A stretch of 64,000 nt of DNA from Selenomonadaceae bacterium (GTDB lineage: Bacteria; Bacillota; Negativicutes; Selenomonadales; Selenomonadaceae). Below the pieces are notes generated by a model. That model was not told the origin of the DNA. It saw only the letters and a program-made list of their open reading frames with translations, and made no database searches. Below are positions 1 to 64,000 of this stretch, piece after piece; positions within the stretch are counted from its first letter, which is position 1, and each line of letters starts with the position of its first letter. The stretch is from contig JAFVEM010000024.1 in NCBI GenBank assembly GCA_017476005.1, positions 1 through 64,000 on the forward strand. The letters run 5' to 3'. The position numbers and the translations under genes are program-made.

Positions 1-18
1 CGAGCTAACCGTTAAATG

Positions 19-71
19 TCTATTAGGGTTTCCAAAGGGACTGTGTCCCTTTGGCCGCCGGAGGCAAAAAA
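19..71 (+). repeat. Dispersed intergenic palindrome, copy 1
   Basis: A head TCTATTAGGG is followed by a hairpin with CCAAAGGGA at 32-40 and TCCCTTTGG at 46-54, then the tail CCGCCGGAGGC and an A-run. The same head, hairpin and tail recur at 45660 and 52438, and related versions occur at 25336, 25477, 33886, 39699, 46449 and 46547. It lies just beyond the fliK stop and could also act as a terminator for that gene. Confidence 0.75.
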
Positions 72-73
72 GA

Positions 74-1906
74 TTATACCCGGTAGTCCACGCCGCCATC
101 CGTGGTGGCATAATTGGTGTTAATATCATTAGTCGCATTGACTAGGTTTTCCGCCGCATCCTCATAGTTTTCGCCGTCGCGACCAGCCACGTTTCCGCCT
201 TGCCCTTGGGCTTGCCGTGCTTGCTCCCAGCCCCACTGACCTTGACCCTCAGGCATTTGGCCATTGGGTAATTGGGCGGAGACTTCCACGTTATCGACTT
301 TTATGCCTTGGTTGTTCAGCTCCTGCCGGAGTTGCGCCAAGGAATTGTCGATGATGGTGCGGACGTAGGCGTTTTCGCTATGGAACGAAGCATTTACGGC
401 GCCGCCCACCGTGACGGAAATTCTGAGGGTTAAATCGCCTAAGTGTTCCGGTTTCAAGCGGATAACCATTTCCGTGCCCTCTTCGGTGCGAAGAAGTCTC
501 GCTTGCTCCACTATCTGCCGCTGAATCTCGAAGGTGTCTCGCGTCGGTTGATTTACGGGAGGGTTTTCTGGCGTGGCTTGAGTTTCCGTTAGCGTCTGTT
601 GGAAATTGGCGAAAGCCACGTTTTGGCCGTTGGCCTCCGTCCGAGGAGCAATTTCGGCGCCGGTGTTGGTTCTGCCTAAGTCGGTTCCAAAGTTTTGCTG
701 ATTATTGCCCATGGATTGACGCAAATCTTGACCGACCGCATCGCTTACGGGTACTCGCTGGAAGTCGAAGAAATTATCGGCGCGATTTTCCGGCGCGTTG
801 TCTGGAACCGCCGCATTAGGAGTTACCTCACGGGGCGAGACGGCGCTGGCGGCAGTCAAATTGGCGGTGGGAACTTCCACCTGCGGCGCCGTGGGGATGT
901 CTTCGGCTTCTGCCGTAAGCAGAACTTCCCGAGGCGTAATTTCCGGCATATTCGGCACCGTTTCAACCTGATTCGGCAAAAGTGAGCCGACGTTCTGATT
1001 TGGCGACTGATTGATGTTTCGTAAGAAAGCATCTGCCGAGGTCGTTTCCGTTAAAGAAACTTCCGGCGCGACAGTCAAGACCTCCGGCATTTCCGCTCCG
1101 TTTTCCGTTGTCACCATGGAAACGTTGGCGTTGAAGCGTAAGAGTTCGCTGTTTACGGGAAACGCCATTTGCGCCCCTTGATTCCCTCGCGTTTCCACGG
1201 TGAACCAAGGCGCCTCTGTCGCGACGTTTACGGCTTGACCTTCGTTCGCTGCTGCAAGCGGCGTGGGGACGGTCTGCCGTCCGTTAGTCTGAAGCTGTTG
1301 ACCGGGCTGGGGGTATGTTTTGCCGGACAAAACATCCAGCATAGTCTGCCCTTTCTGGGCTGTTTCGCCGCTTTGGGGAAGCAACGATTGCAGGGTGGAA
1401 TCCTGCCTGAGATCCACTAAGCGCTGATTGGCCTGCGTCCAATCGTCAGCGAATGTCTCCGCCTCGGAAGTTGTAAAATCCGGCACTGCCAAAATTTCGT
1501 CGGTGACCGGCGCGGCGAAACCGACCTCCGGCTCTGCGCCCATCGGGGGAGCGAATACCGCATTCGCCGGCGACGCGAGCTTTGATGCCTCCGTCCCCTC
1601 CTCGCTGTCAAGGGGGGAGCTATCCGTTGGCGCCTCGTCCGAGGTCGCATTATCCGCCTGTTTTTTGGCAACAATAATGGCAGCTAAGGGATCCTGCGGA
1701 GCGTCATCGCTCAATTCCCTGACATCCTTGAAATCTCGCGCGTCGTAGGCGCTACGAGTTTCGGATACAGGCGCATTTCCCTTGCTGCCCATAAAATCCT
1801 CAAATCCATTTCCGTCGGTGGCCTTAACCGAGCTAACCATGCTCCTTACGCGACCGCCGACACTGCGCGGCGACAAGTTCACCGCGAGTAAGTTGTTACC
1901 GTTCAT
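74..1906 (-). CDS. fliK: Flagellar hook-length control protein FliK
   Basis: FliK is exported by the flagellar type III apparatus, measures hook length and switches export specificity to filament proteins. The first ~450 residues are low-complexity, rich in Pro, Thr, Asn and Glu, as in the ruler region of the family. Residues ~460-545 match the conserved Flg_hook domain, including the stretch EMVIRLKPEHLGDLTLRI. About 65 Gln/Gly/Asn-rich residues follow. ATG 1906 is chosen because the in-frame GTG at 1915 overlaps the AGGAGG ribosome site. No other flagellar gene is adjacent; flgE lies 10 kb away on the same strand. Downstream genes lie beyond the window edge. Recognition rests on the C-terminal domain. 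Confidence 0.9.
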   Translation of the reverse strand: MNGNNLLAVNLSPRSVGGRVRSMVSSVKATDGNGFEDFMGSKGNAPVSETRSAYDARDFKDVRELSDDAPQDPLAAIIVAKKQADNATSDEAPTDSSPLDSEEGTEASKLASPANAVFAPPMGAEPEVGFAAPVTDEILAVPDFTTSEAETFADDWTQANQRLVDLRQDSTLQSLLPQSGETAQKGQTMLDVLSGKTYPQPGQQLQTNGRQTVPTPLAAANEGQAVNVATEAPWFTVETRGNQGAQMAFPVNSELLRFNANVSMVTTENGAEMPEVLTVAPEVSLTETTSADAFLRNINQSPNQNVGSLLPNQVETVPNMPEITPREVLLTAEAEDIPTAPQVEVPTANLTAASAVSPREVTPNAAVPDNAPENRADNFFDFQRVPVSDAVGQDLRQSMGNNQQNFGTDLGRTNTGAEIAPRTEANGQNVAFANFQQTLTETQATPENPPVNQPTRDTFEIQRQIVEQARLLRTEEGTEMVIRLKPEHLGDLTLRISVTVGGAVNASFHSENAYVRTIIDNSLAQLRQELNNQGIKVDNVEVSAQLPNGQMPEGQGQWGWEQARQAQGQGGNVAGRDGENYEDAAENLVNATNDINTNYATTDGGVDYRV

Positions 1907-2018
1907 TCGCTTCACCTCCTGAGCTTACACTCTTTATATCGAAATTTTTTCCGCGAAATTAAGTGTTTGGCGAAAAATTTATTGGCGTGGGAGTTTTTGT
2001 TTGCAAAATTGGGGTGCC

Positions 2019-2067
2019 GTCATATAATTAACTGCAAAGTAATTTACTCCAAAGTTAATTATATGAC
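2019..2067. promoter_or_regulatory. Perfect 15-bp inverted repeat, probable operator
   Basis: The arms GTCATATAATTAACT (2019-2033) and AGTTAATTATATGAC (2053-2067) are exact reverse complements separated by 19 nt. Inside the spacer is a smaller AGTAA-T-TTACT palindrome (2038-2048). A direct repeat, ACTGCAAAGT at 2031 and ACTCCAAAGT at 2046, overlaps it. The right arm ends just before the AGGAGG of the ATPase gene at 2083, and the AT-rich arms contain -10-like TATAAT. The nested symmetry suggests an operator or mRNA hairpin controlling that gene; this is inferred from position only. Confidence 0.6.
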
Positions 2068-2082
2068 ATAGGAGGCGTTGCC

Positions 2083-3480
2083 ATGTTTCTGGGACGAAAA
2101 CAGGAGCTAAATAGACTAAACCGACTCTATCAGACAAAAAAATTTCAGCTGTTCATTCTGTACGGGCGGCGTCGAGTAGGAAAGACGGCTCTCATCCGGG
2201 AATTTTGCCAAGATAAGCCCCACATTTTCTTCGCGGCAGAACTCGGCAATGATAACGCCAACCTAAAAAAATTTTCGGCGCAGGTCTTGGCGCACTACCA
2301 CGAGAGTGCCTATACCGACTTTTCATCTTGGGAGAAAGCGGTTTTATTTATCAATGAGCGGCAGGGGGATGCTCCCTTGGTGCTGGTGCTGGACGAGTTC
2401 CCTTATTTGGCCGAGAGCAATCGGGGGATTCTTTCCGGTCTGCAACACCTAATAGACCATGAACTGCAAAGTAGTCGCCTGTTTCTGATTCTCTGCGGCA
2501 GTTATGTGAGTTTCATGGAGGAGGAAGTTTTAGGGGGTAAAAGTCCGCTGTTTGGTCGGCGCACGGCGCAATTACAATTAAAACCCTTTGATTATTTGGA
2601 CAGCGCCGCCTTTCTCCCTAGGTTCTCCCCGGAGGAGCAGTGCATCCTCTACGGCGTACTTGGCGGCATCCCCCAGTATCTGCGAGGGATTGATAATCAA
2701 AAAAATCTGGAAAGCAACCTGCAAGACCTATTTTTAACCCCTATGGGTTTTCTGTATAATGAGCCGCTGTTACTGCTACGCGAGGAAATTCAGCAACCTG
2801 GAGTCTATAACGCCATTTTAGCCGCCATAGCCGGCGGCGCCTCCAAGGCCAACGAAATTGCCGGCAAGACGGGAGAGCCAGTGGCCAAATGCCTAAAATA
2901 TATGCAAACCCTTATTAGTCTTGGCATTATCAAAAAAGAAACGCCTTGGGGCGAAAAGGAGTCGTCGCGACGCACTATTTATCGTTTGCAGGATTTGTTG
3001 TTCCGCTTTTGGTATCGCTACATAATGGGCGGTAGTGTCCTTATCGAAAGCGAGGCCGGTCATATCCTGTGGCAGAAAAAAATAGCGCCGGATATATCTC
3101 ATTATATGGGCGCGGTATTCGAGCAAATTTGCGGCGAATATTTACTGCGGCAAAATTCGCTGGGGAGCTTGCCGTTTCTCTTTACGTCGCTGGGACGTTG
3201 GTGGGGTGCTAACCCACGCACCAAGGAGCAAGTGGAAATCGACTTGGTGGCCGCCGACCATAATCATTACCTCGTGGGAGAATGTAAATGGCGCCATGAA
3301 AAAACCGGCCTAAAGGTATTATCCGCGCTCAAAGAAAAAGCCTTGGCCGCAGTCGGCCAAGGCGCAGATTGTCGTTACATATTATTTTCCCAAAGCGGCT
3401 TCACGCCGGAACTAAAGGCGGAGGCCGACGGGGACAGACTGATGCTCGTGGATTTAGGGGAGATTATGAAACAGGTTTAG
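2083..3480 (+). CDS. Archaeal-type ATPase with DUF234 nuclease-like domain
   Basis: Residues 1-220 form a STAND/archaeal-type ATPase. A FLGRKQEL start is followed by a Walker A motif GRRRVGKT near residue 30 and a Walker B-like LVLDEFPYL near residue 107. The middle contains a winged-helix-like stretch. The C-terminal ~130 residues resemble DUF234, a PD-(D/E)XK-like fold, with VEIDLVAADHNHYLVGECKW supplying the D and E-x-K residues. Family members are frequent in accessory regions and mostly lack assigned substrates; a defence or mobile-element role is only a guess. ATG 2083 has AGGAGG eight bases upstream. The 3' end overlaps the convergent gene at 3464 by 17 bases. Confidence 0.8.
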   Translation: MFLGRKQELNRLNRLYQTKKFQLFILYGRRRVGKTALIREFCQDKPHIFFAAELGNDNANLKKFSAQVLAHYHESAYTDFSSWEKAVLFINERQGDAPLVLVLDEFPYLAESNRGILSGLQHLIDHELQSSRLFLILCGSYVSFMEEEVLGGKSPLFGRRTAQLQLKPFDYLDSAAFLPRFSPEEQCILYGVLGGIPQYLRGIDNQKNLESNLQDLFLTPMGFLYNEPLLLLREEIQQPGVYNAILAAIAGGASKANEIAGKTGEPVAKCLKYMQTLISLGIIKKETPWGEKESSRRTIYRLQDLLFRFWYRYIMGGSVLIESEAGHILWQKKIAPDISHYMGAVFEQICGEYLLRQNSLGSLPFLFTSLGRWWGANPRTKEQVEIDLVAADHNHYLVGECKWRHEKTGLKVLSALKEKALAAVGQGADCRYILFSQSGFTPELKAEADGDRLMLVDLGEIMKQV

Positions 3481-5203
3481 CCCCACTGTCCTCGGCTATG
3501 CGTCTTTGGCCGTACAAAGTAAGAAATCGACCGGGATTAGCGTCGTAATCGGGGGAGCAAAGGTCATTTTGCACCTCTTCCCCTTCTCTTACCCGTACGC
3601 CCATGATGCTCAACATGACATTGTAGATAAGGTCGTTAGTGAAAACAGCGTCTCGTCGCTCTTTAAGTTGTTGAATTTGGGTAGCGTGTGCAGCCATGTA
3701 CGCATCGGAAAAAATCATGTAGAACGGAATATAAGCCATGTCAAAGACAAAGGTGGCCGGATCGTGCGCCATGCCGTAGTTGACGGCCTCGCTGTGGTCG
3801 GCGAAATAAATAAGGCCTTGAAAATTAGGCCGAGCCATCAGTTTTTTCACCAGCTCCTCCATGACGTGATCATTATAAAGCATACTGTTGTCATACTCGC
3901 TGTTTTGTGTGCCGTCGAAGAAGCGTTCAAACTCTGCCGGGTAACGGCTATGATAGGAAATATGGTTCCCCATCAGGTGTATTACGAGGAGGGCTTTGTC
4001 GGTAGGCTGAATATCCGGCAGTCTATTCAGCAGTTCGCCGTCGTAATAATCGGTGTCAAGGGTATTGCCCACATGGGAGTTAATGAAATCCTGACTGCCG
4101 GCCTCATCGGCAATAACGGAAATGGGAGTCCCCCAGCTACCGTAGCGCACCTGATTGCTGAGCCAAACGGTTTTAAACCCGGCGGCGTTGGCCGCCTCTA
4201 TCAAAGTAACGGCATCTTCCAGTGCTACCTCGTTGTACTGATTTTGGGAGGTGAGGGCGTAGGTCAGTGCAGGTACCGTCTGCACATGACAGGAATAGGC
4301 ATTGTTAAACATTATCAGGTGGGGGTCGTTTTTCCGCGATTCCAGCCAAGGGGTAGTAGGCTCATGATAGCCATAGGCCGACATGCGGGTGCGGTTCTGC
4401 GACTCGCCGATAACCAATACATAGAGGCCGGGATCTCCCGTCGAAATTATGGGTAAATCAGCGACGTGTGCTTGGCGAGCGGCTTGCACCTTAGCAAATT
4501 CGTCGTAATCGGCTTGATACGTTTTAGTTTCGGCGTAAATACTGGTGAGGAAATTGTCTTGCGTGCGCAATAGGAGAACCACATTCAATACCAGAAACAG
4601 CGCCGCGCCCAGATAATACCACCGGCTTTTTTTGAGCGCTAACCCCTTCGCCGCCCATACGGACAGCCATATCAGCGCTAAATAAGCCATTATCATAACA
4701 ATGGCGGCTCCTCCCGTACGGTCTGTCACATACCCCCAAGCCTCTGTCGCATTAGTTTGGAGCAAGGCCATGACGGCCTCCACGTTTAGCCATGCCCCTT
4801 CGGAACAATAGTAGCCCCAGCACAGGAGAATAGGAGGAGACACGAGGGCAAATCCCACTCCCATAAAAATGCGCCCGAATCGCCGGCCAATAATCCCCAC
4901 TGTCACCAGCAGAATATTGCCGAGGGCAAAGGCAAAACTGAGGTAATTGTCAACCTCCCATACCTTAATGGAGGTGGGAGTAAGGTAGCGAATAAGAAAA
5001 AGGGAGATGAGTACCCCCAAAACGACCGACATTGCGCGCCCGTAAGCCTTTGGTTGTTGCCACAACTTGACACCGCCCCACCAAAGCATGGCGCACACCA
5101 GCAGGAAAACCGTATGCCTTGGGCTCAGCTCCTGCATGACCAGCGTGGTAAGCGCCGTAAGTAACGCATAAGTCGCCACCGTTAAGCCCAGATAGAGCTT
5201 CAT
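3464..5203 (-). CDS. Phosphoethanolamine transferase, EptA/sulfatase family
   Basis: This is an inner-membrane enzyme expected to move phosphoethanolamine from phosphatidylethanolamine onto lipid A or another surface glycan. The first ~215 residues hold about five hydrophobic segments. A periplasmic sulfatase-fold domain follows, with the metal ligand in GES (266-268), the candidate nucleophile Thr309 in HVQTVPALT, His414 in MGNHISYHSRYP and Asp469-His470 in FADHSEAV. Length (579 residues) fits the family. It is the last gene of the ilvB-led operon and starts one base after the GT2 stop. Such enzymes need a diderm envelope. The exact acceptor cannot be told from sequence. Confidence 0.87.
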   Translation of the reverse strand: MKLYLGLTVATYALLTALTTLVMQELSPRHTVFLLVCAMLWWGGVKLWQQPKAYGRAMSVVLGVLISLFLIRYLTPTSIKVWEVDNYLSFAFALGNILLVTVGIIGRRFGRIFMGVGFALVSPPILLCWGYYCSEGAWLNVEAVMALLQTNATEAWGYVTDRTGGAAIVMIMAYLALIWLSVWAAKGLALKKSRWYYLGAALFLVLNVVLLLRTQDNFLTSIYAETKTYQADYDEFAKVQAARQAHVADLPIISTGDPGLYVLVIGESQNRTRMSAYGYHEPTTPWLESRKNDPHLIMFNNAYSCHVQTVPALTYALTSQNQYNEVALEDAVTLIEAANAAGFKTVWLSNQVRYGSWGTPISVIADEAGSQDFINSHVGNTLDTDYYDGELLNRLPDIQPTDKALLVIHLMGNHISYHSRYPAEFERFFDGTQNSEYDNSMLYNDHVMEELVKKLMARPNFQGLIYFADHSEAVNYGMAHDPATFVFDMAYIPFYMIFSDAYMAAHATQIQQLKERRDAVFTNDLIYNVMLSIMGVRVREGEEVQNDLCSPDYDANPGRFLTLYGQRRIAEDSGAKPVS

Positions 5204-5204
5204 C

Positions 5205-6320
5205 TCAGATGTCCTCTTCTCTTTTCAGTAGCCTCTCCTGTAGCTCCTCCAACCCACTCGTCCGCGGATTTAGCGTGAAGGCTCGCGCCAGCCATTTTTC
5301 GGCGTTACTCCTATCCCCTAACATTTCGCACAGCTCCGCTAGTTTTTTGCAAACGATGGCGGCTACTCTGGGGGTAAAGTAAGAAGCCTCCTTGTAATTC
5401 ACCGGCGAGCGGTCGAAAATACCCATGGCGGTCTCAAAGGATGCTTTCGCCTCCTGCAATCGCCCCATGCCCCCCAAGACCATGCCTCGCTCGGCGTAAA
5501 ATTCTGGTAGCTCCGGCAGTTCGCGTATGGCGACATCCGCCAGCGTCAGCCTGTCCGCGAAGTTTAAATTCAATTGGTGCATGGATTCCAAGGCCAGATG
5601 ATAAAGCTCCCCTTGTCCCCCCACCAATATCATGTCGGAATCCAAGGCTTCCATGGCGTGACTGAGGGCTTTTTGGTAGTCTCGACGGCCAAAATATTCC
5701 TGCGCCAAATGGTAATCATGGAAAGGCGTGTGTCCATTTTCCTTTATGTCCTGCATAATCAAGGCGATGTTGCGGTTGATTTTCTTTGCGCTGTTGCGGC
5801 GCGAATAACCGGTGTGATTTAAGGCCAGTCTCTCGTCGGCGTAGCTGACTTTCAGTCTTCCGTCTGTTCGCCCGGGCATTTCGTGAATACGCCCGCTGTA
5901 TCGCACTGCCGGGGTGTTGCGCAAGACTCTGGGAGAGATATCCATCGCCCCGGAGGTTTTGGCATCCGGGTCGATATTGTACCTAATGAGCATGATAACA
6001 TCGCAATCCGGTTCGGCGGTGATTTTTTCCAGCAGCGCCGGGCGGACTTCCTTGGGGTGGCGAAAATATTCGTCGGCATCGAGAAAAATAAGCCAAGGAC
6101 TTTGCACCTGCTCCAAGGCAAAATTTCTGGCCTTGGCAAAATGATCCACCCAAGAGAAATGGCAGACCGTGGCGCCAAAGGATTCGGCTACCCTTACCGT
6201 ATCATCGGTGGAACCGGTATCCACCACAATAAGCTCGTTCACCGCCAAGGCAAGACTCCTCAGGGAACGCTCCAAATCCTTGGCGCCGTTTTTCACAATG
6301 TAGCAAGCTGCCAAATCCAT
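5205..6320 (-). CDS. Family 2 glycosyltransferase with TPR-like C-terminus
   Basis: The N-terminal ~210 residues are a GT-A fold typical of the SunS/WcaA-type GT2 group. It has ACYIVKNGAKDLERSL at the start, VVDTGSTDDTV near residue 35 and the metal-binding FLDADEYF near residue 85. The remaining ~160 residues are helical TPR-like repeats, a common arrangement in Firmicute glycosyltransferases that modify proteins or surface polymers. It lies one base after the FkbM gene stop and one base before the EptA-like gene, so the three are probably cotranscribed. Donor and acceptor are unknown. Confidence 0.85.
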   Translation of the reverse strand: MDLAACYIVKNGAKDLERSLRSLALAVNELIVVDTGSTDDTVRVAESFGATVCHFSWVDHFAKARNFALEQVQSPWLIFLDADEYFRHPKEVRPALLEKITAEPDCDVIMLIRYNIDPDAKTSGAMDISPRVLRNTPAVRYSGRIHEMPGRTDGRLKVSYADERLALNHTGYSRRNSAKKINRNIALIMQDIKENGHTPFHDYHLAQEYFGRRDYQKALSHAMEALDSDMILVGGQGELYHLALESMHQLNLNFADRLTLADVAIRELPELPEFYAERGMVLGGMGRLQEAKASFETAMGIFDRSPVNYKEASYFTPRVAAIVCKKLAELCEMLGDRSNAEKWLARAFTLNPRTSGLEELQERLLKREEDI

Positions 6321-6321
6321 C

Positions 6322-7125
6322 TTATCCGGCCACTCCCTTAACCCATGACGCGTCCGGCTCCACTTCAGGGAAACCTTGGATATCCGCTGTCGTTTCCCGA
6401 TGAATGCATAGCACGTTTAAGGACACCACAGGACGATCCAAAGTGCCAAAAACACAGACTGGATTGCCAAAATAATTTTGCGGATTATAGAGGGGCGGTG
6501 TATGCCAATACAGCCGATACCCATGATTCCTGAGCCAAGCAAAGAGCGTCGGATTTTTGTCCTTGCGGTCGGCTTCGGTGTATATCACGGGATGAAATTT
6601 GGCAATTAGTCTTTGGGCACCTTTTAAGACGTTGAGTTCCATGCCTTCCACATCGATTTTCAGGAAATCCAACCGTTTCAGCGGCAACGAATCGAGGGCA
6701 ATGGCAGGTACCGGCTCACCTGCGGTGGTATCGATAAGCGACATACCGCCCCAATTATGCACCTGCGTCGCGTTCCATACGGGAACCTGCACCGTCCCCG
6801 GAGTATCCGATAAACATTTTTGTTCGCAGTGGACGTTGGTGAGACTGTTTAAAGCCATATTGCCGGCGAGTAGCTGAAACACCAAACGTTGCGGCTCAAA
6901 AGCCCAAACTTCCCCCGTATCGCCCACGAGTTGCGCCAAATGTACCGTATGGGAACCAATGTTAGCACCGGCCTCCACCACAGTGTCTCCCGGTTTCACA
7001 ACTTGCTCAAAGAGGTCGGCTTCCCCTTGAGAGTATTCACCGTAATGTTGTAGCGACTTGCCGATATATTCATCCAGCACATTGTACATAATTTTTCCAT
7101 AGCGAAAATCATGACAAATATTCAA
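6322..7125 (-). CDS. FkbM-family SAM-dependent methyltransferase
   Basis: The Rossmann methyltransferase core is visible as VVEAGANIGSHTVHLAQLVG (SAM-binding motif I) followed by VWAFEPQ. The FkbM signature LDFLKIDVEGMELNVLKGA lies near residue 150. FkbM enzymes usually O-methylate sugars or lipid-linked glycans. The start is TTG 7125, preceded by GGGGGA at a suitable distance, 11 bases after the ilvN stop. Its place among fucosyltransferase, GT2 and phosphoethanolamine transferase genes suggests it methylates the same surface glycan; that link is inference. Confidence 0.85.
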   Translation of the reverse strand: MNICHDFRYGKIMYNVLDEYIGKSLQHYGEYSQGEADLFEQVVKPGDTVVEAGANIGSHTVHLAQLVGDTGEVWAFEPQRLVFQLLAGNMALNSLTNVHCEQKCLSDTPGTVQVPVWNATQVHNWGGMSLIDTTAGEPVPAIALDSLPLKRLDFLKIDVEGMELNVLKGAQRLIAKFHPVIYTEADRKDKNPTLFAWLRNHGYRLYWHTPPLYNPQNYFGNPVCVFGTLDRPVVSLNVLCIHRETTADIQGFPEVEPDASWVKGVAG

Positions 7126-7136
7126 ATTCAGTCCCC

Positions 7137-7637
7137 CTACATCTTCTTTACCGGCACCGGGCCGCGAGATAAGGCGATGGCTCCCGTGCGAGCGATTTCG
7201 ATGATCTCATACTCGCTGAGGACTTCAATTACGGCGTCGATTTTGCTTTGTTGTCCCGTCAGCTCGATTACCACGTTTTCCGGGGTGACATCTACGATAT
7301 TGGCGCGAAAAACATTCACTACGTCGATGATTTCGGCTCTGGTTTCGCGCGTGGCGCGGACTTTTATCATAACTAATTCCCGGGCAATGGAATCGTATTT
7401 GGTGAGATTTACGATTTTGATAACGTCGATGAGTTTGGAGAGCTGATTCACCACTTGGTCAAGCTCGTTTTCCGACTCCACCGATACCACGATGTTAATG
7501 CGCGTCACCGCTTCTTCCTCGGTGTAACCGGCGGAAATGCTTTCGATATTAAAGGCGCGCCGACTGATAAGCCCCGACACATGGGTCAGCACCCCGGGTT
7601 TATTATCCACCAAGACAGCCAACAAATATTTTTTCAT
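7137..7637 (-). CDS. ilvN: Acetolactate synthase small (regulatory) subunit
   Basis: This is the regulatory subunit of acetohydroxyacid synthase, which carries feedback inhibition by valine. The N-terminal ACT domain begins YLLAVLVDNKPGVLTHVSGLI. The C-terminal ALS_ss_C domain spans ~85-160 and ends with EIARTGAIALSRG. At 166 residues it matches the IlvN/IlvH length. It would normally follow ilvB directly. Here a fucosyltransferase gene of about 880 bases sits between them, and FkbM follows after 11 bases. Confidence 0.93.
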   Translation of the reverse strand: MKKYLLAVLVDNKPGVLTHVSGLISRRAFNIESISAGYTEEEAVTRINIVVSVESENELDQVVNQLSKLIDVIKIVNLTKYDSIARELVMIKVRATRETRAEIIDVVNVFRANIVDVTPENVVIELTGQQSKIDAVIEVLSEYEIIEIARTGAIALSRGPVPVKKM

Positions 7638-7653
7638 AAGGTGTCCTTCCCTT

Positions 7654-8532
7654 TCAGTTTGTCATTCCCCAACGATTTATGTCTTCCCCATCTTCAAAAG
7701 GCGAGAGAAGACCGGCCATTAAGCTGAAGGAACTGCGGTCGGAGATATGATTCCGACACATGGCCATCAATTGCATATCGCGGTAAGCTCCGGCTCCGAT
7801 GTTCCCTCGTACCGGGGTGAGTTTGTTTCTTATCTGCGCCAAACCCAAAGCATCGGCCAAGATATGACACCACTCAAAATCGTCCGTGAACAGGAAATAC
7901 CGGTCCGGGTGCCACTCGGTTTCGGCCTTCAGTATGGCCTGCCGAAAAAAACTGGGAGGCGCGCACCAACCGTGACGCGCCATGTCGCCGCGCCTGATGT
8001 GGATGGATACCGGGCAGTGACTTTTTTTGATTAGCCGCTCGTAGCCTAGGTTAGCTTCGGAAGTAAACGGTGGAAAAACGAATTCGCGTTCTATTTTCTC
8101 CCGAATAGCCAAATAAAAAAGATTGGTAAGCCAATAGCCATGGCAGTATATGTGTCCCCGGAGCCGTGGAAATTCCGTACCGGGAGTATAGGGGATGATT
8201 TGCCCCCGGAAGGACAAATTACTGGTGTTTCGTTCCTGCACTGCCATCAGCGAAAGTCCGCCATCACTTAGCACCTGCGCCACGCCCCACACTCCTTCGG
8301 GACGCCTAGCGAGCATCTCTTGCCACACATCGGCGCTGAAATACTCGCTAAGTCGCTTCGGGCGCAGACCGAACACTCGCTCCAGCTCGTAGCCGTTATG
8401 GGGCGTATGCGGCAGAAAGAAGGGGGCGTCGTCGATGATACATTCCTCCCCCGTTGTTTCTTCCAACCAACGCATAAAAACATACTGAAACATCTGGTTG
8501 CCGAGACCGCCGTTCATATAGACTATCTGCAT
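7654..8532 (-). CDS. GT11-family alpha-1,2-fucosyltransferase
   Basis: The protein begins QIVYMNGGLGNQMFQYVF, the hallmark N-terminus of GT11 alpha-1,2-fucosyltransferases. It carries the GDP-fucose-binding motif VSIHIRRGD mid-protein and YFLFTDD further on. It should add fucose to a terminal galactose of a surface glycan or LPS. The ATG at 8544 overlaps the ilvB stop as TGATG. ATG 8532 is preferred because GGGGG lies six bases upstream and GT11 proteins normally start at the QIV strand. The gene lies between ilvB and ilvN, in the same direction. Confidence 0.88.
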   Translation of the reverse strand: MQIVYMNGGLGNQMFQYVFMRWLEETTGEECIIDDAPFFLPHTPHNGYELERVFGLRPKRLSEYFSADVWQEMLARRPEGVWGVAQVLSDGGLSLMAVQERNTSNLSFRGQIIPYTPGTEFPRLRGHIYCHGYWLTNLFYLAIREKIEREFVFPPFTSEANLGYERLIKKSHCPVSIHIRRGDMARHGWCAPPSFFRQAILKAETEWHPDRYFLFTDDFEWCHILADALGLAQIRNKLTPVRGNIGAGAYRDMQLMAMCRNHISDRSSFSLMAGLLSPFEDGEDINRWGMTN

Positions 8533-8543
8533 GGATGCCCCCA

Positions 8544-10232
8544 TCAGTCCCCCAAGACCATCTCGTCGAGGCGTTTGCCTCCCGGCACCATGGGCAGTAC
8601 GTCTTCTTCCTCCGGCACGATAACGTCAATGAGGGCGGCGCCCTTTTCGGCGAGGATTTGGGGGAGTTTGCTGTCCAGTTCCTCTTTTTTCGTCAGGCGA
8701 TACCCCTTTACCCCCATGGCTTCCGCCAGTTTTACGAAGTCGGTCTTGCCCTTCAGCTCCGACTGGGAATAGTGATGCTGATAGAACAGCCGTTGCCACT
8801 GCCCCACCATACCCAAAATGGAATTGTGTACCACAATAACTTTTACGTCGATATCGTTGTCGGCGATGGTGGCAAATTCCTGACAGTTCATCATGATACT
8901 GCCGTCCCCAGTGAAGAGGATCACTTTTTGCTCCGGTTTCCCCAGTTTCGCCCCCATGGCCGCAGGCAAACCGTAGCCCATGGTGCCTTGGCCGCCGGAG
9001 GTCAGGAAATGCCGGGGCCGGTAGGTCTTAAAAAATTGCGCCGCCCACATTTGATGTTGTCCCACGTCGGTGACGGCGACGGTATTTTCGTCAGAAAGCT
9101 CGCTCACCTTGGCAATGAGTGCTTCGGGTTTTATCACATCGCCTTCTTCTTTGTAGCCAAAGGGGTGGGCGACGTGTATGGCCGTAACGTGTTCTAGCCA
9201 AGGAGCGAATCTGGCGGCAAAATCGTCGTCGGCGGCAAAAATTTTCTGCCGGAAAATGGGCAACGACCAGCGCAAATCCCCCAGTACCCGGAGGTCGGCG
9301 TTGACGTTTTTGTTTATTTCCGCCAAATCCAACTCAAAATGCACCACCTTGGCATGGGGGGCAAACTCCGCCACTTTCCCCGTCACCCGGTCGCTGAAAC
9401 GCATCCCTACGCACAGGAGTAAATCGCACTCCTGAATGGCCATGTTCGCCCCGTAGGCGCCGTGCATCCCGGCAAAGCCCAAATACCCCGGTCTGTCCGC
9501 CGCCACCGTCCCCAATCCCAACAACGTGCTGGCTACGGGAGTCTTGAGTTTGTCCAAAATCAGCCCCATTTCCTCGGCGGTATCGGAGCCGTTAATGCCG
9601 CCGCCCACGAAAAACAGGGGCTTTTTGGCCGCTTTTAGCGCCGCCACCACTGTGTCGATTTCCTTTTCGTCCCCTTCGTATTTGCCGGAGTAACCCCGAA
9701 GTTTTACGGTGTCGGGATAAACGTAATCTATTTGGGTGTCAAAAACATCCTTAGCCACATCGATAACCACTGGGCCGGGACGACCGGTGCGAGCGATAAA
9801 AAAAGCCTCTTTGATGATGCGCGGCAATTCGTTGGCATCCTTCACCAAATAGTTGTGTTTGGTGATGGGGGTAGTGATACCAAAAATATCCGCTTCTTGG
9901 AAGGAGTCTTTGCCGATATAGGGATTGGCTACCTGTCCGGTGAAACACACCAAAGGCACCGAATCGGTACAAGCCGTAGCAATCCCGGTAATGAGATTGG
10001 TGGCGCCGGGGCCTGAGGTGGCGAAAACCACCCCCACTTTTCCCGTGGCTCTGGCGTAGCCGTCGGCGGCATGTACCGCTCCTTGCTCGTGACGGGTCAG
10101 GATATGGCGAAAATTCATGTTGTACACAGCATCATAAAGGGTGAGAACCGCGCCGCCGGGATAACCGAAGACCACATCCACCCCTTCTTTTTTCAGGCTT
10201 TCCAATACTGCCTGCGCTCCGTTCATTAACAA
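8544..10232 (-). CDS. ilvB: Acetolactate synthase large (catalytic) subunit
   Basis: This thiamine-diphosphate enzyme joins two pyruvates, or pyruvate and 2-ketobutyrate, in branched-chain amino-acid synthesis. Visible landmarks are VVFGYPGGAVLTLYD with the catalytic Glu in TRHEQGAVHAADGYARATG, the central FAD-domain segment VGGGINGSDTAEEMG, and the ThDP/Mg motif LFTGDGSIMMNCQEFAT. Length (562) is typical. TTG 10232 is favoured by spacing from AAGGAGG; ATG 10226 is the alternative. A sigma-70 promoter lies at 10304-10332. It is the first gene of the probable ilvB-GT11-ilvN-FkbM-GT2-eptA operon. Confidence 0.94.
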   Translation of the reverse strand: MLMNGAQAVLESLKKEGVDVVFGYPGGAVLTLYDAVYNMNFRHILTRHEQGAVHAADGYARATGKVGVVFATSGPGATNLITGIATACTDSVPLVCFTGQVANPYIGKDSFQEADIFGITTPITKHNYLVKDANELPRIIKEAFFIARTGRPGPVVIDVAKDVFDTQIDYVYPDTVKLRGYSGKYEGDEKEIDTVVAALKAAKKPLFFVGGGINGSDTAEEMGLILDKLKTPVASTLLGLGTVAADRPGYLGFAGMHGAYGANMAIQECDLLLCVGMRFSDRVTGKVAEFAPHAKVVHFELDLAEINKNVNADLRVLGDLRWSLPIFRQKIFAADDDFAARFAPWLEHVTAIHVAHPFGYKEEGDVIKPEALIAKVSELSDENTVAVTDVGQHQMWAAQFFKTYRPRHFLTSGGQGTMGYGLPAAMGAKLGKPEQKVILFTGDGSIMMNCQEFATIADNDIDVKVIVVHNSILGMVGQWQRLFYQHHYSQSELKGKTDFVKLAEAMGVKGYRLTKKEELDSKLPQILAEKGAALIDVIVPEEEDVLPMVPGGKRLDEMVLGD

Positions 10233-10303
10233 TTTATAACCTCCTTGGGGTCTTGCCGTAAAAATTTTGTAGCCGCAACCTGTCGATAAAATTCTGTCGC
10301 CCT

Positions 10304-10332
10304 ATTATAAACAAAGCGCCGATATTTAGCAA
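10304..10332 (-). promoter_or_regulatory. Sigma-70 promoter of the ilvB operon
   Basis: Read on the minus strand, TTGCTA (10332-10327) and TATAAT (10309-10304) are separated by exactly 17 bases. The expected start is near 10297, giving a leader of about 65 nt. I see no T-box or attenuation structure in that leader. Confidence 0.65.
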
Positions 10333-10344
10333 GGGAGAGGGGGA

Positions 10345-10416
10345 ATGAAAACAAAACAGGCATCCCCCCGAAAATCAGGGCTGATGCCTGTTTGTCATAA
10401 GCTAAAGCTCCATCGA
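10345..10416 (-). pseudogene. Decayed 3' end and terminator of a duplicate exported-protein gene
   Basis: Plus-strand 10391-10416 (tttgtcataagctaaagctc...) closely matches 10787-10811, which is the last codons and stop of the exported-protein gene at 10798. On the minus strand the remnant still reads Glu-Leu-stop. The terminator that follows is also duplicated: AACAGGCATC (10355-10364) pairs with GATGCCTGTT (10384-10393), followed by a T-rich tail. This looks like the tail of a second gene copy left after duplication, with the small toxin gene between the two tails. Confidence 0.5.
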
Positions 10417-10424
10417 AAAAAATT

Positions 10425-10453
10425 TGCCTAACCAACGCCATTATGTTAGAATG
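10425..10453 (+). promoter_or_regulatory. Promoter of the holin-like toxin mRNA
   Basis: TTGCCT (10425-10430) and TAGAAT (10448-10453) have a 17-base spacer on the plus strand. The predicted start near 10460 gives a 5' leader of about 55 nt before the toxin start at 10514. Confidence 0.6.
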
Positions 10454-10513
10454 GCGTCTGGAAAGAGGTACGTTGGTGAGTTGGCTTTCTCCCCTGCCGG
10501 GGAGGTGAGTGCC

Positions 10514-10591
10514 ATGACGCTTTATGAAAAGTTGTCCTTAGTGATGACCGCTCTGAACTTTGTGGCTACTCTCTTGATGTTGCTCAAGTAG
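10514..10591 (+). CDS. Holin-like type I toxin peptide (Hol_Tox/TxpA type)
   Basis: The open frame encodes 25 residues, MTLYEKLSLVMTALNFVATL followed by LMLLK. An acidic/aromatic head, then a single hydrophobic helix, then a terminal Lys is the pattern of putative holin-like toxins of Firmicutes. The ribosome site GGAGGTGA sits about five bases upstream of the ATG. A promoter lies at 10425-10453. A convergent antisense RNA gene (10599-10689, minus) overlaps the 3' end of the expected mRNA, as in TxpA/RatA and BsrG/SR4. The peptide is expected to act on the membrane. The family call is from sequence pattern only. Confidence 0.75.
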   Translation: MTLYEKLSLVMTALNFVATLLMLLK

Positions 10592-10598
10592 GCAACGG

Positions 10599-10689
10599 AA
10601 AAAAGCCGCACAACGCGGTGTACGGCTCCTTCTTCACAACATTAACGATTAGGAGAGAGCCGACGGCGCAAATCATCGACTGCCCCTTT
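10599..10689 (-). ncRNA. Predicted antisense antitoxin RNA
   Basis: A promoter on the minus strand (10696-10724) would start an RNA near 10689. A terminator ends it at about 10599: AGCCG...CGGCT (stem 10604-10627) followed by six T. The ~90 nt RNA converges on and overlaps the 3' part of the toxin mRNA, which runs past the stop at 10591. This matches known RatA/SR4-type antitoxins. Transcription has not been observed. Confidence 0.6.
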
Positions 10690-10695
10690 CCTTGC

Positions 10696-10724
10696 ATTAT
10701 ATAGCTTATTTATGCTCAGGTCAA
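10696..10724 (-). promoter_or_regulatory. Strong promoter of the antisense RNA
   Basis: On the minus strand TTGACC (10724-10719) and TATAAT (10701-10696) are separated by 17 bases. This is closer to consensus than the toxin promoter, as expected for an antitoxin RNA that must be in excess. Confidence 0.7.
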
Positions 10725-10740
10725 CACCTTTTTTGCAGGA

Positions 10741-10795
10741 CAAACAAAACAGGCATCACCCCCGAAAACAAAGGGGTTGGTGCCTGTTTGTCATG
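10741..10795 (-). terminator. Terminator of the exported-protein gene
   Basis: AACAGGCA (10748-10755) pairs with TGCCTGTT (10781-10788), extended by CACCCC and GGGG pairing. A TTTTGTTTG tail follows on the minus strand. It lies immediately downstream of the stop at 10798 and is closely related to the hairpin at 10345. Confidence 0.7.
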
Positions 10796-10797
10796 GG

Positions 10798-11727
10798 CTA
10801 GAGTTCCACCGTGAGGTCGTCCATGGCCTCTTGCATGGCTTTTTCTACGGAGCGTTCCAAAATTTTTCCACCGAAAGAACCGTTATGAGCTTCACCTTGG
10901 GCGGCGATGTCGTTGCGGTACAGGTATGTATTGTTGGCCGTATCAATGAATTTAAGACGGAGCCACACATTTTTGTGATTAGTGACGCTGTTGAATACGA
11001 CGAAATTGTGCTTTTCGTTCTCAGCTTTCCCATTACTCATGGTAAAAACAAAGACATAATCATAACCGAGTTCTCGCCCTACTTGAGCATAATCTTCTTT
11101 TCGCATATCAGCTAGGCCACGAGGGCGATTAGGAACTGGCATCCCATCAACATCAAGCTTTTCCTGTTTTTGAGTGTGTTCCCAGTGTCTATCTCCATTG
11201 TAATTGTATAATTCCTTGCGGCCACCGAACAAGAAATCGCCAACACCATTTACAATATTGGATACCACACCATTGTCTTGGCCATATAATTTTTTTGCTG
11301 GCTCTGGAGTGGTCACAGTGGCATTTCCTCGTTCTTCGTAGTAACGAGCTTCTGCCGCCTCCAACAATCGCGTATTCACATCCGTCCCCTTCATCACCGC
11401 AAACTCATCAGACGGAAATTTGCGTCTCAATTGACTGTAGATTTGATTTTTTACTCTATTCTCAACCACGAAATTTTCATCGCCGTTGATAATCACCGCA
11501 ATTCGCGGCCTGTCATCATGCGCCTTTTGTCCCTTCCAGATAATGCTGTGGGCGCGCTGGTAGATGTCCGATTCTTCGTAGTCCTTGCTCTTTTTCATTT
11601 CCCGTTCGGCTATTTTGATGGTGGCCGCCTCGGCGGTTCTAAGCCCATTTCCCTCGTCAGCTACCAAAAATCCCGGAGTGGGAAGGGCAAGCGCCAGCGT
11701 TACCATGGGGATTAAAAATTTTTTCAC
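10798..11727 (-). CDS. Exported protein of unknown function
   Basis: I do not recognise this 309-residue protein. It begins with a clear signal peptide (MKKFLIPMVTLALALPTPGF) with probable cleavage after ~AEA near residue 34. The mature part starts with a charged helical stretch. It then holds RPRIAVIINGDENFVVENRV, a pattern like periplasmic proteins that start with a short beta strand, and later YDYVFVFTMSNG and NVWLRLKFIDTANNTYLYRND. The last helix is LERSVEKAMQEAMDDLTVEL. The start is GTG 11727 with GGAGGTG eight bases before it. It has its own terminator, and a decayed tail of a second copy lies at 10345. A periplasmic or surface role is likely. Confidence 0.65.
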   Translation of the reverse strand: MKKFLIPMVTLALALPTPGFLVADEGNGLRTAEAATIKIAEREMKKSKDYEESDIYQRAHSIIWKGQKAHDDRPRIAVIINGDENFVVENRVKNQIYSQLRRKFPSDEFAVMKGTDVNTRLLEAAEARYYEERGNATVTTPEPAKKLYGQDNGVVSNIVNGVGDFLFGGRKELYNYNGDRHWEHTQKQEKLDVDGMPVPNRPRGLADMRKEDYAQVGRELGYDYVFVFTMSNGKAENEKHNFVVFNSVTNHKNVWLRLKFIDTANNTYLYRNDIAAQGEAHNGSFGGKILERSVEKAMQEAMDDLTVEL

Positions 11728-11751
11728 GTTCGTACACCTCCGTGTGAATGC

Positions 11752-11855
11752 TATACTCGCGAAAGAAAAACTATTCCTTTTTCGGAAAATTCGTCCGCGG
11801 TATATACGGATAACGTAAGACTTTCCTGCGGAAAGCTCTAACGTTATCCAGTATA
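11752..11855. other. Structured element, copy A (covarying long hairpin)
   Basis: This ~104-base element shares its order and blocks with 40369-40471. It starts TATACTCGCGA, has CGTCCGCGGTATA in the middle and ends in a long hairpin. The outer stem GGATAACG (11808-11815) pairs with CGTTATCC (11842-11849). The inner stem CTTTCC (11821-11826) pairs with GGAAAG (11830-11835) over a TGC loop. The final AGTATA (11850-11855) is complementary to the first TATACT (11752-11757). In copy B the outer stem is GGAGAGC/GCTCTCC, so pairing is kept while sequence changes. On the minus strand it is the 5' leader of the exported-protein gene at 11727. I do not recognise it as a known RNA family. Confidence 0.6.
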
Positions 11856-11865
11856 ACTGTCAAGC

Positions 11866-13875
11866 CTACCGCTTCATATTCACCGCAGTCTCCAACAGCT
11901 CGTCGCTGACGGTTATGATTTTGGAATTAGCTTGGAACCCTCGCTGGGTTATAATCATGTTGGAAAATTCTTCCGCCACCTCTACATTGGACATTTCGAG
12001 GTAGCCGGGTAGGATGGTAGTGCCGTATTCTCCCGTATGAATGATAAGGGGAGTTCCCGAATTGGCGCTTGCCTGATAAAGGTTGGTGCCGGTTTTCACC
12101 AGACCGGGGGAGTTGTTAAAATGCGCCAAAGCCACTTGCGCTTCGGGACGAACAAGACCGTTGGTATAGGTGCCGGTGATTATGCCGTTGGAATCCACCT
12201 GTAGTGCTTTCAGCGTAGCACTGGCGGAGCCGTCGCCGCTGGCGGTAACGGTGGTATTTTCATCGTACTGGGTAACAGCACTGAAATCGAGAGTCACATC
12301 TTGCGTCGTACCCGACAATCCTTCGGTGCCGTTTCCATAACTTAGCGTCATAAGCCCTGTAATATCGGTAGTTATGTTTCCCGCGTCGTCAAATTCAAGT
12401 TCGACGGCAGGCATGGTAGCGGTACTCTTATTGCCGTTGGCATCCACAAATTCATAAGTAGTTGTATCGCCCACTTTTACCGTGGAGCTATTCGCTAAAG
12501 AGACCAGCCACTTATTTGTGGATTGTAAAGAGCCATCCTCCGCTAATTCGCCTTCACAAACAAAATATACGGGGATTTGATAGGTGTTTCCCGAACTGTC
12601 GTATATGTTGACCGACGAAGCCACAGGCTCGGAATTATAAGATGTAAGTACCGGCGTCACGATGTCCTCATAGGTTTCCGTTTCCACGGTAACTTGTCTT
12701 TTAGGGGTAATGGCAGCTATAACATCCCCATCAAATTTCAACTCACTACCAACTTGAGGTAAAGGCTGGTCATCGGCTAGGTCCAGGCCGATACCAACGG
12801 TACAACCGTTAGCTACGCCATTTTCATACTGTTTGATATACATGTAACTTCCATCGGGACTGACAGATGTAACTCGCCAACCCTCTCCGGGAATCTCTAC
12901 GGAATGATCCATCGATATGGCATTATAATTCACACCGTCAACGATAAAAGGCAATGGCGATACCTCATTTACGGTGCTTCGTAAGCGCAGACGGCTCGTG
13001 TCGGCAGAAAATGTATCACCTACTTTTATATTGCTAGTGCCTTTGGCTATAGGTCTAATTCTAGATGTATTGCCATCGTCATCTTCTAGCGTCACAAATG
13101 CGGTGCTACTTAAACTGTTGGTGACTGCTCCATCTATCGATTTTACCGTCCAATTTTTGCTTAGATCTATATCATTTTGTGTTACGTTGTGAAGTATATA
13201 ATCACTATCACCAATGGTTACATTAAGATTATAGCGGCTCTCCTTCTGTTCTAAGACATTTATATCTCCCACTTCTTCCCATATAGTTTCGGTTTTCGTT
13301 ACTTTTACGGTGGTTATCTCCTCACCCCATATACCCAAAGCCGTATCGGCATCCAAGTTATATTTGAAATCAACTTTCGTGGTGGGAGTGGCCGCCAGCA
13401 CACTGTCAATTTTGATATTTCCTATCGCCCCGGTGGTGTCAATCACGCCATCCGTTGCCGTCCAACCTTGCACGAAATGACCACTGCCGGGCAGGACATA
13501 GTTACCGGCCTTATCGAACTCAAAACCACCGTTTCGTGTATAGTAGGTTTCATTGCCGCTTTTTACCACGAACAAACCATCGCCGGAAAGGCAAAGGTCT
13601 GTGTTTTTGCCCGTTGCCATCGGCGCGCCGTCTCTAAAGATGGTGTCTATACCGGCAACCATAGTGCCTAGGCCAACTTGTTTGGCATTGGTGCTACCGA
13701 TGTTACCTTCAGACGCTGTGGCGCCTTTCACGTTTTGGGAAAAAATATCGGCAAAGGTGGCGCGACCGGTTTTGAAGCCAGTAGTATTAACGTTGGCAAT
13801 GTTGTTACCAATAACGTCCATCCGTGTCTGATGGCTTTTTACCCCCGAGAATCCCGTGTATAACGAGCGTATCAT
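11866..13875 (-). CDS. flgE: Flagellar hook protein FlgE
   Basis: FlgE polymerises into the flagellar hook. The N-terminal rod/hook signature MIRSLYTGFSGVKSHQTRMD followed by VIGNNIANVNTTGFK is unmistakable. The C-terminal signature LEMSNVEVAEEFSNMIITQR and FQANSKIITVSDELLETAVN is also present. The middle (about 90-560) is an extended variable domain rich in Thr and Asp, making the protein longer than the ~400-residue enteric FlgE; long hook proteins are common in Firmicutes. ATG 13875 is chosen over GTG 13887, which lies within the GAGGAG ribosome site. flgD and other hook genes are not adjacent. Confidence 0.93.
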   Translation of the reverse strand: MIRSLYTGFSGVKSHQTRMDVIGNNIANVNTTGFKTGRATFADIFSQNVKGATASEGNIGSTNAKQVGLGTMVAGIDTIFRDGAPMATGKNTDLCLSGDGLFVVKSGNETYYTRNGGFEFDKAGNYVLPGSGHFVQGWTATDGVIDTTGAIGNIKIDSVLAATPTTKVDFKYNLDADTALGIWGEEITTVKVTKTETIWEEVGDINVLEQKESRYNLNVTIGDSDYILHNVTQNDIDLSKNWTVKSIDGAVTNSLSSTAFVTLEDDDGNTSRIRPIAKGTSNIKVGDTFSADTSRLRLRSTVNEVSPLPFIVDGVNYNAISMDHSVEIPGEGWRVTSVSPDGSYMYIKQYENGVANGCTVGIGLDLADDQPLPQVGSELKFDGDVIAAITPKRQVTVETETYEDIVTPVLTSYNSEPVASSVNIYDSSGNTYQIPVYFVCEGELAEDGSLQSTNKWLVSLANSSTVKVGDTTTYEFVDANGNKSTATMPAVELEFDDAGNITTDITGLMTLSYGNGTEGLSGTTQDVTLDFSAVTQYDENTTVTASGDGSASATLKALQVDSNGIITGTYTNGLVRPEAQVALAHFNNSPGLVKTGTNLYQASANSGTPLIIHTGEYGTTILPGYLEMSNVEVAEEFSNMIITQRGFQANSKIITVSDELLETAVNMKR

Positions 13876-13887
13876 AAAACCCTTCAC

Positions 13888-14110
13888 TCCTCTTATTTAG
13901 TATTATCTCTCAATATGAATTTTTCTTCTTATTCGTAATCTCATCTAATTTCCAACCGTATTCAGTCTTTATCAGCACTGCCGTCCCGGTAAATACTTGT
14001 ATGCCGCCGGGACGCGCAACCACCACGCCTATTATAAAGCTACAGGCTTATTAAAGTCAATATTAAATAAAGCAGTAGTTATAAAAAGCTAAATAATTCA
14101 GTTTAAACTC
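13888..14110. other. AT-rich intergenic region upstream of flgE
   Basis: No gene is seen. It holds an inverted repeat GTCCCGG (13983-13989) / CCGGGAC (14007-14013) without a T-run, and long AT-rich stretches. A convincing sigma-28 or sigma-54 flagellar promoter could not be identified, although GCTGATAA on the minus strand resembles a sigma-28 -10 element. Confidence 0.4.
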
Positions 14111-14114
14111 GCGC

Positions 14115-14161
14115 AAAAAAAGCCCCCCTCATAGAGGGGGGGGACAGCCGACGAAGTCGGC
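14115..14161 (-). terminator. Intrinsic terminator downstream of the exported repeat protein
   Basis: On the minus strand a GC-rich stem (CCCCCCTC at 14123-14130 with GAGGGGGG at 14134-14141) is followed by seven T. A second small hairpin GCCGAC-GAA-GTCGGC (14147-14161) lies just before it. It ends transcription of the gene at 14184. Confidence 0.8.
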
Positions 14162-14183
14162 AGGGGGGAGTCCGTATGAAATT

Positions 14184-14903
14184 TTACCGTTCGCCGCGAT
14201 GACCGTGACCTTGGCCGTGGGGCGGTTCGCCGTGATCCTCGAAATGATCTCCTTGCTCGCCTTTATGGCCGAAGCCGCGAGGGAGTTTGTTTTCATCTAC
14301 TCCCAGCTCCTTGGCCACGTCCGTCCAGCGGTTGTTAATTTTCTTTTTGTCAAGTACCGCCTTGATGTCCTTGCCGGATTCTTTGGCCAAAATTCCGGCC
14401 ATTTCTATATCCTGGGGGCGATAACCGTCTTTAAGGAGTCCGATAGCGGTGTTTTGGTCAACATTTCCCCGAGCCGCGATACGAGCGGCGACCAGTCCGT
14501 CCATTTCCTGCCGGATTTGCGCTTGATCAATACCTAAGCCCTCCTCCACGTCGCGCCAACTGTTATCCTGCGTCTTTAAGGACAATACGTCGGAGAGAGA
14601 CTTGCCGCTGATTTTGGCCAGCATGGCGGCGTGACCTACTTCGCGAACATCCGCTCCCTGTTCCAAAGCGTTCAGGACATCGCTTTCGGCTACGCCAAAG
14701 GATTCAGCGATGTGCTTCGCGGCTGCGTTGTTATCCATCATCATGGGAGGACGCTCCCCCCGGGGAGGGGATTGCCGCTCCTGCCGGGCGGAATTTCCCT
14801 CGGTTCCTTCCTGCGCCTGCGCCGAGTAGCACCCGAGGCCGCCTACCATCAGCATAGCTCCGGCCACAATACCGGCCAACATCTTCGTTTTCGTGTTTTT
14901 CAT
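14184..14903 (-). CDS. Exported protein with internal duplication
   Basis: I do not recognise the family. The first ~31 residues are a signal peptide (KMLAGIVAGAMLMVGGLG, ending in AQA). A proline/arginine-rich linker follows. Two similar ~75-residue segments come next: each has a short helix, a GKSLSDVL or GKDIKAVL block, then NSWRDVEEGLGID or NRWTDVAKELGVD. The C-terminus is rich in His, Gly and Glu (GEPPHGQGHGHRGER), suggesting metal binding. ATG 14903 is preferred to GTG 14912, which abuts AAAGGTG. It has its own terminator. A periplasmic stress or metal-related role is possible but speculative. Confidence 0.7.
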   Translation of the reverse strand: MKNTKTKMLAGIVAGAMLMVGGLGCYSAQAQEGTEGNSARQERQSPPRGERPPMMMDNNAAAKHIAESFGVAESDVLNALEQGADVREVGHAAMLAKISGKSLSDVLSLKTQDNSWRDVEEGLGIDQAQIRQEMDGLVAARIAARGNVDQNTAIGLLKDGYRPQDIEMAGILAKESGKDIKAVLDKKKINNRWTDVAKELGVDENKLPRGFGHKGEQGDHFEDHGEPPHGQGHGHRGER

Positions 14904-15033
14904 ATCGTCCACACCTTTCGATTTTTAACAAAAGTTTGCTCCTCTGAAGATGTTTTTTATTGTAAGAGGCAGGAATTAGAGGGGCTTTAGTAGAAGATTA
15001 GAAGTGCGTGAGAATGAAAAGAGGTGACGATTC

Positions 15034-15243
15034 ATGGGCAGAGAGCAAATAGCCGAGCTGGTGCAAAGCAAGCTGAACGAGGCCTACAAGGCCTACGAAC
15101 ACCCTAAGAAATTTTTTATCACCGAGAACGGCCGGGGCGTGACCGACGGCGGCGAGCTGTATAACGCCGTCCTGGAGGACGTGATGCGAGTGGTGCAGAA
15201 AGCTACTACCGAAATCTTGCAGGAAGTCTTGGCGAATAAGTGA
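15034..15243 (+). CDS. Small conserved-looking protein of unknown function
   Basis: The frame encodes 69 residues, mostly helical and soluble: MGREQIAELVQSKLNEAYKA, then an aromatic turn KKFFITENGRG, then a second helix ending VVQKATTEILQEVLANK. GAGGTGA lies five bases upstream of the ATG. It is followed at once by the terminator of the divergent toxin transcript from the other strand. No function can be assigned. Confidence 0.6.
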   Translation: MGREQIAELVQSKLNEAYKAYEHPKKFFITENGRGVTDGGELYNAVLEDVMRVVQKATTEILQEVLANK

Positions 15244-15245
15244 GT

Positions 15246-15276
15246 AAAAAAACGAGAGCCGCCCGAGGCGACTCTC
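15246..15276 (-). terminator. Terminator of the 32-residue toxin transcript
   Basis: On the minus strand GAGAGTCGCC (15276-15267) pairs with GGCGGCTCTC (15263-15254), with one G-U pair, and is followed by G and seven T (15252-15246). The mRNA from the promoter at 15464 would be about 210 nt. Confidence 0.8.
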
Positions 15277-15323
15277 TCCCTCCGTGGTTGGTTAGACCCG
15301 AGGTAACTGGTTGGCTGTGCTGC

Positions 15324-15422
15324 TTACCGCAGAGCGGCTACCAGCGCCGTAAAGACGGCGTTCGCGATAACTCCTGCCGCGATGGCAACGAGAAAATCAC
15401 GAAGAAGACGTTTGTGTGGCAA
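15324..15422 (-). CDS. Small membrane peptide, predicted type I toxin
   Basis: Reading from TTG 15422 the strand encodes 32 residues: MPHKRLLRDFLVAIAAGVIA then NAVFTALVAALR. The basic head and one transmembrane helix are typical of type I toxins (Ldr, TisB, ZorO). The ribosome site GGGAGGTGATC is near-perfect and about seven bases upstream. An in-frame GTG lies inside the ribosome site and is discarded. The peptide has its own promoter (extended -10 TGCTATAAT) and terminator. The predicted small RNA read divergently from the same palindrome is complementary to codons 1-6 and the start. I know no named family with this peptide. Confidence 0.72.
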   Translation of the reverse strand: MPHKRLLRDFLVAIAAGVIANAVFTALVAALR

Positions 15423-15463
15423 GGGGATCACCTCCCTCTAGCCGGAGAAACACAGCCAAAATA

Positions 15464-15496
15464 ATTATAGCACTTTTTGTATTTATGTGCTATAAT
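15464..15496. promoter_or_regulatory. Palindromic divergent promoter with two extended -10 elements
   Basis: ATTATAGCAC (15464-15473) and GTGCTATAAT (15487-15496) are perfect inverted copies separated by 13 bases. Each arm is an extended -10 promoter, TGCTATAAT, pointing outward: minus strand toward the toxin (start near 15457) and plus strand toward the small RNA (start near 15503). A shared palindrome couples the two promoters and may bind one regulator. Confidence 0.7.
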
Positions 15497-15502
15497 GGCA
15501 CT

Positions 15503-15601
15503 GAAGACGTTTTGTTTGGCAAAGGTGTCGTAAGCTGGTTACTTGCGGCACGCTCGCTCAGCAGCAAGAGGGCTGCCCCTGCGGATGGGGGCGGCTTTTT
15601 T
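15503..15601 (+). ncRNA. Predicted antitoxin small RNA complementary to the toxin mRNA start
   Basis: The predicted RNA of about 99 nt has three parts. The 5' segment (15503-15525) matches the antisense of the toxin start region (15404-15425) at 20 of 22 aligned positions with one bulged T at 15513. Next is a 10-bp hairpin, GTGTCGTAAG (15525-15534) with CTTGCGGCAC (15542-15551), closed by two G-U pairs. Last is a terminator, GCTGCCCC (15572-15579) with GGGG-C-GGC, followed by six T. No open frame with a ribosome site lies in it. The layout parallels IstR-1 and OrzO. Expression is not shown by sequence alone. Confidence 0.68.
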
Positions 15602-15740
15602 GTTGCGTTTTTACCGTATCTTTGCGGCAGGATATTGGCGCGGTAAAAGAGAATAATTCAGGAAAGTTTATCTCATTCATCATAAGTTTGTATTGCTCTT
15701 TTATATACAACATTGTAAAATAAGCTAAAGGGGTGATAAA

Positions 15741-16040
15741 ATGGCTACCAAGACACGGAGCGTATATGTGCGAGTTGAACCGCAAGTTAAGGAGGAAGCG
15801 GAAGAGGTGTTGGGCGCGCTGGGTTTACCCTTGTCTAGCGCCATAAACCTTTTTTTGAGGCAGATAGCAATCAGGCAAGGATTGCCCTTCCCAGTAGCAC
15901 TTCCGCATAAGCATCGAGTAGAAATAGGGCTAATGTCAGCAGCGGAAAAACAAGAGGCGCTAGAAGAGGGTTATCGCTCTTATCTATGCGGTGAAGGACG
16001 ACCGGCAGATGATGTTTTTGCAAGTATCGAGAAGGAATAG
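15741..16040 (+). CDS. RelB/DinJ-family antitoxin, apparently without its toxin
   Basis: The first ~50 residues are the ribbon-helix-helix DNA-binding domain of DinJ: TRSVYVRVEPQVKEEAEEVL then LGLPLSSAINLFLRQIAIRQ and GLPFPV. The tail (about 60-99) would bind a YafQ/RelE toxin. AAAGGGGTGAT precedes the ATG. TTGCTC-17-TAAAAT upstream (about 15692-15720) is a possible promoter, with a TACAA-CA-TTGTA palindrome between. The frame that follows is not a RelE-type toxin but a remnant of another family. The antitoxin may be an orphan regulator. Confidence 0.82.
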   Translation: MATKTRSVYVRVEPQVKEEAEEVLGALGLPLSSAINLFLRQIAIRQGLPFPVALPHKHRVEIGLMSAAEKQEALEEGYRSYLCGEGRPADDVFASIEKE

Positions 16041-16195
16041 TGTTCATATACTACGCGTATTGTATGGTGGAAGGAATTTGCAAGAGTGCCTTCAAGAATA
16101 CGATTGACTGTTCAGATGCCGCCGGAGAAAAACAAATAGCCGAGTACCTAGACCATCTCGGTCTTGATACCGGCTATTTGCTTAGTCTCAATTGA
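16040..16195 (+). pseudogene. Remnant of an ATPase/PD-(D/E)XK nuclease C-terminus
   Basis: A 51-residue frame opens with GTG overlapping the DinJ stop. Its second half reads AGEKQIAEYLDHLGLDTGYL, which resembles the closing motif of AAA-ATPase/PD-(D/E)XK nuclease proteins. Nothing resembling the rest of such a protein precedes it. It sits where a YafQ-type toxin would be expected. The assignment is from pattern memory and is weak. Confidence 0.35.
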
Positions 16196-16208
16196 AGGGA
16201 TGTTGTGT

Positions 16209-17444
16209 TTACCCAAAATAATCCGCAATACCGTCGGCGATGCCTTGCGCCGCTTGCTTGACCCCCTTCATGGAGGCCATGAGTTTTTCTTCGGCCTTGT
16301 TGGAGATGAACGCTACCTCTATCAGCACCGCCGGCATGTCCGTGTGCTTCACCACATAGAAATTGGAACTTTGGGTGCCGCGACTGGTGGTACCCAAGGC
16401 TTCCACTAGGTTTTCTCGGATTTTTTCTCCCAAAAGCCTAGATTTTTTGTCGCCGCTGGAATAGTAGTAAACCGTGGTGCCTTTGGCGGCGTTGTTGGTG
16501 AAAGAATCCATATGTATCGACAGGAAAATATCCGCCTTGTTCTGGTTAGCCACGTCGCAGCGAGCTTGCAATTCTTCGATGTCCGTAGCCTTGGCGCCCT
16601 TCTTGGAAACCTCCGTGTCCATGTTGCGCGTCATAATCACGGTGGCGCCTTCGGCTTCCAGCAAGCGTTGCAACTCACGGGAAACTCTTAGCGTCACGCT
16701 TTTTTCGGTCACGCCGGATGACCCGATGGCGCCGGAATCGCTTCCCCCATGTCCGGGGTCGATGACGATGCGCCGCCCCTTTAGGCTGGTCAAATCCCGG
16801 ATTTGTTTATCCAGCTCGCTTTCGTCCTCTTTGTTGTCTTCTTTACCGTTACGGCCGGCTTCTTGCAGGATGGGGTCTTTTTCCTGCTTGTCTTTTTTAT
16901 CGTGCGCCTTCGGCTTTTTCTTCTCCTGTTTCTTGTCTGCCGGCGGCTTCACCGTCGTGGGCTTAGCCTTTTTGTCCGTTTGCTCTTTTGGTTTTATTTG
17001 CGCTTGTTCCGTACTGCCTCCCACGTCTCCAAAATCCATGACCACCCGATGAGGCGAGGTTAGGGTAAAGACGCTGTAGTTGTTCTTCCCCATGGTGGTC
17101 TGTACCACTACGCGCACCGTATTGGGGTCGAACTGCGCTACTCTTACATGACCGGCAAAGGGACTGTCGATATCCATATCTTTTTTGGCTTGGGGTGATA
17201 CCCAAGCATTTTTTATATCCACCACTACCCGGCTGGGAGAACTTAGCGCCATGGTCTTTATGGCCACCTCCCGGCTGGCCTCAAGGACGATACGCGCCTT
17301 ATCCCTTTGGGCGCTCACCCTGAGTTCCGTGATTTCCGCCATGCCGTCGGCGCGCTTGGCAAAATCGCTGTCAGCGGCTGCTAAGGCCGTGTTCCCGGGT
17401 AAAAACAGACTGATTAGCAGTAGCAAATAGAATATTCGCTTCAT
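16209..17444 (-). CDS. N-acetylmuramoyl-L-alanine amidase with AMIN domain
   Basis: This exported enzyme cleaves the amide between N-acetylmuramic acid and L-alanine during cell separation. A signal peptide (residues 1-23) is followed by an AMIN domain (about 35-140, with SPSRVVVDIKNAWV and TSPHRVVMDFGD). A Lys/Asp/Glu-rich linker precedes the Amidase_3 catalytic domain (about 225-412). Zinc ligands are in VIDPGHGGSDSGA, the Glu of VTEKSVTL and FLSIHMDS; the catalytic Glu is in PAVLIEVAFISN. ATG 17444 is used because TTG 17447 is too close to GGGAGG. AmiC-like architecture fits a diderm envelope. Confidence 0.92.
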   Translation of the reverse strand: MKRIFYLLLLISLFLPGNTALAAADSDFAKRADGMAEITELRVSAQRDKARIVLEASREVAIKTMALSSPSRVVVDIKNAWVSPQAKKDMDIDSPFAGHVRVAQFDPNTVRVVVQTTMGKNNYSVFTLTSPHRVVMDFGDVGGSTEQAQIKPKEQTDKKAKPTTVKPPADKKQEKKKPKAHDKKDKQEKDPILQEAGRNGKEDNKEDESELDKQIRDLTSLKGRRIVIDPGHGGSDSGAIGSSGVTEKSVTLRVSRELQRLLEAEGATVIMTRNMDTEVSKKGAKATDIEELQARCDVANQNKADIFLSIHMDSFTNNAAKGTTVYYYSSGDKKSRLLGEKIRENLVEALGTTSRGTQSSNFYVVKHTDMPAVLIEVAFISNKAEEKLMASMKGVKQAAQGIADGIADYFG

Positions 17445-17494
17445 CAAAGACCTCCCTAAACCTCCGGGTATCTTTAACGCATATAACGCATATT

Positions 17495-18289
17495 TTAAAG
17501 CATATTTTTCAGAAAGGCTCGCGTGCGTTCCTCTTGCGGATGGGCAAAAAATTCTTGTGGGTCGCCTGACTCCACGATAACTCCTCCGGCCATGAAAATG
17601 ACCCGACTGGCGGCTTCTCGCGCAAAGGCCATTTCGTGAGTTACCACCACCATGGTCATCCGTTCGGCGGCCAGTTCTCGCATGGTGCGCAGGACTTCGC
17701 CGGTAAGCTCCGGGTCAAGAGCCGATGTAGGTTCGTCAAAAAGCATGATGTCCGGCTTCATGGCCAAAGCTCTGGCGATGGCTACCCGTTGTTGTTGCCC
17801 ACCGGAAAGTTTGCCGGGGTAAGCGTCGCGCTTTTCTAGGAGTCCCACCTTATCAAGTAGCGCTTCGGCCTCGGGCAAGACTTCCTCTCGTTTTCTGCCC
17901 TTCACCGTCAGAGGTGCTTCCAGCAAATTTTCCATAACCGTCATGTGTGGAAACAAATTGAACTGCTGAAAGACCATGCCCATGGAAGAGAGAAGCCGGC
18001 GCCGGTCGGAGCCGGTGGCGTAATGCACTTCGCCGCTCTCGTCGGTAAAGGCCAGCGTCTCCCCCTTGATGCTGATACTGCCGCGATCGATTTTTTCGAG
18101 GAAATTAAGACAGCGAAGCATGGTGCTTTTGCCGGAACCTGAGGGGCCGATGATGGCCAAGACTTCGCCTCGCTTTAGCGTGAGGTCAATACCCTTTAAG
18201 ACCTCAGTTCCTCCGTAGGATTTATGAATATCCCGTAGCTCCAGCATGATTTTGGCGCCTCTCGCTTGTTCAGCGGTCGTATTTGCCAT
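17495..18289 (-). CDS. Polar amino-acid ABC transporter ATP-binding protein
   Basis: This GlnQ/HisP-type ATPase energises amino-acid import. Walker A is [10 protein letters not shown], the Q-loop is in [14 protein letters not shown], the ABC signature is [15 protein letters not shown] and Walker B is [14 protein letters not shown], with the H-loop in VVVTHEM. GGAGG sits six bases before ATG 18289, so the start overlaps the permease 3' end by 20 bases. An alternative start, MLELRD at 18247, would remove 14 residues. No substrate-binding protein gene is adjacent. Confidence 0.93.
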
Positions 18290-18914
18290 AGTAGGCCTCC
18301 AGTTCTTTAAAGCCCCAAGTCAAAACAAAAGTCATGACGAGATAAAACACCGCCGCGATAACGAAGGGTGTCATATCAAATTCCCGTTGCACAATGGTAC
18401 GCGCCACTCGCAAAAGATCGTTCATGGCCAAGATATAAATGAGAGAAGTATCCTTCACGAGGTTAATGGTCTCGTTGCTCACCGGCGGCAGAACGATGCG
18501 AAAAACTTGGGGCATGATGATGCGCCGCATGGTCTGGGCGTAGGTCAGCCCCAAGGTCTCTGCCGCCTCATATTGGCCTTTGGGAATGGACTGAATCCCG
18601 GCGCGAAAAATTTCCGCAAAGTAAGCGGCATAGTTCAGGGTAAAGGCTAAGAGCGCCGCCCCAATGTCGGGCAAGCGTATCCCCACCATGGGCAGGGCAA
18701 AATACACAAACAACAGTTGGAGCATAAGGGGAGTTCCACGCATGAGCCAGATGTAAAATTCCATCAAAAGGCTCAGGGGCTTCCAGCTGGAAAGCCTCCC
18801 CAAAGCGGCGAACAGCCCTAAGGGCAAGGCCAAGAGCAAGGTAACAAAAAAAATCTCTAAAGTAACTTGGGTACCCTCCAGCATCAAAATGCTGATATCG
18901 ACCAGTCTATCCAT
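18270..18914 (-). CDS. Polar amino-acid ABC transporter permease
   Basis: This 214-residue His/Glu/Gln/Arg/opine-type permease has about five transmembrane helices. The conserved EAA cytoplasmic loop is [20 protein letters not shown], and [14 protein letters not shown] is the classic early motif of the family. It pairs with the ATPase gene, with which it overlaps by 20 bases. A cognate solute-binding protein is missing from this neighbourhood and must be encoded elsewhere. Confidence 0.92.
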
Positions 18915-19063
18915 GACAACACCTATCTTTAATAGTAGCGAGTAAAATCACCGCCTCATTTTACTTCATGGACGACTGTTTTGCAATCGCAAATATTTCC
19001 TAACCGACAAGATAATGTCCTGGGGCAAAAACACGAGGCAGCCGGCCGCAAACACCGAGTAGC

Positions 19064-19091
19064 TTGACAAGCCAAGCCCATCTTGTATAAT
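19064..19091 (+). promoter_or_regulatory. Sigma-70 promoter of proA
   Basis: A consensus TTGACA (19064-19069) and TATAAT (19086-19091) are separated by 16 bases. Transcription should begin near 19098, about 33 bases before the proA start codon. Confidence 0.8.
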
Positions 19092-19130
19092 TAGCGGTGA
19101 CTGATTGTTTTTTTACAGGGAGAATAAGCC

Positions 19131-20384
19131 ATGAACATAAAAGAAAAAATAGAAGCTCAGGCGCAAAAGGCAAATTTGGCGGCGGCAAAACTGGCTGTCT
19201 TGTCGTCGCAAGAAAAAAACGGAGCGCTAATGAGTATGGCGACGGCTCTAGAGACAGGACAAGGGGAAATTCTCGCGGCTAACCGGGAGGATGTGTCCAT
19301 TGCTAAGGAACGGGGGCAGAGGTCGTCTTACATCGACCGCTTAACTTTAAATGAGAAACGCATTGCCCAAATGGCGGAGGGACTCAGAGCCACCGCGGCG
19401 CTCCCCGATCCCATCGGGCAGACAGACTACGGCGTGCGGCGGCCTAACGGCATGGAGATACGACGCGTGCGCGTACCCTTGGGAGTAATCGGCATTATTT
19501 ACGAAGCGCGTCCCAATGTGACGGCGGATGCGGCGGCGCTGTGCCTGAAAGCCGGTAACGCCGTAATCTTGCGCGGCGGCTCGGAGGCCATTCGCTCCAA
19601 CACCGTTATCAGTAGGTTGCTGGCGGAGGCGGCCTATAAAAACGGCATACCAGAGGGCGCTTTGCAGTTCGTGGAGGTTACCGAACGAGAAGCCGTGGAT
19701 GTGATGCTAAAGCTGAAAAAGCTGGCCGTTATCATACCCCGAGGGGGCGCCGGACTGATTCGGCACGTTACCGAAAACAGCCTTGTCCCCGTCATTGAAA
19801 CGGGAACGGGAGTCTGTCACACCTATGTGGATGAAACGGCGGATTTGGACATGGCCATAAAAATCGCCGTCAACGCCAAGACTTCCCATCCCTCTGTCTG
19901 TAACGCCATGGAAACCCTGCTGGTGCATGAAAAAATCGCCCCCAAATTCCTACCTCTCTTGGAAAAAGCCATGGGGAGCAAGAGCGTGGAACTAAGGGGC
20001 TGTCCCCATTGCCGCATGATTTGCCCCAACATGAAGGCGGCGGACGAACTGGACTGGTCAACGGAATACGGGGATTTGATACTGGCGGTGCGAGCGGTGA
20101 CAGGGCTGGACGAAGCCATTTCCCATATCAATCGCTACAACACCGGCCATTCGGAAACCATTGTTACCCAGAATTTAGTTAGCGCTAGGCGTTTTCAGCG
20201 AGAAGTGGATGCGGCGGCGGTCTATGTCAATGTATCCACTAGGTTTACCGACGGCTTTGAGTTCGGCTTTGGCGCCGAAATCGGCATCAGCACCCAAAAG
20301 CTCCACGCTCGCGGCCCCATGGGTTTAATGGAGCTTACCAGCGTCAAATATCTCATTGACGGCAACGGACAGATTCGTGAGTAA
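19131..20384 (+). CDS. proA: Glutamate-5-semialdehyde dehydrogenase
   Basis: ProA reduces glutamyl-5-phosphate with NADPH to glutamate semialdehyde in proline synthesis. The aldehyde-dehydrogenase-like fold shows PLGVIGIIYEARPNVTADAA, AVILRGGSEAIRSN, and the active-site Cys257 in HPSVCNAMETLLVHE. FGFGAEIGISTQKLHARGPM marks the C-terminus. Length (417) is standard. proB is not adjacent. A consensus promoter lies at 19064-19091. The downstream small frame overlaps the stop. Confidence 0.96.
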   Translation: MNIKEKIEAQAQKANLAAAKLAVLSSQEKNGALMSMATALETGQGEILAANREDVSIAKERGQRSSYIDRLTLNEKRIAQMAEGLRATAALPDPIGQTDYGVRRPNGMEIRRVRVPLGVIGIIYEARPNVTADAAALCLKAGNAVILRGGSEAIRSNTVISRLLAEAAYKNGIPEGALQFVEVTEREAVDVMLKLKKLAVIIPRGGAGLIRHVTENSLVPVIETGTGVCHTYVDETADLDMAIKIAVNAKTSHPSVCNAMETLLVHEKIAPKFLPLLEKAMGSKSVELRGCPHCRMICPNMKAADELDWSTEYGDLILAVRAVTGLDEAISHINRYNTGHSETIVTQNLVSARRFQREVDAAAVYVNVSTRFTDGFEFGFGAEIGISTQKLHARGPMGLMELTSVKYLIDGNGQIRE

Positions 20385-20532
20385 GCCAGAAGTTTTATGG
20401 GGGTATTTCCGTACCCTTAGGCAGTATTGGCTTACCCCTAAAGGGAATCATGACGCCAAGGATTACCTAAGATGTGTGGGAATGATTCTGGGGACTATGG
20501 CAGTAATAATGATGCTGCTTGCCTGTTTATGA
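20377..20532 (+). CDS. Candidate small membrane protein between proA and nadD
   Basis: GTG 20377 overlaps the proA stop by eight bases and opens a 51-residue frame. It has a basic aromatic head (SKPEVLWGYFRTLRQYWLTP) and a C-terminal hydrophobic helix (VGMILGTMAVIMMLLACL). Translation could be coupled to proA; no strong ribosome site is seen. The frame ends inside the possible longer nadD open frame. The helix argues for a real gene, but I recognise no family. Confidence 0.4.
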   Translation: MSKPEVLWGYFRTLRQYWLTPKGNHDAKDYLRCVGMILGTMAVIMMLLACL

Positions 20533-20554
20533 TTCGAGGGCAAAGCTAAAGGCG

Positions 20555-21172
20555 GTGAGGGCGACGCGCAAGAAAAATATCGGCATCATGGGCGGCACCT
20601 TTGATCCCATCCATTTGGGTCATCTGATAACGGCGGAGGCCGTCAGGGAACAAATACCCTTAGATGAGGTGATTTTTATTCCGGCCGCCCTACCGCCGCA
20701 TAAGCTGGAACGCCGGGTGGTGCCGGCCGCCAAGCGACTTTTTATGACGAAACTGGCCATCGAGGGACATCCGTCCTTTGTCCTATCGGACATGGAACTG
20801 AAACGAAAGGGGCCTTCCTACTCCAGCGATACCCTGCGAGCCTTGCGCCGCGACTACGGGGAGGGAGCGGATTTTTATTTCATTACCGGCGCCGATGCCG
20901 CCAGCGAACTCTATACTTGGCACGATGCGGCGTATATTTTGACCGTTTGCCAAGTGGTAGCCACGACGCGGCAAGGCGCAACGCTTGACCGGGAAACCTT
21001 GGCGCGTTACTTCGCGCCGGAACTGCTACAGCGTATTTTGCCACTGGAAACGCCGGCCATTGGCATATCTTCCACGGATATAAGACAGCGGCTAAAGCTG
21101 GGTAAATCAATTCGTTATTTGGTGCCGGAGGCGGTGGCCGATTACATATACAAGGAAGGTTTATATTCATGA
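20555..21172 (+). CDS. nadD: Nicotinate-nucleotide adenylyltransferase
   Basis: NadD makes deamido-NAD from nicotinate mononucleotide and ATP. The nucleotidyltransferase signature GIMGGTFDPIHLGHLITAE, with its HxGH motif, is at the N-terminus, and GISSTDIRQRLKLGKSIRYL near the C-terminus is the ISSTxIR motif. The frame is open back to TTG 20519. GTG 20555 is chosen because it leaves only 11 residues before the motif, as in most homologues; neither has a clear ribosome site. The stop overlaps yqeK as ATGA. Confidence 0.93.
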   Translation: MRATRKKNIGIMGGTFDPIHLGHLITAEAVREQIPLDEVIFIPAALPPHKLERRVVPAAKRLFMTKLAIEGHPSFVLSDMELKRKGPSYSSDTLRALRRDYGEGADFYFITGADAASELYTWHDAAYILTVCQVVATTRQGATLDRETLARYFAPELLQRILPLETPAIGISSTDIRQRLKLGKSIRYLVPEAVADYIYKEGLYS

Positions 21173-21750
21173 GCATGACATGGGAGGAAATGAAGGATAA
21201 ACTGGCCGCCGGTCTGAAACCGGAACGCTATCAGCACTCGCTGGGGGTGGCCGATACGGCGGTTTTTTTGGCTAGGCGTTTCGGCGTGGCGGAGGAAAAG
21301 GCGAAGCTCGCCGGGCTATTGCATGATGCGGCGCGTGTCTTTCCGAACGAAGCCTTGCCCAGCGAAGCGAAAAAACGCCATCTTTCCATCGACGAGGTGG
21401 AAGCGGCGATGCCCCTGTTGCTCCACGCTCCTTTGGGAGCGATACTCGTCGCGGAAGAGTACGGCGTAAAAGATGCCGAGATAGCCCAAGCCATAGCCCG
21501 GCATACCGTGGGCGGACGAAGTATGACCCCGCTTGACAAGTTAATTTACTTTGCCGACATGATTGAGCCGAATCGTAATTACCCGGGAGTGGAAGAATTA
21601 CGTCGCTATGCTCGCGAGGCCACCTTGGACGAGATGATCTTAAAGGGACTCAGCGAATCCATTATTTTTGTCACCCAAAAGGGAAGCCTCATTCACCCCG
21701 ACACGGTGGCGGCGCGCAATGAAATTCTGTTGGGAATGAGAGCGCCATGA
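21169..21750 (+). CDS. yqeK: HD-domain symmetrical dinucleoside tetraphosphatase
   Basis: YqeK hydrolyses diadenosine tetraphosphate and is almost always next to nadD in Firmicutes, as here (ATGA overlap). The HD metal site is seen as RYQHSLGVADTAVFLA, LAGLLHDAARVF, LLHAPLGAILVAEEYG and AIARHTVG, with LDKLIYFADMIEPNR supplying the distal Asp. Length (193) fits. The stop overlaps the next gene by four bases. Confidence 0.94.
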   Translation: MSMTWEEMKDKLAAGLKPERYQHSLGVADTAVFLARRFGVAEEKAKLAGLLHDAARVFPNEALPSEAKKRHLSIDEVEAAMPLLLHAPLGAILVAEEYGVKDAEIAQAIARHTVGGRSMTPLDKLIYFADMIEPNRNYPGVEELRRYAREATLDEMILKGLSESIIFVTQKGSLIHPDTVAARNEILLGMRAP

Positions 21751-22766
21751 GCCGCGAGTCCATAAGCGCCACCAAAGCCAGCATCCTCAAAAAGCGCCGT
21801 CTGCAAAGACAGCGACGACGCATTCGTTTTTTTCGGCTGATTATCCTATTGGTTTTTCTGGGACTGGTGGGGACGGCGCTGCTGTTTGTGGGGTACAACG
21901 TGTATTCTTGGGGTAGCAGCGCCTACCATGAACTCATGGGCATGTACGCCGATTATGAAGAACGTCGAGAAGCCAGAGGCGGCATGGTCAGCGAAAACTT
22001 TGCCGGCTACACCAATGTTTTAATCTTAGGCTTGGACGACGGCGCCAATAATGAAGGGGATCTGGAGCAGCGAGCCGACACGATCATGCTCCTGAGCCTC
22101 GCCAATGATTCCGGTCGGTTGCGCGTGATTACCATCCCCCCCACTACTTGGGTAAGATACCCCGGAGGGCAAGAGGGTACCATGACGGATCTTTACGCCC
22201 TCGGCGGCGCCAACGCCATGGTGCGCGCCACCTCCGAACTTTTAGGGGTGTCCGTGCATCAATTTATGGCGGTGGATATGCACGTTTTTTCGCGCTTAAT
22301 TGATACCTTGGGGGGACTGGAGATTTATGTCGAAGCCGATATGGATTACGACGACCCCGAAGCGGAACTTTCTATACACTTGCCCAAGGGCTATCAACAT
22401 TTGGACGGGGACACGGCGCAAAAATACCTGCGCTTCCGCAGTAGCGATTTGGGCGATGTGGGACGAGTACAACGTCAGCAGAAATTTGTGAAAATCCTTT
22501 ACCAGAAATTGTTGCAACTGGAAACAGTGCCTAAACTGCCGGCTATTGCCGATATTTTTAAGACCAGCGTCACCACCAGCGCCGAGATTTTTGATTCGGC
22601 TCATTTGGCCAGCGTGTTACGCCATTTAAACAGCGAACCGCCGCAAACCATAATGTTGCCGGGAGAACTGGCCGATGGCGAGGAAGGCATTTGGCTGGTT
22701 GATAGCGACGCCCTCAAGGCAAAAATGACGGAACTGTTTCCGCAGGAACAACCGGGGGGAGAATAA
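21747..22766 (+). CDS. LytR-CpsA-Psr family protein
   Basis: LCP proteins attach glycopolymers to peptidoglycan from undecaprenyl-linked precursors. A basic cytoplasmic head (about 1-28) is followed by one transmembrane helix (FFRLIILLVFLGLVGTALLF). The extracytoplasmic LCP domain starts NVLILGLDDGANNEGDLEQR and contains RADTIMLLSLAND, and later YLRFRSSDLGDVGRVQRQQK, the conserved arginine-rich catalytic strand. Its place between yqeK and rsfS is common in Negativicutes. Confidence 0.9.
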   Translation: MSRESISATKASILKKRRLQRQRRRIRFFRLIILLVFLGLVGTALLFVGYNVYSWGSSAYHELMGMYADYEERREARGGMVSENFAGYTNVLILGLDDGANNEGDLEQRADTIMLLSLANDSGRLRVITIPPTTWVRYPGGQEGTMTDLYALGGANAMVRATSELLGVSVHQFMAVDMHVFSRLIDTLGGLEIYVEADMDYDDPEAELSIHLPKGYQHLDGDTAQKYLRFRSSDLGDVGRVQRQQKFVKILYQKLLQLETVPKLPAIADIFKTSVTTSAEIFDSAHLASVLRHLNSEPPQTIMLPGELADGEEGIWLVDSDALKAKMTELFPQEQPGGE

Positions 22767-22780
22767 CAGGGGGGTTAATC

Positions 22781-23128
22781 GTGCATACGGAGGAAATAGG
22801 CCGCTTGGCTTGCCGCGCCGCCGCCGATAAGAAGGCGCGAGACATTGTCACCATGGATATGCGTCAAGTGATGACGGCCACCGATTATTTTATTATCTGC
22901 TCCGCCAATACCAGCACACAGGTACGAGCCATCGTGGATAACATCGAGGAGAAACTAGCCGAGCAAGCTGTACCCTTGAGTCACAAAGAGGGGTATCAAG
23001 AATCCGAATGGGTTTTGCTCGACTACGGCGACATAGTGGTGCATGTATTTCGACAGGAGGCCAGAGAGTATTACGCCTTGGAAAGACTGTGGGGGGATGC
23101 GCCCCTCACTGCCTACGAGGAGGCATAG
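22781..23128 (+). CDS. rsfS: Ribosomal silencing factor RsfS
   Basis: RsfS binds L14 and blocks subunit joining under nutrient limitation. The 115-residue protein shows the family pattern: RDIVTMDMRQVMTATDYFII, then CSANTSTQVRAIVDNIEEKL, GYQESEWVLLDYGDIVVHVF, and EAREYYALERLWGDAP. GTG 22781 follows AGGGGGG by seven bases. It ends the nadD-yqeK-LCP-rsfS group and a strong terminator follows. Confidence 0.95.
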   Translation: MHTEEIGRLACRAAADKKARDIVTMDMRQVMTATDYFIICSANTSTQVRAIVDNIEEKLAEQAVPLSHKEGYQESEWVLLDYGDIVVHVFRQEAREYYALERLWGDAPLTAYEEA

Positions 23129-23140
23129 TCCTCATAACGA

Positions 23141-23190
23141 GTAGCCCCTAGCGCGACCTTACCGGTCACGCTAGGGGCTACTTACTTTTT
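23141..23190. terminator. Bidirectional terminator between rsfS and the PTS operon
   Basis: TAGCCCCTAGCG (23142-23153) pairs with CGCTAGGGGCTA (23169-23180), extended by GACC/GGTC. T-rich sequence follows on the plus strand. It lies between two convergent operons and can serve both. Confidence 0.8.
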
Positions 23191-23232
23191 AGGGAACTTT
23201 TTAGCTTTTTATCGCTACACCAAAGGCATATA

Positions 23233-24678
<1,446 letters not shown>

Positions 24679-24996
24679 TTACTTTGCCTGCAATTTCTTG
24701 TAAACGTCGATGAACTCCAGCGCGATGGTCTTGAAACCTTCGGCGCTCATGAGTTGATCCTCGGCGTGGAGAATGAGAAGGGACAGGGTGCTGCCGGGGC
24801 CGCCCTCGGCTTCCTGCTGCAACAGTCCGGCGTGGGCATGATGCCCCTCGACGAACATTTCGTCCCCCTCTTTGATGAGGGCTTCCGCTCCCTCAAAGTC
24901 CCCGGTCTTGGCCTTCTGAATGGCCTCAATGTAAGAACTTCTGGCCGTTCCCACGGAAGAAATAATTTGAAATGCGGTCAGCTCTAAACCTTCCAT
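24679..24996 (-). CDS. PTS lactose/cellobiose-type IIA component
   Basis: This is a soluble phosphocarrier of the lactose/cellobiose PTS family, 105 residues and all-helical. The phosphorylatable His is in the segment SLLILHAEDQLMSAE, and EGHHAHAGLLQQEAEGG precedes it. It passes phosphate from HPr to the IIB protein encoded next to it. It starts 12 bases after the IIB stop. Confidence 0.94.
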   Translation of the reverse strand: MEGLELTAFQIISSVGTARSSYIEAIQKAKTGDFEGAEALIKEGDEMFVEGHHAHAGLLQQEAEGGPGSTLSLLILHAEDQLMSAEGFKTIALEFIDVYKKLQAK

Positions 24997-25008
24997 GCTA
25001 CGGCCTCC

Positions 25009-25311
25009 TTAGTCCTTGATGAGCTTCCGGGCAATATCCAAAGCACCCTTGCCGTCCATGCGGCCGTAAACCTTCATGTCAATGGCCTCGATGGGAACGC
25101 CGGGGCAGGCTTCCTGCACCTTGCCCTTGGAGAAACGCACCTGCGGCCCCAAGAGGATAACATCGGCATCAGCGGCCTTTTCCTTCGCTTCGGAGGTGGG
25201 GAACGCCGCAATCTCGCACTCAAAATTATCGGCCTTGGCCGCCTCCTGCATCTTCTTCACGAGCATGCTGGTGGACATACCGGCGGCGCAGAGCAAAATG
25301 ATCTTCTTCAT
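25009..25311 (-). CDS. PTS cellobiose-type IIB component
   Basis: The 100-residue IIB protein carries the phosphocysteine loop LLCAAGMSTSMLVKKM (Cys8) and the later motif ILLGPQVRFSKG. It receives phosphate from IIA and gives it to the sugar during IIC-mediated uptake. A 250-base gap with dispersed palindromes separates it from the IIC gene upstream. Confidence 0.95.
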   Translation of the reverse strand: MKKIILLCAAGMSTSMLVKKMQEAAKADNFECEIAAFPTSEAKEKAADADVILLGPQVRFSKGKVQEACPGVPIEAIDMKVYGRMDGKGALDIARKLIKD

Positions 25312-25335
25312 TTTTAAGCACTCCTTCTTTTTTCG

Positions 25336-25412
25336 GTGAGGCGCTGCCTCACACTCCGCCTAAGGGCGCTGCCCTTAGGAATCTCGGCAGGGAGCATTGC
25401 CCCCTGCACCTC
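25336..25412. repeat. Dispersed palindrome cluster, copy 2
   Basis: Three hairpins lie in a row: GTGAGGC-GCT-GCCTCAC (25336-25352), CCTAAGGGC-GCT-GCCCTTAGG (25359-25379) and a GCAGGG...CCCTGC pair (about 25387-25407). They resemble units of the dispersed family at 46547-46602. They lie in the IIC-IIB gap and may act as mRNA processing or stability elements. Confidence 0.65.
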
Positions 25413-25476
25413 ACATATATTTATTTTGTCTTGTTGCTGCCACAAACTGATTTATGACAGCAAAAAATAAATCAAC

Positions 25477-25550
25477 CGGGAGTCCAGAGGACTAAGTCCT
25501 CTGGCAGGTGCAGGGCAGCGCCCTGCTAGGGTTTGGGGCAAAGCCCCAAG
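25477..25550. repeat. Dispersed palindrome cluster, copy 3
   Basis: Hairpins CCAGAGGACT/AGTCCTCTGG (about 25484-25504), GCAGGGC/GCCCTGC and TTGGGGC-AAA-GCCCCAA (25533-25549) follow one another. The last hairpin is shared with the copies at 33886 and 46449. The cluster lies directly downstream of the IIC stop. Confidence 0.65.
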
Positions 25551-25561
25551 CACTTAACTTA

Positions 25562-26863
25562 TTACGCCGACTCCTGCTCTTCTTTTAAGAAAGCGTTGTC
25601 CTGCGCCTTGACGAAGGGGAAGTAGATAGCGGTGGCGGCGGCCAGACCTAAAATTTGCACCACGGCACCTTGCCAACCGTTCATCAGGAATCCGGCAATG
25701 ATGGGCGGAGTAGTCCACGGCACTTGGATAGCCCCGAAGGGAGCCATGAAGCCGATGGCGATGGAAACATAGGCGATAATCATCACCGAAAGTTGCGCCA
25801 AGCAGAAAGGAACAAGCATATATGGGTTAAACACGATGGGCAGACCGAAAATGATAGGTTCGTTGATATTGAAGAATCCCGGCACGGTGCCAAGACGGGT
25901 TATGGTTTTCATCTGTTGGGAACGGGCGACGAGGTAGCTGGCGATGAGGAGTCCGAAAGTAGCGCCGCACCCACCGGGTTTCATGATGGTATCGGTAATT
26001 TGAATGGTGAGGATATGGGCATCGGGATTGCCGATAAGGCTCAGACCCGCATCGAGAATTTTTTGGTTGTCGAGGGAGTTGGCAATCATGAGGGGATTTA
26101 AGATGCCGCCCACCACATTCGGGCCGTGAACGCCGGCCCAGAAAAGCACGGTCATGAGGAGTGAGAACACGGAGCCGCCGACGATGGTATCGGACAGACC
26201 TTGCAACGGAGTTTGCACCATGGTGAAGATGAGTTCCGGGAAGGTGGTGGAGCCGAGGAAGTAGCACAGGCCATAGATGACAGCCGCTGTGGTGAAGATG
26301 ATAACGCCGGGGGTGAGAGCCTCAAAAGCTCTGGCCACGCCGCCGGGTACAGCGTCCGGCATCTTGATGCCCACATGATTTTTTTCGCACCAGCAAAAGA
26401 CCAGCGATACAAAGAAGGCTACCATGATGGCGGTGATAACGCCGTTACTTCCCGCCCAAAGTTTCGGCATAACGTTAGCGGCTACTGCGCCACCCTCCAC
26501 GGTGACGGCAGAAGGCATGACGATGACAAACATGGTCAGAGCGAGAATGGAAGCCATAATGGCGTCGCAACCTTCAGCTTCCACATATTTGTAAGTGATG
26601 GCCAAGACGGCAATGAAACCCAAGACGTTGAAGGTACCGCCGGCCACGGCGTTCAAAGGTTCCGTCCACTGACTGCCGAACATTCCGGCCATGAATTCGG
26701 GGTAGCCCGGTATGGGGAGGTTGGCAATGAGGAGGAACAGGGAGCCGCAGATGGTAAACGGGGTGGTCATGATGAAACCGTCGCGCAACGCCGCTACTGC
26801 TTTGTATTCGGCGAAGCTGGCCATGAATTCGACAAATTTGTCGAACATCTCTTGTTTCGACAT
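25562..26863 (-). CDS. PTS cellobiose-type IIC permease
   Basis: This is the membrane channel of a cellobiose/chitobiose/lichenan-type PTS (433 residues, about ten hydrophobic segments). Features seen include ALRDGFIMTTPFTICGSLFL near the N-terminus and the family motif FNINEPIIFGLPIVFNP near residue 330, which contains the conserved Glu of the sugar site. The RpiR-type regulator is encoded upstream on the same strand. Exact substrate within the beta-glucoside group is uncertain. Confidence 0.93.
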   Translation of the reverse strand: MSKQEMFDKFVEFMASFAEYKAVAALRDGFIMTTPFTICGSLFLLIANLPIPGYPEFMAGMFGSQWTEPLNAVAGGTFNVLGFIAVLAITYKYVEAEGCDAIMASILALTMFVIVMPSAVTVEGGAVAANVMPKLWAGSNGVITAIMVAFFVSLVFCWCEKNHVGIKMPDAVPGGVARAFEALTPGVIIFTTAAVIYGLCYFLGSTTFPELIFTMVQTPLQGLSDTIVGGSVFSLLMTVLFWAGVHGPNVVGGILNPLMIANSLDNQKILDAGLSLIGNPDAHILTIQITDTIMKPGGCGATFGLLIASYLVARSQQMKTITRLGTVPGFFNINEPIIFGLPIVFNPYMLVPFCLAQLSVMIIAYVSIAIGFMAPFGAIQVPWTTPPIIAGFLMNGWQGAVVQILGLAAATAIYFPFVKAQDNAFLKEEQESA

Positions 26864-27013
26864 GAAAATCCTCTCTTTCTCTAAGATAGCGTAACCAAAA
26901 TATTGCTCAATCCGTCTTGTTTCCTATTCCTTGGAACGATTGCAATATAACACAGGTTTTTTCGCGATACAATACCCTGCGCGCCTTTTGGAATGCCGTT
27001 TCACCAAAACAGC

Positions 27014-27050
27014 AAAAAACCGAAACTGCCTGAAACGGCGTTTCGGTTTT
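27014..27050 (-). terminator. Terminator downstream of the RpiR-type regulator
   Basis: AAAACCGAAAC (27016-27026) pairs with GTTTCGGTTTT (27040-27050), and on the minus strand the stem runs into a T-rich tail. It separates the regulator gene from the PTS genes, which therefore probably have their own promoter in 26864-27010. Confidence 0.7.
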
Positions 27051-27102
27051 ATCGGGATTGTTATTGTTTATGCTCGCGAGGTTCGCCCTTGGCGCACGGC
27101 GG

Positions 27103-27969
27103 CTACCACAGACGATCGCGCTCCGCCTGCCGTCCGATGTTTTGCTCGAAGACATCATAAAAGCTCTCAATCTCGTGATAATGCCGCGCGAGCAGCATAC
27201 CGAAGAGAACGTCGAAGTAATACCTGACCCCTACGCTGAAAATCATGCCGCCACAATCTAGGTATTCGATGGTGTTGGCCACATAGATAAATTCGTCGCA
27301 CATGCTCGCCAAGGGCGCTTCGCGGGCGCAGGTAAGCAGAGCTACGGGGACGCGTCGCTCCTTGAGGATTTTAGCCGTGCGCATGAGCCGCTTGTTCTCG
27401 CCGGAACGGCTGATGATAAAGGCAAAATGGCTGTCGTCGGAGATTAGGGCTTGGGAAATTTGGCTGTTCAGGGAACTGTGCGCCACCGCCATTTGTTTCA
27501 CTTGCAACAGATTATAGACGGCGGCCACGGCAATGGCATAATTTTGGTCGTAGGCGTAGATGTCGATACATCGCGCCGCCTCCATCCGTTCCACAATGCG
27601 CTGTAGTTGCGCGGTGTCCAATTCGTTTTTGGTTTCTTCGATGGCCTCAATCTCCAAGGCCGCCATTTTGCGAACAATGTCGGGAGGCGCGTCTTTGTCC
27701 GTGATGGGGCGGCGCATTACCGGGGGAATGCGGCCGCCTTCCGTGCGCCCCATTTCGCTCATGAAACGGATTTTGAACTCGTTGTAGCCCTTCAGCCCCA
27801 ATTTTTGACACAAGCGGAACACTGCCGCCGGACTGGTAAATGTCCGTTCCGCCACCTCCCGAATGGAGAGGGTGGCCAAGTCCCGGGGATTTTTCAGCAT
27901 ATAGTCGATGACGGACTGCTCCGTGGGCGAAAAACGCTCCGCCTCTTGCATGGCCTTCAAGAGTCGCAT
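27103..27969 (-). CDS. RpiR/MurR-family transcription regulator
   Basis: An N-terminal helix-turn-helix of the RpiR type (about 1-75, with FSPTEQSVIDYMLKNPRDLA and TFTSPAAVFRLCQKLGLKGY) is followed by a SIS sugar-phosphate-binding domain (about 105-265, with FAFIISRSGENKRLMRTAKI). Regulators of this type commonly sit beside PTS operons and sense phosphosugars. Control of the adjacent cellobiose-type PTS is inferred from position. It starts 12 bases after the AIM24 gene stop. Confidence 0.9.
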   Translation of the reverse strand: MRLLKAMQEAERFSPTEQSVIDYMLKNPRDLATLSIREVAERTFTSPAAVFRLCQKLGLKGYNEFKIRFMSEMGRTEGGRIPPVMRRPITDKDAPPDIVRKMAALEIEAIEETKNELDTAQLQRIVERMEAARCIDIYAYDQNYAIAVAAVYNLLQVKQMAVAHSSLNSQISQALISDDSHFAFIISRSGENKRLMRTAKILKERRVPVALLTCAREAPLASMCDEFIYVANTIEYLDCGGMIFSVGVRYYFDVLFGMLLARHYHEIESFYDVFEQNIGRQAERDRLW

Positions 27970-27981
27970 AAAGGCATCACC

Positions 27982-28713
27982 TTAACGATTGAAAAGAGAA
28001 CTCAGCGCCGAGCCGGCGGAAGAATCAGAGCCGCCTCCCGTAGGGAGCAGGGAGCGCAGCCAACCTTCAAAGCCGCCGGGGTTGCGCGTTTGAATGAGTA
28101 CCGTCCCCGGCCCCCGGAAACGACAGACTAACCCCTCGCCGGAAGTTAAGCTGTTCAGCCAACCTTGAGAGGCCTTTTCGATGTTGTAATCCATGTAGTC
28201 GGGCCAAGCCACCAAATGGCCGTTGTCGATGATGACTTCCTCGCCGCTTTCAAGGTTGATGGGGTGAATGACCCCGAAACTGCTGACGAACACCGTGCCG
28301 CGACCGGAAATCTTTAAGATGAAAAAACCTTCCCCGGACAAAAATCCCTTGGCGAGGTTTTGCATCTTCGTATCGACGTTTATGCCCTGAGTGCCGGCCA
28401 AAAAACCGTCCTTTTGCACCATCAGGTTATAACTGCCGTCCAGCTCAACATCCAAGATACCGCCGGGCAAAGCGTGGCCGAAAAGCACCTTGCCGGGGCC
28501 GCGTGTGGCCACCAGCTCCTGAAAGAAAAAACTCTCGCCGGCCAAGACCTTGCGCATGAGACCGCTGACGATGCCTCCTTCCATCTTGCCCGTTACGTCG
28601 ATGGTGGGGGACATGGCAATCATAGCGTCGGATTCGGCCTTCAGCCGCTCGCCGCGTTCTAGGTTATATTCCACCACGGGAAAAGCCTCGGGGTAGAGTA
28701 TTTGATATTTCAC
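27982..28713 (-). CDS. AIM24-family protein (DUF124)
   Basis: The family has beta-rich proteins of unclear function, related to yeast AIM24. Diagnostic stretches are EAFPVVEYNLERGERLKAES, SFFFQELVATRGPGKVLF, and GFLAGTQGINVDTKMQNL. It ends with a Gly/Ser-rich tail after GGFEGWLRSLLP. GTG 28713 is chosen; GGAGGTG lies seven bases upstream, and the longer frame to 28800 adds 29 residues unlike the family. Divergent from rimP. Confidence 0.87.
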   Translation of the reverse strand: MKYQILYPEAFPVVEYNLERGERLKAESDAMIAMSPTIDVTGKMEGGIVSGLMRKVLAGESFFFQELVATRGPGKVLFGHALPGGILDVELDGSYNLMVQKDGFLAGTQGINVDTKMQNLAKGFLSGEGFFILKISGRGTVFVSSFGVIHPINLESGEEVIIDNGHLVAWPDYMDYNIEKASQGWLNSLTSGEGLVCRFRGPGTVLIQTRNPGGFEGWLRSLLPTGGGSDSSAGSALSSLFNR

Positions 28714-28836
28714 TGTCTGCACCTCCAAAAATTCTCGGCTGTCTGTCCTTTCGTCTTCTCTATTGTACAATGTCAGCCGGTTTCTGCCAAGAATTTTCAT
28801 GACGTGGCTACAACGGCGGCGAGAAAAAATTTTTCC

Positions 28837-28865
28837 TTGCCAATCGGCATTACAGGTGCTATACT
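28837..28865 (+). promoter_or_regulatory. Promoter of the rimP-infB operon
   Basis: TTGCCA (28837-28842) and TATACT (28860-28865) are spaced by 17 bases and preceded by TGC, an extended -10. The start near 28872 places the hairpin at 28895 inside the leader. Confidence 0.75.
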
Positions 28866-28894
28866 GGCAACGTACAATTTAATTTAAACTTCGG

Positions 28895-28918
28895 AAGAGT
28901 GGGTGCAAGCCCACTCTT
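28895..28918 (+). promoter_or_regulatory. rimP leader hairpin
   Basis: AAGAGTGGG (28895-28903) pairs with CCCACTCTT (28910-28918) over a six-base loop, followed by TAATCTT. A hairpin of this kind in front of rimP is recurrent in Firmicutes and has been proposed as a leader element or attenuator. The T-run here is weak, so partial termination or a protein-binding site are both possible. Confidence 0.5.
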
Positions 28919-28944
28919 TAATCTTGTATGCGAGGTGAAGGAAT

Positions 28945-29397
28945 GTGGCCGCCAAAGATATAGCAACGCAGGTGGAAGAGATTGTTTTAGCCTTATTGCC
29001 GGAGTCGCTAGAGCTGGTTGACGTGGAATATGTACAGGAACGGGACTGGTACCTCAGAGTTTTTATTGATAAGGAAGGCGGCATCGATTTAGACGATTGT
29101 CAGGCACTCAGCGAGGCGCTGGAAAAAGAACTGGACGGCTTGGGGCTGATTGCCGGTCGCTACATCTTGGAGGTGTCCTCCCCCGGGCTGGATAGGGTTC
29201 TCAAAAAAGACCGGGATTTTCGGCGCGAGCGAGGCAAGAAGGTGGATGTCTCTCTGTACGCTCCTCTAACTGCGGGTGGAGCTAAGGAAATCGTCGGAAC
29301 CCTAACGGACTTTGACGGAGAGTCCTTGACTTTAGATGAGAACTTACAGATTCCCAAAGAAAAAATTTCTTTGGTGCGTCTGCATATCGATTTTTAA
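28945..29397 (+). CDS. rimP: Ribosome maturation factor RimP
   Basis: RimP assists 30S subunit assembly. The family landmarks are LELVDVEYVQERDWYLRVFI, GGIDLDDCQALSEALEKELD, and ILEVSSPGLDRVLKKDRDF; an Sm-like C-terminal domain follows. GTG 28945 is preceded by GAGGTGAAGG. It is the first gene of the nusA-infB operon. Confidence 0.95.
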   Translation: MAAKDIATQVEEIVLALLPESLELVDVEYVQERDWYLRVFIDKEGGIDLDDCQALSEALEKELDGLGLIAGRYILEVSSPGLDRVLKKDRDFRRERGKKVDVSLYAPLTAGGAKEIVGTLTDFDGESLTLDENLQIPKEKISLVRLHIDF

Positions 29398-29431
29398 GAA
29401 ATACTAAATTCTATGAGAGGAAAGAGGGAAA

Positions 29432-30568
29432 TTGGCTAACAAAAAGAAAACGGCCAAAGATCCGGGGCAGGGCTTTCTCGTTGCCCTGCAAGAGCTGGGG
29501 CAGGAGAAAGGCATAGCGCCGGAGGTCTTGTTTGACGCCATTGAGGCGGCGCTGATCTCGGCTTATAAGCGGAATTTTGCCTCGGCGCAGAATGTTAAAG
29601 TTACCTTGGATCGCGTCACGGGGGATTATCATGTTTACGCCGTGAAGACAGTGGTGGAAAACGTGACCAACGATATTTTGGAAATTGGCATAGGACAAGC
29701 GCGTACCATCGATCCGGAGGTGGAACTGGGCAGCAGCGTAAACATTGAGGTGACCCCGGCTAATTTCGGCCGCATTGCCGCGCAAACGGCCAAACAAGTG
29801 GTGGTGCAACGAGTACGCGAAGCGGAACGCGGCATTATCTATGAAACTTTTGTCAGCCGTGAAGGCGACATCATCACCGGCACCGTGCAACGGCTTGAAA
29901 ATCGCAACGTACTCATTGATTTGGGGAAGACCGAAGCCGTCCTTGCTCCGGCGGAACAGATTCCCGGGGAGACTTACGTCCATGGTAAAAAAATCAAGGC
30001 TTATGTGACGGAGGTAAAAAAGACCAATAAAGGGCCGCAGGTGGTACTTTCCCGAACCCATCCCAATCTGGTACGGCGTCTTTTTGAGCTGGAAGTACCG
30101 GAACTCCAAGAGGGCGTGGTGGAGATTAAAGCGGTGGCCAGAGAGCCGGGGAGTCGCTCCAAGATAGCGGTCTATTCGGAAAGCCCCGACATTGATCCCT
30201 TGGGAGCCTGTTTGGGGCAAAAGGGATTGCGAGTGCAGGCCGTGGTGGATGAATTGGGCAGCGAAAAGATTGATATTGTGAAATGGAACCCGGATTCGGC
30301 CAAATACATTGCCAACGCCCTTAGTCCCTGCGCCGTTGTTTCCGTGGCGGTGAACGAAGCGGAAAAGGTTTCTCGGGTGATAGTCCCGGACGACAAGCTG
30401 TCGCTAGGCATCGGCAAAGAGGGACAGAACGCAAGGCTCGCGGCCAAACTCACCGGCTGGAAAATAGATATAAAAAGCGTATCTCAAGCCGAAGGCGAGG
30501 TTTTGTCAGAGGGCATGAACGAGGTGGCGGTTACCGGGGAAGAATCCTTCACCACCGAGGAAGTTTGA
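29432..30568 (+). CDS. nusA: Transcription termination/antitermination protein NusA
   Basis: NusA binds RNA polymerase and nascent RNA. Order of domains: an N-terminal RNA-polymerase-binding domain (1-125, with ALISAYKRNFASAQNVKVTL), an S1 domain (about 135-200), and two KH domains (about 200-345, with VVLSRTHPNLVRRLFELEVP and LSLGIGKEGQNARLAAKLTG). There is no C-terminal acidic repeat, as usual in Firmicutes. Length 378. TTG 29432 follows GAGGGAAA. Confidence 0.96.
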   Translation: MANKKKTAKDPGQGFLVALQELGQEKGIAPEVLFDAIEAALISAYKRNFASAQNVKVTLDRVTGDYHVYAVKTVVENVTNDILEIGIGQARTIDPEVELGSSVNIEVTPANFGRIAAQTAKQVVVQRVREAERGIIYETFVSREGDIITGTVQRLENRNVLIDLGKTEAVLAPAEQIPGETYVHGKKIKAYVTEVKKTNKGPQVVLSRTHPNLVRRLFELEVPELQEGVVEIKAVAREPGSRSKIAVYSESPDIDPLGACLGQKGLRVQAVVDELGSEKIDIVKWNPDSAKYIANALSPCAVVSVAVNEAEKVSRVIVPDDKLSLGIGKEGQNARLAAKLTGWKIDIKSVSQAEGEVLSEGMNEVAVTGEESFTTEEV

Positions 30569-30574
30569 TGCTCC

Positions 30575-30859
30575 ATGGGTGATAAAAGAATCCCGGCCAG
30601 ACTATGCGTCGGTTGTCGCGTCTTAAAACCCAAAAACGAACTCTTGAGGGTGGCGCGTCTTGCGGAGGGGGATTATCGGCCGGACAAGGAAGGAACCCTA
30701 CCGGGGCGAGGGGCTTACCTGTGCCCGAGTCCCGAATGTTTGCGTAAGGCTCAGAAGGCTCGCGGCCTCGAGCGGTCTTTCAAGGCCAAAATCCCGGCAG
30801 AAATCTATGCCGAGCTAGCCGCCTACATAGAAGGCAAGGAGGATGGGCATGGGGACTGA
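30575..30859 (+). CDS. rnpM: RNase P modulator RnpM (YlxR, DUF448)
   Basis: YlxR/RnpM binds the RNA of RNase P in Bacillus. The protein of 94 residues shows the signature RLCVGCRVLKPKNELLRVAR and GRGAYLCPSPECLRKAQK. It lies between nusA and the L7Ae-like gene, its standard place. Confidence 0.93.
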   Translation: MGDKRIPARLCVGCRVLKPKNELLRVARLAEGDYRPDKEGTLPGRGAYLCPSPECLRKAQKARGLERSFKAKIPAEIYAELAAYIEGKEDGHGD

Positions 30860-31163
30860 AGCGCGTATATTAAACCTCCTCGGGCTGGCGGCGAAAGCCG
30901 GGCGAGTAGCCTCCGGCGGTTTTGCCGTGAGGCAAGCCATAGAGAAAGGCCAAGCAAAATTACTGATCATAGCCAAAGACGGAGCCGCAGAGACCGTCGC
31001 AGAATTTCGGCGACTGGCGGCAAAATACGTGGTGAAGACGGTGGCAATCTTGACTAAAGAACAGCTGGGAAAAAGTTTAGGCAAGGAACAAAGAGCCGCA
31101 GTAGCGGTATTGGATGCCGGCTTTAGCGAGGCGCTGGTAAAATTGATGGGGGTGGAGCGATGA
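30849..31163 (+). CDS. ylxQ: L7Ae-like K-turn RNA-binding protein YlxQ
   Basis: This is a ribosomal protein L7Ae/L30e-type RNA-binding protein, with [20 protein letters not shown], then [10 protein letters not shown], typical of the YlxQ branch. ATG 30849 lies six bases after GGAGG; the ATG at 30843 is directly attached to that GGAGG and is unlikely. It overlaps rnpM by 11 bases and infB by four. Confidence 0.92.
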
Positions 31164-33856
31164 GAATTTATGAGTTGGCCAAAGAGTTTAATGCCGACAG
31201 CAAAGAGATATTGAGCATACTGAAGAAGAAAAACATAAAAGCCGTCAATAATTTCAGCAATGTAGGAGAGGAGGCACGTCGCGCGGTGCAAGAAGCCATG
31301 TCTTCCGGGAAAAACGAAAAGAAGCCTAAAGCCGGTGCCGGAGAAGGAGCGACGGTCAAGGAAGTCAAGGACGTCAAGCGAAGCGAAAAAGGCGATAACA
31401 GGTCTGCCGGTCGCCAAAGACACGGCAAGCCCTCCAGAGAGAATCGGGAACGTCCGGCGCCCAAGGAACCAGGCGGTAAAACAACCGGTACCGACAGAGG
31501 CAAAAACAATGCGAGCGCCATAAAGCCAAACGGTAAGAGTGGCACCCACGAAGGCAATCGAGAAGGAAATCGGGAAGGGAGCCGAGAGGGTGGCCGCGAC
31601 GGCAACCGGGATGAACGCCGCAAAAAACCGGTTACCGGCGAAGGTAGCCGCAACGGACGAGGCGAAAAACGCAACGAAAATCGTAGCGAGAATCGCGACG
31701 GACGCGGCGACAATCGGGGCGAGAACAAGAGCGGTCGCGGCGGCAGAGGCGAGCGCAGTAGCGGCGGTAACGACCGTAACGAAAAAAACGAGCGCGGCGA
31801 GAAAGGCGAGAGTAAAACCGGTCGCGGCAACCGCGGCGGCAATCGCAACGCCGGCAACCGTAACGCCGGGAATCGCAATGCCGGCAATCGCAATGATAGT
31901 CACGGCGAAAACCGCGGCGATAGTCGGGGCGAAAACCGTAGCGACAATCGCGCCGGTCGTAGCAGACGCAATCGCGGCAAACGTCAGGCGCCGCCGCCGC
32001 CCAAAATGGAAATAGCTCGCCCCAAACACATTAAAATCGGCGAGTCTATCGCCGTGAAGGATTTAGCCAGCAAGATGAGTTGCACCGCCGCCGAGATTAT
32101 CAAAAAGCTGTTCCTCATGGGCGTTATGGCCACCATCAACCAAGAAATTGATTTTGACACGGCGGCTTTGGTGGCGCAAGAATTTGACATTACGGCGGAA
32201 GAATTGCCGCCGGAGGTGGATCCGACTCTGATTCCGGAAATCGAGGACGATCCCAAGACGCTGAAACTGCGTCCGCCGGTGGTAACGGTGATGGGGCATG
32301 TGGATCACGGCAAAACCTCTCTCCTCGACGCTATTCGCAAAACCTCCGTATCGGCGCACGAGGCCGGCGGTATCACTCAGCACATCGGCGCTTATCAGGT
32401 CATGTGCCGGGATAAGAAAATCGTTTTCCTCGACACCCCGGGACACGAAGCCTTTACCGCCATGCGAGCGCGCGGCGCGCAGGTAACGGATATTGCCATT
32501 TTGGTGGTGGCCGCCGACGACGGTGTCATGCCGCAAACGGTGGAGGCCATTTCCCACGCCAAAGCCGCCAATGTCCCCATTATCGTGGCCGTCAATAAAA
32601 TCGACAAGCCGGGAGCGAACCCCGACCGCGTGAAGCAGGAACTGATGGAACACGGCCTTGTGCCGGAAGAGTACGGCGGCGATACCATCATGGTACCCGT
32701 TTCCGCCAAACAGAAACAGGGTATCGGCGACCTCTTGGAAATGATTTTGCTGGTGGCCGAAGTGCAAGAGCTAAAGGCCAATCCCAATCGAGAAGCTCGT
32801 GGCGTTATCATTGAGGCCGAACTTGATAAGGGGCGCGGCCCGGTGGCTACGGTCTTGGTACAGAGCGGCACCCTGCGCATCGGCGATTCCATTGTGGCCG
32901 GCACTTCCTTCGGTAAGGTGCGCGCCATGGTCAACGATCGCGGCGACAGCGTAAAGAAAGCCGGGCCTTCGGTGCCGGTGGAGGTGCTGGGCTTTAACGA
33001 CGTACCGGCGGCCGGAGATATTTTGGCCGTGCTGGAAGAAAAACAAGCTCGCTCCATTGCCGCCGCCAGAATAGAACGGCAACGCACCCAGCTCATCAAA
33101 GCCAAGAAAGTTTCTCTGGACGATTTGTTCCATCAGATTCAGGAAGGCAACATCAAAGACCTGAACATAGTGGTGAAAGCCGACGTGCAAGGTTCCGTGG
33201 AGGCGCTGAACAGTTCCCTTCTCGCGCTGAACAAAAACGACGAAGTGCGCGTGAGCATCGTTCATTCCGGCGTGGGCGCGGTAAACGAGTCGGATGTCAT
33301 GCTGGCCTCTGCCGCCAACGCGCTGATTATCGCCTTTAACGTGCGTCCCGATGCCAATGCGCGGAAAGTGGCCGATGCGGAAGATATTGACATTCGCACC
33401 TATCGGGTTATCTATGACGCGCTAAACGACGTGAAGGATGCCATGTCCGGGATGCTGGCGCCTAAGTACAAAGAAGTGGTACAAGGCCGGGTGGAGATTC
33501 GCAAGGTCATGAAGTTCTCCAAGGCGCTGGTGGCCGGTTCTTATGTGCTGGAGGGCAAAATACACAACAACTCCAAGATTCGCATTATCCGGGATAACAT
33601 TGAGCTGTTTGACGGCGCCATTGATTCCCTCCGCCGTTTCAAGGACGAGGTGAAGGAAGTGGCCGCCGGTTACGAATGCGGCATCTCCATCGTTGACTAT
33701 CGCGACTTCCGGGAAGGGGACATCATCGAGGCTTACACCATGGAGGAGATAGAAACCTCCATCGCCGACGCCAACAAAGAAGCGGCCAAACGTCGGGAGG
33801 AAGAAGCCGCCCAAGCGACTGAAACTCAGGCAGCCGACCAAAGTGTTGATGCGTAA
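31160..33856 (+). CDS. infB: Translation initiation factor IF-2
   Basis: IF-2 places initiator tRNA on the 30S subunit and promotes subunit joining. The IF2_N domain (1-52, [20 protein letters not shown]) is followed by a ~220-residue linker rich in Gly, Asn, Arg and Glu. A second IF2_N-like domain (about 300-350) precedes the GTPase domain with G1 GHVDHGKTS from residue 379, then DTPGHEAF and NKIDKP. Domains II-IV follow. The linker contains perfect NRNAG repeats (nucleotides 31838-31890). Length 898 is within range for the factor. Confidence 0.97.
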
Positions 33857-33885
33857 TACTAATCTCGATTAAGATTTTTCTTAAA

Positions 33886-33942
33886 TCTATTAAAGGGTGC
33901 AGGGGGATTATCCCCCTGCTGGGGTTTGGGGTGAAACCCCAA
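33886..33942 (+). repeat. Dispersed palindrome, copy 4
   Basis: The head TCTATTAAAGGG is followed by GCAGGGGGA/TCCCCCTGC and by TTGGGGTGAAACCCCAA. It lies between infB and rbfA, where an RNA hairpin could uncouple expression of the downstream genes. The same arrangement occurs in reverse at 46449-46508. Confidence 0.7.
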
Positions 33943-33989
33943 GAATAAAATTCGTTTAATTAAGCCTATGTATAGGAGGAATGTTTTCC

Positions 33990-34361
33990 ATGGCGCAGGT
34001 GCGAGTGGAAAAAGTGCAGGAGCTGATTAAGCAGACCATCAGTCAAATCCTCTTGACGGAAACCAAGGATCCCCGTATCGGTTTCGTGACGGTGACGGAT
34101 GTGGAAGTCACCGGGGATCTTAGGGAGGCCAGAGTCTATGTGAGCCTCATGGGCAGCGATAAACAAATCAAGGATACTTGGCATGGGCTGAAAAGCGCCT
34201 TGGGTTACATTCGGCGCGAGGTGGGTCATCGTACCCACCTTAGATATACGCCGGAGATTATCTTCGCCCCGGACAAGACGCTGGAGTACAGCGCTCATAT
34301 CCAAGAGCTGTTGCACAGTATAGAATCTGCCGAGCCAGACGAGAAAGAAGCAGCATCATGA
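33990..34361 (+). CDS. rbfA: Ribosome-binding factor A
   Basis: RbfA helps mature the 30S subunit. It shows RVEKVQELIKQTISQILLTE, IGFVTVTDVEVTGDLREARV, and the helix-kink-helix KH-type fold. ATG 33990 is nine bases after AGGAGGA; the ATG at 33981 overlaps the ribosome site. It overlaps nrnA by four bases. Confidence 0.95.
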   Translation: MAQVRVEKVQELIKQTISQILLTETKDPRIGFVTVTDVEVTGDLREARVYVSLMGSDKQIKDTWHGLKSALGYIRREVGHRTHLRYTPEIIFAPDKTLEYSAHIQELLHSIESAEPDEKEAAS

Positions 34362-35323
34362 ATATTTCCTTGCAAGAAGCCGCCGCCATATTGCAAGCGG
34401 CGAAGCGTCCGGCGCTGACGGCGCATATTCATCCCGACGGTGATGCCCTAGGCAGCATGCTGGGGCTGTATCACGCTTTGAGGGGCTTAGGCCGCGAAGT
34501 GCGACTTTTTCTCGACGACGCTATCCCGGCAATGTTCTCTGTACTGCCGGGATATGAGGTCATAGAAAAACCGCCGCAGGAGGGAGAGGCGCCTCTAGCT
34601 GATTTTGACCTGTTGGTGATTTTGGACACAGCGCCGGACAGAGTCGGTAAAACGACGGAAAAAATCCTCGCCCCCATCTTAAATATCGACCACCACATTA
34701 CCAATAAGGGCGGCGACTATCCCATTTATGTGGATGCCAAGCGAGCGGCCACCTGCGAGATTATTTTTGAGTTGCTGGCGGCCATGCCCACGGAAATAAA
34801 TCGGGAGACGGCCGCTTGCCTTTATACCGGGATAGCCACCGACACCGGTTTTTTCCGCTACGCCAACACCTCGCCCTTTACGCTCAGGACAGCCGCCAGT
34901 CTGCTCGAGCAGGGCATCAATCAGGTGGCCATAGCCGAGGCCATGGAGCAAAAATCCTTTAAGACGGTAAAGGCTTTGGCTACGGCGGTGGGCAAAACGG
35001 AAATATGGCACGAGGGACGCGTCGCCGGAATTTTCCTCGACCGGGATTTCATGGCGCAAGTAGATACCACCGAGGGTTTCATTGACGCCATCCGGGTCAT
35101 TGATGGGGTGGATATAGCCGTCTTGCTGAAATGGCAGGAGGAAAATTGCTGTCGCCTCAGTATGCGCTCCAAGGGGGCGGATGTGGCGAGAATCGCCCAG
35201 AGCTTGGGGGGCGGCGGTCACGTTAGGGCCGCCGGCGCTACCCTCAATATGCCTTTTAGCGAAGCGGTAGCCGCCGTCAAAAAAGCCATAGCCGAAGCCT
35301 TAACCGGCGAGGAAAAAAAATGA
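34358..35323 (+). CDS. nrnA: DHH-family oligoribonuclease/pAp phosphatase
   Basis: NrnA degrades short oligoribonucleotides and dephosphorylates pAp. The DHH metal motifs are TAHIHPDGDALGSM, VILDTAPDRVG and LNIDHHITNKGG. The DHHA1 domain contains the GGGGHVRAAGATL motif at the C-terminus. Length 321 and position between rbfA and truB are standard. It overlaps both neighbours by four bases. Confidence 0.94.
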   Translation: MNISLQEAAAILQAAKRPALTAHIHPDGDALGSMLGLYHALRGLGREVRLFLDDAIPAMFSVLPGYEVIEKPPQEGEAPLADFDLLVILDTAPDRVGKTTEKILAPILNIDHHITNKGGDYPIYVDAKRAATCEIIFELLAAMPTEINRETAACLYTGIATDTGFFRYANTSPFTLRTAASLLEQGINQVAIAEAMEQKSFKTVKALATAVGKTEIWHEGRVAGIFLDRDFMAQVDTTEGFIDAIRVIDGVDIAVLLKWQEENCCRLSMRSKGADVARIAQSLGGGGHVRAAGATLNMPFSEAVAAVKKAIAEALTGEEKK

Positions 35324-36219
35324 GCCTTACAGGCGAGGAGATGGCGGCCGGTTTCCTAAATGTCCTCAAGCCCCCGGGAATGTCGTCCCATGATGTAGTG
35401 GGGGCGGCGCGAAAAATTTTCGGCGTGAAGCGCGTGGGTCATGCCGGCACTTTGGATCCGGCGGCGGCCGGAGTCTTGCCGGTAGCCGTGGGGCGAGCGG
35501 CGAGATTCATTGAATACCTGTCGGCGGTGGATAAATCCTATATCGCAGAGTTAAAACTGGGGGAAGAAACGGACAGCGGCGACGACACGGGGCAGGTGGT
35601 GGCGAAAAAAGAAAATTTTTCCCTGCCTACCCTTGAGGAAATCGAGGCGGCTTTAGCCCAATTTCGCGGCCAAATTCGGCAAACTCCGCCGGCTCATTCG
35701 GCCATCAAAATTCAAGGGCAACGCGCCTATGATTTAACGCGTAAGCAAGAAGCCGTGACCATGCCGGAGCGCGAAGTTACCATAAGCCGTTTGGAGCTTA
35801 CGGCTTACCGCCCGGAAGCAAAAAAACTCCTGTTGTCGCTGGATTGCTCCAAGGGAACTTACGTTCGGTCGCTGTGCCGGGATATAGGTCGCGCCCTAGG
35901 GATTCCGGCCACCATGTCTTTTTTGGTGCGTACTCGGGTGGGGGATTTTTCCTTGGCGGCATCTTTTACCTTGGAGGAAATCAAAAGCCACGGCCAAGAG
36001 GCGCTAATGCCGCCGGAGACTTGTCTATCCCACCTGCCCCGGGTAGAATTGCCGCTAAGTAGGCGACCGGCCTTTTGCCGTGGACTTGGCACCACCCTTA
36101 GAGAAAAGCAACTGGACGCCCCACTGTTGGTGTTTGGCGGCAGTGAGTTCTGGGGGGTGGGCAGTTATAACAGCCGCACCGGGGAACTTAAACCCACTAA
36201 AGTATTTATAAGCGAGTGA
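35320..36219 (+). CDS. truB: tRNA pseudouridine-55 synthase
   Basis: TruB converts U55 of tRNA to pseudouridine. The catalytic Asp lies in RVGHAGTLDPAAAGVLPVAV. FLNVLKPPGMSSHDVVGAAR at the N-terminus and CSKGTYVRSLCRDIGRALG mid-protein are diagnostic. It overlaps the nrnA stop by four bases. ATG 35320 has GAGGA upstream. Confidence 0.95.
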   Translation: MSLTGEEMAAGFLNVLKPPGMSSHDVVGAARKIFGVKRVGHAGTLDPAAAGVLPVAVGRAARFIEYLSAVDKSYIAELKLGEETDSGDDTGQVVAKKENFSLPTLEEIEAALAQFRGQIRQTPPAHSAIKIQGQRAYDLTRKQEAVTMPEREVTISRLELTAYRPEAKKLLLSLDCSKGTYVRSLCRDIGRALGIPATMSFLVRTRVGDFSLAASFTLEEIKSHGQEALMPPETCLSHLPRVELPLSRRPAFCRGLGTTLREKQLDAPLLVFGGSEFWGVGSYNSRTGELKPTKVFISE

Positions 36220-36229
36220 GACGGGGAAC

Positions 36230-37156
36230 ATGAAAATTTATGCCAAGCTGACGGATATAACCCGAGAATATAAGTGGGTGTCGGTAGCCTTAGGAATGTT
36301 TGACGGGGTGCATGTGGGACATCAGAGCATCATTCGCCGCGCCGCCGACTTAGCCAAAGCCCATGGCGGTGTCTGCGCGGTTTTCACCTTTGCCAATCAT
36401 CCCCTGTCGATTTTGGCGCCGGACAGAATGCCCCTGCAAATAGCCACGCCGGAACTTCGCGCCCATATTTTAGCGGAGCTGGGGGTGGATATTCTTTTCA
36501 GCGTTCCCTTCACAAAAGAATTTTCTAAAATCGCCCCGGAAAGGTTTTTGGCGATCCTCAGGGACAATATGGCGCCAAGGTATGTGGTGACGGGAGCTAA
36601 CTTCACCTTTGGGAAAGATGGTAAAGGAAACCAACGTTTGCTCCTGCGCCTAGCCGAGAGCTATAATTTCACCGCCGAAATCTGCCCCACGGTTCTGAGT
36701 GGCGGCAGAGCCGTAAGCAGCACTAGGGTGAGGAGTCTCATCAAGTCCGGGGATTTATTAACAGTGAACGAATTTTTAGGACGGCCTTTTACCTTCGCCG
36801 GACGAGTAATTCACGGCGACAGACGAGGACGCGCTTTGGGTTTCCCCACGGCTAACCTAGCCATTGCCGAAACTCAAGCCATGCTCCCCAACGGCGCTTA
36901 CGCGGCGCAAGTGCTGACGGGGGGACGGCTCTACAATGGACTCGCTAACATCGGCAATAATCCCACTTTTGCCGGCGTAAAACGTCGCTTGGAAGTAAAT
37001 ATTCAGGATTTTGCGACCGATATTTACAACGAGTTAATCCAAGTGCGGTTTTGGGAAAAATTGCGCGACGAAAAAAAATTCTCCTCCGCCGAACAACTGG
37101 TAAAACAACTAAGACGCGACCGCGAAATGGCCGAAGCTATCTGGGCTAGGCTGTAA
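36230..37156 (+). CDS. ribF: Bifunctional riboflavin kinase/FAD synthetase
   Basis: RibF phosphorylates riboflavin and adenylylates FMN. The N-terminal FAD-synthetase domain shows LGMFDGVHVGHQSIIRRAAD and SSTRVRSLIKSGDL. The C-terminal kinase domain shows GDRRGRALGFPTANLAI and NIGNNPTF. Length 308. It closes the rimP-ribF block and is followed after ~45 bases by ilvB2. Confidence 0.95.
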   Translation: MKIYAKLTDITREYKWVSVALGMFDGVHVGHQSIIRRAADLAKAHGGVCAVFTFANHPLSILAPDRMPLQIATPELRAHILAELGVDILFSVPFTKEFSKIAPERFLAILRDNMAPRYVVTGANFTFGKDGKGNQRLLLRLAESYNFTAEICPTVLSGGRAVSSTRVRSLIKSGDLLTVNEFLGRPFTFAGRVIHGDRRGRALGFPTANLAIAETQAMLPNGAYAAQVLTGGRLYNGLANIGNNPTFAGVKRRLEVNIQDFATDIYNELIQVRFWEKLRDEKKFSSAEQLVKQLRRDREMAEAIWARL

Positions 37157-37204
37157 AAAAAATATATATATGGGGTAAAGCCCCAACAAAAAGGGGTGGC
37201 GAAA

Positions 37205-38875
37205 ATGAAGGGTGCAACGGCAGTGGTAAGGTGTTTGCAGGAGCAGGGAGTAGATACGCTGTTCGGCTACCCCGGGGGGATGATATTGCCCCTGTATGAT
37301 GCCTTGTATGACGAAACCGGGATAAAACAAATATTGGTGACCCATGAACAGAATGCGGCGCATGGCGCCGACGGCTACGCCAGAGCCTCGGGGAAAGTGG
37401 GGGTATGCATAGCGACTTCCGGCCCCGGCGCTACCAATCTCATTACGGGATTGGCCACGGCCTTTATGGATTCCATTCCCGTAGTGGCTATCACCGGGCA
37501 GGTTGACACCGCTCTTTTGGGGCGAGATGCCTTTCAGGAGACGGATATTTTGGATATGACCATTCCCATTACCAAGCATAATTACAAGGTCAAGGAGCCA
37601 AGACTGCTGGTAAAAACCATGCGCGAGGCCTTTGACATTGCCCGAAGCGGCAGGCCGGGGCCGGTTCTCGTCGATATTCCGCGAGATGTGTTTTTTGCCG
37701 AAGTGGATTATGAGCCGCTGAATTTGGAAGAAAAACCAAAGAGCAAGCCCGACGCAGATTTTTTGATATGCGCCGCCGAGGCCGCCGACGAAATAGCCAA
37801 AGCCAAACGACCGGTGGTTATTGTGGGCGGAGGCGCGGTGTCTGCCGGAGCTACCCAAGAGATAATCGCCTTTATCGAAAAATATCGTTTGCCGGTAGTA
37901 CATACCTTGATGGGCATCGGCGCCATACCCAGATCACATCCGCAGTCTTTGGGGTTCGCCGGTATGCACGGCAAGAAAGCGGCCAATCACGCCGTGGCGG
38001 CGGCAGATCTGGTTATTGCCATAGGCAGTCGCTTCGGCGATCGCCAAACCGGCTCCCTCAGTAAATATACTTCCAATACCAAAGTTATTCACATCGACAT
38101 AGACCCGGCGGAGATAGATAAAAACGTCGCCGGCAGTCTGGGACTTGCCGGCGACATGAAAACCATCTTGGGACTCCTTATGCGCCACGAATCGGGCGTT
38201 GATTTAGGCGCGTGGTGGGAGCAAATTCGCTCCTGGGAAGAAGAATACGATTACGATTATCAGGTGAATCGCCTCACCGTCCCTTGGGCCATGAATCAAG
38301 TGGCTAAAGCCACCGCCGGGAAACCCTTCGCCTTTGCCACCGATGTGGGGCAACATCAAATGTGGGCGGCCTTGCACCTGCGAATAGAAGAAGCGCGTAC
38401 TTGGCTAACCTCCGGGGGACTGGGGACTATGGGCTTCGGACTGCCGGCGGCCATGGGAGCGCAAGTTTATTATGGCAAGACACGGCGTGTGATTCATGTG
38501 GTCGGCGACGGCGGCATAAAGATGACGGGCAGCGAATTTTATACCATCGCGCGGCTAAAGCTCCCGGTAATTTCCTTAATCGTGAACAACACCAGCCTCG
38601 GCATGATTCGCCAGCTACAAAAAGTCATGTATAAAGAGCGCTACATCGCTTGCGAATTTGACTACGAGATGGATTATGTGGCCTACGCCAAGAGTTTCGG
38701 TATCGAAGCGGAGGCCGTATCCACCCAAGAGGAATTTGCCGAGGCTTTCCGCAAAGCCTTGGCGGCAGAAGAGGAGCCGCGAGTTATCGTGCTAAACGTC
38801 TGGCGCAGTTTTGTGGAGCCCATGACCAAAGGCGGCGCGAGGATAGACGAATTTGTGGATTTCGCGCCGAAATAA
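37205..38875 (+). CDS. Second acetolactate synthase catalytic subunit
   Basis: A 557-residue ThDP enzyme of the IlvB family: DTLFGYPGGMILPLYDALYD, catalytic Glu in VTHEQNAAHGADGYARA, and the ThDP motif VVGDGGIKMTGSEFYT. It is clearly a paralogue of the gene at 8544. No small subunit gene adjoins it, so it may use the IlvN at 7137 or act unregulated. ATG 37205 has AAAAGGGG ten bases upstream; the GTG at 37196 is too near. A catabolic AlsS-type role cannot be excluded. Confidence 0.92.
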   Translation: MKGATAVVRCLQEQGVDTLFGYPGGMILPLYDALYDETGIKQILVTHEQNAAHGADGYARASGKVGVCIATSGPGATNLITGLATAFMDSIPVVAITGQVDTALLGRDAFQETDILDMTIPITKHNYKVKEPRLLVKTMREAFDIARSGRPGPVLVDIPRDVFFAEVDYEPLNLEEKPKSKPDADFLICAAEAADEIAKAKRPVVIVGGGAVSAGATQEIIAFIEKYRLPVVHTLMGIGAIPRSHPQSLGFAGMHGKKAANHAVAAADLVIAIGSRFGDRQTGSLSKYTSNTKVIHIDIDPAEIDKNVAGSLGLAGDMKTILGLLMRHESGVDLGAWWEQIRSWEEEYDYDYQVNRLTVPWAMNQVAKATAGKPFAFATDVGQHQMWAALHLRIEEARTWLTSGGLGTMGFGLPAAMGAQVYYGKTRRVIHVVGDGGIKMTGSEFYTIARLKLPVISLIVNNTSLGMIRQLQKVMYKERYIACEFDYEMDYVAYAKSFGIEAEAVSTQEEFAEAFRKALAAEEEPRVIVLNVWRSFVEPMTKGGARIDEFVDFAPK

Positions 38876-38877
38876 AT

Positions 38878-39678
38878 TCAAATTATTTTTTTATCCCGTA
38901 GCCAGCGATAAATGCCATCCTCCTCGTTGCCGGCGGTGACTTCCTTGGCCAATTTTTTTATCTCGTCGGGAGCGTTGCCCATGGCTACGCTGCAGCCCAC
39001 ATACTTTAACATGGCTACGTCGTTGTAATTGTCCCCGAAGGCCACGGCGGAAGTTGGCGCGAGGCCAAAGTGCTTTAACATAACTTCTATGCCCGTGGCT
39101 TTGGACACGGTTTTGTCCATGATTTCCAGCAGGATGGATGAGGAGCGCACCACATTCAGCTCTGGGTATTCTGCGGACAGAGTCCGTTCCATTTCTTCGC
39201 AGTGAGTAGGTTTGGCCATCGCCAGAATTTTATGGGGGAGGATGCTTCTTTCCATTAAGCCGTGAAAATCAGCGACCTCGGCGGTGGCGTGGGTTATGTC
39301 CATTTCCCTTTGCACCGCCGCGTCAATCTCTTGTACATACCAGCGATGCCCAGCGTAATAATTCACCGTGACTTCCGGCCACCGGTTCTCAATGTCTGCC
39401 AGCACTTGGCGACAGGGAACCGGTGGCAATCTTTTTTCGTACAGTTCCTCCCCTGTTTCCGTGAGTACCAGACCGCCGCTGTAGCTGATAATGGGTAGCG
39501 TAATGCCCATTCCGGCGGTGATGGGGTAAATGGCCTCCGGCATTCTGGCAGACACCAAAACAAAGGGAATGTCACGCGCCAAAAGTTTTTGCACCGCCTC
39601 GGCGGTGTGCTTCGTTACTCGATGGTCATTGGTCAAAAAGGTGCCGTCAATATCGGAGAAAATAATTTGGGGATTCAT
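38878..39678 (-). CDS. Cof-type HAD hydrolase
   Basis: This is a HAD-superfamily phosphatase with a C2B cap. Motif I is IIFSDIDGTFLTNDH, motif II/III includes the Thr/Ser of PFVLVSAR and the Lys in KATGIEVMLKHFG, and motif IV is AVAFGDNYNDVAML. Substrates of the Cof group are usually sugar or flavin phosphates; none can be assigned. It is convergent with ilvB2, with two bases between stops. Confidence 0.9.
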   Translation of the reverse strand: MNPQIIFSDIDGTFLTNDHRVTKHTAEAVQKLLARDIPFVLVSARMPEAIYPITAGMGITLPIISYSGGLVLTETGEELYEKRLPPVPCRQVLADIENRWPEVTVNYYAGHRWYVQEIDAAVQREMDITHATAEVADFHGLMERSILPHKILAMAKPTHCEEMERTLSAEYPELNVVRSSSILLEIMDKTVSKATGIEVMLKHFGLAPTSAVAFGDNYNDVAMLKYVGCSVAMGNAPDEIKKLAKEVTAGNEEDGIYRWLRDKKII

Positions 39679-39698
39679 CTTTTAACCTCCATAAAATC

Positions 39699-39808
39699 TT
39701 GGGGCTTTACTTTGTATAAGCGACCTCTAATGGCTTACGCCCTAAGAGTCTGCTTATGCCCCAAACCCCACAAGGGGAAATAATTTCCCCTTGACCCCTT
39801 AATAGATT
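39699..39808 (-). repeat. Dispersed palindrome, copy 6, split by a 49-base insert
   Basis: On the minus strand the unit reads TCTATTAAGGGG, a GGGGAAA/TTTCCCC hairpin, then GTGGGGTTTGGGGC and AAAGCCCCAA. The last hairpin loop is interrupted by 39709-39757. The insert carries its own hairpin ending ATAAGC/GCTTAT, so one palindromic element appears to have entered another. Compare the intact copy at 46449-46508. Confidence 0.6.
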
Positions 39809-39840
39809 TAAAATTCTTTTGCTGAGATGAGTATAAGACA

Positions 39841-39881
39841 AGTAACGGCCTCTGCCGCCTGTGAGGGTGGCAGAAGCCGTT
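39841..39881 (-). terminator. Terminator of the small exported protein gene
   Basis: AACGGCCTCTGCC (39844-39856) pairs with GGCAGAAGCCGTT (39869-39881) with one mismatch-like position. It lies just beyond the stop at 39903. The T-tract on the minus strand is short (CTTGTCTT). Confidence 0.6.
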
Positions 39882-39902
39882 ATCTGTGTGTGAATGCTCA
39901 AC

Positions 39903-40226
39903 TTACTTTTTGGTATTCTCGGTGCCGTAGCGCTTCTCGATTTTCTGCATTTCCTTGTCATGGCGCTGCTGCTCCTTCTTCAGATCCTTTTGGTACTGCT
40001 TGTCGTCTTTGGTGTAGCGGTGGTTGGCGTTGATTTCCTTCAGGTTTTTGTCGTGCTTGATCTCTTCCTGCTTAATCTTGTGACTGCCCTCGTTGGTGGT
40101 GCCGTCCTCGTAATGCTGAGCATCCTTGGCGGCCTCCACGGAGGAATCAAGCGCGAAGCTCGCTGCCCCAAAGGTCATTACGCCGGCCAAAGCAAAGGCT
40201 ACCGTCTTTTTCATATCGAATTTCAT
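39903..40226 (-). CDS. Small exported charged protein
   Basis: This 107-residue protein has a signal peptide (MKKTVAFALAGVMTFGAASF, cleavage near VEAA). The mature part is a highly charged, Lys/Glu/His-rich helix-forming sequence with YTKDDKQYQKDLKKEQQRHD. I know no specific function. ATG 40226 (MKFDMKK) is preferred to the upstream ATG at 40235, which lies close to the GAGGAGA. On the minus strand the structured element at 40369-40471 lies 140 bases upstream. Confidence 0.65.
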   Translation of the reverse strand: MKFDMKKTVAFALAGVMTFGAASFALDSSVEAAKDAQHYEDGTTNEGSHKIKQEEIKHDKNLKEINANHRYTKDDKQYQKDLKKEQQRHDKEMQKIEKRYGTENTKK

Positions 40227-40326
40227 GATTATCAATCTCCTCTGTTTCCTCAGTTGTTTTTCACTTGCGAACGGAGCAGATTATAACACACTGGGAGCCT
40301 ATGTAAAGTTAGAGTTCCATTAGAAA

Positions 40327-40355
40327 TTGGTATCCGGTTGCCGATATGTTATAAT
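40327..40355 (+). promoter_or_regulatory. Promoter upstream of pth
   Basis: TTGGTA (40327-40332) and TATAAT (40350-40355) are separated by 17 bases. A start near 40362 would place the structured element (40369-40471) as the main part of the ~134 nt pth leader. Confidence 0.65.
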
Positions 40356-40368
40356 CATCTCGGTGCTT

Positions 40369-40471
40369 TATACTCGCGAGCAGAGAAATTTATCAATATA
40401 GAACTGCTCGTCCGCGGTATATGCGGAGAGCCTAAGACCTTCCTTCGGAATGTCTAATGCTCTCCAGTATT
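40369..40471. other. Structured element, copy B (covarying long hairpin)
   Basis: The blocks of copy A (11752-11855) occur in the same order: TATACTCGCGAG, then CGTCCGCGGTATA, then a long hairpin. The outer stem here is GGAGAGC (40425-40431) with GCTCTCC (40459-40465), against GGATAACG/CGTTATCC in copy A. The inner TAAGAC...GTCTTA-like and TTCC-TTC-GGAA pairs are also kept. An extra stem CGAGCAG (40376-40382) / CTGCTCG (40404-40410) is specific to this copy. It ends ten bases before the AAGGAGG of pth. Confidence 0.6.
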
Positions 40472-40495
40472 GCGCGAAATAAGGAGGCCAGATAA

Positions 40496-41098
40496 ATGAA
40501 AATAATCGCCGGACTGGGTAATCCCGGCGCCGAATACGCCAAGACCAAACACAACGTGGGTTTTATGCTGGCAGATGCGCTGGCGGCCAAATACGAAGCC
40601 GCCGACTGGCGCGAACAGTTGGGTGCCTTGGTAACAGAGATACGCCCGGGGGGAGAAAAGGTTCTCCTCGTTAAACCCCAAACTTACATGAACGACAGCG
40701 GCCGCGCCGTTGGCGCCTTATGCCGTTGGTATAAACTTAACCCGGAAGATTTGACGGTGGTACACGACGATATGGATTTGCCTTTGGGAACCGTGCGCTT
40801 GCGGCAAAAGGGCGGTTCCGGGGGGCACAACGGCATAAAATCCATCATAGCGCATCTGGGAAGCGAAAATTTTGCTCGCATCCGCCTAGGTATCGGGCAT
40901 CCTACCGGGCAACCAGCGGTTATAGATTATGTATTATCCCCCTTTTCCTCGGAGGATGAAAAAAAGATAAGGGAGGCCATCGCCTACCTGTTGCCGGCGG
41001 TGGAATGCTTGGTGCTTGAGGGTATCGATATGGCCATGAATCGGTTTAACCCGCGCAAAGAAAAAAAGCACAAGGCACCCGGAGACGAAAAATCATGA
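40496..41098 (+). CDS. pth: Peptidyl-tRNA hydrolase
   Basis: Pth frees tRNA from peptidyl-tRNA that drops off ribosomes. The catalytic His is in AKTKHNVGFML; other landmarks are GLGNPGAEY, VKPQTYMNDSG, DDMDLPLGTVRLRQKGGSGG and HNGIKS. Length 200. AAGGAGG is eight bases before the ATG. The stop overlaps cbiD as ATGA. Confidence 0.96.
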   Translation: MKIIAGLGNPGAEYAKTKHNVGFMLADALAAKYEAADWREQLGALVTEIRPGGEKVLLVKPQTYMNDSGRAVGALCRWYKLNPEDLTVVHDDMDLPLGTVRLRQKGGSGGHNGIKSIIAHLGSENFARIRLGIGHPTGQPAVIDYVLSPFSSEDEKKIREAIAYLLPAVECLVLEGIDMAMNRFNPRKEKKHKAPGDEKS

Positions 41099-42198
41099 AA
41101 GAATTGCGTTGGGGATATACCACGGGAGCTTGCGCCGCCGCCGGCGTCAAGGCGGCGCTGTTGTTTTCCTTGGGGCAATCTTGCGCGGAGGTAAAGATTA
41201 TCTCCCTTGACAAACGGGAAATGCTGATTCCCATAAAATCCATAGAGCAAAATGACAACGTTGTCAAGGTGGAAGTCGTAAAGGATTCCGGCGACGACCC
41301 GGATATAACAAACGGCGCGACGGTGGTGACGGAGGTCAGATTTTTGCCGGGGGAGCGATGGCTGAAAATTTTAGGCGGCGCAGGTGTGGGCAAGATAACT
41401 AAGCCGGGCTTGGCGCTCCCCGTGGGAGAGTACGCCATCAATCCCGGCCCGAGAAAACTTATCGCTCACGCCGTAGCCGAAATTTGGGGCGACGATAATC
41501 ACACGGGGCTTATGGTTACGATTTCCGTACCCGGCGGCGAAGAACTGGCTAGGCGTACCCTTAACCCCTCTTTGGGCATCGTCGGCGGCATTTCCATTAT
41601 CGGCACCACCGGCGTTTTAAGACCCATGTCGGAGGATGCCTTTAAAAATTCTTTGTTGCCGCAAATCGATGTGGCGGTGGCGCAAGGGAGAGAGACGCTA
41701 ATCATGGTTCCCGGCAAAATCGGGGAAAACATCGCCGTCTCTTACGGACTCCCTCGGGAGGCAATAGTCCAGATGAGCAATTTTGTGGGCTTCATGCTAG
41801 AGGGAGCGGCAGAGCGCGGCGTAAAACGGGTGCTACTTTGCGGCCATTTGGGCAAACTCAGCAAGGTGGCCGCCGGGGTATTTCACACCCATAACCGCAT
41901 GGCCGACGCTCGCATGGAAACCTTGGCCGCTCACGGGGCGGCTTTGGGGCTACCTGCACCCCAAGTGCGTCAGATGCTTAATTGCGTTACCACCGAAGAA
42001 GCGCTGGGCGTAATATCCGATGAAAATTTAAAAAAATCCTTATGCGCCGCCATAGCGGCCAAAGCCAGTGAGCGAGCCGAAAAATACGTTTTCGGACGGC
42101 TGAAGGTGGGGACGATGTTGGTAACTTTGAAGGGTGAGCTACTGGCCTTTGATGCCAAAGCCGGAGAAATGGGGAGGGATTTGGGATGGATACTGTAA
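41095..42198 (+). CDS. cbiD: Cobalt-precorrin-5B C1-methyltransferase
   Basis: CbiD methylates C1 in the anaerobic cobalamin pathway. The N-terminus LRWGYTTGACAAAGVKAAL is diagnostic, as are NPGPRKLI, GGISIIGTTGVLRPMSE and GHLGKLSKVAAGVFHTHNR. Length 367. The start overlaps the pth stop by four bases and the end overlaps cbiE by 13. No B12 riboswitch precedes it; expression seems tied to pth. Confidence 0.95.
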   Translation: MKELRWGYTTGACAAAGVKAALLFSLGQSCAEVKIISLDKREMLIPIKSIEQNDNVVKVEVVKDSGDDPDITNGATVVTEVRFLPGERWLKILGGAGVGKITKPGLALPVGEYAINPGPRKLIAHAVAEIWGDDNHTGLMVTISVPGGEELARRTLNPSLGIVGGISIIGTTGVLRPMSEDAFKNSLLPQIDVAVAQGRETLIMVPGKIGENIAVSYGLPREAIVQMSNFVGFMLEGAAERGVKRVLLCGHLGKLSKVAAGVFHTHNRMADARMETLAAHGAALGLPAPQVRQMLNCVTTEEALGVISDENLKKSLCAAIAAKASERAEKYVFGRLKVGTMLVTLKGELLAFDAKAGEMGRDLGWIL

Positions 42199-42836
42199 TC
42201 ACGGTAGTGGGCATAGGGCCGGGGCATCCCGACTATGTACTTCCGGCGGCTAAAAGCGCCATCGAGCAAGCTAAAGTTTTAGTGGGGGGGCGGCGCGTCC
42301 TAGCTGATTTTGCAAGGAAAGAGCAGAAAACCATGACCATTACCGGGGATATACCGGCTACCCTAGATTTTATCCGGCAAAATTTACGGGATAACGACGT
42401 TACAGTGCTGGTATCGGGCGACCCCGGCTACTATTCCCTGCTGGATGTCTTAAAGAAAAATTTCCCACCGGAAAAAATTCGCGTCATTCCCGGGATAAGT
42501 TCCGTGCAAATGGCTTTTGCTCGCCTAGCTTTGCCATGGCATCACGCCACTTTACTCAGCTTTCACGGGCGCAGCCCGGCGGCGGAGGATTTACGCTTTG
42601 CGCCGGAAAAAATACTGGGACTCTTGACGGATAACGAGCATAATTCGCGCTATGTCGCCGCCCAACTGCTGGAGGAGGGCTGGCCGGAAGATAGCGCCTG
42701 TTATATTTGCCGCCGACTGTCTTACGAGGACGAGAGCATAAGCGCCGCAACGCTAGGCGAGGCGTTGACCCTTGCCCCGGTGGGAAGCGCGGTACTGGTA
42801 GTAACGGCCGCCAAGCCAGCCAAAATAATTCCTTAA
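42186..42836 (+). CDS. cbiE: Precorrin-6Y C5,15-methyltransferase subunit CbiE
   Basis: This SAM-dependent tetrapyrrole methylase begins ITVVGIGPGHPDYVLPAAKS and contains VLVSGDPGYYSLLDVL and IPGISSVQMAFARL, the GDPG and SSVQ motifs of the family. Length 216 corresponds to the CbiE half; the CbiT partner is not present downstream. The remaining corrin genes are elsewhere. Confidence 0.93.
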   Translation: MDTVITVVGIGPGHPDYVLPAAKSAIEQAKVLVGGRRVLADFARKEQKTMTITGDIPATLDFIRQNLRDNDVTVLVSGDPGYYSLLDVLKKNFPPEKIRVIPGISSVQMAFARLALPWHHATLLSFHGRSPAAEDLRFAPEKILGLLTDNEHNSRYVAAQLLEEGWPEDSACYICRRLSYEDESISAATLGEALTLAPVGSAVLVVTAAKPAKIIP

Positions 42837-42856
42837 TGGCTGTCGGCGCTTTGTTT

Positions 42857-43153
42857 TTAGACCTGTAAAGGGTCTTTAACGATGGGAGACTCGTACACCG
42901 TATAGGGGTCTATGTCTATACAGGAGGTTCTGTCCATGTTGCCCCCCGTGTCCCACGCCACTGTGCCATTCAAAACGGTCAAGAGCTCGCGAAACATTTC
43001 AGGCTCGGCAATGCGGCGGAACACGCCTTGAGGCTTCTGCATAAATTTTGACATATCGAGGAGCCGCACCGTCCCATCATTCATATAGGCGTAAACGGTA
43101 TAGGCTTTCCCTGCTACCGCTTGCAAAACAGTAGGCATCAGTTCACGGCGCAT
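42857..43153 (-). CDS. DUF2442-domain protein
   Basis: The ~98-residue protein shows the DUF2442 pattern: AVAGKAYTVYAYMNDGTVRL at the start, the middle GVFRRIAEPEMFREL, then LNGTVAWDTGGNMDRTSCID and DPYTVYES. Such proteins often occur singly or beside DUF4160 as possible small regulatory or antitoxin-like proteins. No partner is seen here. ATG 43153 lies seven bases after GAGGTG; ATG 43159 is too close. Confidence 0.8.
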   Translation of the reverse strand: MRRELMPTVLQAVAGKAYTVYAYMNDGTVRLLDMSKFMQKPQGVFRRIAEPEMFRELLTVLNGTVAWDTGGNMDRTSCIDIDPYTVYESPIVKDPLQV

Positions 43154-43345
43154 AGTCATTCACCTCATTATTATTTCCGGCATTGTTGTTGCACCATCCC
43201 TTCGATTGTATTGCCATTTATTCTACCACCGAAAATTCCCCTTGCCTAGCGTTTCTTTATAACGTATAATTGTTGCGGCCACTTGTTAAAAGTGTCATCA
43301 TAATTTATCATGTTATCATATTTTCCCTTTTAGGAGGCTTAACAC

Positions 43346-44437
43346 ATGAATTTTCAGAGTAAACGTAGCCCAAAGAAGCTGGCTAAACACCTATCTTTGT
43401 GCGGCTTGGTGGGCGGTCTGCTGGTTTGTGGCTCCAGTAGCGTTTATGCCGGAGGTAGTGAAATATATTTCAGTAGTAGCAGTAGCAATGGTGACGGTTC
43501 TGTTGAAGCGGCAAAACCGGTACACGCTGCCAACACTACCATGACCGAGATAATCGATTTGGGGAGTAATTCTTTGGCTCCGGACACCGGCCTAGATACT
43601 GGAGACGAGGGCGATGGAAGTCCCGAAACTGCCGAAGCGCCGGAAGCCTCCACCGGGTTCACGCCCTTTTTCAATCTGGGCTATGGTTCTCTTACCACTG
43701 ACACAGGCAAAGGCGAAGTGAAATCCGACGCGTGGGGGGCTGATTTGGGCTTGGCCAAAACTTTGGATCAGTCCAGCGGCAAACTCGCCTTTGCGCCTAT
43801 TATCGACTACGGCAAGTCTTCTTTTGACAGTTATGCGGAAAACGGCACGTTTTTAGGCAAGGGTGAAACCGAATATTTAGCCGGGGGCTTTATGGCTCGT
43901 AAGACTTTAGATAACGGTTTCTATTATGAGGGCAGTCTGCGCTACGGACGCACTCAGATGCAGTTTAACGATATGAATGGTGCTGAAACCTACGACGATT
44001 CGGCTCCTTGTTGGGCGGCGCATATCACCATGGGACGCAACCTCAAAATCGGACGGCGCAATAACCTCCATATTTACGGCATGTACCATCACGCGCATCA
44101 AGACGGTATAGACGTGCCAGATCAGGGTTCGTTTGACGCGGTGGATAACGGTCGTTTCCGGGTGGGGGCGAGAATCACCCGTTACAACAAGAAACGGCAG
44201 GCTTTCTACACCGGCTTGGCTTATCAGTACGAATATACCGGGGCGGCTGATTTCAACAGCACTTGGGGCGGCAAAGTCGAAGGCGACAGCAATAACGGCT
44301 CCAGCCTCATGTTGGAACTGGGCTGGCAGGTAAAACCCATGAAAAATTCTCCTTGGATGGTAGATGTAAACTGCACCGGCTGGGTCGGAATGCAACGGGG
44401 CATCACCGCCACGGCGAAGCTCAAGAAAGCGTTTTAG
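43346..44437 (+). CDS. Outer-membrane autotransporter-type beta-barrel protein
   Basis: A long signal peptide (about 1-36, ending VYAGG) is followed by a short Ser/Asp/Glu-rich segment (about 37-105). The rest (about 106-363) is beta-barrel sequence of the autotransporter superfamily: FFNLGYGSLTTDTGKGEVKS, later ETEYLAGGFMARKTL, FYTGLAYQYEYTGAADF and a terminal Phe after ATAKLKKA. It has barrel but no real passenger. It is expected to fold into the outer membrane. AGGAGG lies about nine bases before the ATG; a perfect terminator hairpin follows. Confidence 0.8.
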   Translation: MNFQSKRSPKKLAKHLSLCGLVGGLLVCGSSSVYAGGSEIYFSSSSSNGDGSVEAAKPVHAANTTMTEIIDLGSNSLAPDTGLDTGDEGDGSPETAEAPEASTGFTPFFNLGYGSLTTDTGKGEVKSDAWGADLGLAKTLDQSSGKLAFAPIIDYGKSSFDSYAENGTFLGKGETEYLAGGFMARKTLDNGFYYEGSLRYGRTQMQFNDMNGAETYDDSAPCWAAHITMGRNLKIGRRNNLHIYGMYHHAHQDGIDVPDQGSFDAVDNGRFRVGARITRYNKKRQAFYTGLAYQYEYTGAADFNSTWGGKVEGDSNNGSSLMLELGWQVKPMKNSPWMVDVNCTGWVGMQRGITATAKLKKAF

Positions 44438-44451
44438 TAGGAACGTAACCT

Positions 44452-44500
44452 AAACAATCCCCGACGGATCGGCTGTGAGCCGATCCGTCGGGGATTGTTT
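44452..44500. terminator. Perfect 23-bp terminator hairpin
   Basis: Positions 44452-44474 and 44478-44500 are exact inverted copies with a three-base GTG loop; the stem includes CCCCGACGGATCGGCT. The right arm ends in TTGTTT. It follows the outer-membrane barrel gene. Confidence 0.85.
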
Positions 44501-44690
44501 TCAGGGGTGCGCCCGGCAGTCCACGTTTCTAAATTGTAGCGATTATTTCTGCACAGTTCCTAAGACACAAGTGGGCATTCTCTGAGACAAATCGGCTACT
44601 ATCTTCGGAGAATACTTCATTTTTTATGTGTCCGATTTCATTTTACAATTAACCGAAAATTGACTTCCGTGCATCGCCACGATATAAACC
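44501..44690. other. Non-coding stretch before yajC
   Basis: No open frame with a ribosome site is seen. There are AT-rich stretches but no repeat of the dispersed family. The yajC promoter lies immediately to the right. Confidence 0.4.
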
Positions 44691-44719
44691 TTGAAACTTC
44701 CCACGCTCCGTGGTACAAT
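44691..44719 (+). promoter_or_regulatory. Promoter of the yajC group
   Basis: TTGAAA (44691-44696) and TACAAT (44714-44719) have a 17-base spacer, 70 bases before the yajC start. A second TATAAT-like sequence lies at about 44740. Confidence 0.65.
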
Positions 44720-44790
44720 GGGCAAATGCAATTTTGCTGTATATAATTGACAAATGGGCATTCATACAGAAAATCTAAAGGAGGTAAAGC

Positions 44791-45090
44791 ATGAATCCTG
44801 ACATGGCGGCGTCCTTGGCCACTTGGGGGCCTATACTCATCATGGTGGCCATATTTTACTTTTTGCTGTATCGACCTCAGAAAAATGAGCAGAAACGCCG
44901 GAAGGAACTTCTGGATAATCTAACGCCGGGGGACAAGGTGGTGACCATCGGCGGTATTTACGGTGAAATAACCGCTGTCCGCAAGACGGTGGTAAGGCTT
45001 AAAATTTCCCCCAAGACGGAAATAGAGGTGGCTCGTTCCGCCATTAACGTTAAGGCCGAGTCGGAGGATGACGAAGACGATGAGGACTGA
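44791..45090 (+). CDS. yajC: Preprotein translocase subunit YajC
   Basis: YajC associates with SecDF at the translocon. The 99-residue protein has one transmembrane helix (PILIMVAIFYFLLYRPQKNE), then the conserved cytoplasmic RRKELLDNLTPGDKVVTIGG and IYGEI. The C-terminus is acidic (ESEDDEDDED). It precedes secD-secF, with two genes inserted between. Confidence 0.95.
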   Translation: MNPDMAASLATWGPILIMVAIFYFLLYRPQKNEQKRRKELLDNLTPGDKVVTIGGIYGEITAVRKTVVRLKISPKTEIEVARSAINVKAESEDDEDDED

Positions 45091-45655
45091 CGCGTCGGGG
45101 GATTTGCGAGAGGCAAAAAAAGAGCTGAGGCGAGCCGTAAGAAAACGGCGGCAAGCCTTGAGTGCCGTCGAACGACAAACCAAAGATGCGATTATCATTG
45201 AGCGCCTAAAGGCGCTCCCCTCCTTCAACCGGGCGCAAAACATCATGGCCTACGCCTCCCTGCCGGAGGAAGTGCAACTTTATGCGCTTATTAATTTTTG
45301 TCGCCGCCGTGGCCAAAACATTTTACTTCCGGCTCTCGCTGACGACGGAACCATGACGGCTACTGTATTGCCGGAGGGCGCGGCTATAGCGAGCGGTGGG
45401 GTGTGGCAAAAAACCGGGGAGTTTTTCCCCCCGGAAGAAATCGAGTTTATCCTTGTCCCCGGTGTGGCCTTTACCCCAAACGGTGACCGCCTAGGCATGG
45501 GGGGCGGCTACTACGACCGCTTTTTGCCCTTGGCAAAAAGCGCAAAACGTATCGCCCTAGCATACGATTTTCAGGTACTGGACACCTTGCCCACTGACGA
45601 GCTGGACGCAAAAGTAGCAATAACCCTGACAGAAACATCGCTATACCGAACATAA
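45080..45655 (+). CDS. 5-formyltetrahydrofolate cyclo-ligase
   Basis: The enzyme converts 5-formyl-THF with ATP to 5,10-methenyl-THF. Landmarks are AKKELRRAVRKRRQALSAVE near the N-terminus, IMAYASLPEEVQLYALI, and the nucleotide-binding LVPGVAFTPNGDRLGMGGGY followed by YDRFL. ATG 45080 or ATG 45068 may be the start; the latter is attached to GGAGG. It overlaps the yajC end by 11 bases. Confidence 0.92.
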   Translation: MRTDASGDLREAKKELRRAVRKRRQALSAVERQTKDAIIIERLKALPSFNRAQNIMAYASLPEEVQLYALINFCRRRGQNILLPALADDGTMTATVLPEGAAIASGGVWQKTGEFFPPEEIEFILVPGVAFTPNGDRLGMGGGYYDRFLPLAKSAKRIALAYDFQVLDTLPTDELDAKVAITLTETSLYRT

Positions 45656-45659
45656 AAAA

Positions 45660-45710
45660 TCTACTAGGGATTCCCAAGGGACTGTGTCCCTTGGGCCGCC
45701 GGAGGCAAAA
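45660..45710 (+). repeat. Dispersed palindrome, copy 7
   Basis: TCTACTAGGGATT is followed by CCCAAGGGA/TCCCTTGGG and the tail CCGCCGGAGGCAAAAA. It matches copy 1 at 19-71 nearly base for base in the tail, with changes on both sides of the stem that keep pairing. Confidence 0.75.
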
Positions 45711-45737
45711 AGAAAAAAAGAAAGACGGTGATAGAAA

Positions 45738-46442
45738 ATGGAAGTAAAGATAGGCATAGCCAAGATAACCAAATTTGGCGCCAATTTCTGCGGCGATGCC
45801 TTTGACCTCACCCAAAGACCCCAAGGAGGAATTTCGGCCATCGTGGCCGACAGCCAAGGCAGCGGCGAGTTGGCTAGGTACATCAGTAATTATGCGGTGA
45901 ACCGCGCCGCCAAACTCATTGCGGAAGGCGCCAGAGACGAGGCGGTGGCCTTGGGGGTACATGAAGAAATTTACGAGATGAAGGACAAGAAGGCCTGCGC
46001 CTTCACCATACTCAGCGCGGATTTGGCGGACGAAACCTTGGTCATCAGCCGCAATTCCCATTGCCCGGTACTCATTAAAACCGAGGATTATGAAACCATT
46101 TACGATGATTCCGTCAGCCCCTTGGGACTTCTGCGTGGGGTGAAGCCACTCATGTATAGTTTGCCACTGACTCCCGGTTTGATTGCGGTGGCTTATACCA
46201 ACGGGGTAGCTAATGCCGGCAAGAAAACTCTGAGCCACGAGGCGGACATCAAAAAAATCCAAGCCATTATAGAGCAAAATTCCCCCGAGGAAACAGACTA
46301 CATCGCCCACAGCATTGTGGAGTACGCGCTAAAATTGGACGAGGAGAAACCCGGCGGCGATATGACGGTAGTGGTTATGGGCGTTACCGACAAGGAAACC
46401 AAGCCGCAGGTGGTAGGTTTAAACCTAACTTATCCTTTTTAA
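45738..46442 (+). CDS. SpoIIE-like PP2C serine phosphatase
   Basis: The 234-residue protein contains only the PP2C catalytic domain of the SpoIIE class: ISAIVADSQGSGELARYISN (metal Asp), FTILSADLADETLVISRNSH, LIAVAYTNGVANAGKK and GGDMTVVVMGV. It may dephosphorylate anti-sigma-factor antagonists or other proteins. It is one of the features that point to a Firmicute. A dispersed palindrome lies on each side. Confidence 0.8.
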   Translation: MEVKIGIAKITKFGANFCGDAFDLTQRPQGGISAIVADSQGSGELARYISNYAVNRAAKLIAEGARDEAVALGVHEEIYEMKDKKACAFTILSADLADETLVISRNSHCPVLIKTEDYETIYDDSVSPLGLLRGVKPLMYSLPLTPGLIAVAYTNGVANAGKKTLSHEADIKKIQAIIEQNSPEETDYIAHSIVEYALKLDEEKPGGDMTVVVMGVTDKETKPQVVGLNLTYPF

Positions 46443-46448
46443 TTTTTT

Positions 46449-46508
46449 TGGGGCTTTGCCCCAAACCCCAGCAGGGGAAATAATTTCCCCTGCACCCCTT
46501 AATAGATT
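46449..46508 (-). repeat. Dispersed palindrome, copy 8
   Basis: On the minus strand: TCTATTAAGGGG, hairpin GCAGGGGAAA/TTTCCCCTGC, then TTTGGGGCAAAGCCCC. This is the intact form of the unit interrupted at 39699-39808 and matches copy 4 in layout. Confidence 0.7.
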
Positions 46509-46546
46509 GTGTATAAATTCCTACAAAAGATAAAAAGATAAAAAAA

Positions 46547-46602
46547 TCTACCGGGATTCCAAAGGGCAGTGCCCTTTGGCGGAGTTTGAGGCAGGGCCTC
46601 AA
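46547..46602 (+). repeat. Dispersed palindrome, copy 9
   Basis: TCTACCGGGATT is followed by CCAAAGGGCAGTGCCCTTTGG and TTGAGGCAGGGCCTCAA. The unit ends just before the AAGGAGG of secD, so the last hairpin lies in the secD leader. Confidence 0.7.
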
Positions 46603-46614
46603 GAAAAAAGGAGG

Positions 46615-47877
46615 ATGAAGGATAGTTTGCGAAAAGACAGCCTGATAAAACTTTTGGCCTGTATAGCGGTGATTGTGGGGGTGTTTGTGGCCTTTGTGCA
46701 ACCCCTCGCCCACTCCATTCGGCAAGGTCTGGATTTGCAGGGCGGCACCCATGTGGTGCTGGAAGCGGAGGACACGCCGGAAGCGCCGGTGAACGATGAC
46801 GCCATGCAACGAGTGGTGCGCATTATGGAAAAACGGGTAAATGAGTTGGGACTAACGGAACCCATTATCCAGCGCGAAGGGGCGCGGCGCATTATCATCG
46901 AATTGCCGGGAATAAAAGACCCGGACAAGGCCATTCAGACCATCGGCAAGACGGCCATGCTGGAATTTAAGGACGAGGAGGGCAACACCGTCCTTACAGG
47001 TACCGATTTGAAAGATGCCCAAGCCGCCACCAATCAACAAACCGGACAGAACGTGGTGAACCTCGAATTTTCCGACGAGGGAGGTAAAAAATTCGCCGAC
47101 CTCACCATGAAGAATGTGGGACGCACCATTGCCATTTTGCTGGATGGGGAAGTTCTGACGGCGCCTAACGTAAGAGAACCGATTTTGGGCGGCCGGGCGG
47201 AAATCACCGGCCAGAAAACCTTGGAAGAAGCGCAGGAACTGGCGGTGCTCCTGCGGAGCGGCGCGCTCCCCGTGAAGGTGAATATTATCGAAACCAGAAC
47301 CGTCGGCCCCTCCTTGGGACAAGATTCTAAGGATAAGAGCCAGTTTGCTTTTGTGGTGGGTATTGGGGCGGTATTGCTGTTCATGGTGTTGTTCTATCGC
47401 TTCTCCGGCTTTATTGCGGACGTGGCCTTGATGGCTTATACGATTATGCTTTTGGCGCTCTTGTGGGGGCTGGATGCCACCTTGACCTTGCCGGGGGTGG
47501 CGGGGATAATTCTCTCCATCGGTATGGCGGTGGATGCCAACGTGCTGATTTTCGAGCATTTTAAGGAAGAATACCGCCAAGGAAAAACCCTCAGGCTTTC
47601 CATGGATGCCGGCTTTGACCGAGCTTTTACCACGATTTTTGACTCGAATATCACCACCATCATCGCCGCCGGGGTATTGTTCTTTTTGGGAACGGGAACC
47701 ATTCGCGGCTTTGCCGTCACTTTGGGACTGGGTACCCTGCTCAGTATGCTCACGGCCATTACTTTAACCAGATATATGCTAAAACTCAGCATTGCTTCCA
47801 TGATATTCAAGAGTCCGGCCGCTTACGGAGCTACGGGCTTCATGCTGGACGGGAAGGCGGTGGCGAAAAATGGGTAA
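46615..47877 (+). CDS. secD: Protein translocase subunit SecD
   Basis: SecD and SecF use the proton gradient to help finish protein export. Landmarks: an N-terminal transmembrane helix (LIKLLACIAVIVGVFVAFVQ), the motif GLDLQGGTHVVLEAED, a periplasmic P1 domain, and the C-terminal five-helix region with AVDANVLIFEHFKEEYRQGK. The ATG at 46615 is directly attached to GGAGG, so TTG 46627 is the likely true start. It overlaps secF by eight bases. Confidence 0.95.
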   Translation: MKDSLRKDSLIKLLACIAVIVGVFVAFVQPLAHSIRQGLDLQGGTHVVLEAEDTPEAPVNDDAMQRVVRIMEKRVNELGLTEPIIQREGARRIIIELPGIKDPDKAIQTIGKTAMLEFKDEEGNTVLTGTDLKDAQAATNQQTGQNVVNLEFSDEGGKKFADLTMKNVGRTIAILLDGEVLTAPNVREPILGGRAEITGQKTLEEAQELAVLLRSGALPVKVNIIETRTVGPSLGQDSKDKSQFAFVVGIGAVLLFMVLFYRFSGFIADVALMAYTIMLLALLWGLDATLTLPGVAGIILSIGMAVDANVLIFEHFKEEYRQGKTLRLSMDAGFDRAFTTIFDSNITTIIAAGVLFFLGTGTIRGFAVTLGLGTLLSMLTAITLTRYMLKLSIASMIFKSPAAYGATGFMLDGKAVAKNG

Positions 47878-48778
47878 GTTTGACATTGCCGGCCGCCGCA
47901 AGATATGGTTTGCCATTTCGCTCCTCATCATTATTCCCGGTTTCTTCTGCATGGCAGTCCGTGGTTTTAATTTTGGCATCGACTTTACCGGCGGCACGAT
48001 AATCGACCTCAGATTTGCTAAACCTGTATCCATCGCCGACGTGAGAACCAGTCTAACGCCTTACGGCCTAGAGGGTAGCACCATTCAGCTCTCCGGCGAC
48101 CAATCGGATGTGGCACAGGCCGCCGACGTCATGATTCGCACCGTGGATTTGGAGGAAACGGAGCGCAAGGAGGTCATGGCCGGACTCAAAAATGACTTGG
48201 GAGATTATCAAGTCATGCGAGAGGAAAAAGTGGGCGCCACCATTGGCGGCGAACTTATCATGAATGCCGTCATGGCTCTCTTGGTATCTTGGGCGCTCAT
48301 CATTCTTTATGTGGCCTATCGTTTCGAGTTCCGCTTCGGGATAGCGGCGGTGCTGGCCTTGGTGCATGATGTTATCATCGTGCTGACGGTGTTTTCCCTG
48401 ACCCAGCGGCAGATTGATTCCTCTTTTGTGGCGGCGCTCTTAACCGTTATCGGCTATTCCATCAATGATACCATCGTTATTTTTGACCGCATCCGAGAGA
48501 ATTTAAAACTCCACTTCAGCAAGAATGGCGACATCGTGGAACTGGTGAATCGTAGCGTCTATCAGACCCTGACCCGTTCATTATATACGGTGTTCACGGT
48601 ACTCTTCACCACCTTTGCCCTGTATTTCTTCGGCGGCGAAACCACGAAGGACTTTGCCTTCGCGCTCATCGTAGGCTTCACCTGCGGCTGCTACTCCTCA
48701 ATTTTCATTGCCAGCCCACTGTGGATCGTCCTGAGGAATCGCGCCGAAGCCAAGAAACACAAGGCGAAAGCGGCGTAA
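47870..48778 (+). CDS. secF: Protein translocase subunit SecF
   Basis: SecF partner of SecD, 302 residues. It shows FNFGIDFTGGTIIDLRFAKP, YSINDTIVIFDRIRENLKLH and the transmembrane helices of the SecD/SecF superfamily, ending in a basic tail. It is followed by rplS after ~120 bases. Confidence 0.95.
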   Translation: MGKFDIAGRRKIWFAISLLIIIPGFFCMAVRGFNFGIDFTGGTIIDLRFAKPVSIADVRTSLTPYGLEGSTIQLSGDQSDVAQAADVMIRTVDLEETERKEVMAGLKNDLGDYQVMREEKVGATIGGELIMNAVMALLVSWALIILYVAYRFEFRFGIAAVLALVHDVIIVLTVFSLTQRQIDSSFVAALLTVIGYSINDTIVIFDRIRENLKLHFSKNGDIVELVNRSVYQTLTRSLYTVFTVLFTTFALYFFGGETTKDFAFALIVGFTCGCYSSIFIASPLWIVLRNRAEAKKHKAKAA

Positions 48779-48900
48779 GTTTTTCCGTTTTCACTCTTGC
48801 ATTGGAGAGGGAAATGTGATAGAGTTTTGGCGATGTTGGACGGTCCGCTGAGCAGGTCTAAGGCTTGCCATGAACGTCATTAAAGGAGGAAAATATTTAC

Positions 48901-49242
48901 ATGAACATCATCGAAGCTCTGGAGAAGGAGCAGCTCAGAGACGACATCCCGGAATTTGCCCCGGGGGATACGGTCAGGGTACATGCCAAGATTGTGGAAG
49001 GCAACCGGGAGCGTATTCAGGTTTTTGAGGGCGTGGTCATCGCCCGTCAAGGCTCGGGGGTGCGGGAAAACTTCACCGTTCGCCGCATTTCCTACGGGAT
49101 AGGGGTCGAGAGAATGTTCCCCGTTCATTCGCCGCGTATCGACAAGATCCAAGTCATGCGGCGTGGCGTTGTCCGTCGCGCCAAGCTGTACTATCTGCGC
49201 AATCGCACGGGTAAGGCGGCTCGCATCAGAGAGAAACGCTGA
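48901..49242 (+). CDS. rplS: 50S ribosomal protein L19
   Basis: L19 lies at the 30S-50S interface. The sequence [20 protein letters not shown], then [20 protein letters not shown] and [20 protein letters not shown] is unmistakable. AAAGGAGG lies about nine bases before the ATG. In most Firmicutes rplS follows trmD; here trmD is at 52524 on the other strand. A terminator follows at once. Confidence 0.97.
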
Positions 49243-49260
49243 TTCAGTGTGTGGTGGTGA

Positions 49261-49293
49261 GCAGGAGCTGCGAGGGCAGTTCCTGCTTTTTTT
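49261..49293 (+). terminator. Terminator between rplS and lepB
   Basis: GCAGGAGCTG (49261-49270) pairs with CAGTTCCTGC (49277-49286) and is followed by seven T. The lepB ribosome site begins 10 bases later, so lepB may be read by partial readthrough. Confidence 0.85.
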
Positions 49294-49312
49294 GAGGATT
49301 GGGGAGGATACT

Positions 49313-49834
49313 TTGAATTCCTTAGGGCAAGAGGCCAGAGACTGGATTATTTCCATCGTCGTGGCCGTGGTATTGGCCTTCTTCATCAGGCAATTTATCG
49401 TGGAGTTATACATTGTGGACGGGCCATCCATGCGTCCCACCTTGCAATCCCAAGAACGCTTGGTGGTAAATAAATTCATTTACCGCTTCCGTCCGCCGGA
49501 AAAAGGGGAAGTCTTGGTGTTTCGCTATCCGCGAGACCCCAGCCGGGATTTTATTAAGCGAGTTATTGCTACCCCCGGCGACACCATCGAGATACATTCG
49601 GGTCATGTTTTTGTCAATGACCAGCTGATGACCGAGCCTTACATTCTCGACACGACTCGTAGCGAATACCCCAAGGCCACCGTGCCTGAGGGAACCATTT
49701 TTGTCATGGGGGATAATCGCAACAATTCGGAGGACAGCCGCTTTGCCGACGTGGGTTTTGTCCCCTACGATTTGGTTAAGGGTAAGGCCATGCTGGTGTT
49801 CTGGCCCTTCAGCGAGTTTAAGACTTTGGATTAA
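49313..49834 (+). CDS. lepB: Signal peptidase I
   Basis: LepB removes signal peptides on the outer face of the inner membrane. One transmembrane helix (IISIVVAVVLAFFIRQFIVE) is followed by the catalytic Ser in VDGPSMRPTLQ, the Lys in RDFIKRVIATPGDTIEI, and the C box MGDNRNNSEDSRFADVG. TTG 49313 is preceded by GGGGAGGA; longer in-frame extension would run back through the terminator. Length 173. Confidence 0.93.
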   Translation: MNSLGQEARDWIISIVVAVVLAFFIRQFIVELYIVDGPSMRPTLQSQERLVVNKFIYRFRPPEKGEVLVFRYPRDPSRDFIKRVIATPGDTIEIHSGHVFVNDQLMTEPYILDTTRSEYPKATVPEGTIFVMGDNRNNSEDSRFADVGFVPYDLVKGKAMLVFWPFSEFKTLD

Positions 49835-49876
49835 AATTGAGTAGGAGGGGGTGATTAGCCCCCTTCCGCTCACACA

Positions 49877-49907
49877 CCGTGAGTACCGTTCGGTACACGG
49901 CGTTTTC
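49877..49907 (+). terminator. Terminator of lepB
   Basis: A CCGTGAGTACC / GGTACACGG hairpin with a GTTC loop is followed by CGTTTTC. A shorter GGGGG-TGATTAG-CCCCC hairpin lies just before it at about 49853-49869. Confidence 0.65.
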
Positions 49908-49968
49908 AATAGTTGACGTGTACTGACTGGTACGCACCGTTACTATTCACGGGCAATAAAATAAGCAT

Positions 49969-50007
49969 ACCAAAGGCGCAGACTTTTTACCGGTCTGCGT
50001 CTTTGGT
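49969..50007 (-). terminator. Terminator of the small coiled-coil gene
   Basis: ACCAAAGGCGCAGAC (49969-49983) pairs with GTCTGCGTCTTTGGT (49993-50007) with one mismatch; the minus-strand tail is TATTTTATT. It lies 11 bases beyond the stop at 50019. Confidence 0.75.
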
Positions 50008-50018
50008 CAGTATTTGTG

Positions 50019-50177
50019 TTAGAGATAACGGTTTACCTTTGCTTTCAGACGAGCAATCAATTGTTTTTGCAGACGATACTCGTATTGCAAGGCTACGAAG
50101 TTCTTTTTTAATCCCTCATGTTTATCCACAAGCCTCTCATAATCCCTGTATAATGTCCGTGCATAATCGCCGCCCAT
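50019..50177 (-). CDS. Small coiled-coil protein of unknown function
   Basis: The strand encodes 52 residues: MGGDYARTLYRDYERLVDKH, then EGLKKNFVALQYEYRLQKQL and IARLKAKVNRYL. It is basic and fully helical with heptad spacing. The ribosome site GAGGTGA is six bases before the ATG and a strong terminator follows, so it is a convincing gene despite its size. It lies inside the inverted-repeat pair 49938/50255. It resembles coiled-coil heads of transposase-linked proteins, but I cannot name it. Confidence 0.6.
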   Translation of the reverse strand: MGGDYARTLYRDYERLVDKHEGLKKNFVALQYEYRLQKQLIARLKAKVNRYL

Positions 50178-50313
50178 GTCACTTCACCTCACTTTCTTGC
50201 TTATATTTTCGATTGATTTACATAAAACATTAAGTGCTCTCGGGATTTTTTCGCCCCGTGAATAGTAACGTTAGGTAGTCTCACCTATAATAACGGGGAG
50301 GAGTGATATCGCG

Positions 50314-50631
50314 ATGAACGTCACCGCCTACCGGTTGCGAGCCTTGCGCGAACAGAAGGGCTGGTCTCAGCGCGAAGTGGCGCAACGTATCGGCATTACC
50401 CGTGCCGCTTACAATAAATATGAAAAATATGAACGAGGCACCAGTCGGCCTGTCCGCAAGCTCCACGAGCTGACGGTTATTTTCGGCGTTTCCGCTGACT
50501 ACCTGTTGGGCAAAGACGAAACGGCTTGGGAAACCGAGCTGGTCAGTATCCCCGACCATAATCCCTTGCTTTTTTCCAAAAAAAATAGCCTTGCCGCCAG
50601 CAAGGCCGTTTTTGTTTTCGTTTTTTTTTAG
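50314..50631 (+). CDS. XRE-family helix-turn-helix regulator
   Basis: The HTH_3 domain occupies residues 1-65: TAYRLRALREQKGWSQREVA, then QRIGITRAAYNKYEKYERGT and LTVIFGVSADYLLGKDET. The last ~20 residues (SLAASKAVFVFVFF) are encoded by a terminator hairpin and its T-runs, so the true protein end is uncertain or the gene has been cut there. TATAAT lies at 50286 and a GGGAGGAG ribosome site precedes ATG 50314. It may bind the repeats at 49938/50255. Confidence 0.82.
   Translation: MNVTAYRLRALREQKGWSQREVAQRIGITRAAYNKYEKYERGTSRPVRKLHELTVIFGVSADYLLGKDETAWETELVSIPDHNPLLFSKKNSLAASKAVFVFVFF
50588..50628 (+). terminator. Terminator overlapping the XRE gene 3' end
   Basis: GCCTTGC (50588-50594) pairs with GCAAGGC (50600-50606), followed by long T-runs to 50628. 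Eight A before the stem make it usable from the other strand too. It is inside the open frame of the XRE gene. Confidence 0.7.
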
Positions 50632-50653
50632 ACCTAGGATTACACGAATTAGC

Positions 50654-50680
50654 GAAAAAAGGCCGCCCAAAGGCGGCCGG
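50654..50680 (-). terminator. Terminator of the DUF4258/YgiT pair
   Basis: GGCCGCC (50661-50667) pairs with GGCGGCC (50672-50678), and six T follow on the minus strand (50660-50655). It lies directly beyond the YgiT stop. Confidence 0.8.
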
Positions 50681-50681
50681 T

Positions 50682-50936
50682 CTAGGCGGCTTTACGCTCG
50701 GTGTAGGCGCAAGTGGCGGTGAGGTTTTCGACCGTCCCGGATTTGCCCATTGTTCGCATCTCGTTAATAATTTCGTGTAACCTGCGAATAACGGGAGTAG
50801 TAAAAGATTTAGCCCCACATTGACGGCAAACAAGGGCAGGAACGTTTCTTACCACATACAATGCTCCGTCAATCTCAATACTGTAAGTAATGGTTTTATC
50901 TTCTAATGTGCCTAAGCACTCAATACAATTGTCCAC
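50682..50936 (-). CDS. YgiT-type zinc-finger antitoxin
   Basis: The 84-residue protein begins VDNCIECLGTLEDKTITYSI and holds a second Cys pair in PALVCRQCGAKSFTTPVIRR. This is the CxxC-CxxC zinc finger of YgiT/MqsA N-termini; a HTH domain is absent. GTG 50936 has GGGAGGTGC upstream. It follows the DUF4258 gene by 26 bases, which is the typical toxin-then-antitoxin order of this pair. Confidence 0.82.
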   Translation of the reverse strand: MDNCIECLGTLEDKTITYSIEIDGALYVVRNVPALVCRQCGAKSFTTPVIRRLHEIINEMRTMGKSGTVENLTATCAYTERKAA

Positions 50937-50962
50937 GTTAGCACCTCCCCCATAATCTAGTC

Positions 50963-51238
50963 TTAAGATGGTTCCCATTCTGCAGGATCCGGCCTGTACG
51001 TCGTGATAAGCCAAGCACTATGCGGAGCAAGAGCGCAGACTACATGAATACCGTTATTGCCGCACACAAGGCAACTGGGGTACGGACTGTCATCAGGATA
51101 CTCTTTAATGACTTCCCCACTCATTATGGCAGACAACACTTCTTCCGTTGATATTTGCCGCTCCACCATTCTGTCATTGATGTGGCCAGTCCATACGACA
51201 ACATCAATTCGACAAAAATCCCTAATCTCTTCTATCAC
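50963..51238 (-). CDS. DUF4258 protein, probable RelE-like toxin
   Basis: The 91-residue product contains the DUF4258 core: HINDRMVERQISTEEVLSAI, MSGEVIKEYPDDSPYPSCLV, then HVVCALAPHSAWLITTYRPD and PAEWEP. DUF4258 proteins are related to RelE/HigB-type mRNA interferases and commonly pair with YgiT zinc fingers. GTG 51238 follows AGAGGTGG. Toxicity is inferred from the pairing. Confidence 0.8.
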   Translation of the reverse strand: MIEEIRDFCRIDVVVWTGHINDRMVERQISTEEVLSAIMSGEVIKEYPDDSPYPSCLVCGNNGIHVVCALAPHSAWLITTYRPDPAEWEPS

Positions 51239-51306
51239 GCTACCACCTCTGTCTGCAATGATACCACAAGATAAAAGGCCAAACAAGCCCCCAGCCGTTT
51301 TTGTTT

Positions 51307-51714
51307 TCAGCGCAGTTCGATTTCCGTATGTAGCGCGCCCATGACGCGCCGGGACTGACCGGCTTCGTCAAAGAGGTCGAGGCTGACCTGCAACAGATTG
51401 TAGTCTGTCAGGGAATAGCCGGAGAGATTTAGCATAAAATCCTTGGTCTCTCCGGCCATGAGTTCGCAGCCCTCTTTTGTTTCCCGTAACTCTTCCGGGT
51501 GACCGCCCCAGCGCAGTAGCAGAATAGACCACTGACTGCGAGGATAATTAAGCAGAGTGGGATTAGCCACGCGCACACATACATTCCAGTTTGGCGGCAG
51601 GTGAATATTCCCCTCCCTGTCCTGCCATGGGCGCCAAGTTTCTTCGGCAAAAGAAAAGTTATGTTGCCATGCGCCACCGTTCAGACGACCAAGCTTATCG
51701 GTGGATGAAACCAA
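51307..51714 (-). pseudogene. Hypothetical protein, probably 5'-truncated
   Basis: The frame stays open upstream to about 51765 without a start codon preceded by a ribosome site; TTG 51714 is only a formal start. The 135-residue product contains NWNVCVRVANPTLLNYPRSQ and MLNLSGYSLTDYNLLQVSLD, a beta-sandwich-like pattern. I do not recognise the family. It is probably the 3' remnant of a larger gene. Confidence 0.4.
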
Positions 51715-51787
51715 CGCTCTGCTCGATCGCTTGGGCGAAACGCAGTGGCTGGCGTAGAGATCAACAGAAAACTATTGGGTATTCACT

Positions 51788-51823
51788 AAGAGGTTCGTAC
51801 CGTTCGGCACGAACCTCTTTTTT
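51788..51823 (+). terminator. Hairpin terminator
   Basis: AAGAGGTTCGT (51788-51798) pairs with ACGAACCTCTT (51809-51819) and is followed by T on the plus strand. It also lies directly beyond the stop of the minus-strand gene at 51822, where no T-run is present. Confidence 0.6.
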
Positions 51824-52352
51824 ATAGCGACTGTGGTTGCTCGATAATCATGTAAGTTACTTTTTGGGTCTTAGCGTCTATGCGCAGACGAAAAAAGGGT
51901 TTGGGCGTGATTTTCCCCTTTTTTTTGGCGGTGCCGCCGCCGTAGCACATGACGGTATCCCGGTTATGGTCGATGTATTCGTGGGTTTTGCCGTATTGCT
52001 CGATGACGGCTTCTTTGGTGGAACCGATGCCGATTCCCTCCGGGGTGGTAATCCCCTGTTGGCGGTCGATGATGATGCCAAAGACGCCGCTTTTTTTGCT
52101 CCCGGGAGGCGCCTTTACGATAATCTCCGGACTGTAGAGATCAATGCGGTCGCGCCAACAATTGTTTTGCCCGTTGGCCGTAACTACAATTGGTCTGCCT
52201 AAAGCCTTAAACACGTTTTCCAGCGTGTCTCCCAGCTTTAGGGTGCTTTTACTCATCCGAAATTCCGTGGGCATGGGAGCTACCGCCTCCACCACGCCGC
52301 TAAAGAGATAGCAAAGACAAATTGCTCCCAGTAAAATCTTTGTTAGGCGCAT
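51822..52352 (-). CDS. Exported protein of unknown function
   Basis: A signal peptide (MRLTKILLGAICLCYLFSGV, cleavage near VEAVA) precedes a ~150-residue domain. Blocks seen are STLKLGDTLENVFKALGRPI, FGIIIDRQQGITTPEGIGIG and STKEAVIEQYGKTHEYI, resembling a duplicated alpha/beta pattern in which each half pairs a K-x-G-D/S turn with a helix. No function is assigned. ATG 52352 has AGAGGTGG upstream. Confidence 0.7.
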   Translation of the reverse strand: MRLTKILLGAICLCYLFSGVVEAVAPMPTEFRMSKSTLKLGDTLENVFKALGRPIVVTANGQNNCWRDRIDLYSPEIIVKAPPGSKKSGVFGIIIDRQQGITTPEGIGIGSTKEAVIEQYGKTHEYIDHNRDTVMCYGGGTAKKKGKITPKPFFRLRIDAKTQKVTYMIIEQPQSL

Positions 52353-52437
52353 ACAAACCACCTCTTTTGGGGGTTAGGGTGAAAAATTTTCCGTTGCAGT
52401 CGTTCTTCCGTACAAAGACGAAAATAATCGTTAAAAG

Positions 52438-52516
52438 TCTATTAAGGTTTCCAAAGGGGATTATCCCCTTTGGCCGCCGGAGGCAAAATAAGAATTTGGC
52501 CGCCGGAGGCAAAAAA
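52438..52516 (+). repeat. Dispersed palindrome, copy 10, with duplicated tail
   Basis: The unit TCTATTAAGG, CCAAAGGGGA/TCCCCTTTGG and CCGCCGGAGGCAAAA is followed by a second TTTGGCCGCCGGAGGC tail (52496-52516). The upstream flank CGTTAAA also matches copy 1 at position 10. It lies between the exported protein and trmD genes. Confidence 0.75.
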
Positions 52517-52523
52517 TAAAAAC

Positions 52524-53267
52524 TTATATCGCAGCGATACCTTGCAAAAAAGCCCGGTCTTCAGCGGATAGTTCCACTTTAGCCAAAAGATCGGGGCGTT
52601 TTTCGTAAGTGGCCTTTAGCGCTTCTTGTCGCCGCCAGCGGTTGATTTTGGCGTGGTCGCCGGAAATGAGAACCTCCGGCACGGTAAGCCCGGCAAATTC
52701 TCGGGGTTTGGTGTATTGGGGATAGCCTAGGATGCCGTCATAAAAGGAATCGGTGGTGGCAGAATCCGCTGCGCCCAAAACTCCCGGGAGCATTCTGGCC
52801 ACTGCGTCGGTGATGACCATGGCCGGCAGTTCCCCACCCGTCAGCACATAATCGCCTAGGGAAATGGCTTCGTCCGCTAAATTGGCAATTCTGGCATCGT
52901 AGCCCTCGTAGTGGCCGCAGATAAAAATCAGCCAATCCAGCTTCGCCAGTTCCTTGGCCTTTGCTTGAGTGAAGGGAACCCCCGAGGGATCCATCAGCAA
53001 AACGCGTCTTTTGCTAGGGGAAATGCCGGTTTTGTCGCTGTCCAGTACCTGACCCACGGCGGCAAAGAGAGGCTCGGGCTTTAAAACCATGCCGCTGCCT
53101 CCCCCAAAGGGGGTGTCATCTACCTGATGATGCTTGTCCGTGGCAAAATCCCGAAAGTTGGTGTAATGCACCGTGAGGAGTCCCTTGTCAATGGCGCGTT
53201 TGATGATGCTGTCCCCGAAAGGTCCCGCAAACATGGACGGAAACAGGGTGAGCATATCGACTCGCAT
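52524..53267 (-). CDS. trmD: tRNA (guanine-37-N1)-methyltransferase
   Basis: TrmD methylates G37 of tRNAs and has a SPOUT fold with a trefoil knot. Landmarks are RVDMLTLFPSMFAGPFGDSI, YTNFRDFATDKHHQVDDTPF, GGGSGM, ICGHYEGYDARI and SLGDYVLTGGELPAMV. Length 247. It starts one base after the rimM stop region. In most Firmicutes rplS would follow; instead accessory genes and a convergent lepB lie beyond. Confidence 0.96.
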   Translation of the reverse strand: MRVDMLTLFPSMFAGPFGDSIIKRAIDKGLLTVHYTNFRDFATDKHHQVDDTPFGGGSGMVLKPEPLFAAVGQVLDSDKTGISPSKRRVLLMDPSGVPFTQAKAKELAKLDWLIFICGHYEGYDARIANLADEAISLGDYVLTGGELPAMVITDAVARMLPGVLGAADSATTDSFYDGILGYPQYTKPREFAGLTVPEVLISGDHAKINRWRRQEALKATYEKRPDLLAKVELSAEDRAFLQGIAAI

Positions 53268-53791
53268 CAGCCGTCCTCCAATTGTTGCCGGTCGATAGTC
53301 ATTTCCCCGGCGGTGAGATCAATCCCTGTCACCACTTTTTTCAGCGCCGGGATTAAAAGCTCGCCGCCGCTCGCCAGCTCCGTTACATAAACATCGTTAC
53401 TGCCGGTGGACAGGACGTTTATTACTTTTCCTAATGTTTCCCCTTGGGCGTCTTTCACCGTAAGACCGATAATGTCAAAGGTGTAAAACTCTCCGTCGTT
53501 TAAAGGCGCGGCCTCCGCCCGAGATACCGTCAGGAGTTTTCCCGTTAGGAGGGCGGCTTTATCGCGAGTTTCATAACCGACGAATTTCATTAAGAGATGC
53601 CGAGGGCGCTCTTTTACGGCGGCGATGGCAAGCCGTTCCTCTCCTACCATGACGGCCTTCATAGCGGCAAAACGGCCGGGAAAATCCGTTAAAGGAAATA
53701 TTTTGACTTCCCCGGCTACCCCGTGGGGCGCTCCTACCTTGCCGATAATTACGCGCTGTTCTTCAGCTTCTGATGGCAATGATTTTGTCAT
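53267..53791 (-). CDS. rimM: 16S rRNA processing protein RimM
   Basis: RimM assists 30S head assembly. It shows VIIGKVGAPHGVAGEVKIFP and LTDFPGRF, a linker, then the PRC-barrel domain (FYTFDIIGLTVKDAQGETLG, VYVTELASGGELLIPALKK). Length 174. The start at 53791 overlaps the ylqD end by 29 bases; the ribosome site is weak, suggesting translational coupling. Confidence 0.94.
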   Translation of the reverse strand: MTKSLPSEAEEQRVIIGKVGAPHGVAGEVKIFPLTDFPGRFAAMKAVMVGEERLAIAAVKERPRHLLMKFVGYETRDKAALLTGKLLTVSRAEAAPLNDGEFYTFDIIGLTVKDAQGETLGKVINVLSTGSNDVYVTELASGGELLIPALKKVVTGIDLTAGEMTIDRQQLEDG

Positions 53792-54185
53792 CTTCCACCA
53801 GCACTTCCACGTTCATCAGCTCGCGCATATTGTCCCCCAGCCGCACTTCCACCTGCCGTTCCAGCGTCCCTTGCACGATTTCCGCGCCAATGGCCAACTT
53901 TTCCATCTCTTCCTGCCGCGCCATGGCGTCGGCGCGATACTCCAGACGCTTTTGCCGCTCGCGACCAAAGTATTGCTGAATGGCTTGGAATTTTTGTTGC
54001 CCCTCCAGAGTGTTCATATCCGGCTTGTTTTCTTCGATGGCGCGCTTTTCTTGAATATTTATCTGTTGCACCTCTAATTCGGCGCGGTTAATGCCTTCCT
54101 TCAGCTCCGTTAAGAGCCGATTTTTGAGCTTTTCCGTCAGTTTGGCCTTGATGGTGACGGGCATTTTCAGGGAAATGCTGTCCAT
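53763..54185 (-). CDS. ylqD: YlqD-family protein
   Basis: This 140-residue protein is conserved in Firmicutes between khpA and rimM. It starts with a short beta segment (MDSISLKMPVTIKAKLTEKL), continues as a long helix with many Gln, Glu and Arg, and ends with LGDNMRELMNVEVLVEDDKI, followed by IAIR. Function is unknown; position suggests a link to ribosome assembly. Confidence 0.8.
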   Translation of the reverse strand: MDSISLKMPVTIKAKLTEKLKNRLLTELKEGINRAELEVQQINIQEKRAIEENKPDMNTLEGQQKFQAIQQYFGRERQKRLEYRADAMARQEEMEKLAIGAEIVQGTLERQVEVRLGDNMRELMNVEVLVEDDKIIAIRS

Positions 54186-54257
54186 GGGTTCCTTGTCCTC
54201 CTTAAAAAAAAGGCGACAGAAGGCGACCGGTCGTCGCCCCCTGACGCTTAAAATGAT

Positions 54258-54488
54258 TTACACAATATCCACGCTGACGCGCTCATTGACGCGAGTCGCC
54301 GCCGCCTTGACAATGGTGCGAATGGCGTTGGCAATGCGCCCCTGCTTACCGATAACACGACCCATGTCGTCCGGAGCAACATGAAGCTCCAATACCAGCT
54401 GCTCGCGCTCGTCGCGCTTTTCCTCTACCACTACGGCATCGGGGTTTTCCACCAAAGCCTTGGCAATGTTTTCTACGATTTCTTTCAC
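54258..54488 (-). CDS. khpA: KH-domain RNA-binding protein KhpA
   Basis: KhpA (YlqC) is a 76-residue single-KH protein with the GxxG loop in GRVIGKQGRIANAIRTIVKA. It binds RNA together with KhpB. It lies between rpsP and ylqD, its usual place. Confidence 0.94.
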   Translation of the reverse strand: MKEIVENIAKALVENPDAVVVEEKRDEREQLVLELHVAPDDMGRVIGKQGRIANAIRTIVKAAATRVNERVSVDIV

Positions 54489-54513
54489 GCTGGAGGTGCC
54501 TCCTTAAACTTGT

Positions 54514-54783
54514 TCAAGCACTTTTACTTTCGGCTAATTTTTTTAATACCCCCTGCTGACGCAGGATGGATTTTACCGTATCCGTAGGCTGAGCGCCTTT
54601 TTTGAGCCAATCCATGGCCTTGGCCTCATCCAAAGTTATGGCCGCCGGCTCTTTGCCGGGGTCGTAGTTACCGATAATCTCGATGAAACGACCGTCCCTC
54701 GGCGAGCGAGCATCCGCCACCACAATGCGATAAAAAGGGTTCTTCTTTGCCCCCATGCGGTTCAAACGCATCTTTACTGCCAT
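54514..54783 (-). CDS. rpsP: 30S ribosomal protein S16
   Basis: S16 is identified by [20 protein letters not shown] and [20 protein letters not shown], then [16 protein letters not shown] near the end. Length 89. It follows ffh by 29 bases. Confidence 0.97.
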
Positions 54784-54812
54784 GTTTTCACCTCCTTAAA
54801 GGGAATGTTCCC

Positions 54813-56186
54813 TTAGGGCATAAAGGGAAGTTTCAGGCCGCCTAAGCCGGGGAAGCCTCCCCTTTTTCCCTTTTGCGCCTTCTTCATTTTTTTCATCATC
54901 TTCTTCATCTCGCCGAATTGCTTGAGCAGACGATTAACGTCCTGCACCTTAGTGCCGCTACCCAAAGCGATTCTTTTGCGACGAGAGCCGTTGATGATGG
55001 TAATGTCGGCTCGTTCCTTTTTGGTCATGGACTGGATAATGGCCTCTATCTGGCGCATTTCCTTGCCGTTAAGGTCAATATCCTGCCCGGCCAGCTGTTT
55101 CTTTAAGCCGCCCATCCCCGGTATCATGCCCAAAATGGTGTCCAGCGACCCTAGCTTTTTCACCTGTTGCATCTGCGCTAGGAAGTCATCCAAGGTAAAT
55201 TCGTCCTTGCGAATTTTCTTCTCCAGCTTCTGAGCTTCCTCTAGGTCAAAGCTCGCTTGGGCTTTTTCCACCAAGGACAGAACATCCCCCATGCCCAAAA
55301 TCCGCGAAGCCATGCGGTCGGGGTGAAAAGGCTCCAAAGCCTCCAATTTTTCCCCCATACCCACGAATTTAATGGGAATCCCCGTCACGGCTTTGACGGA
55401 AAGAGCCGCGCCCCCTCTGGCATCGCCGTCCATCTTGGTGAGGATAACGCCGTCAATACCTAGGGAAGCATGAAAAGCCTCGGCCACGTTCACCGATTCC
55501 TGCCCCGTCATGGCATCCACCACGAGGAGAATCTCTTGGGGGGAAACGGCGGCGCGAATGTCCCTCAGCTCCTGCATGAGCGGTTCGTCTATCTGCAATC
55601 GTCCGGCGGTATCAATAATGATAACGTCATTGGCATGGGAGGCGGCGTAAGACACACTATCCGTAGCTATCCGCACCGCTCCTACCGTAGGCTCCTCGGT
55701 AAAGACGGGGAGGGACAAACTCTTCCCCACGGTCTGTAGCTGCTGAATGGCCGCCGGGCGGTAAATATCCGCCGCCACCAAGAGAGGGCGTTTCCCCTGC
55801 TTCTTCAGCGACAGCCCCAGTTTACCGGCGGAGGTGGTCTTGCCGGCGCCCTGCAATCCCACCATCATAATGATGGTAGGCGGTTGCGGCGACATATTGA
55901 GCCGACTTTGGGCGCCGCCCATGAGCGCCGTCAGTTCTTCATCGACGATGCGCACGACGACCTGCCCCGGCGTCAAGGTATCCAGCACGTCCTGCCCGAT
56001 GGCTCGTTCTTTGACTTTTTTTATGAAGTCCTTGACGACTTTAAAATTAACATCAGCCTCCAGAAGAGCTATTCGCACTTCTCGCATGGCCTCGTTTACG
56101 TCGCTTTCCGACAGCTTGCCGCGACCTCGCAGTTTTTTGAAGGTGGTCTGCAAACGCTCGGACAAACTCTCAAAAATCAAACCCAT
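54813..56186 (-). CDS. ffh: Signal recognition particle protein Ffh
   Basis: Ffh binds signal sequences of nascent chains with 4.5S RNA. It has an N domain (1-90), the GTPase domain with [15 protein letters not shown] near residue 107, DTAGRL and [14 protein letters not shown], and the Met-rich M domain (about 300-440) ending with [11 protein letters not shown]. ylxM does not precede it, although it usually does in Firmicutes. It leads the ffh-rpsP-khpA-ylqD-rimM-trmD operon. Confidence 0.97.
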
Positions 56187-56300
56187 ACCTCCTGCGTAAT
56201 CGGGTCAACATGAATCCTGCCCTCCGCAAGACCCACACCTACCGATTATAGCCAGTGACAGGCGGTCTGTCAAGAAATTTTACGCGGCAAAGCAAATCTC

Positions 56301-56930
56301 TTAAAACATCTTGAAGGTATTCACCAGCGGCGTTTTGCCGTAAAAAGTAAAGGTGTCGGATTCGCCTTCCACGCCTAGCTCTCGCCAAACACTGCCCAGT
56401 TCGTAGTCGGAATGGCTGTAGCCAAGTCCCAAGGTGGTCATGCTGTGTCCCACCGGGGCTTCGTAGGAGATATTGCCCCCGTGTTGGTTGCTGTTGGAAA
56501 CGAGCGCTCCCACGCTGAGTTTGCTGCCCGTGCCGCCCAAGTTTTTCCAGTCCGCTTGCAAGCCGTAGCGATAGCGACCGGCGGCCTGGCTACCGTAGTT
56601 TTCGGCGTAGAGGACGTAAGATCGGGGCTTATAAGAACTGACGTTCACGGTGAGCTTGCTGGTACCCAGCGCCTCGCCGAGAGCCAGTACGGCGTTGGCC
56701 TCGATGCTGGGAATATCGCGAAGGTTACGGAGGGTAAACCGCGCCCCATTGACGGCGGTGTCCTGCGAGGTCGGGTTTATATTTTCAATGGCGGCATCGT
56801 CCCGTTCCGTCTGACGCGGAATATCCTCTCCGGGAGTAGCCACGGCAGGAGCCGCCAACGCCGTGGACGTCGGTAGCGCCAAGACAACGGTTATGGTCAA
56901 AAAACTACGGCGGAATTTTTTTATGTTCAC
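56301..56930 (-). pseudogene. Truncated TpsB (ShlB/FhaC/HecB-type) transporter fragment
   Basis: A signal peptide (residues 1-27) is followed by only ~180 residues. These include FTLRNLRDIPSIEANAVLAL, the SYVLYAENYGSQAAGRYRYG strand and LGLGYSHSDYELGSVWRELG, which match the early barrel of two-partner-secretion transporters. The POTRA domains are missing and the frame stops after TPLVNTFKMF, so most of the 16-strand barrel is lost. It should not be functional. It fits with the broken exoprotein gene at 57945. Confidence 0.7.
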
Positions 56931-57004
56931 AAAGAATTACCTCTGTTTCCTGTTGGATTTTGTTGTATAATGAATGTGTTGGTCAAGGATGGGGAGGGAA
57001 TGTA

Positions 57005-57895
57005 ATGTCTGATGAGAAAGAACGAGCCGTTACTACCGACAAAGAGTCTCCCACCTACGCCGGACTTATGCTTTCGCTCAGAGCTTTTCGGGGGAGGTTG
57101 GTGGAGAAACGGCATTTTGTGTTGAACACCAAGCCCAGAGAAATTGACGTGCGAATTATCGATAACCTAAGTCCTGAAGCCGGGCGGATGGACAACGACA
57201 TCGCCTATATGTTTGAGCGGCACAATCTCGTTGAGCTGAAAAATCCCAACGAGCCGCTGAATATTGATACCTTTTGGAAGGGCATCAGCTACGCCGCCCA
57301 GTATAAAAGCTGCGGTTACGATGACACGTTACAGAAGCAAGGCGTCAACGCCATTCCGGCCAAAGATGTGACGTTCACCTTTTTGCGGCTGAGTAAACCG
57401 CAAGCCCTACTAACGAAGGATTTGCCGACAGACGGTTTTAGCGTTACGAAAAAATTCCCCGGCGTGTACTATGTAACGGGTTTGCCGTCCATAAAGATGC
57501 AGATAGTTGTCGGTAAGGAGTTGGTGGGGGATGCCTTTGTGCCGATCAGAGCACAAAAGGAAAACTCGGCCAGAGCCGATGCGGAAAAGCTCGTGGCGAT
57601 GATGGCCAACACCGAGCAAGGCACTAAGGACAGGGAATTGATTGAGGCCGTAGTGCGAGCAAGTGCCGGAGCGAACAAGCAATTGTATGAAAAAATGAGA
57701 GGGGAGCTGACGGGAGTGTATAATGCGTTACGCGAAATTATGAAGGATGATTTGGAGGCTGCGGCCAGAAATGCAACGCAGTCCGTGATTGACGACGCTG
57801 TAAGCTATATGCAACAAAAGGGCTATGAAGATGCCGAGATTGCTGATTTTACCAATTACCTCAAGAGCAAAACCGAGGCTAAAGTCATGGTTTAG
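57005..57895 (+). CDS. PD-(D/E)XK-nuclease-like protein of unknown role
   Basis: The first ~160 residues contain a D-xn-E-x-K pattern: IDVRIIDNLSPEAGRMDNDI and HNLVELKNPNEPLNI, like Rpn/PD-(D/E)XK nucleases. The C-terminal half is helical (LREIMKDDLEAAARNATQSV). I have seen this type only as a hypothetical protein in Firmicutes. ATG 57005 is used; GGGAGGGAATGT precedes it, whereas the frame opens at 56960. It lies between the two broken parts of the secretion locus, on the opposite strand. Confidence 0.7.
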   Translation: MSDEKERAVTTDKESPTYAGLMLSLRAFRGRLVEKRHFVLNTKPREIDVRIIDNLSPEAGRMDNDIAYMFERHNLVELKNPNEPLNIDTFWKGISYAAQYKSCGYDDTLQKQGVNAIPAKDVTFTFLRLSKPQALLTKDLPTDGFSVTKKFPGVYYVTGLPSIKMQIVVGKELVGDAFVPIRAQKENSARADAEKLVAMMANTEQGTKDRELIEAVVRASAGANKQLYEKMRGELTGVYNALREIMKDDLEAAARNATQSVIDDAVSYMQQKGYEDAEIADFTNYLKSKTEAKVMV

Positions 57896-57944
57896 TATGC
57901 CAGCCGGAAGGAGAGGAACGCTAAGATTCCCCTCCTTTTTTTCG

Positions 57945-59974
57945 TTATTCTTCCTCCTCGTCCCCCTGCTGATCGACGTTCGGCTCGCTACTCCGCTGCC
58001 CTGCGGCTACTTCTTCGGCGCTCATGGAGCGAGGCGCTTTTACGCCCTCGTTTTCAATCTTCAAGATGCCGTGTCCGTTCCAAGTCATTGGCGCGCCGGT
58101 GTTGACGGCAGAGGTGGGGGAGTTGGGATTGGCGTCGGTGGCGTCGCCGGAAGTGGTGGCGGTAGTGGCGGCGGTGTCGGTGGCTTCCCCGGAGTCTTCG
58201 GTGTTATCGCCGCCAGATTCCGCGACGGTTGCCGGAGCTACCGATACGGGAGTCACGGGGGCGGCGGCTACGGAAACAACGGCTTCCATCTGCGACACCG
58301 TGACTCCCACTTCCTCTAACCGATTTTCTACTGCCGCCATGGGTTCAGACTTCGGTGTAGGTTCGGGAGTTGGTTCAGGGGTAGGAGTAGGCGTAGGTTC
58401 GGGGGTGGGGGTACTGTCGGTAATGGTAAGTTTGCCGGGGGGGTAGCCGGTGATTTTGTAGTTGGCGTTGGTAAAATCGGTAGTGATGTCGTATTCGCCC
58501 ACCGCGCTGTCTTGGGTGGCGATGGTCGTCCAAATGGGAACACCGTCGCCGTCAATTAAGCCCGTTGCCGTGCCGCTAAAGCTAGTGGGGAAGTCGCCGC
58601 CGCTATATTTGTCCCAAGTAACATCGTTGCCTTTGAGGGTGAGTTCCTTGGCGGTGATGTCGCCGCTTCCCGTGGCGGCGGTGGCAAGGCTATAGTTGCC
58701 CGACTTCGCGCCGCTTAATGTCAGCGTATAGTTCACGGTTTTGCCCGTTCCCACATTTTTGTCGGCGTAAGTCCCCGTGGCAGTGGCGGTGACGCTGTTT
58801 GTATCATCGGACACAACGCCGTACAGTGTAGGAACAGTGATGGCGGAGGTTACGTCCTCCGTTCCGTCATAGGTCTTCGTCACCGCCGCAAATTCGCCGA
58901 GGGTGAGGGGGCGTTTGTTGATGGTAAGGGTGGCGGTATCGTTGGCCGCTATGATGTTGTAACCCTGCTGATCGGAATAGAGAGATTTAAGCCCCGTATA
59001 GCTGTAAGTCCCGGCGTCGGTTTACCATTGACGATGCCCACATTTTCTACGATGCCTGAGACCGCAGTAAACAAACCGATGGCACCATCTACAGCGTTAC
59101 TAACGGTCAAGTTTTTTATGACGTAGTTCAGTCCATCAAAGCGACCGGTAAATCTATTAGGATGATAACCACTAGCCCACCCCCGACCAATCGGCTTAAA
59201 GTTGTTTATTGAACTCGCATCAATATCGTTGGCCAACATAGAATTGCCGTTGGGGTCAATATTCTGTAATTCTTCGGCGGTGCTGACGAGTTTATAATAG
59301 GTAGGCGTGGTGCTGTCCGTTGTAAGAGTCAGGTTGTTATCGTTTGTACGGCCTACATGGAAAGCGTCGCTACTCGTCGCCGTAACTTTCAGCGAAGTAC
59401 CTGCCTTTACATTATCCACGTTCTTAAAAGTGATATTATCGCCCTCGACGATAACGCTATTGGCAGCTTTCAGCGTCCCCTTGTTGATAATATCTCCCTC
59501 ATAGGTAAGGCCGCTGGCCTGTAGCCCTGCCAAAGCCGTCGCGTAGCTATTTAGCTTTCCGCCTAAATCCGCCGTGGAAATATTGAGCGTCCCCACATCT
59601 ATACTGGCGCCGTTGTCGATGGTTATACCGTTGGGATTGACGAGGTAAATAGCGCCTTTGCCGGTAATTGTGCCGTAGATTTCCGAGAGGTTATTGCCGC
59701 GAACGTAGTTCAAGTAGTTGTTGGCATCAAAATTTACCTTAGCATTGGCTCCCACGGAAAAACTCTGCCAAGTGATAAGATTGTTGGCGGAGCCGTTAAT
59801 GGTCATGGTATTGCCGCTGGTGGTGATGCTGGCCGACGAGCTAATCCCACCCACGGGCAAAGCGCCCACCTCCGGCGCAGCTTGAGCCTTCGGCGTAAAG
59901 CCGCAGACCCCGGCGAGGATAGCCGCCGCCACGGCGAGATGCAGTTTGCTTTTCTTGCGTTTCTTGCCTTTCAT
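57945..59974 (-). pseudogene. Frameshifted TpsA-type exoprotein (filamentous haemagglutinin-like)
   Basis: The 5' part (59974-58949 as a frame of 341 residues) has a signal peptide, the TPS secretion domain (SASITTSGNTMTINGSANNL, VNFDANNYLNYVRGNNLSEI, IYLVNPNGITIDNGASIDVG) and a GLUG-like repeat. The 3' part reads in another frame and holds MBG/YDG domains (MTKTYDGTEDVTSAITVPTL, ADKNVGTGKTVNYTLTLSGA), a PTPEPTPTP linker and an acidic end. The two frames can be joined near 59020-59035, where DAGTYSYTGLKSLYSDQQGY continues the second frame. At least one indel separates them. A partner TpsB at 56301 is also broken. Confidence 0.75.
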
Positions 59975-60002
59975 GTTTTATCCATCCTTTCCTTGGAAAC
60001 AC

Positions 60003-60036
60003 AAAAAAGCCCTAAGGGCACGGTCGCCCCTAAGGC
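60003..60036 (-). terminator. Terminator or attenuator ahead of the TpsA gene
   Basis: GCCCTAAGGGC (60009-60019) pairs with GCCCCTAAGGC (60026-60036) and is followed on the minus strand by six T. It lies between the leader ORF (60077) and the exoprotein start (59974), so it could end the upstream transcript or act as an attenuator. Confidence 0.7.
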
Positions 60037-60076
60037 ATAAAAATTGACATTATATTTTGTAAAAAAGAGGCTCCTG

Positions 60077-60130
60077 CTACCCCCTGAATACAGAATATTC
60101 GCAGTTGTGGCTCGCGTTTATCTTTTTCAT
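60077..60130 (-). CDS. 17-residue leader peptide candidate
   Basis: ATG 60130, preceded by AAAGGAGG 13 bases upstream, encodes MKKINASHNCEYSVFRG and stops at 60077. A sigma-70 promoter lies at 60177-60204 and the terminator at 60003 follows, then the exoprotein gene. The order promoter, short ORF, terminator, gene is that of a leader-peptide attenuator. No run of one amino acid is visible. Confidence 0.4.
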   Translation of the reverse strand: MKKINASHNCEYSVFRG

Positions 60131-60176
60131 GGTGGGGGGTGCCTCCTTTCGTGTTGACTTATCCTCGTACTTACCC

Positions 60177-60204
60177 ATTATACGTTTTGGGGAGTAAAAT
60201 GCAA
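60177..60204 (-). promoter_or_regulatory. Promoter ahead of the TpsA leader
   Basis: On the minus strand TTGCAT (60204-60199) and TATAAT (60182-60177) are spaced by 16 bases. The start near 60170 gives a ~200 nt leader to the exoprotein gene. Confidence 0.6.
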
Positions 60205-60248
60205 CAGATTTTTTTAGTCGCCCGTCAAACTTGCTTATGAGCAACCAT

Positions 60249-61125
60249 TCACAGCAAGCTGTACATCCTGCCAATTTCCTGTACCTTCTCCACGGTGAGA
60301 TTGGCATACTGCGCGACCTTTTCCACGGGCAGATTGTCTCGGAGCATACTTATGGCATTAAAAGTGCGAGCCTCCGCCAATCCGTTTGCATGGCCTTCCT
60401 CGCGGCCTTCCTCGCGACCCTCCTTGCGACCTTCCTCACGGCCTTCTTCGCGGCCTTCTTCGCGGCCAATATCCATCAATTCCTCCATAACCTTGCACAT
60501 CTGATTCAATCCTCCTTCCTTTTGTTTGAAGAACCGCGCCCGTTTGGCGAGTACGTCATAGTGCATATTGTCGGGATCCGTACAGCGAAAATCGTGGATG
60601 AGCTTTCCTAACGCGGGATCATCCTGCGCGGCGGCGTTGACGTAAATTATCTCCGCTTTGTCCTTAAACCGAGTGTTTATTCAGTTCCTTAATGGTACGG
60701 CGAATATGGTAAATCGGCAGTCCTCCGCCCAACACGTCAGTTTCAGTTAAAAATATAACCTTGATTTCGTTCAAGTCATGCCATTTAACGCCTTTTTCGA
60801 CACTCATGGTGTCCAGCATACTGCTGTTGTACCTTGCTCGTAAGGGAGCGGCTCCCTCAGGGCTACGCTGAACTTCTACGTCGTAATTCTTCCCGTCCGC
60901 GTCTTCGGCGAACACATCAAAGATAACCTCGCGTCCGTATATGTTGGGGACTTGTTCCTGCGTTGTCACTCTTTTGACCTTTAACTTTGGCCTTTTGATT
61001 ACTATGCGCAACAGCAGTTCCATACACTCGGGGCTGTCCTTAAAACAGCAGTGGAAAAAAGTATCGTCTATCAGCCGTAACCGTTGTATGTAGGGCATAT
61101 ATTTCTGAATTTTATCGTTTACCAC
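60249..61125 (-). pseudogene. Frameshifted Rpn-family recombination-promoting nuclease
   Basis: The first frame (61125-60664) gives the N-terminal 153 residues: RLIDDTFFHCCFKDSPECME, then REVIFDVFAEDADGKNYDVE and VQRSPEGAAPLRARYN, the PD-(D/E)XK core. The second frame (open before 60566, stop at 60249) continues with FKDKAEIIYVNAAAQDDPAL, a (GREE)n helix and a C-terminal EKVAQYANLTVEKVQEIGRM. An indel near 60671-60685 separates them; the codon run AAT AAA CAC TCG is where frames meet. The GREE stretch is a 12-base tandem repeat (about 60400-60470). Confidence 0.7.
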
Positions 61126-61214
61126 CGCGCCGACTGTCCTCCTTTGTAGAAATTATATACCGCACATGGGGGCTTGTCCAGATGATTGAGCGTTTACAGT
61201 AGGAAAGGGTCACG

Positions 61215-62903
61215 CTACTCCCCCACCAAACAAACCAGCTTGCCACTGAAAGCCACCCCGTACCGCCAAATCTCTTTTACTCCTTGCTCCGTTAGTTCGG
61301 CGATGTATTCTTTATTATCAATTTGCTTTAGAGCCTCTTCGGCGAAAGGCTGCAAATCCTCGGCTGCGGTAATTCCCTTAGCGGCTTTTAGCTCCAAGAT
61401 CACTCCGGGGGAGGCGATATTCACCGGAAAGAAGGCGATATCGAACCGGCCGTAGCCAGACTCCCGGTTGGATTTTACCCTATAGTCTCCTTCCATTAAC
61501 ACCGTCAGCCCCATCATGAGGCCGTGGTAAAAAATCTCCGGCTCGCCGGTGTCGTGGTAGCTGACCATATCTCTGAGTACTCGGCGCAGATATTTTTGAA
61601 AAGCCTCGGCGCGCCCCTCTGTCATAGCGTCCAGCATATTGTAGAGCATGACTTCGCCGCCCCGACCGATGAGGTGGGTTAAGATTTCCTGCTCGTAGGC
61701 CGTTTGCACCTCTAAGTTAGGTATCTTTAGCAGACACCAATCGCGGCGTCTTTTGTCTTGGTACTGCTTAACGGCCTTAAGATAGCCGGTGGTCATGAGC
61801 ATCATGTAGAGGGAATTGGCATTCTCCCTTATTTCCGGGTAAATTACCCCTTCATCCACCTTGGCCTTTACCGTTGCAAACTCTACCAATTTGGTAAGTT
61901 CTTCCCGTCGTTCTCCGTCAACTCTTTTGAGCAGCTCGCGTAAAATGACGTTGCCGGAAGTGTTGAGCCAATAGGGCTTAAAAGTGCAACCATTTTTTAC
62001 AAAATTTATCACCGACCAAGGATTATAGATTTCTACACCGCCGAAATTGTAGCCGTCGTACCATTTTTTTAATTCGGCGAGGCTGTCCTGTACACCGTTA
62101 TCCTCCATCAGTTTCGTAACTTCCGCCGTGGTAAAGCCCAGAACGTCGCTGTAGGATAGAGACAACACCGAGCAAACTTCTAAATTGTTCAGATCGCTGA
62201 AAATACTCTCTTTCGATACCCGTGACACCCCGGTGAGAACGGCAAAATCAAGATAGTCGTTGGTTTTTAGAGCGGCGCCCAACAGTCGTTTCATAAACAG
62301 AATACATTCGGGATAAAACCCATATTCCCATGAGGCGATAATGGGAGCGTCGTATTCGTCAAGAAGGAGCAGGGGCTTCTTCCCGTAGTGCTGGTAGAGG
62401 TAACGGCAGAGATTGGCGAGGGTGGCTTCCATTTCCGCTAGGGTGGCTTGGCGCTTGAGTACGGTAGCAAAAAAATCCCGATCCGTCGGTGACAAGGCCG
62501 CTGATTCTTGCAGATACAAGTAGCTGTTATAAAGCCCGGAGAGGAACAGCCTAAAACTATTCAATTCCTCTGCCCAGCTATCCTGCTGTACATCCTTTAA
62601 CGTCAAGAAAATCACCGGCCGGGAGCCTTGCTCTCGCATATACTCCTCCCCGGCCTTTTCTATATCCAGCCCGGCGAAAAGGGCGCGATTCTCCTCCGCC
62701 TTTTCCAGCGTAAAAAAGTAACGTAGCATGGAGAGAGTCAAGGTTTTCCCGAAGCGCCGAGGGCGCGTGAGGAGAGTGACGGCGCTGTGACCGCCCAACA
62801 GTTCTTTGATAAAACGAGTCTTATCCACGAAATAATAATTTTTTTCGCGTAGAGCCTTGAAATTGTCAACGCCGATGGGCATGGTGAATTTTGGTCGCGG
62901 CAT
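61215..62903 (-). CDS. AAA-ATPase-like/PD-(D/E)XK nuclease protein
   Basis: This large protein has an AAA-ATPase-like domain (about 1-330). Its N-terminus is the ALREKNYYFVDKTRFIKELL block, then Walker A-like TRPRRFGKTLTLSM and Walker B-like LLLLDEYDAPI. The C-terminal PD-(D/E)XK nuclease domain has YGRFDIAFFPVNIASPGVIL, ELKAAKG. The family (DUF1703 type) is widespread in gut bacteria and its role is unknown. ATG 62903 has GGAGGA eight bases upstream. Length 562. Confidence 0.85.
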   Translation of the reverse strand: MPRPKFTMPIGVDNFKALREKNYYFVDKTRFIKELLGGHSAVTLLTRPRRFGKTLTLSMLRYFFTLEKAEENRALFAGLDIEKAGEEYMREQGSRPVIFLTLKDVQQDSWAEELNSFRLFLSGLYNSYLYLQESAALSPTDRDFFATVLKRQATLAEMEATLANLCRYLYQHYGKKPLLLLDEYDAPIIASWEYGFYPECILFMKRLLGAALKTNDYLDFAVLTGVSRVSKESIFSDLNNLEVCSVLSLSYSDVLGFTTAEVTKLMEDNGVQDSLAELKKWYDGYNFGGVEIYNPWSVINFVKNGCTFKPYWLNTSGNVILRELLKRVDGERREELTKLVEFATVKAKVDEGVIYPEIRENANSLYMMLMTTGYLKAVKQYQDKRRRDWCLLKIPNLEVQTAYEQEILTHLIGRGGEVMLYNMLDAMTEGRAEAFQKYLRRVLRDMVSYHDTGEPEIFYHGLMMGLTVLMEGDYRVKSNRESGYGRFDIAFFPVNIASPGVILELKAAKGITAAEDLQPFAEEALKQIDNKEYIAELTEQGVKEIWRYGVAFSGKLVCLVGE

Positions 62904-62993
62904 GGTGGGTTCCTCCTTCAAAAAATTTTTGACTTCGCTCTCATTTTAACACAACGGCTACCCAAAGGCATTATTTTCCCCACAAAAATGGAC

Positions 62994-63527
62994 TCACCTC
63001 AGGGACGTTACGGCGCTAAGAAATTCCTCTCTTGTTACGCCGTAGTGATTAAGCCTACGCAAAAAGGTTTTGGCGTTGGCGTAGCCTAACCCCAGTATAG
63101 CGCCCAATTTGGCGCGTTTTGTCACGGAATCCGCGCCGCCGCTAAGCCCATAACGAAGGAGATCGGCGGCGGTAAAATTTTCCGTCGCCTCCCACCCTAG
63201 GGTTCGCACTTTTGCCAGCGCTTTTTGAATGGCGGTGGGGCTGGCTTGCTCCACGCCGATATCGTCACTCGCCGTGGCTTCTTCTAGGGGAATAAAAGCG
63301 TGTTTGGCCTTGGGGAATCGCTTGGCGAGGTATTTTCTGATGTTTTCCCCGGCGCTGTCCGGATCTGTCAGAATTATGATGCCTCGTTTGCGATAGGCTT
63401 GTTCGATGTCCTGCAAAGTGCGGCGATTTAGCGTAAACCCACCGGTGATGATGCAATCCGCCTCCACCGCCCGGTTCACCGCCACTACGTCCATTTTGCC
63501 TTCCACCACCAATACTTCTTTTATCAT
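62994..63527 (-). CDS. rnmV: Ribonuclease M5
   Basis: RNase M5 matures 5S rRNA in low-GC Gram-positives. The Toprim domain is clear: KEVLVVEGKMDVVAVNRAVE, then TGGFTLNRRTL and ILTDPDSAGENIRKYL. The C-terminal DUF4093 region is rich in Leu and Gly (TKRAKLGAILGLGYANAKTF LRRL). Length 177. It lies 18 bases after the tmk stop. Confidence 0.92.
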   Translation of the reverse strand: MIKEVLVVEGKMDVVAVNRAVEADCIITGGFTLNRRTLQDIEQAYRKRGIIILTDPDSAGENIRKYLAKRFPKAKHAFIPLEEATASDDIGVEQASPTAIQKALAKVRTLGWEATENFTAADLLRYGLSGGADSVTKRAKLGAILGLGYANAKTFLRRLNHYGVTREEFLSAVTSLR

Positions 63528-63545
63528 TTTTGTATCCTTCTATTG

Positions 63546-64000
63546 TTATTGTAGTAGAATATTTGTCACAGCCTCATACACAGCGGCGTGAATGTCATCC
63601 ACGCTTCGGGGGATGCCTCCCTCCGAGCAAATTATGTGTCGCCAACCGTATTTTTTCGCCAGTTCCGTGTAAGCTGCGTGACAGCGTCTTAGATAGGCTA
63701 AATTAGCTTCATGAATGTCGGGGGAGGCGCCTCGTTCTTTGGCGCGAGCCGCCAATAATTTTTCGGCGGCCTTTGGCTCCATGTCCAAAAAAACAACCCC
63801 GTCGGGCTGAGGTAACCCCAATTTGTTATATTCTAGGTCAAAGAGCCACGTCAAAAAATTTTCTCGCGCCGCCCCGGCGGCAATTTTTATGCCCTGATGC
63901 ACCATGTTGGACGTGGTGTAGCGATCGGCGATAATTATGTCCCCGGCTTCATAAAATTTACGCCACGCAGTCTGAAAAGAGGCGTAGCGATCCACCGCAT
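63546..64000 (-). CDS. tmk: Thymidylate kinase, truncated by window end
   Basis: The visible C-terminal ~150 residues begin VDRYASFQTAWRKFYEAGDI, with ADRYTTSNMVHQGIKIAAG. The substrate-loop QPDGVVFLDMEP and the LID-like region AKERGASPDIHEAN follow. The P-loop lies beyond the window. It makes dTDP from dTMP. This atypical variant is common in Firmicutes. Confidence 0.85.
   Translation of the reverse strand, partial: AVDRYASFQTAWRKFYEAGDIIIADRYTTSNMVHQGIKIAAGAARENFLTWLFDLEYNKLGLPQPDGVVFLDMEPKAAEKLLAARAKERGASPDIHEANLAYLRRCHAAYTELAKKYGWRHIICSEGGIPRSVDDIHAAVYEAVTNILLQ

What the first reader, a model, noticed from the sequence alone, without database searches (positions are those of the whole stretch)
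40369..40471. Duplicated ~103 nt element with compensatory base changes, possibly a new structured RNA
Copies at 11752-11855 and 40369-40471 share TATACTCGCGA, CGTCCGCGGTATA, TAAGAC and TTCC..GGAA in the same order. The outer stem differs in sequence on both sides (GGATAACG/CGTTATCC versus GGAGAGC/GCTCTCC), yet pairs in both; changes in two copies that keep pairing are the mark of structural selection. Copy B is in the pth leader on plus and upstream of an exported-protein gene on minus; copy A precedes another exported-protein gene on minus. I do not recognise it as a known riboswitch. A DNA-level palindrome (transposase-recognised REP-like) is an alternative.
Basis: partly seen in the sequence, partly recalled or inferred. 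Interest (0 to 1): 0.75.

Follow-up and report, generated by a model that had tools for sequence, protein, structure and literature searches.

The report
Miniature mobile DNA repeat, two hairpins
The two look-alike 103-104 bp sequences are copies of a small, gene-less mobile DNA repeat that has spread to at least 31 places in this genome and to relatives in the same bacterial family; it jumps into TA sites and is not a gene-control RNA, so it is a new family of a well-known kind of genomic parasite.

Summary
Copies A (11752-11855) and B (40369-40471) belong to a dispersed repeat with 31 full-length copies in the 2.7 Mb genome (18 A-type, 13 B-type), plus truncated ones. A covariance model finds it in 18 of 189 genomes of the same family (Selenomonadaceae, 9 of 30 genera) and in no other family of the class. 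Pairing in the right-hand hairpin is kept by changes on both sides (9 pairs; 0 of 500 shuffles match).

The RNA-regulator reading is not supported. There is no Rfam match. Copies read equally often in either direction relative to same-strand neighbours (9 and 9). Copies A and B face opposite ways relative to transcription. The pth-leader copy is missing at pth in 13 relatives. An empty site in a genus-mate shows a single TA where the filled site has TA-element-TA. Ends are TA-TACT...AGTA-TA, with a pyrimidine before and often a purine after.

[quoted passage not shown] The driver was not identified. Copy B is probably carried as a 5' leader on the pth mRNA. Novelty: new member of a known kind.

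The parts
11752..11855 (+). Copy A, full 104 bp A-type element, counting the flanking TA at each end
   Evidence: 113.9 bits with model R1
11752..11757 (+). Left terminal inverted repeat TATACT; first TA is the target-site TA
   Evidence: sequence; boundaries from copies with unrelated flanks; empty site
11752..11804 (+). Left hairpin of copy A: TATAC.CGCG ... CGCGGTATA
11808..11849 (+). Right hairpin of copy A: GGATAACG ... CGTTATCC with inner AGA/TCT and CTTTCC/GGAAAG
11850..11855 (+). Right terminal inverted repeat AGTATA; last TA is the target-site TA
   Evidence: sequence
40369..40471 (+). Copy B, full 103 bp B-type element, in the predicted pth 5' leader
   Evidence: 86.8 bits with model R1
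40369..40421 (+). Left hairpin of copy B: TATAC.CGCGAGCAG ... CTGCTCGTCCGCGGTATA
40425..40465 (+). Right hairpin of copy B: GGAGAGC ... GCTCTCC with inner AGAC/GTCT and TTCC/GGAA
40466..40471 (+). Right terminal inverted repeat of copy B, AGTATT (last A changed to T)
40327..40355 (+). Promoter-like site (TTGGTA-17-TATAAT) that would place copy B in the pth leader; host sequence, not part of the element
   Evidence: consensus match only
40496..41098 (+). Neighbouring gene pth, peptidyl-tRNA hydrolase (context)
   Evidence: PF01195, E 1.2e-71
11866..13887 (-). Neighbouring flagellar hook-type (FlgE/F/G) gene; copy A lies between its 3' end and the next minus-strand gene at 10798-11727 (context)

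Best explanation
[quoted passage not shown] It inserts into a TA dinucleotide and duplicates it, so every copy reads TA-TACT...AGTA-TA. SHOWN: dispersed multicopy element with fixed ends, unrelated flanks, TA duplication at an empty site, patchy presence in one bacterial family, paired arms kept by changes on both sides. INFERRED: it has no transposase of its own and was moved in trans by a TA-targeting DDE transposase of the IS630/Tc1-mariner type recognising its ends; the folded arms are kept because the transposase or a single-stranded intermediate needs them, or because only well-folded copies are tolerated. Copies that land in transcribed leaders, such as copy B before pth, become stable hairpins on the host mRNA and may change its stability as a side effect. 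(Confidence given is for the MITE reading; for IS630 as the driver it is about 0.45.)
For: 31 full copies with identical ends and unrelated flanks, on both strands and many contigs. Empty site: G199 reads AACT[TATACTGG...GAGCATA]CATAAAAAC where G200 reads AACT-TA-CAGAAAAAC, flanks 92-94% identical over 200 bp each side with exactly 2 bp between the flank matches in the empty site; a second site (G212 filled, G211 empty) agrees. Base before the left TA is a pyrimidine in 40 of 43 copies. Patchy: 18 of 189 family genomes, 9 of 30 genera, none in other families of the class. Pth-leader copy absent at pth in 13 other genomes. Truncated and internally deleted copies. Degraded IS630-type transposase pieces occur in G000, and IS630-type genes in three other carrier genomes. 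An IS630 of a family member, present in 6 copies, ends in TA-TACTAATCTC...GAGATTAGTA-TA, the same terminal TACT/AGTA.
Against: No autonomous element with the same ends was found. DDE_3 (IS630) was not detected in G027, G211, G212 or G162, which carry many copies, although most are incomplete MAGs. The IS630 remnant in G000 appears to end in ACAGTAAACG, not TACTCGCG. Only one empty site is clean and one more is consistent; the other candidates had diverged too much at the junction.
Confidence: 0.9

Rival explanations
1. A cis-acting structured RNA (riboswitch or attenuator) that controls the downstream genes, duplicated with them.
For: Strong, evolutionarily supported secondary structure; copy B lies between a promoter-like site and pth.
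Against: Copies read equally in both directions relative to same-strand neighbours (9 vs 9). Copies A and B are opposite relative to transcription. Neighbouring genes of A and B are unrelated. Not conserved at pth. Precise TA insertion. No Rfam match.
Confidence: 0.03
2. A REP/BIME-like element mobilised by a Y1 (HUH) transposase acting on single-stranded hairpins, as for RAYT/REP or IS200/IS605-derived elements.
For: Two adjacent hairpins with selected pairing, as in REP pairs.
Against: No Y1_Tnp (PF01797) in the genome. The TA duplication and the inverted-repeat ends are not features of IS200/IS605 insertions, which leave no target duplication (general knowledge). No strict tetranucleotide at the left border.
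Confidence: 0.04
3. A MITE as above whose copies also encode, on the minus strand, a functional structured RNA that is under selection.
For: In the right hairpin, mismatches that would be G-U on the minus strand outnumber those that would be G-U on the plus strand (39 vs 10 cells, or 28 vs 10 without one dominant pair; binomial p about 0.005, relatedness not corrected).
Against: The sign reverses if the doubtful closing pair (48 G-T cells) is counted; the left hairpin shows no asymmetry (12 vs 15). Copies are inserted in both directions.
Confidence: 0.08
4. The element is mobilised by a TA-targeting transposase other than IS630 (for example an IS5/IS427-type enzyme).
For: YTAR-like target context; IS630 transposase not detected in several carriers.
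Against: The IS5/IS427-associated domain DUF4096 was found in only one carrier, G198, with a stop inside.
Confidence: 0.2

Closest known systems
RUP, Repeat Unit of Pneumococcus (107 bp; IS630-Spn1 proposed as driver; PMC2229807, PMC3049150)
   Same: About 105 bp, intergenic, about 100 copies against 31 here, inserts at TA, folds tightly with paired ends, no ORF.
   Different: RUP ends match a resident IS630; no such partner was found here. Different sequence and host. Here the body is two separate hairpins.
ERIC/IRU and RU-3 elements of enterobacteria (PMC2229807)
   Same: Short terminal inverted repeat (7 and 4 bp against 4-6 bp), TA at the ends (RU-3 at one end only), structured transcripts, patchy over a family.
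   Different: Different sequence and length (ERIC 127 bp) and host family.
CIR elements of Caulobacter and Brucella (PMC2229807)
   Same: Two long stem-loop arms joined by a short linker; TA at the ends.
   Different: CIR lacks terminal inverted repeats and carries a conserved GANTC motif; here the ends are inverted repeats and no GANTC is conserved.
Correia/NEMIS elements of Neisseria (PMC2229807)
   Same: TA at the ends, target duplication, RNA hairpins on neighbouring mRNAs.
   Different: 24 bp terminal inverted repeats against 4-6 bp here; unrelated sequence (recalled for the ends).
REP/BIME with RAYT (Y1) transposases (PMC2817692)
   Same: Paired palindromic hairpins scattered between genes.
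   Different: No Y1 transposase in the genome; TA duplication at the insertion site.

Membership tests
MITE (miniature inverted-repeat transposable element) | Short (<500 bp), non-coding | tested here: met
   103-123 bp; no ORF of 80 aa or more overlaps either copy
MITE (miniature inverted-repeat transposable element) | Terminal inverted repeats | tested here: met
   TATACT/AGTATA, 98.1% of cells paired, with one copy changed on both sides (TAGACT/AGTCTA, L028)
MITE (miniature inverted-repeat transposable element) | Target-site duplication at insertion | tested here: met
   TA, from one clean empty site and one consistent site
MITE (miniature inverted-repeat transposable element) | Multiple dispersed copies with unrelated flanks, mostly intergenic | tested here: met
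   31 full copies, nearly all between predicted genes
MITE (miniature inverted-repeat transposable element) | Autonomous partner with the same ends in the genome or a relative | tested here: inconclusive
   No partner with TACTCGCG ends seen; an IS630 of G019 shares only TACT/AGTA
IS630/Tc1-mariner-driven element | TA target duplication | tested here: met
IS630/Tc1-mariner-driven element | Cognate transposase present in carriers | tested here: inconclusive
   PF13358 in G000 (remnants), G026, G164, G002; none detected in G027, G211, G212, G162, G001, G198, G199, G174
REP/RAYT or IS200/IS605-derived element | Y1 (HUH) transposase in the genome | tested here: not met
   PF01797 absent from G000 (93.6% complete)
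Riboswitch or cis-regulatory RNA | Member of a known RNA family | tested here: not met
   No Rfam match at gathering thresholds in the window; nothing at E<=1 in the element itself in 5 loci
Riboswitch or cis-regulatory RNA | Fixed orientation upstream of related genes, conserved across species | tested here: not met
   9 vs 9 orientations; absent at pth in 13 relatives

The most novel reading that the evidence does not exclude
The MITE family encodes a structured RNA or single-stranded DNA form from its minus strand whose fold is itself under selection (an asymmetry of A-C over G-T mismatches in the right hairpin), so that the element spreads or regulates through a folded strand and not only through duplex ends; the recurrent solo left ends, nearly all cut near the apex of the left hairpin, would be products of that route.
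Probability: 0.08. Interest if true: 0.65.

Novelty: new member of a known kind. Interest (0 to 1): 0.3.

Why it matters
It is a MITE family, apparently undescribed, spread over at least nine genera of rumen and gut Selenomonadaceae. It supplies a marker for recent transposition in genomes known mostly as MAGs. It is also a caution: two-sided compensatory changes between copies are usually read as the mark of a functional RNA, yet here they occur in a mobile DNA element whose copies lie in both orientations. Unannotated copies could be mistaken for new riboswitches.

Tried and rejected
Rfam at gathering and at E<=1: nothing. Similarity in plasmids, phages and IMG/VR: nothing. Y1/RAYT driver: no Y1 gene. 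IS5/IS427 driver: DUF4096 only in G198. IS630 loci searched with the element model for element-like ends: none. Statistical search for a target duplication outside the TATA ends: none. A 4 bp TATA duplication was rejected because copy L028/L045 has TAGA at the left and TCTA at the right, which is not a direct repeat, and because the empty site holds only TA. Depletion of convergent gene pairs (1 of 27) is not significant against the window's 6 of 37 (p 0.11). Wobble-strand test: suggestive but dependent on one doubtful pair. The literature library held no description of this repeat, but it covers only open-licence papers.

Full report
OBSERVATION. The two sequences are at the stated places and align as described. 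Each folds better than all 200 dinucleotide shuffles on either strand. Searching the whole genome with each copy shows that they belong to two subfamilies of one dispersed repeat: 18 A-type and 13 B-type full copies, 85-100% identical to their reference copies, with many partial copies. Eight of the 18 A-type copies are 99-100% identical to copy A, itself included, which points to recent spread.

ANATOMY. Each copy has four parts (for the borders): a six-base end TATACT; a left hairpin TATAC-T-CGCG...CGCGGTATA with a variable loop; a right hairpin of 7-8 outer pairs with conserved inner AGA/TCT and a TTCC..GGAA apex; and the end AGTATA. The flanks are unrelated between copies, so the borders are sharp. 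Related genomes hold versions of 103-123 bp in which the left hairpin is perfect (TATACTCGCAA...TTGCGAGTATA) and the apex of the right hairpin is longer. In those genomes left and right hairpin types also occur in other combinations, for example an A-like left half with a B-like right half (L095).

COVARIATION. On 27 diverse copies 97.7% of cells form standard pairs, nine pairs change on both sides, and none of 500 shuffles or six slid registers reaches this. The end-to-end pairing TATACT/AGTATA is nearly invariant, with one copy changed on both sides. The structure is therefore real, but covariation alone does not say whether RNA or DNA is selected. In an RNA the G-U intermediates should favour one strand. 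In the right hairpin the plus strand shows 39 A-C and 10 G-T cells, which would favour the minus strand, but one doubtful closing pair with 48 G-T cells reverses the total, and the left hairpin shows no asymmetry. I call this inconclusive.

MOBILITY. Joined flanks of copies in genus-mates were searched in the other species of the genus. One site is clean. G199 carries AACT[TATACTGG...GAGCATA]CATAAAAAC, G200 has AACT-TA-CAGAAAAAC, and the flanks are 92.5% and 93.5% identical over 200 bp each side with exactly two bases (TA) between the two flank matches. G198, also empty there, keeps TTACATAAAAACTGCC directly at the right border. A second site (G212 filled, G211 empty) is consistent with a single TA. 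Other empty sites were confirmed as lacking the element but are too diverged at the junction to define it. Over 43 copies the base before the left TA is a pyrimidine in 40 and the base after the right TA is a purine in 31; no duplication lies outside the TA.

DISTRIBUTION. A covariance model finds the element in 18 of 189 genomes of the family and in 9 of 30 genera. A wider scan of 381 genomes of the class adds no other family. An exact-pattern scan of GTDB representatives returns mainly rumen Selenomonadaceae MAGs. Nothing was found in viral contigs, phages or plasmids. The copy in the pth leader is unique to this genome: 13 other genomes with a pth match lack it there.

NOT A CIS-REGULATORY RNA. 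Among 27 copies with a predicted gene on both sides, 9 read with and 9 against same-strand neighbours, 8 lie between divergent and 1 between convergent genes (simple ORF-based gene calls). Copy A lies between two minus-strand genes, so a transcript reading through it would carry its minus strand. Copy B lies behind a plus-strand promoter-like site before pth. The same element is thus carried in opposite senses, next to a flagellar hook-type gene and pth respectively. No Rfam family matches.

MECHANISM. TA duplication, short inverted ends and trans-dependence are the marks of bacterial MITEs such as RUP, which is thought to be moved by IS630-Spn1 (PMC2229807, PMC3049150). I therefore infer a TA-targeting DDE transposase of the IS630/Tc1-mariner type. 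In support, IS630-type pieces occur in this genome and in three other carriers, and an IS630 of a family member has the same terminal TACT/AGTA beside TA. Against it, no IS630 was detected in several carriers, and the remnant here appears to have other ends, ACAGTAAACG. A Y1 (REP/RAYT) driver is unlikely, as is an IS5/IS427 one. The driver may be lost, or may sit in assembly gaps, which is common for IS elements in MAGs.

CONSEQUENCE. Copy B most likely rides as a stable double hairpin in the pth leader, ending 24 bases before the start codon (inference). Whether it affects pth is not known.

HANDLING NOTE. One copy in G027 (L182) proved to lie inside a gene that looks like a HigB/Gp49-type toxin of a toxin-antitoxin pair. 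A script had already joined its flanks, among others, before this was noticed. That site was then left out of the searches and is not used as evidence.

VERDICT. A new family of a known kind of element; moderately useful, not surprising to a specialist. The strand asymmetry and the recurrent solo left ends are the only features that would raise the interest.

Noticed in passing
G000 C8:2585, C58:9783, C3:44885, C47:69842, C1:5418, C44:70347, C42:391, C60:10650 (L061-L066, L068, L074): About eight near-perfect solo left ends (21-34 nt), nearly all cut near the apex of the left hairpin, against about one solo right hairpin (L073). Similar solo left ends are seen in G002 (C20:42723) and G026 (C6:53446). 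Cause unknown.
   Followed up: partly
L067 (C58:19051), L069 (C14:4873-4925), L071 (C40:19961): Internally deleted copies of 32-57 nt that keep the left end and a right-end-like GTATA.
   Followed up: partly
L033 (G000 C36:105501-105613): A full copy followed directly by TATACTCACGA, a degenerate second left end that shares the TATA; possibly one copy inserted at the border of another.
   Followed up: no
G002, query 504-662 (left flank of L167): Another repeat family of about 160 bp with ends AGGGCGTGTTGA / TCAACACGCCCT, at several places in G002; the L167 copy lies at its border.
   Followed up: no
G019 C1 (L231, L234, L237, L241, L242, L243): Six IS630 copies of about 1.13 kb with ends TA-TACTAATCTCAA...TTGAGATTAGTA-TA.
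   Followed up: partly
window 6-69, 45647-45710, 52425-52488, 52495-52522: A different dispersed repeat with TTTGGCCGCCGGAGGCAAAA, 83-86% identical over 64 nt.
   Followed up: no
window 39757-39808 and 46457-46508, with inverted matches at 25521-25549 and 33881-33945: A further palindromic repeat (TGCCCCAAACCCC...TTTCCCCT...CCCCTTAATAGATT), 92% identical over 52 nt.
   Followed up: no
window 8544-10232 (-) and 37196-38875 (+): Two acetolactate-synthase-like paralogues in opposite orientation account for the longest inverted repeat of the window.
   Followed up: no
window 60389-60467: Tandem 12-nt repeat (GCGGCCTTCCTC-like).
   Followed up: no
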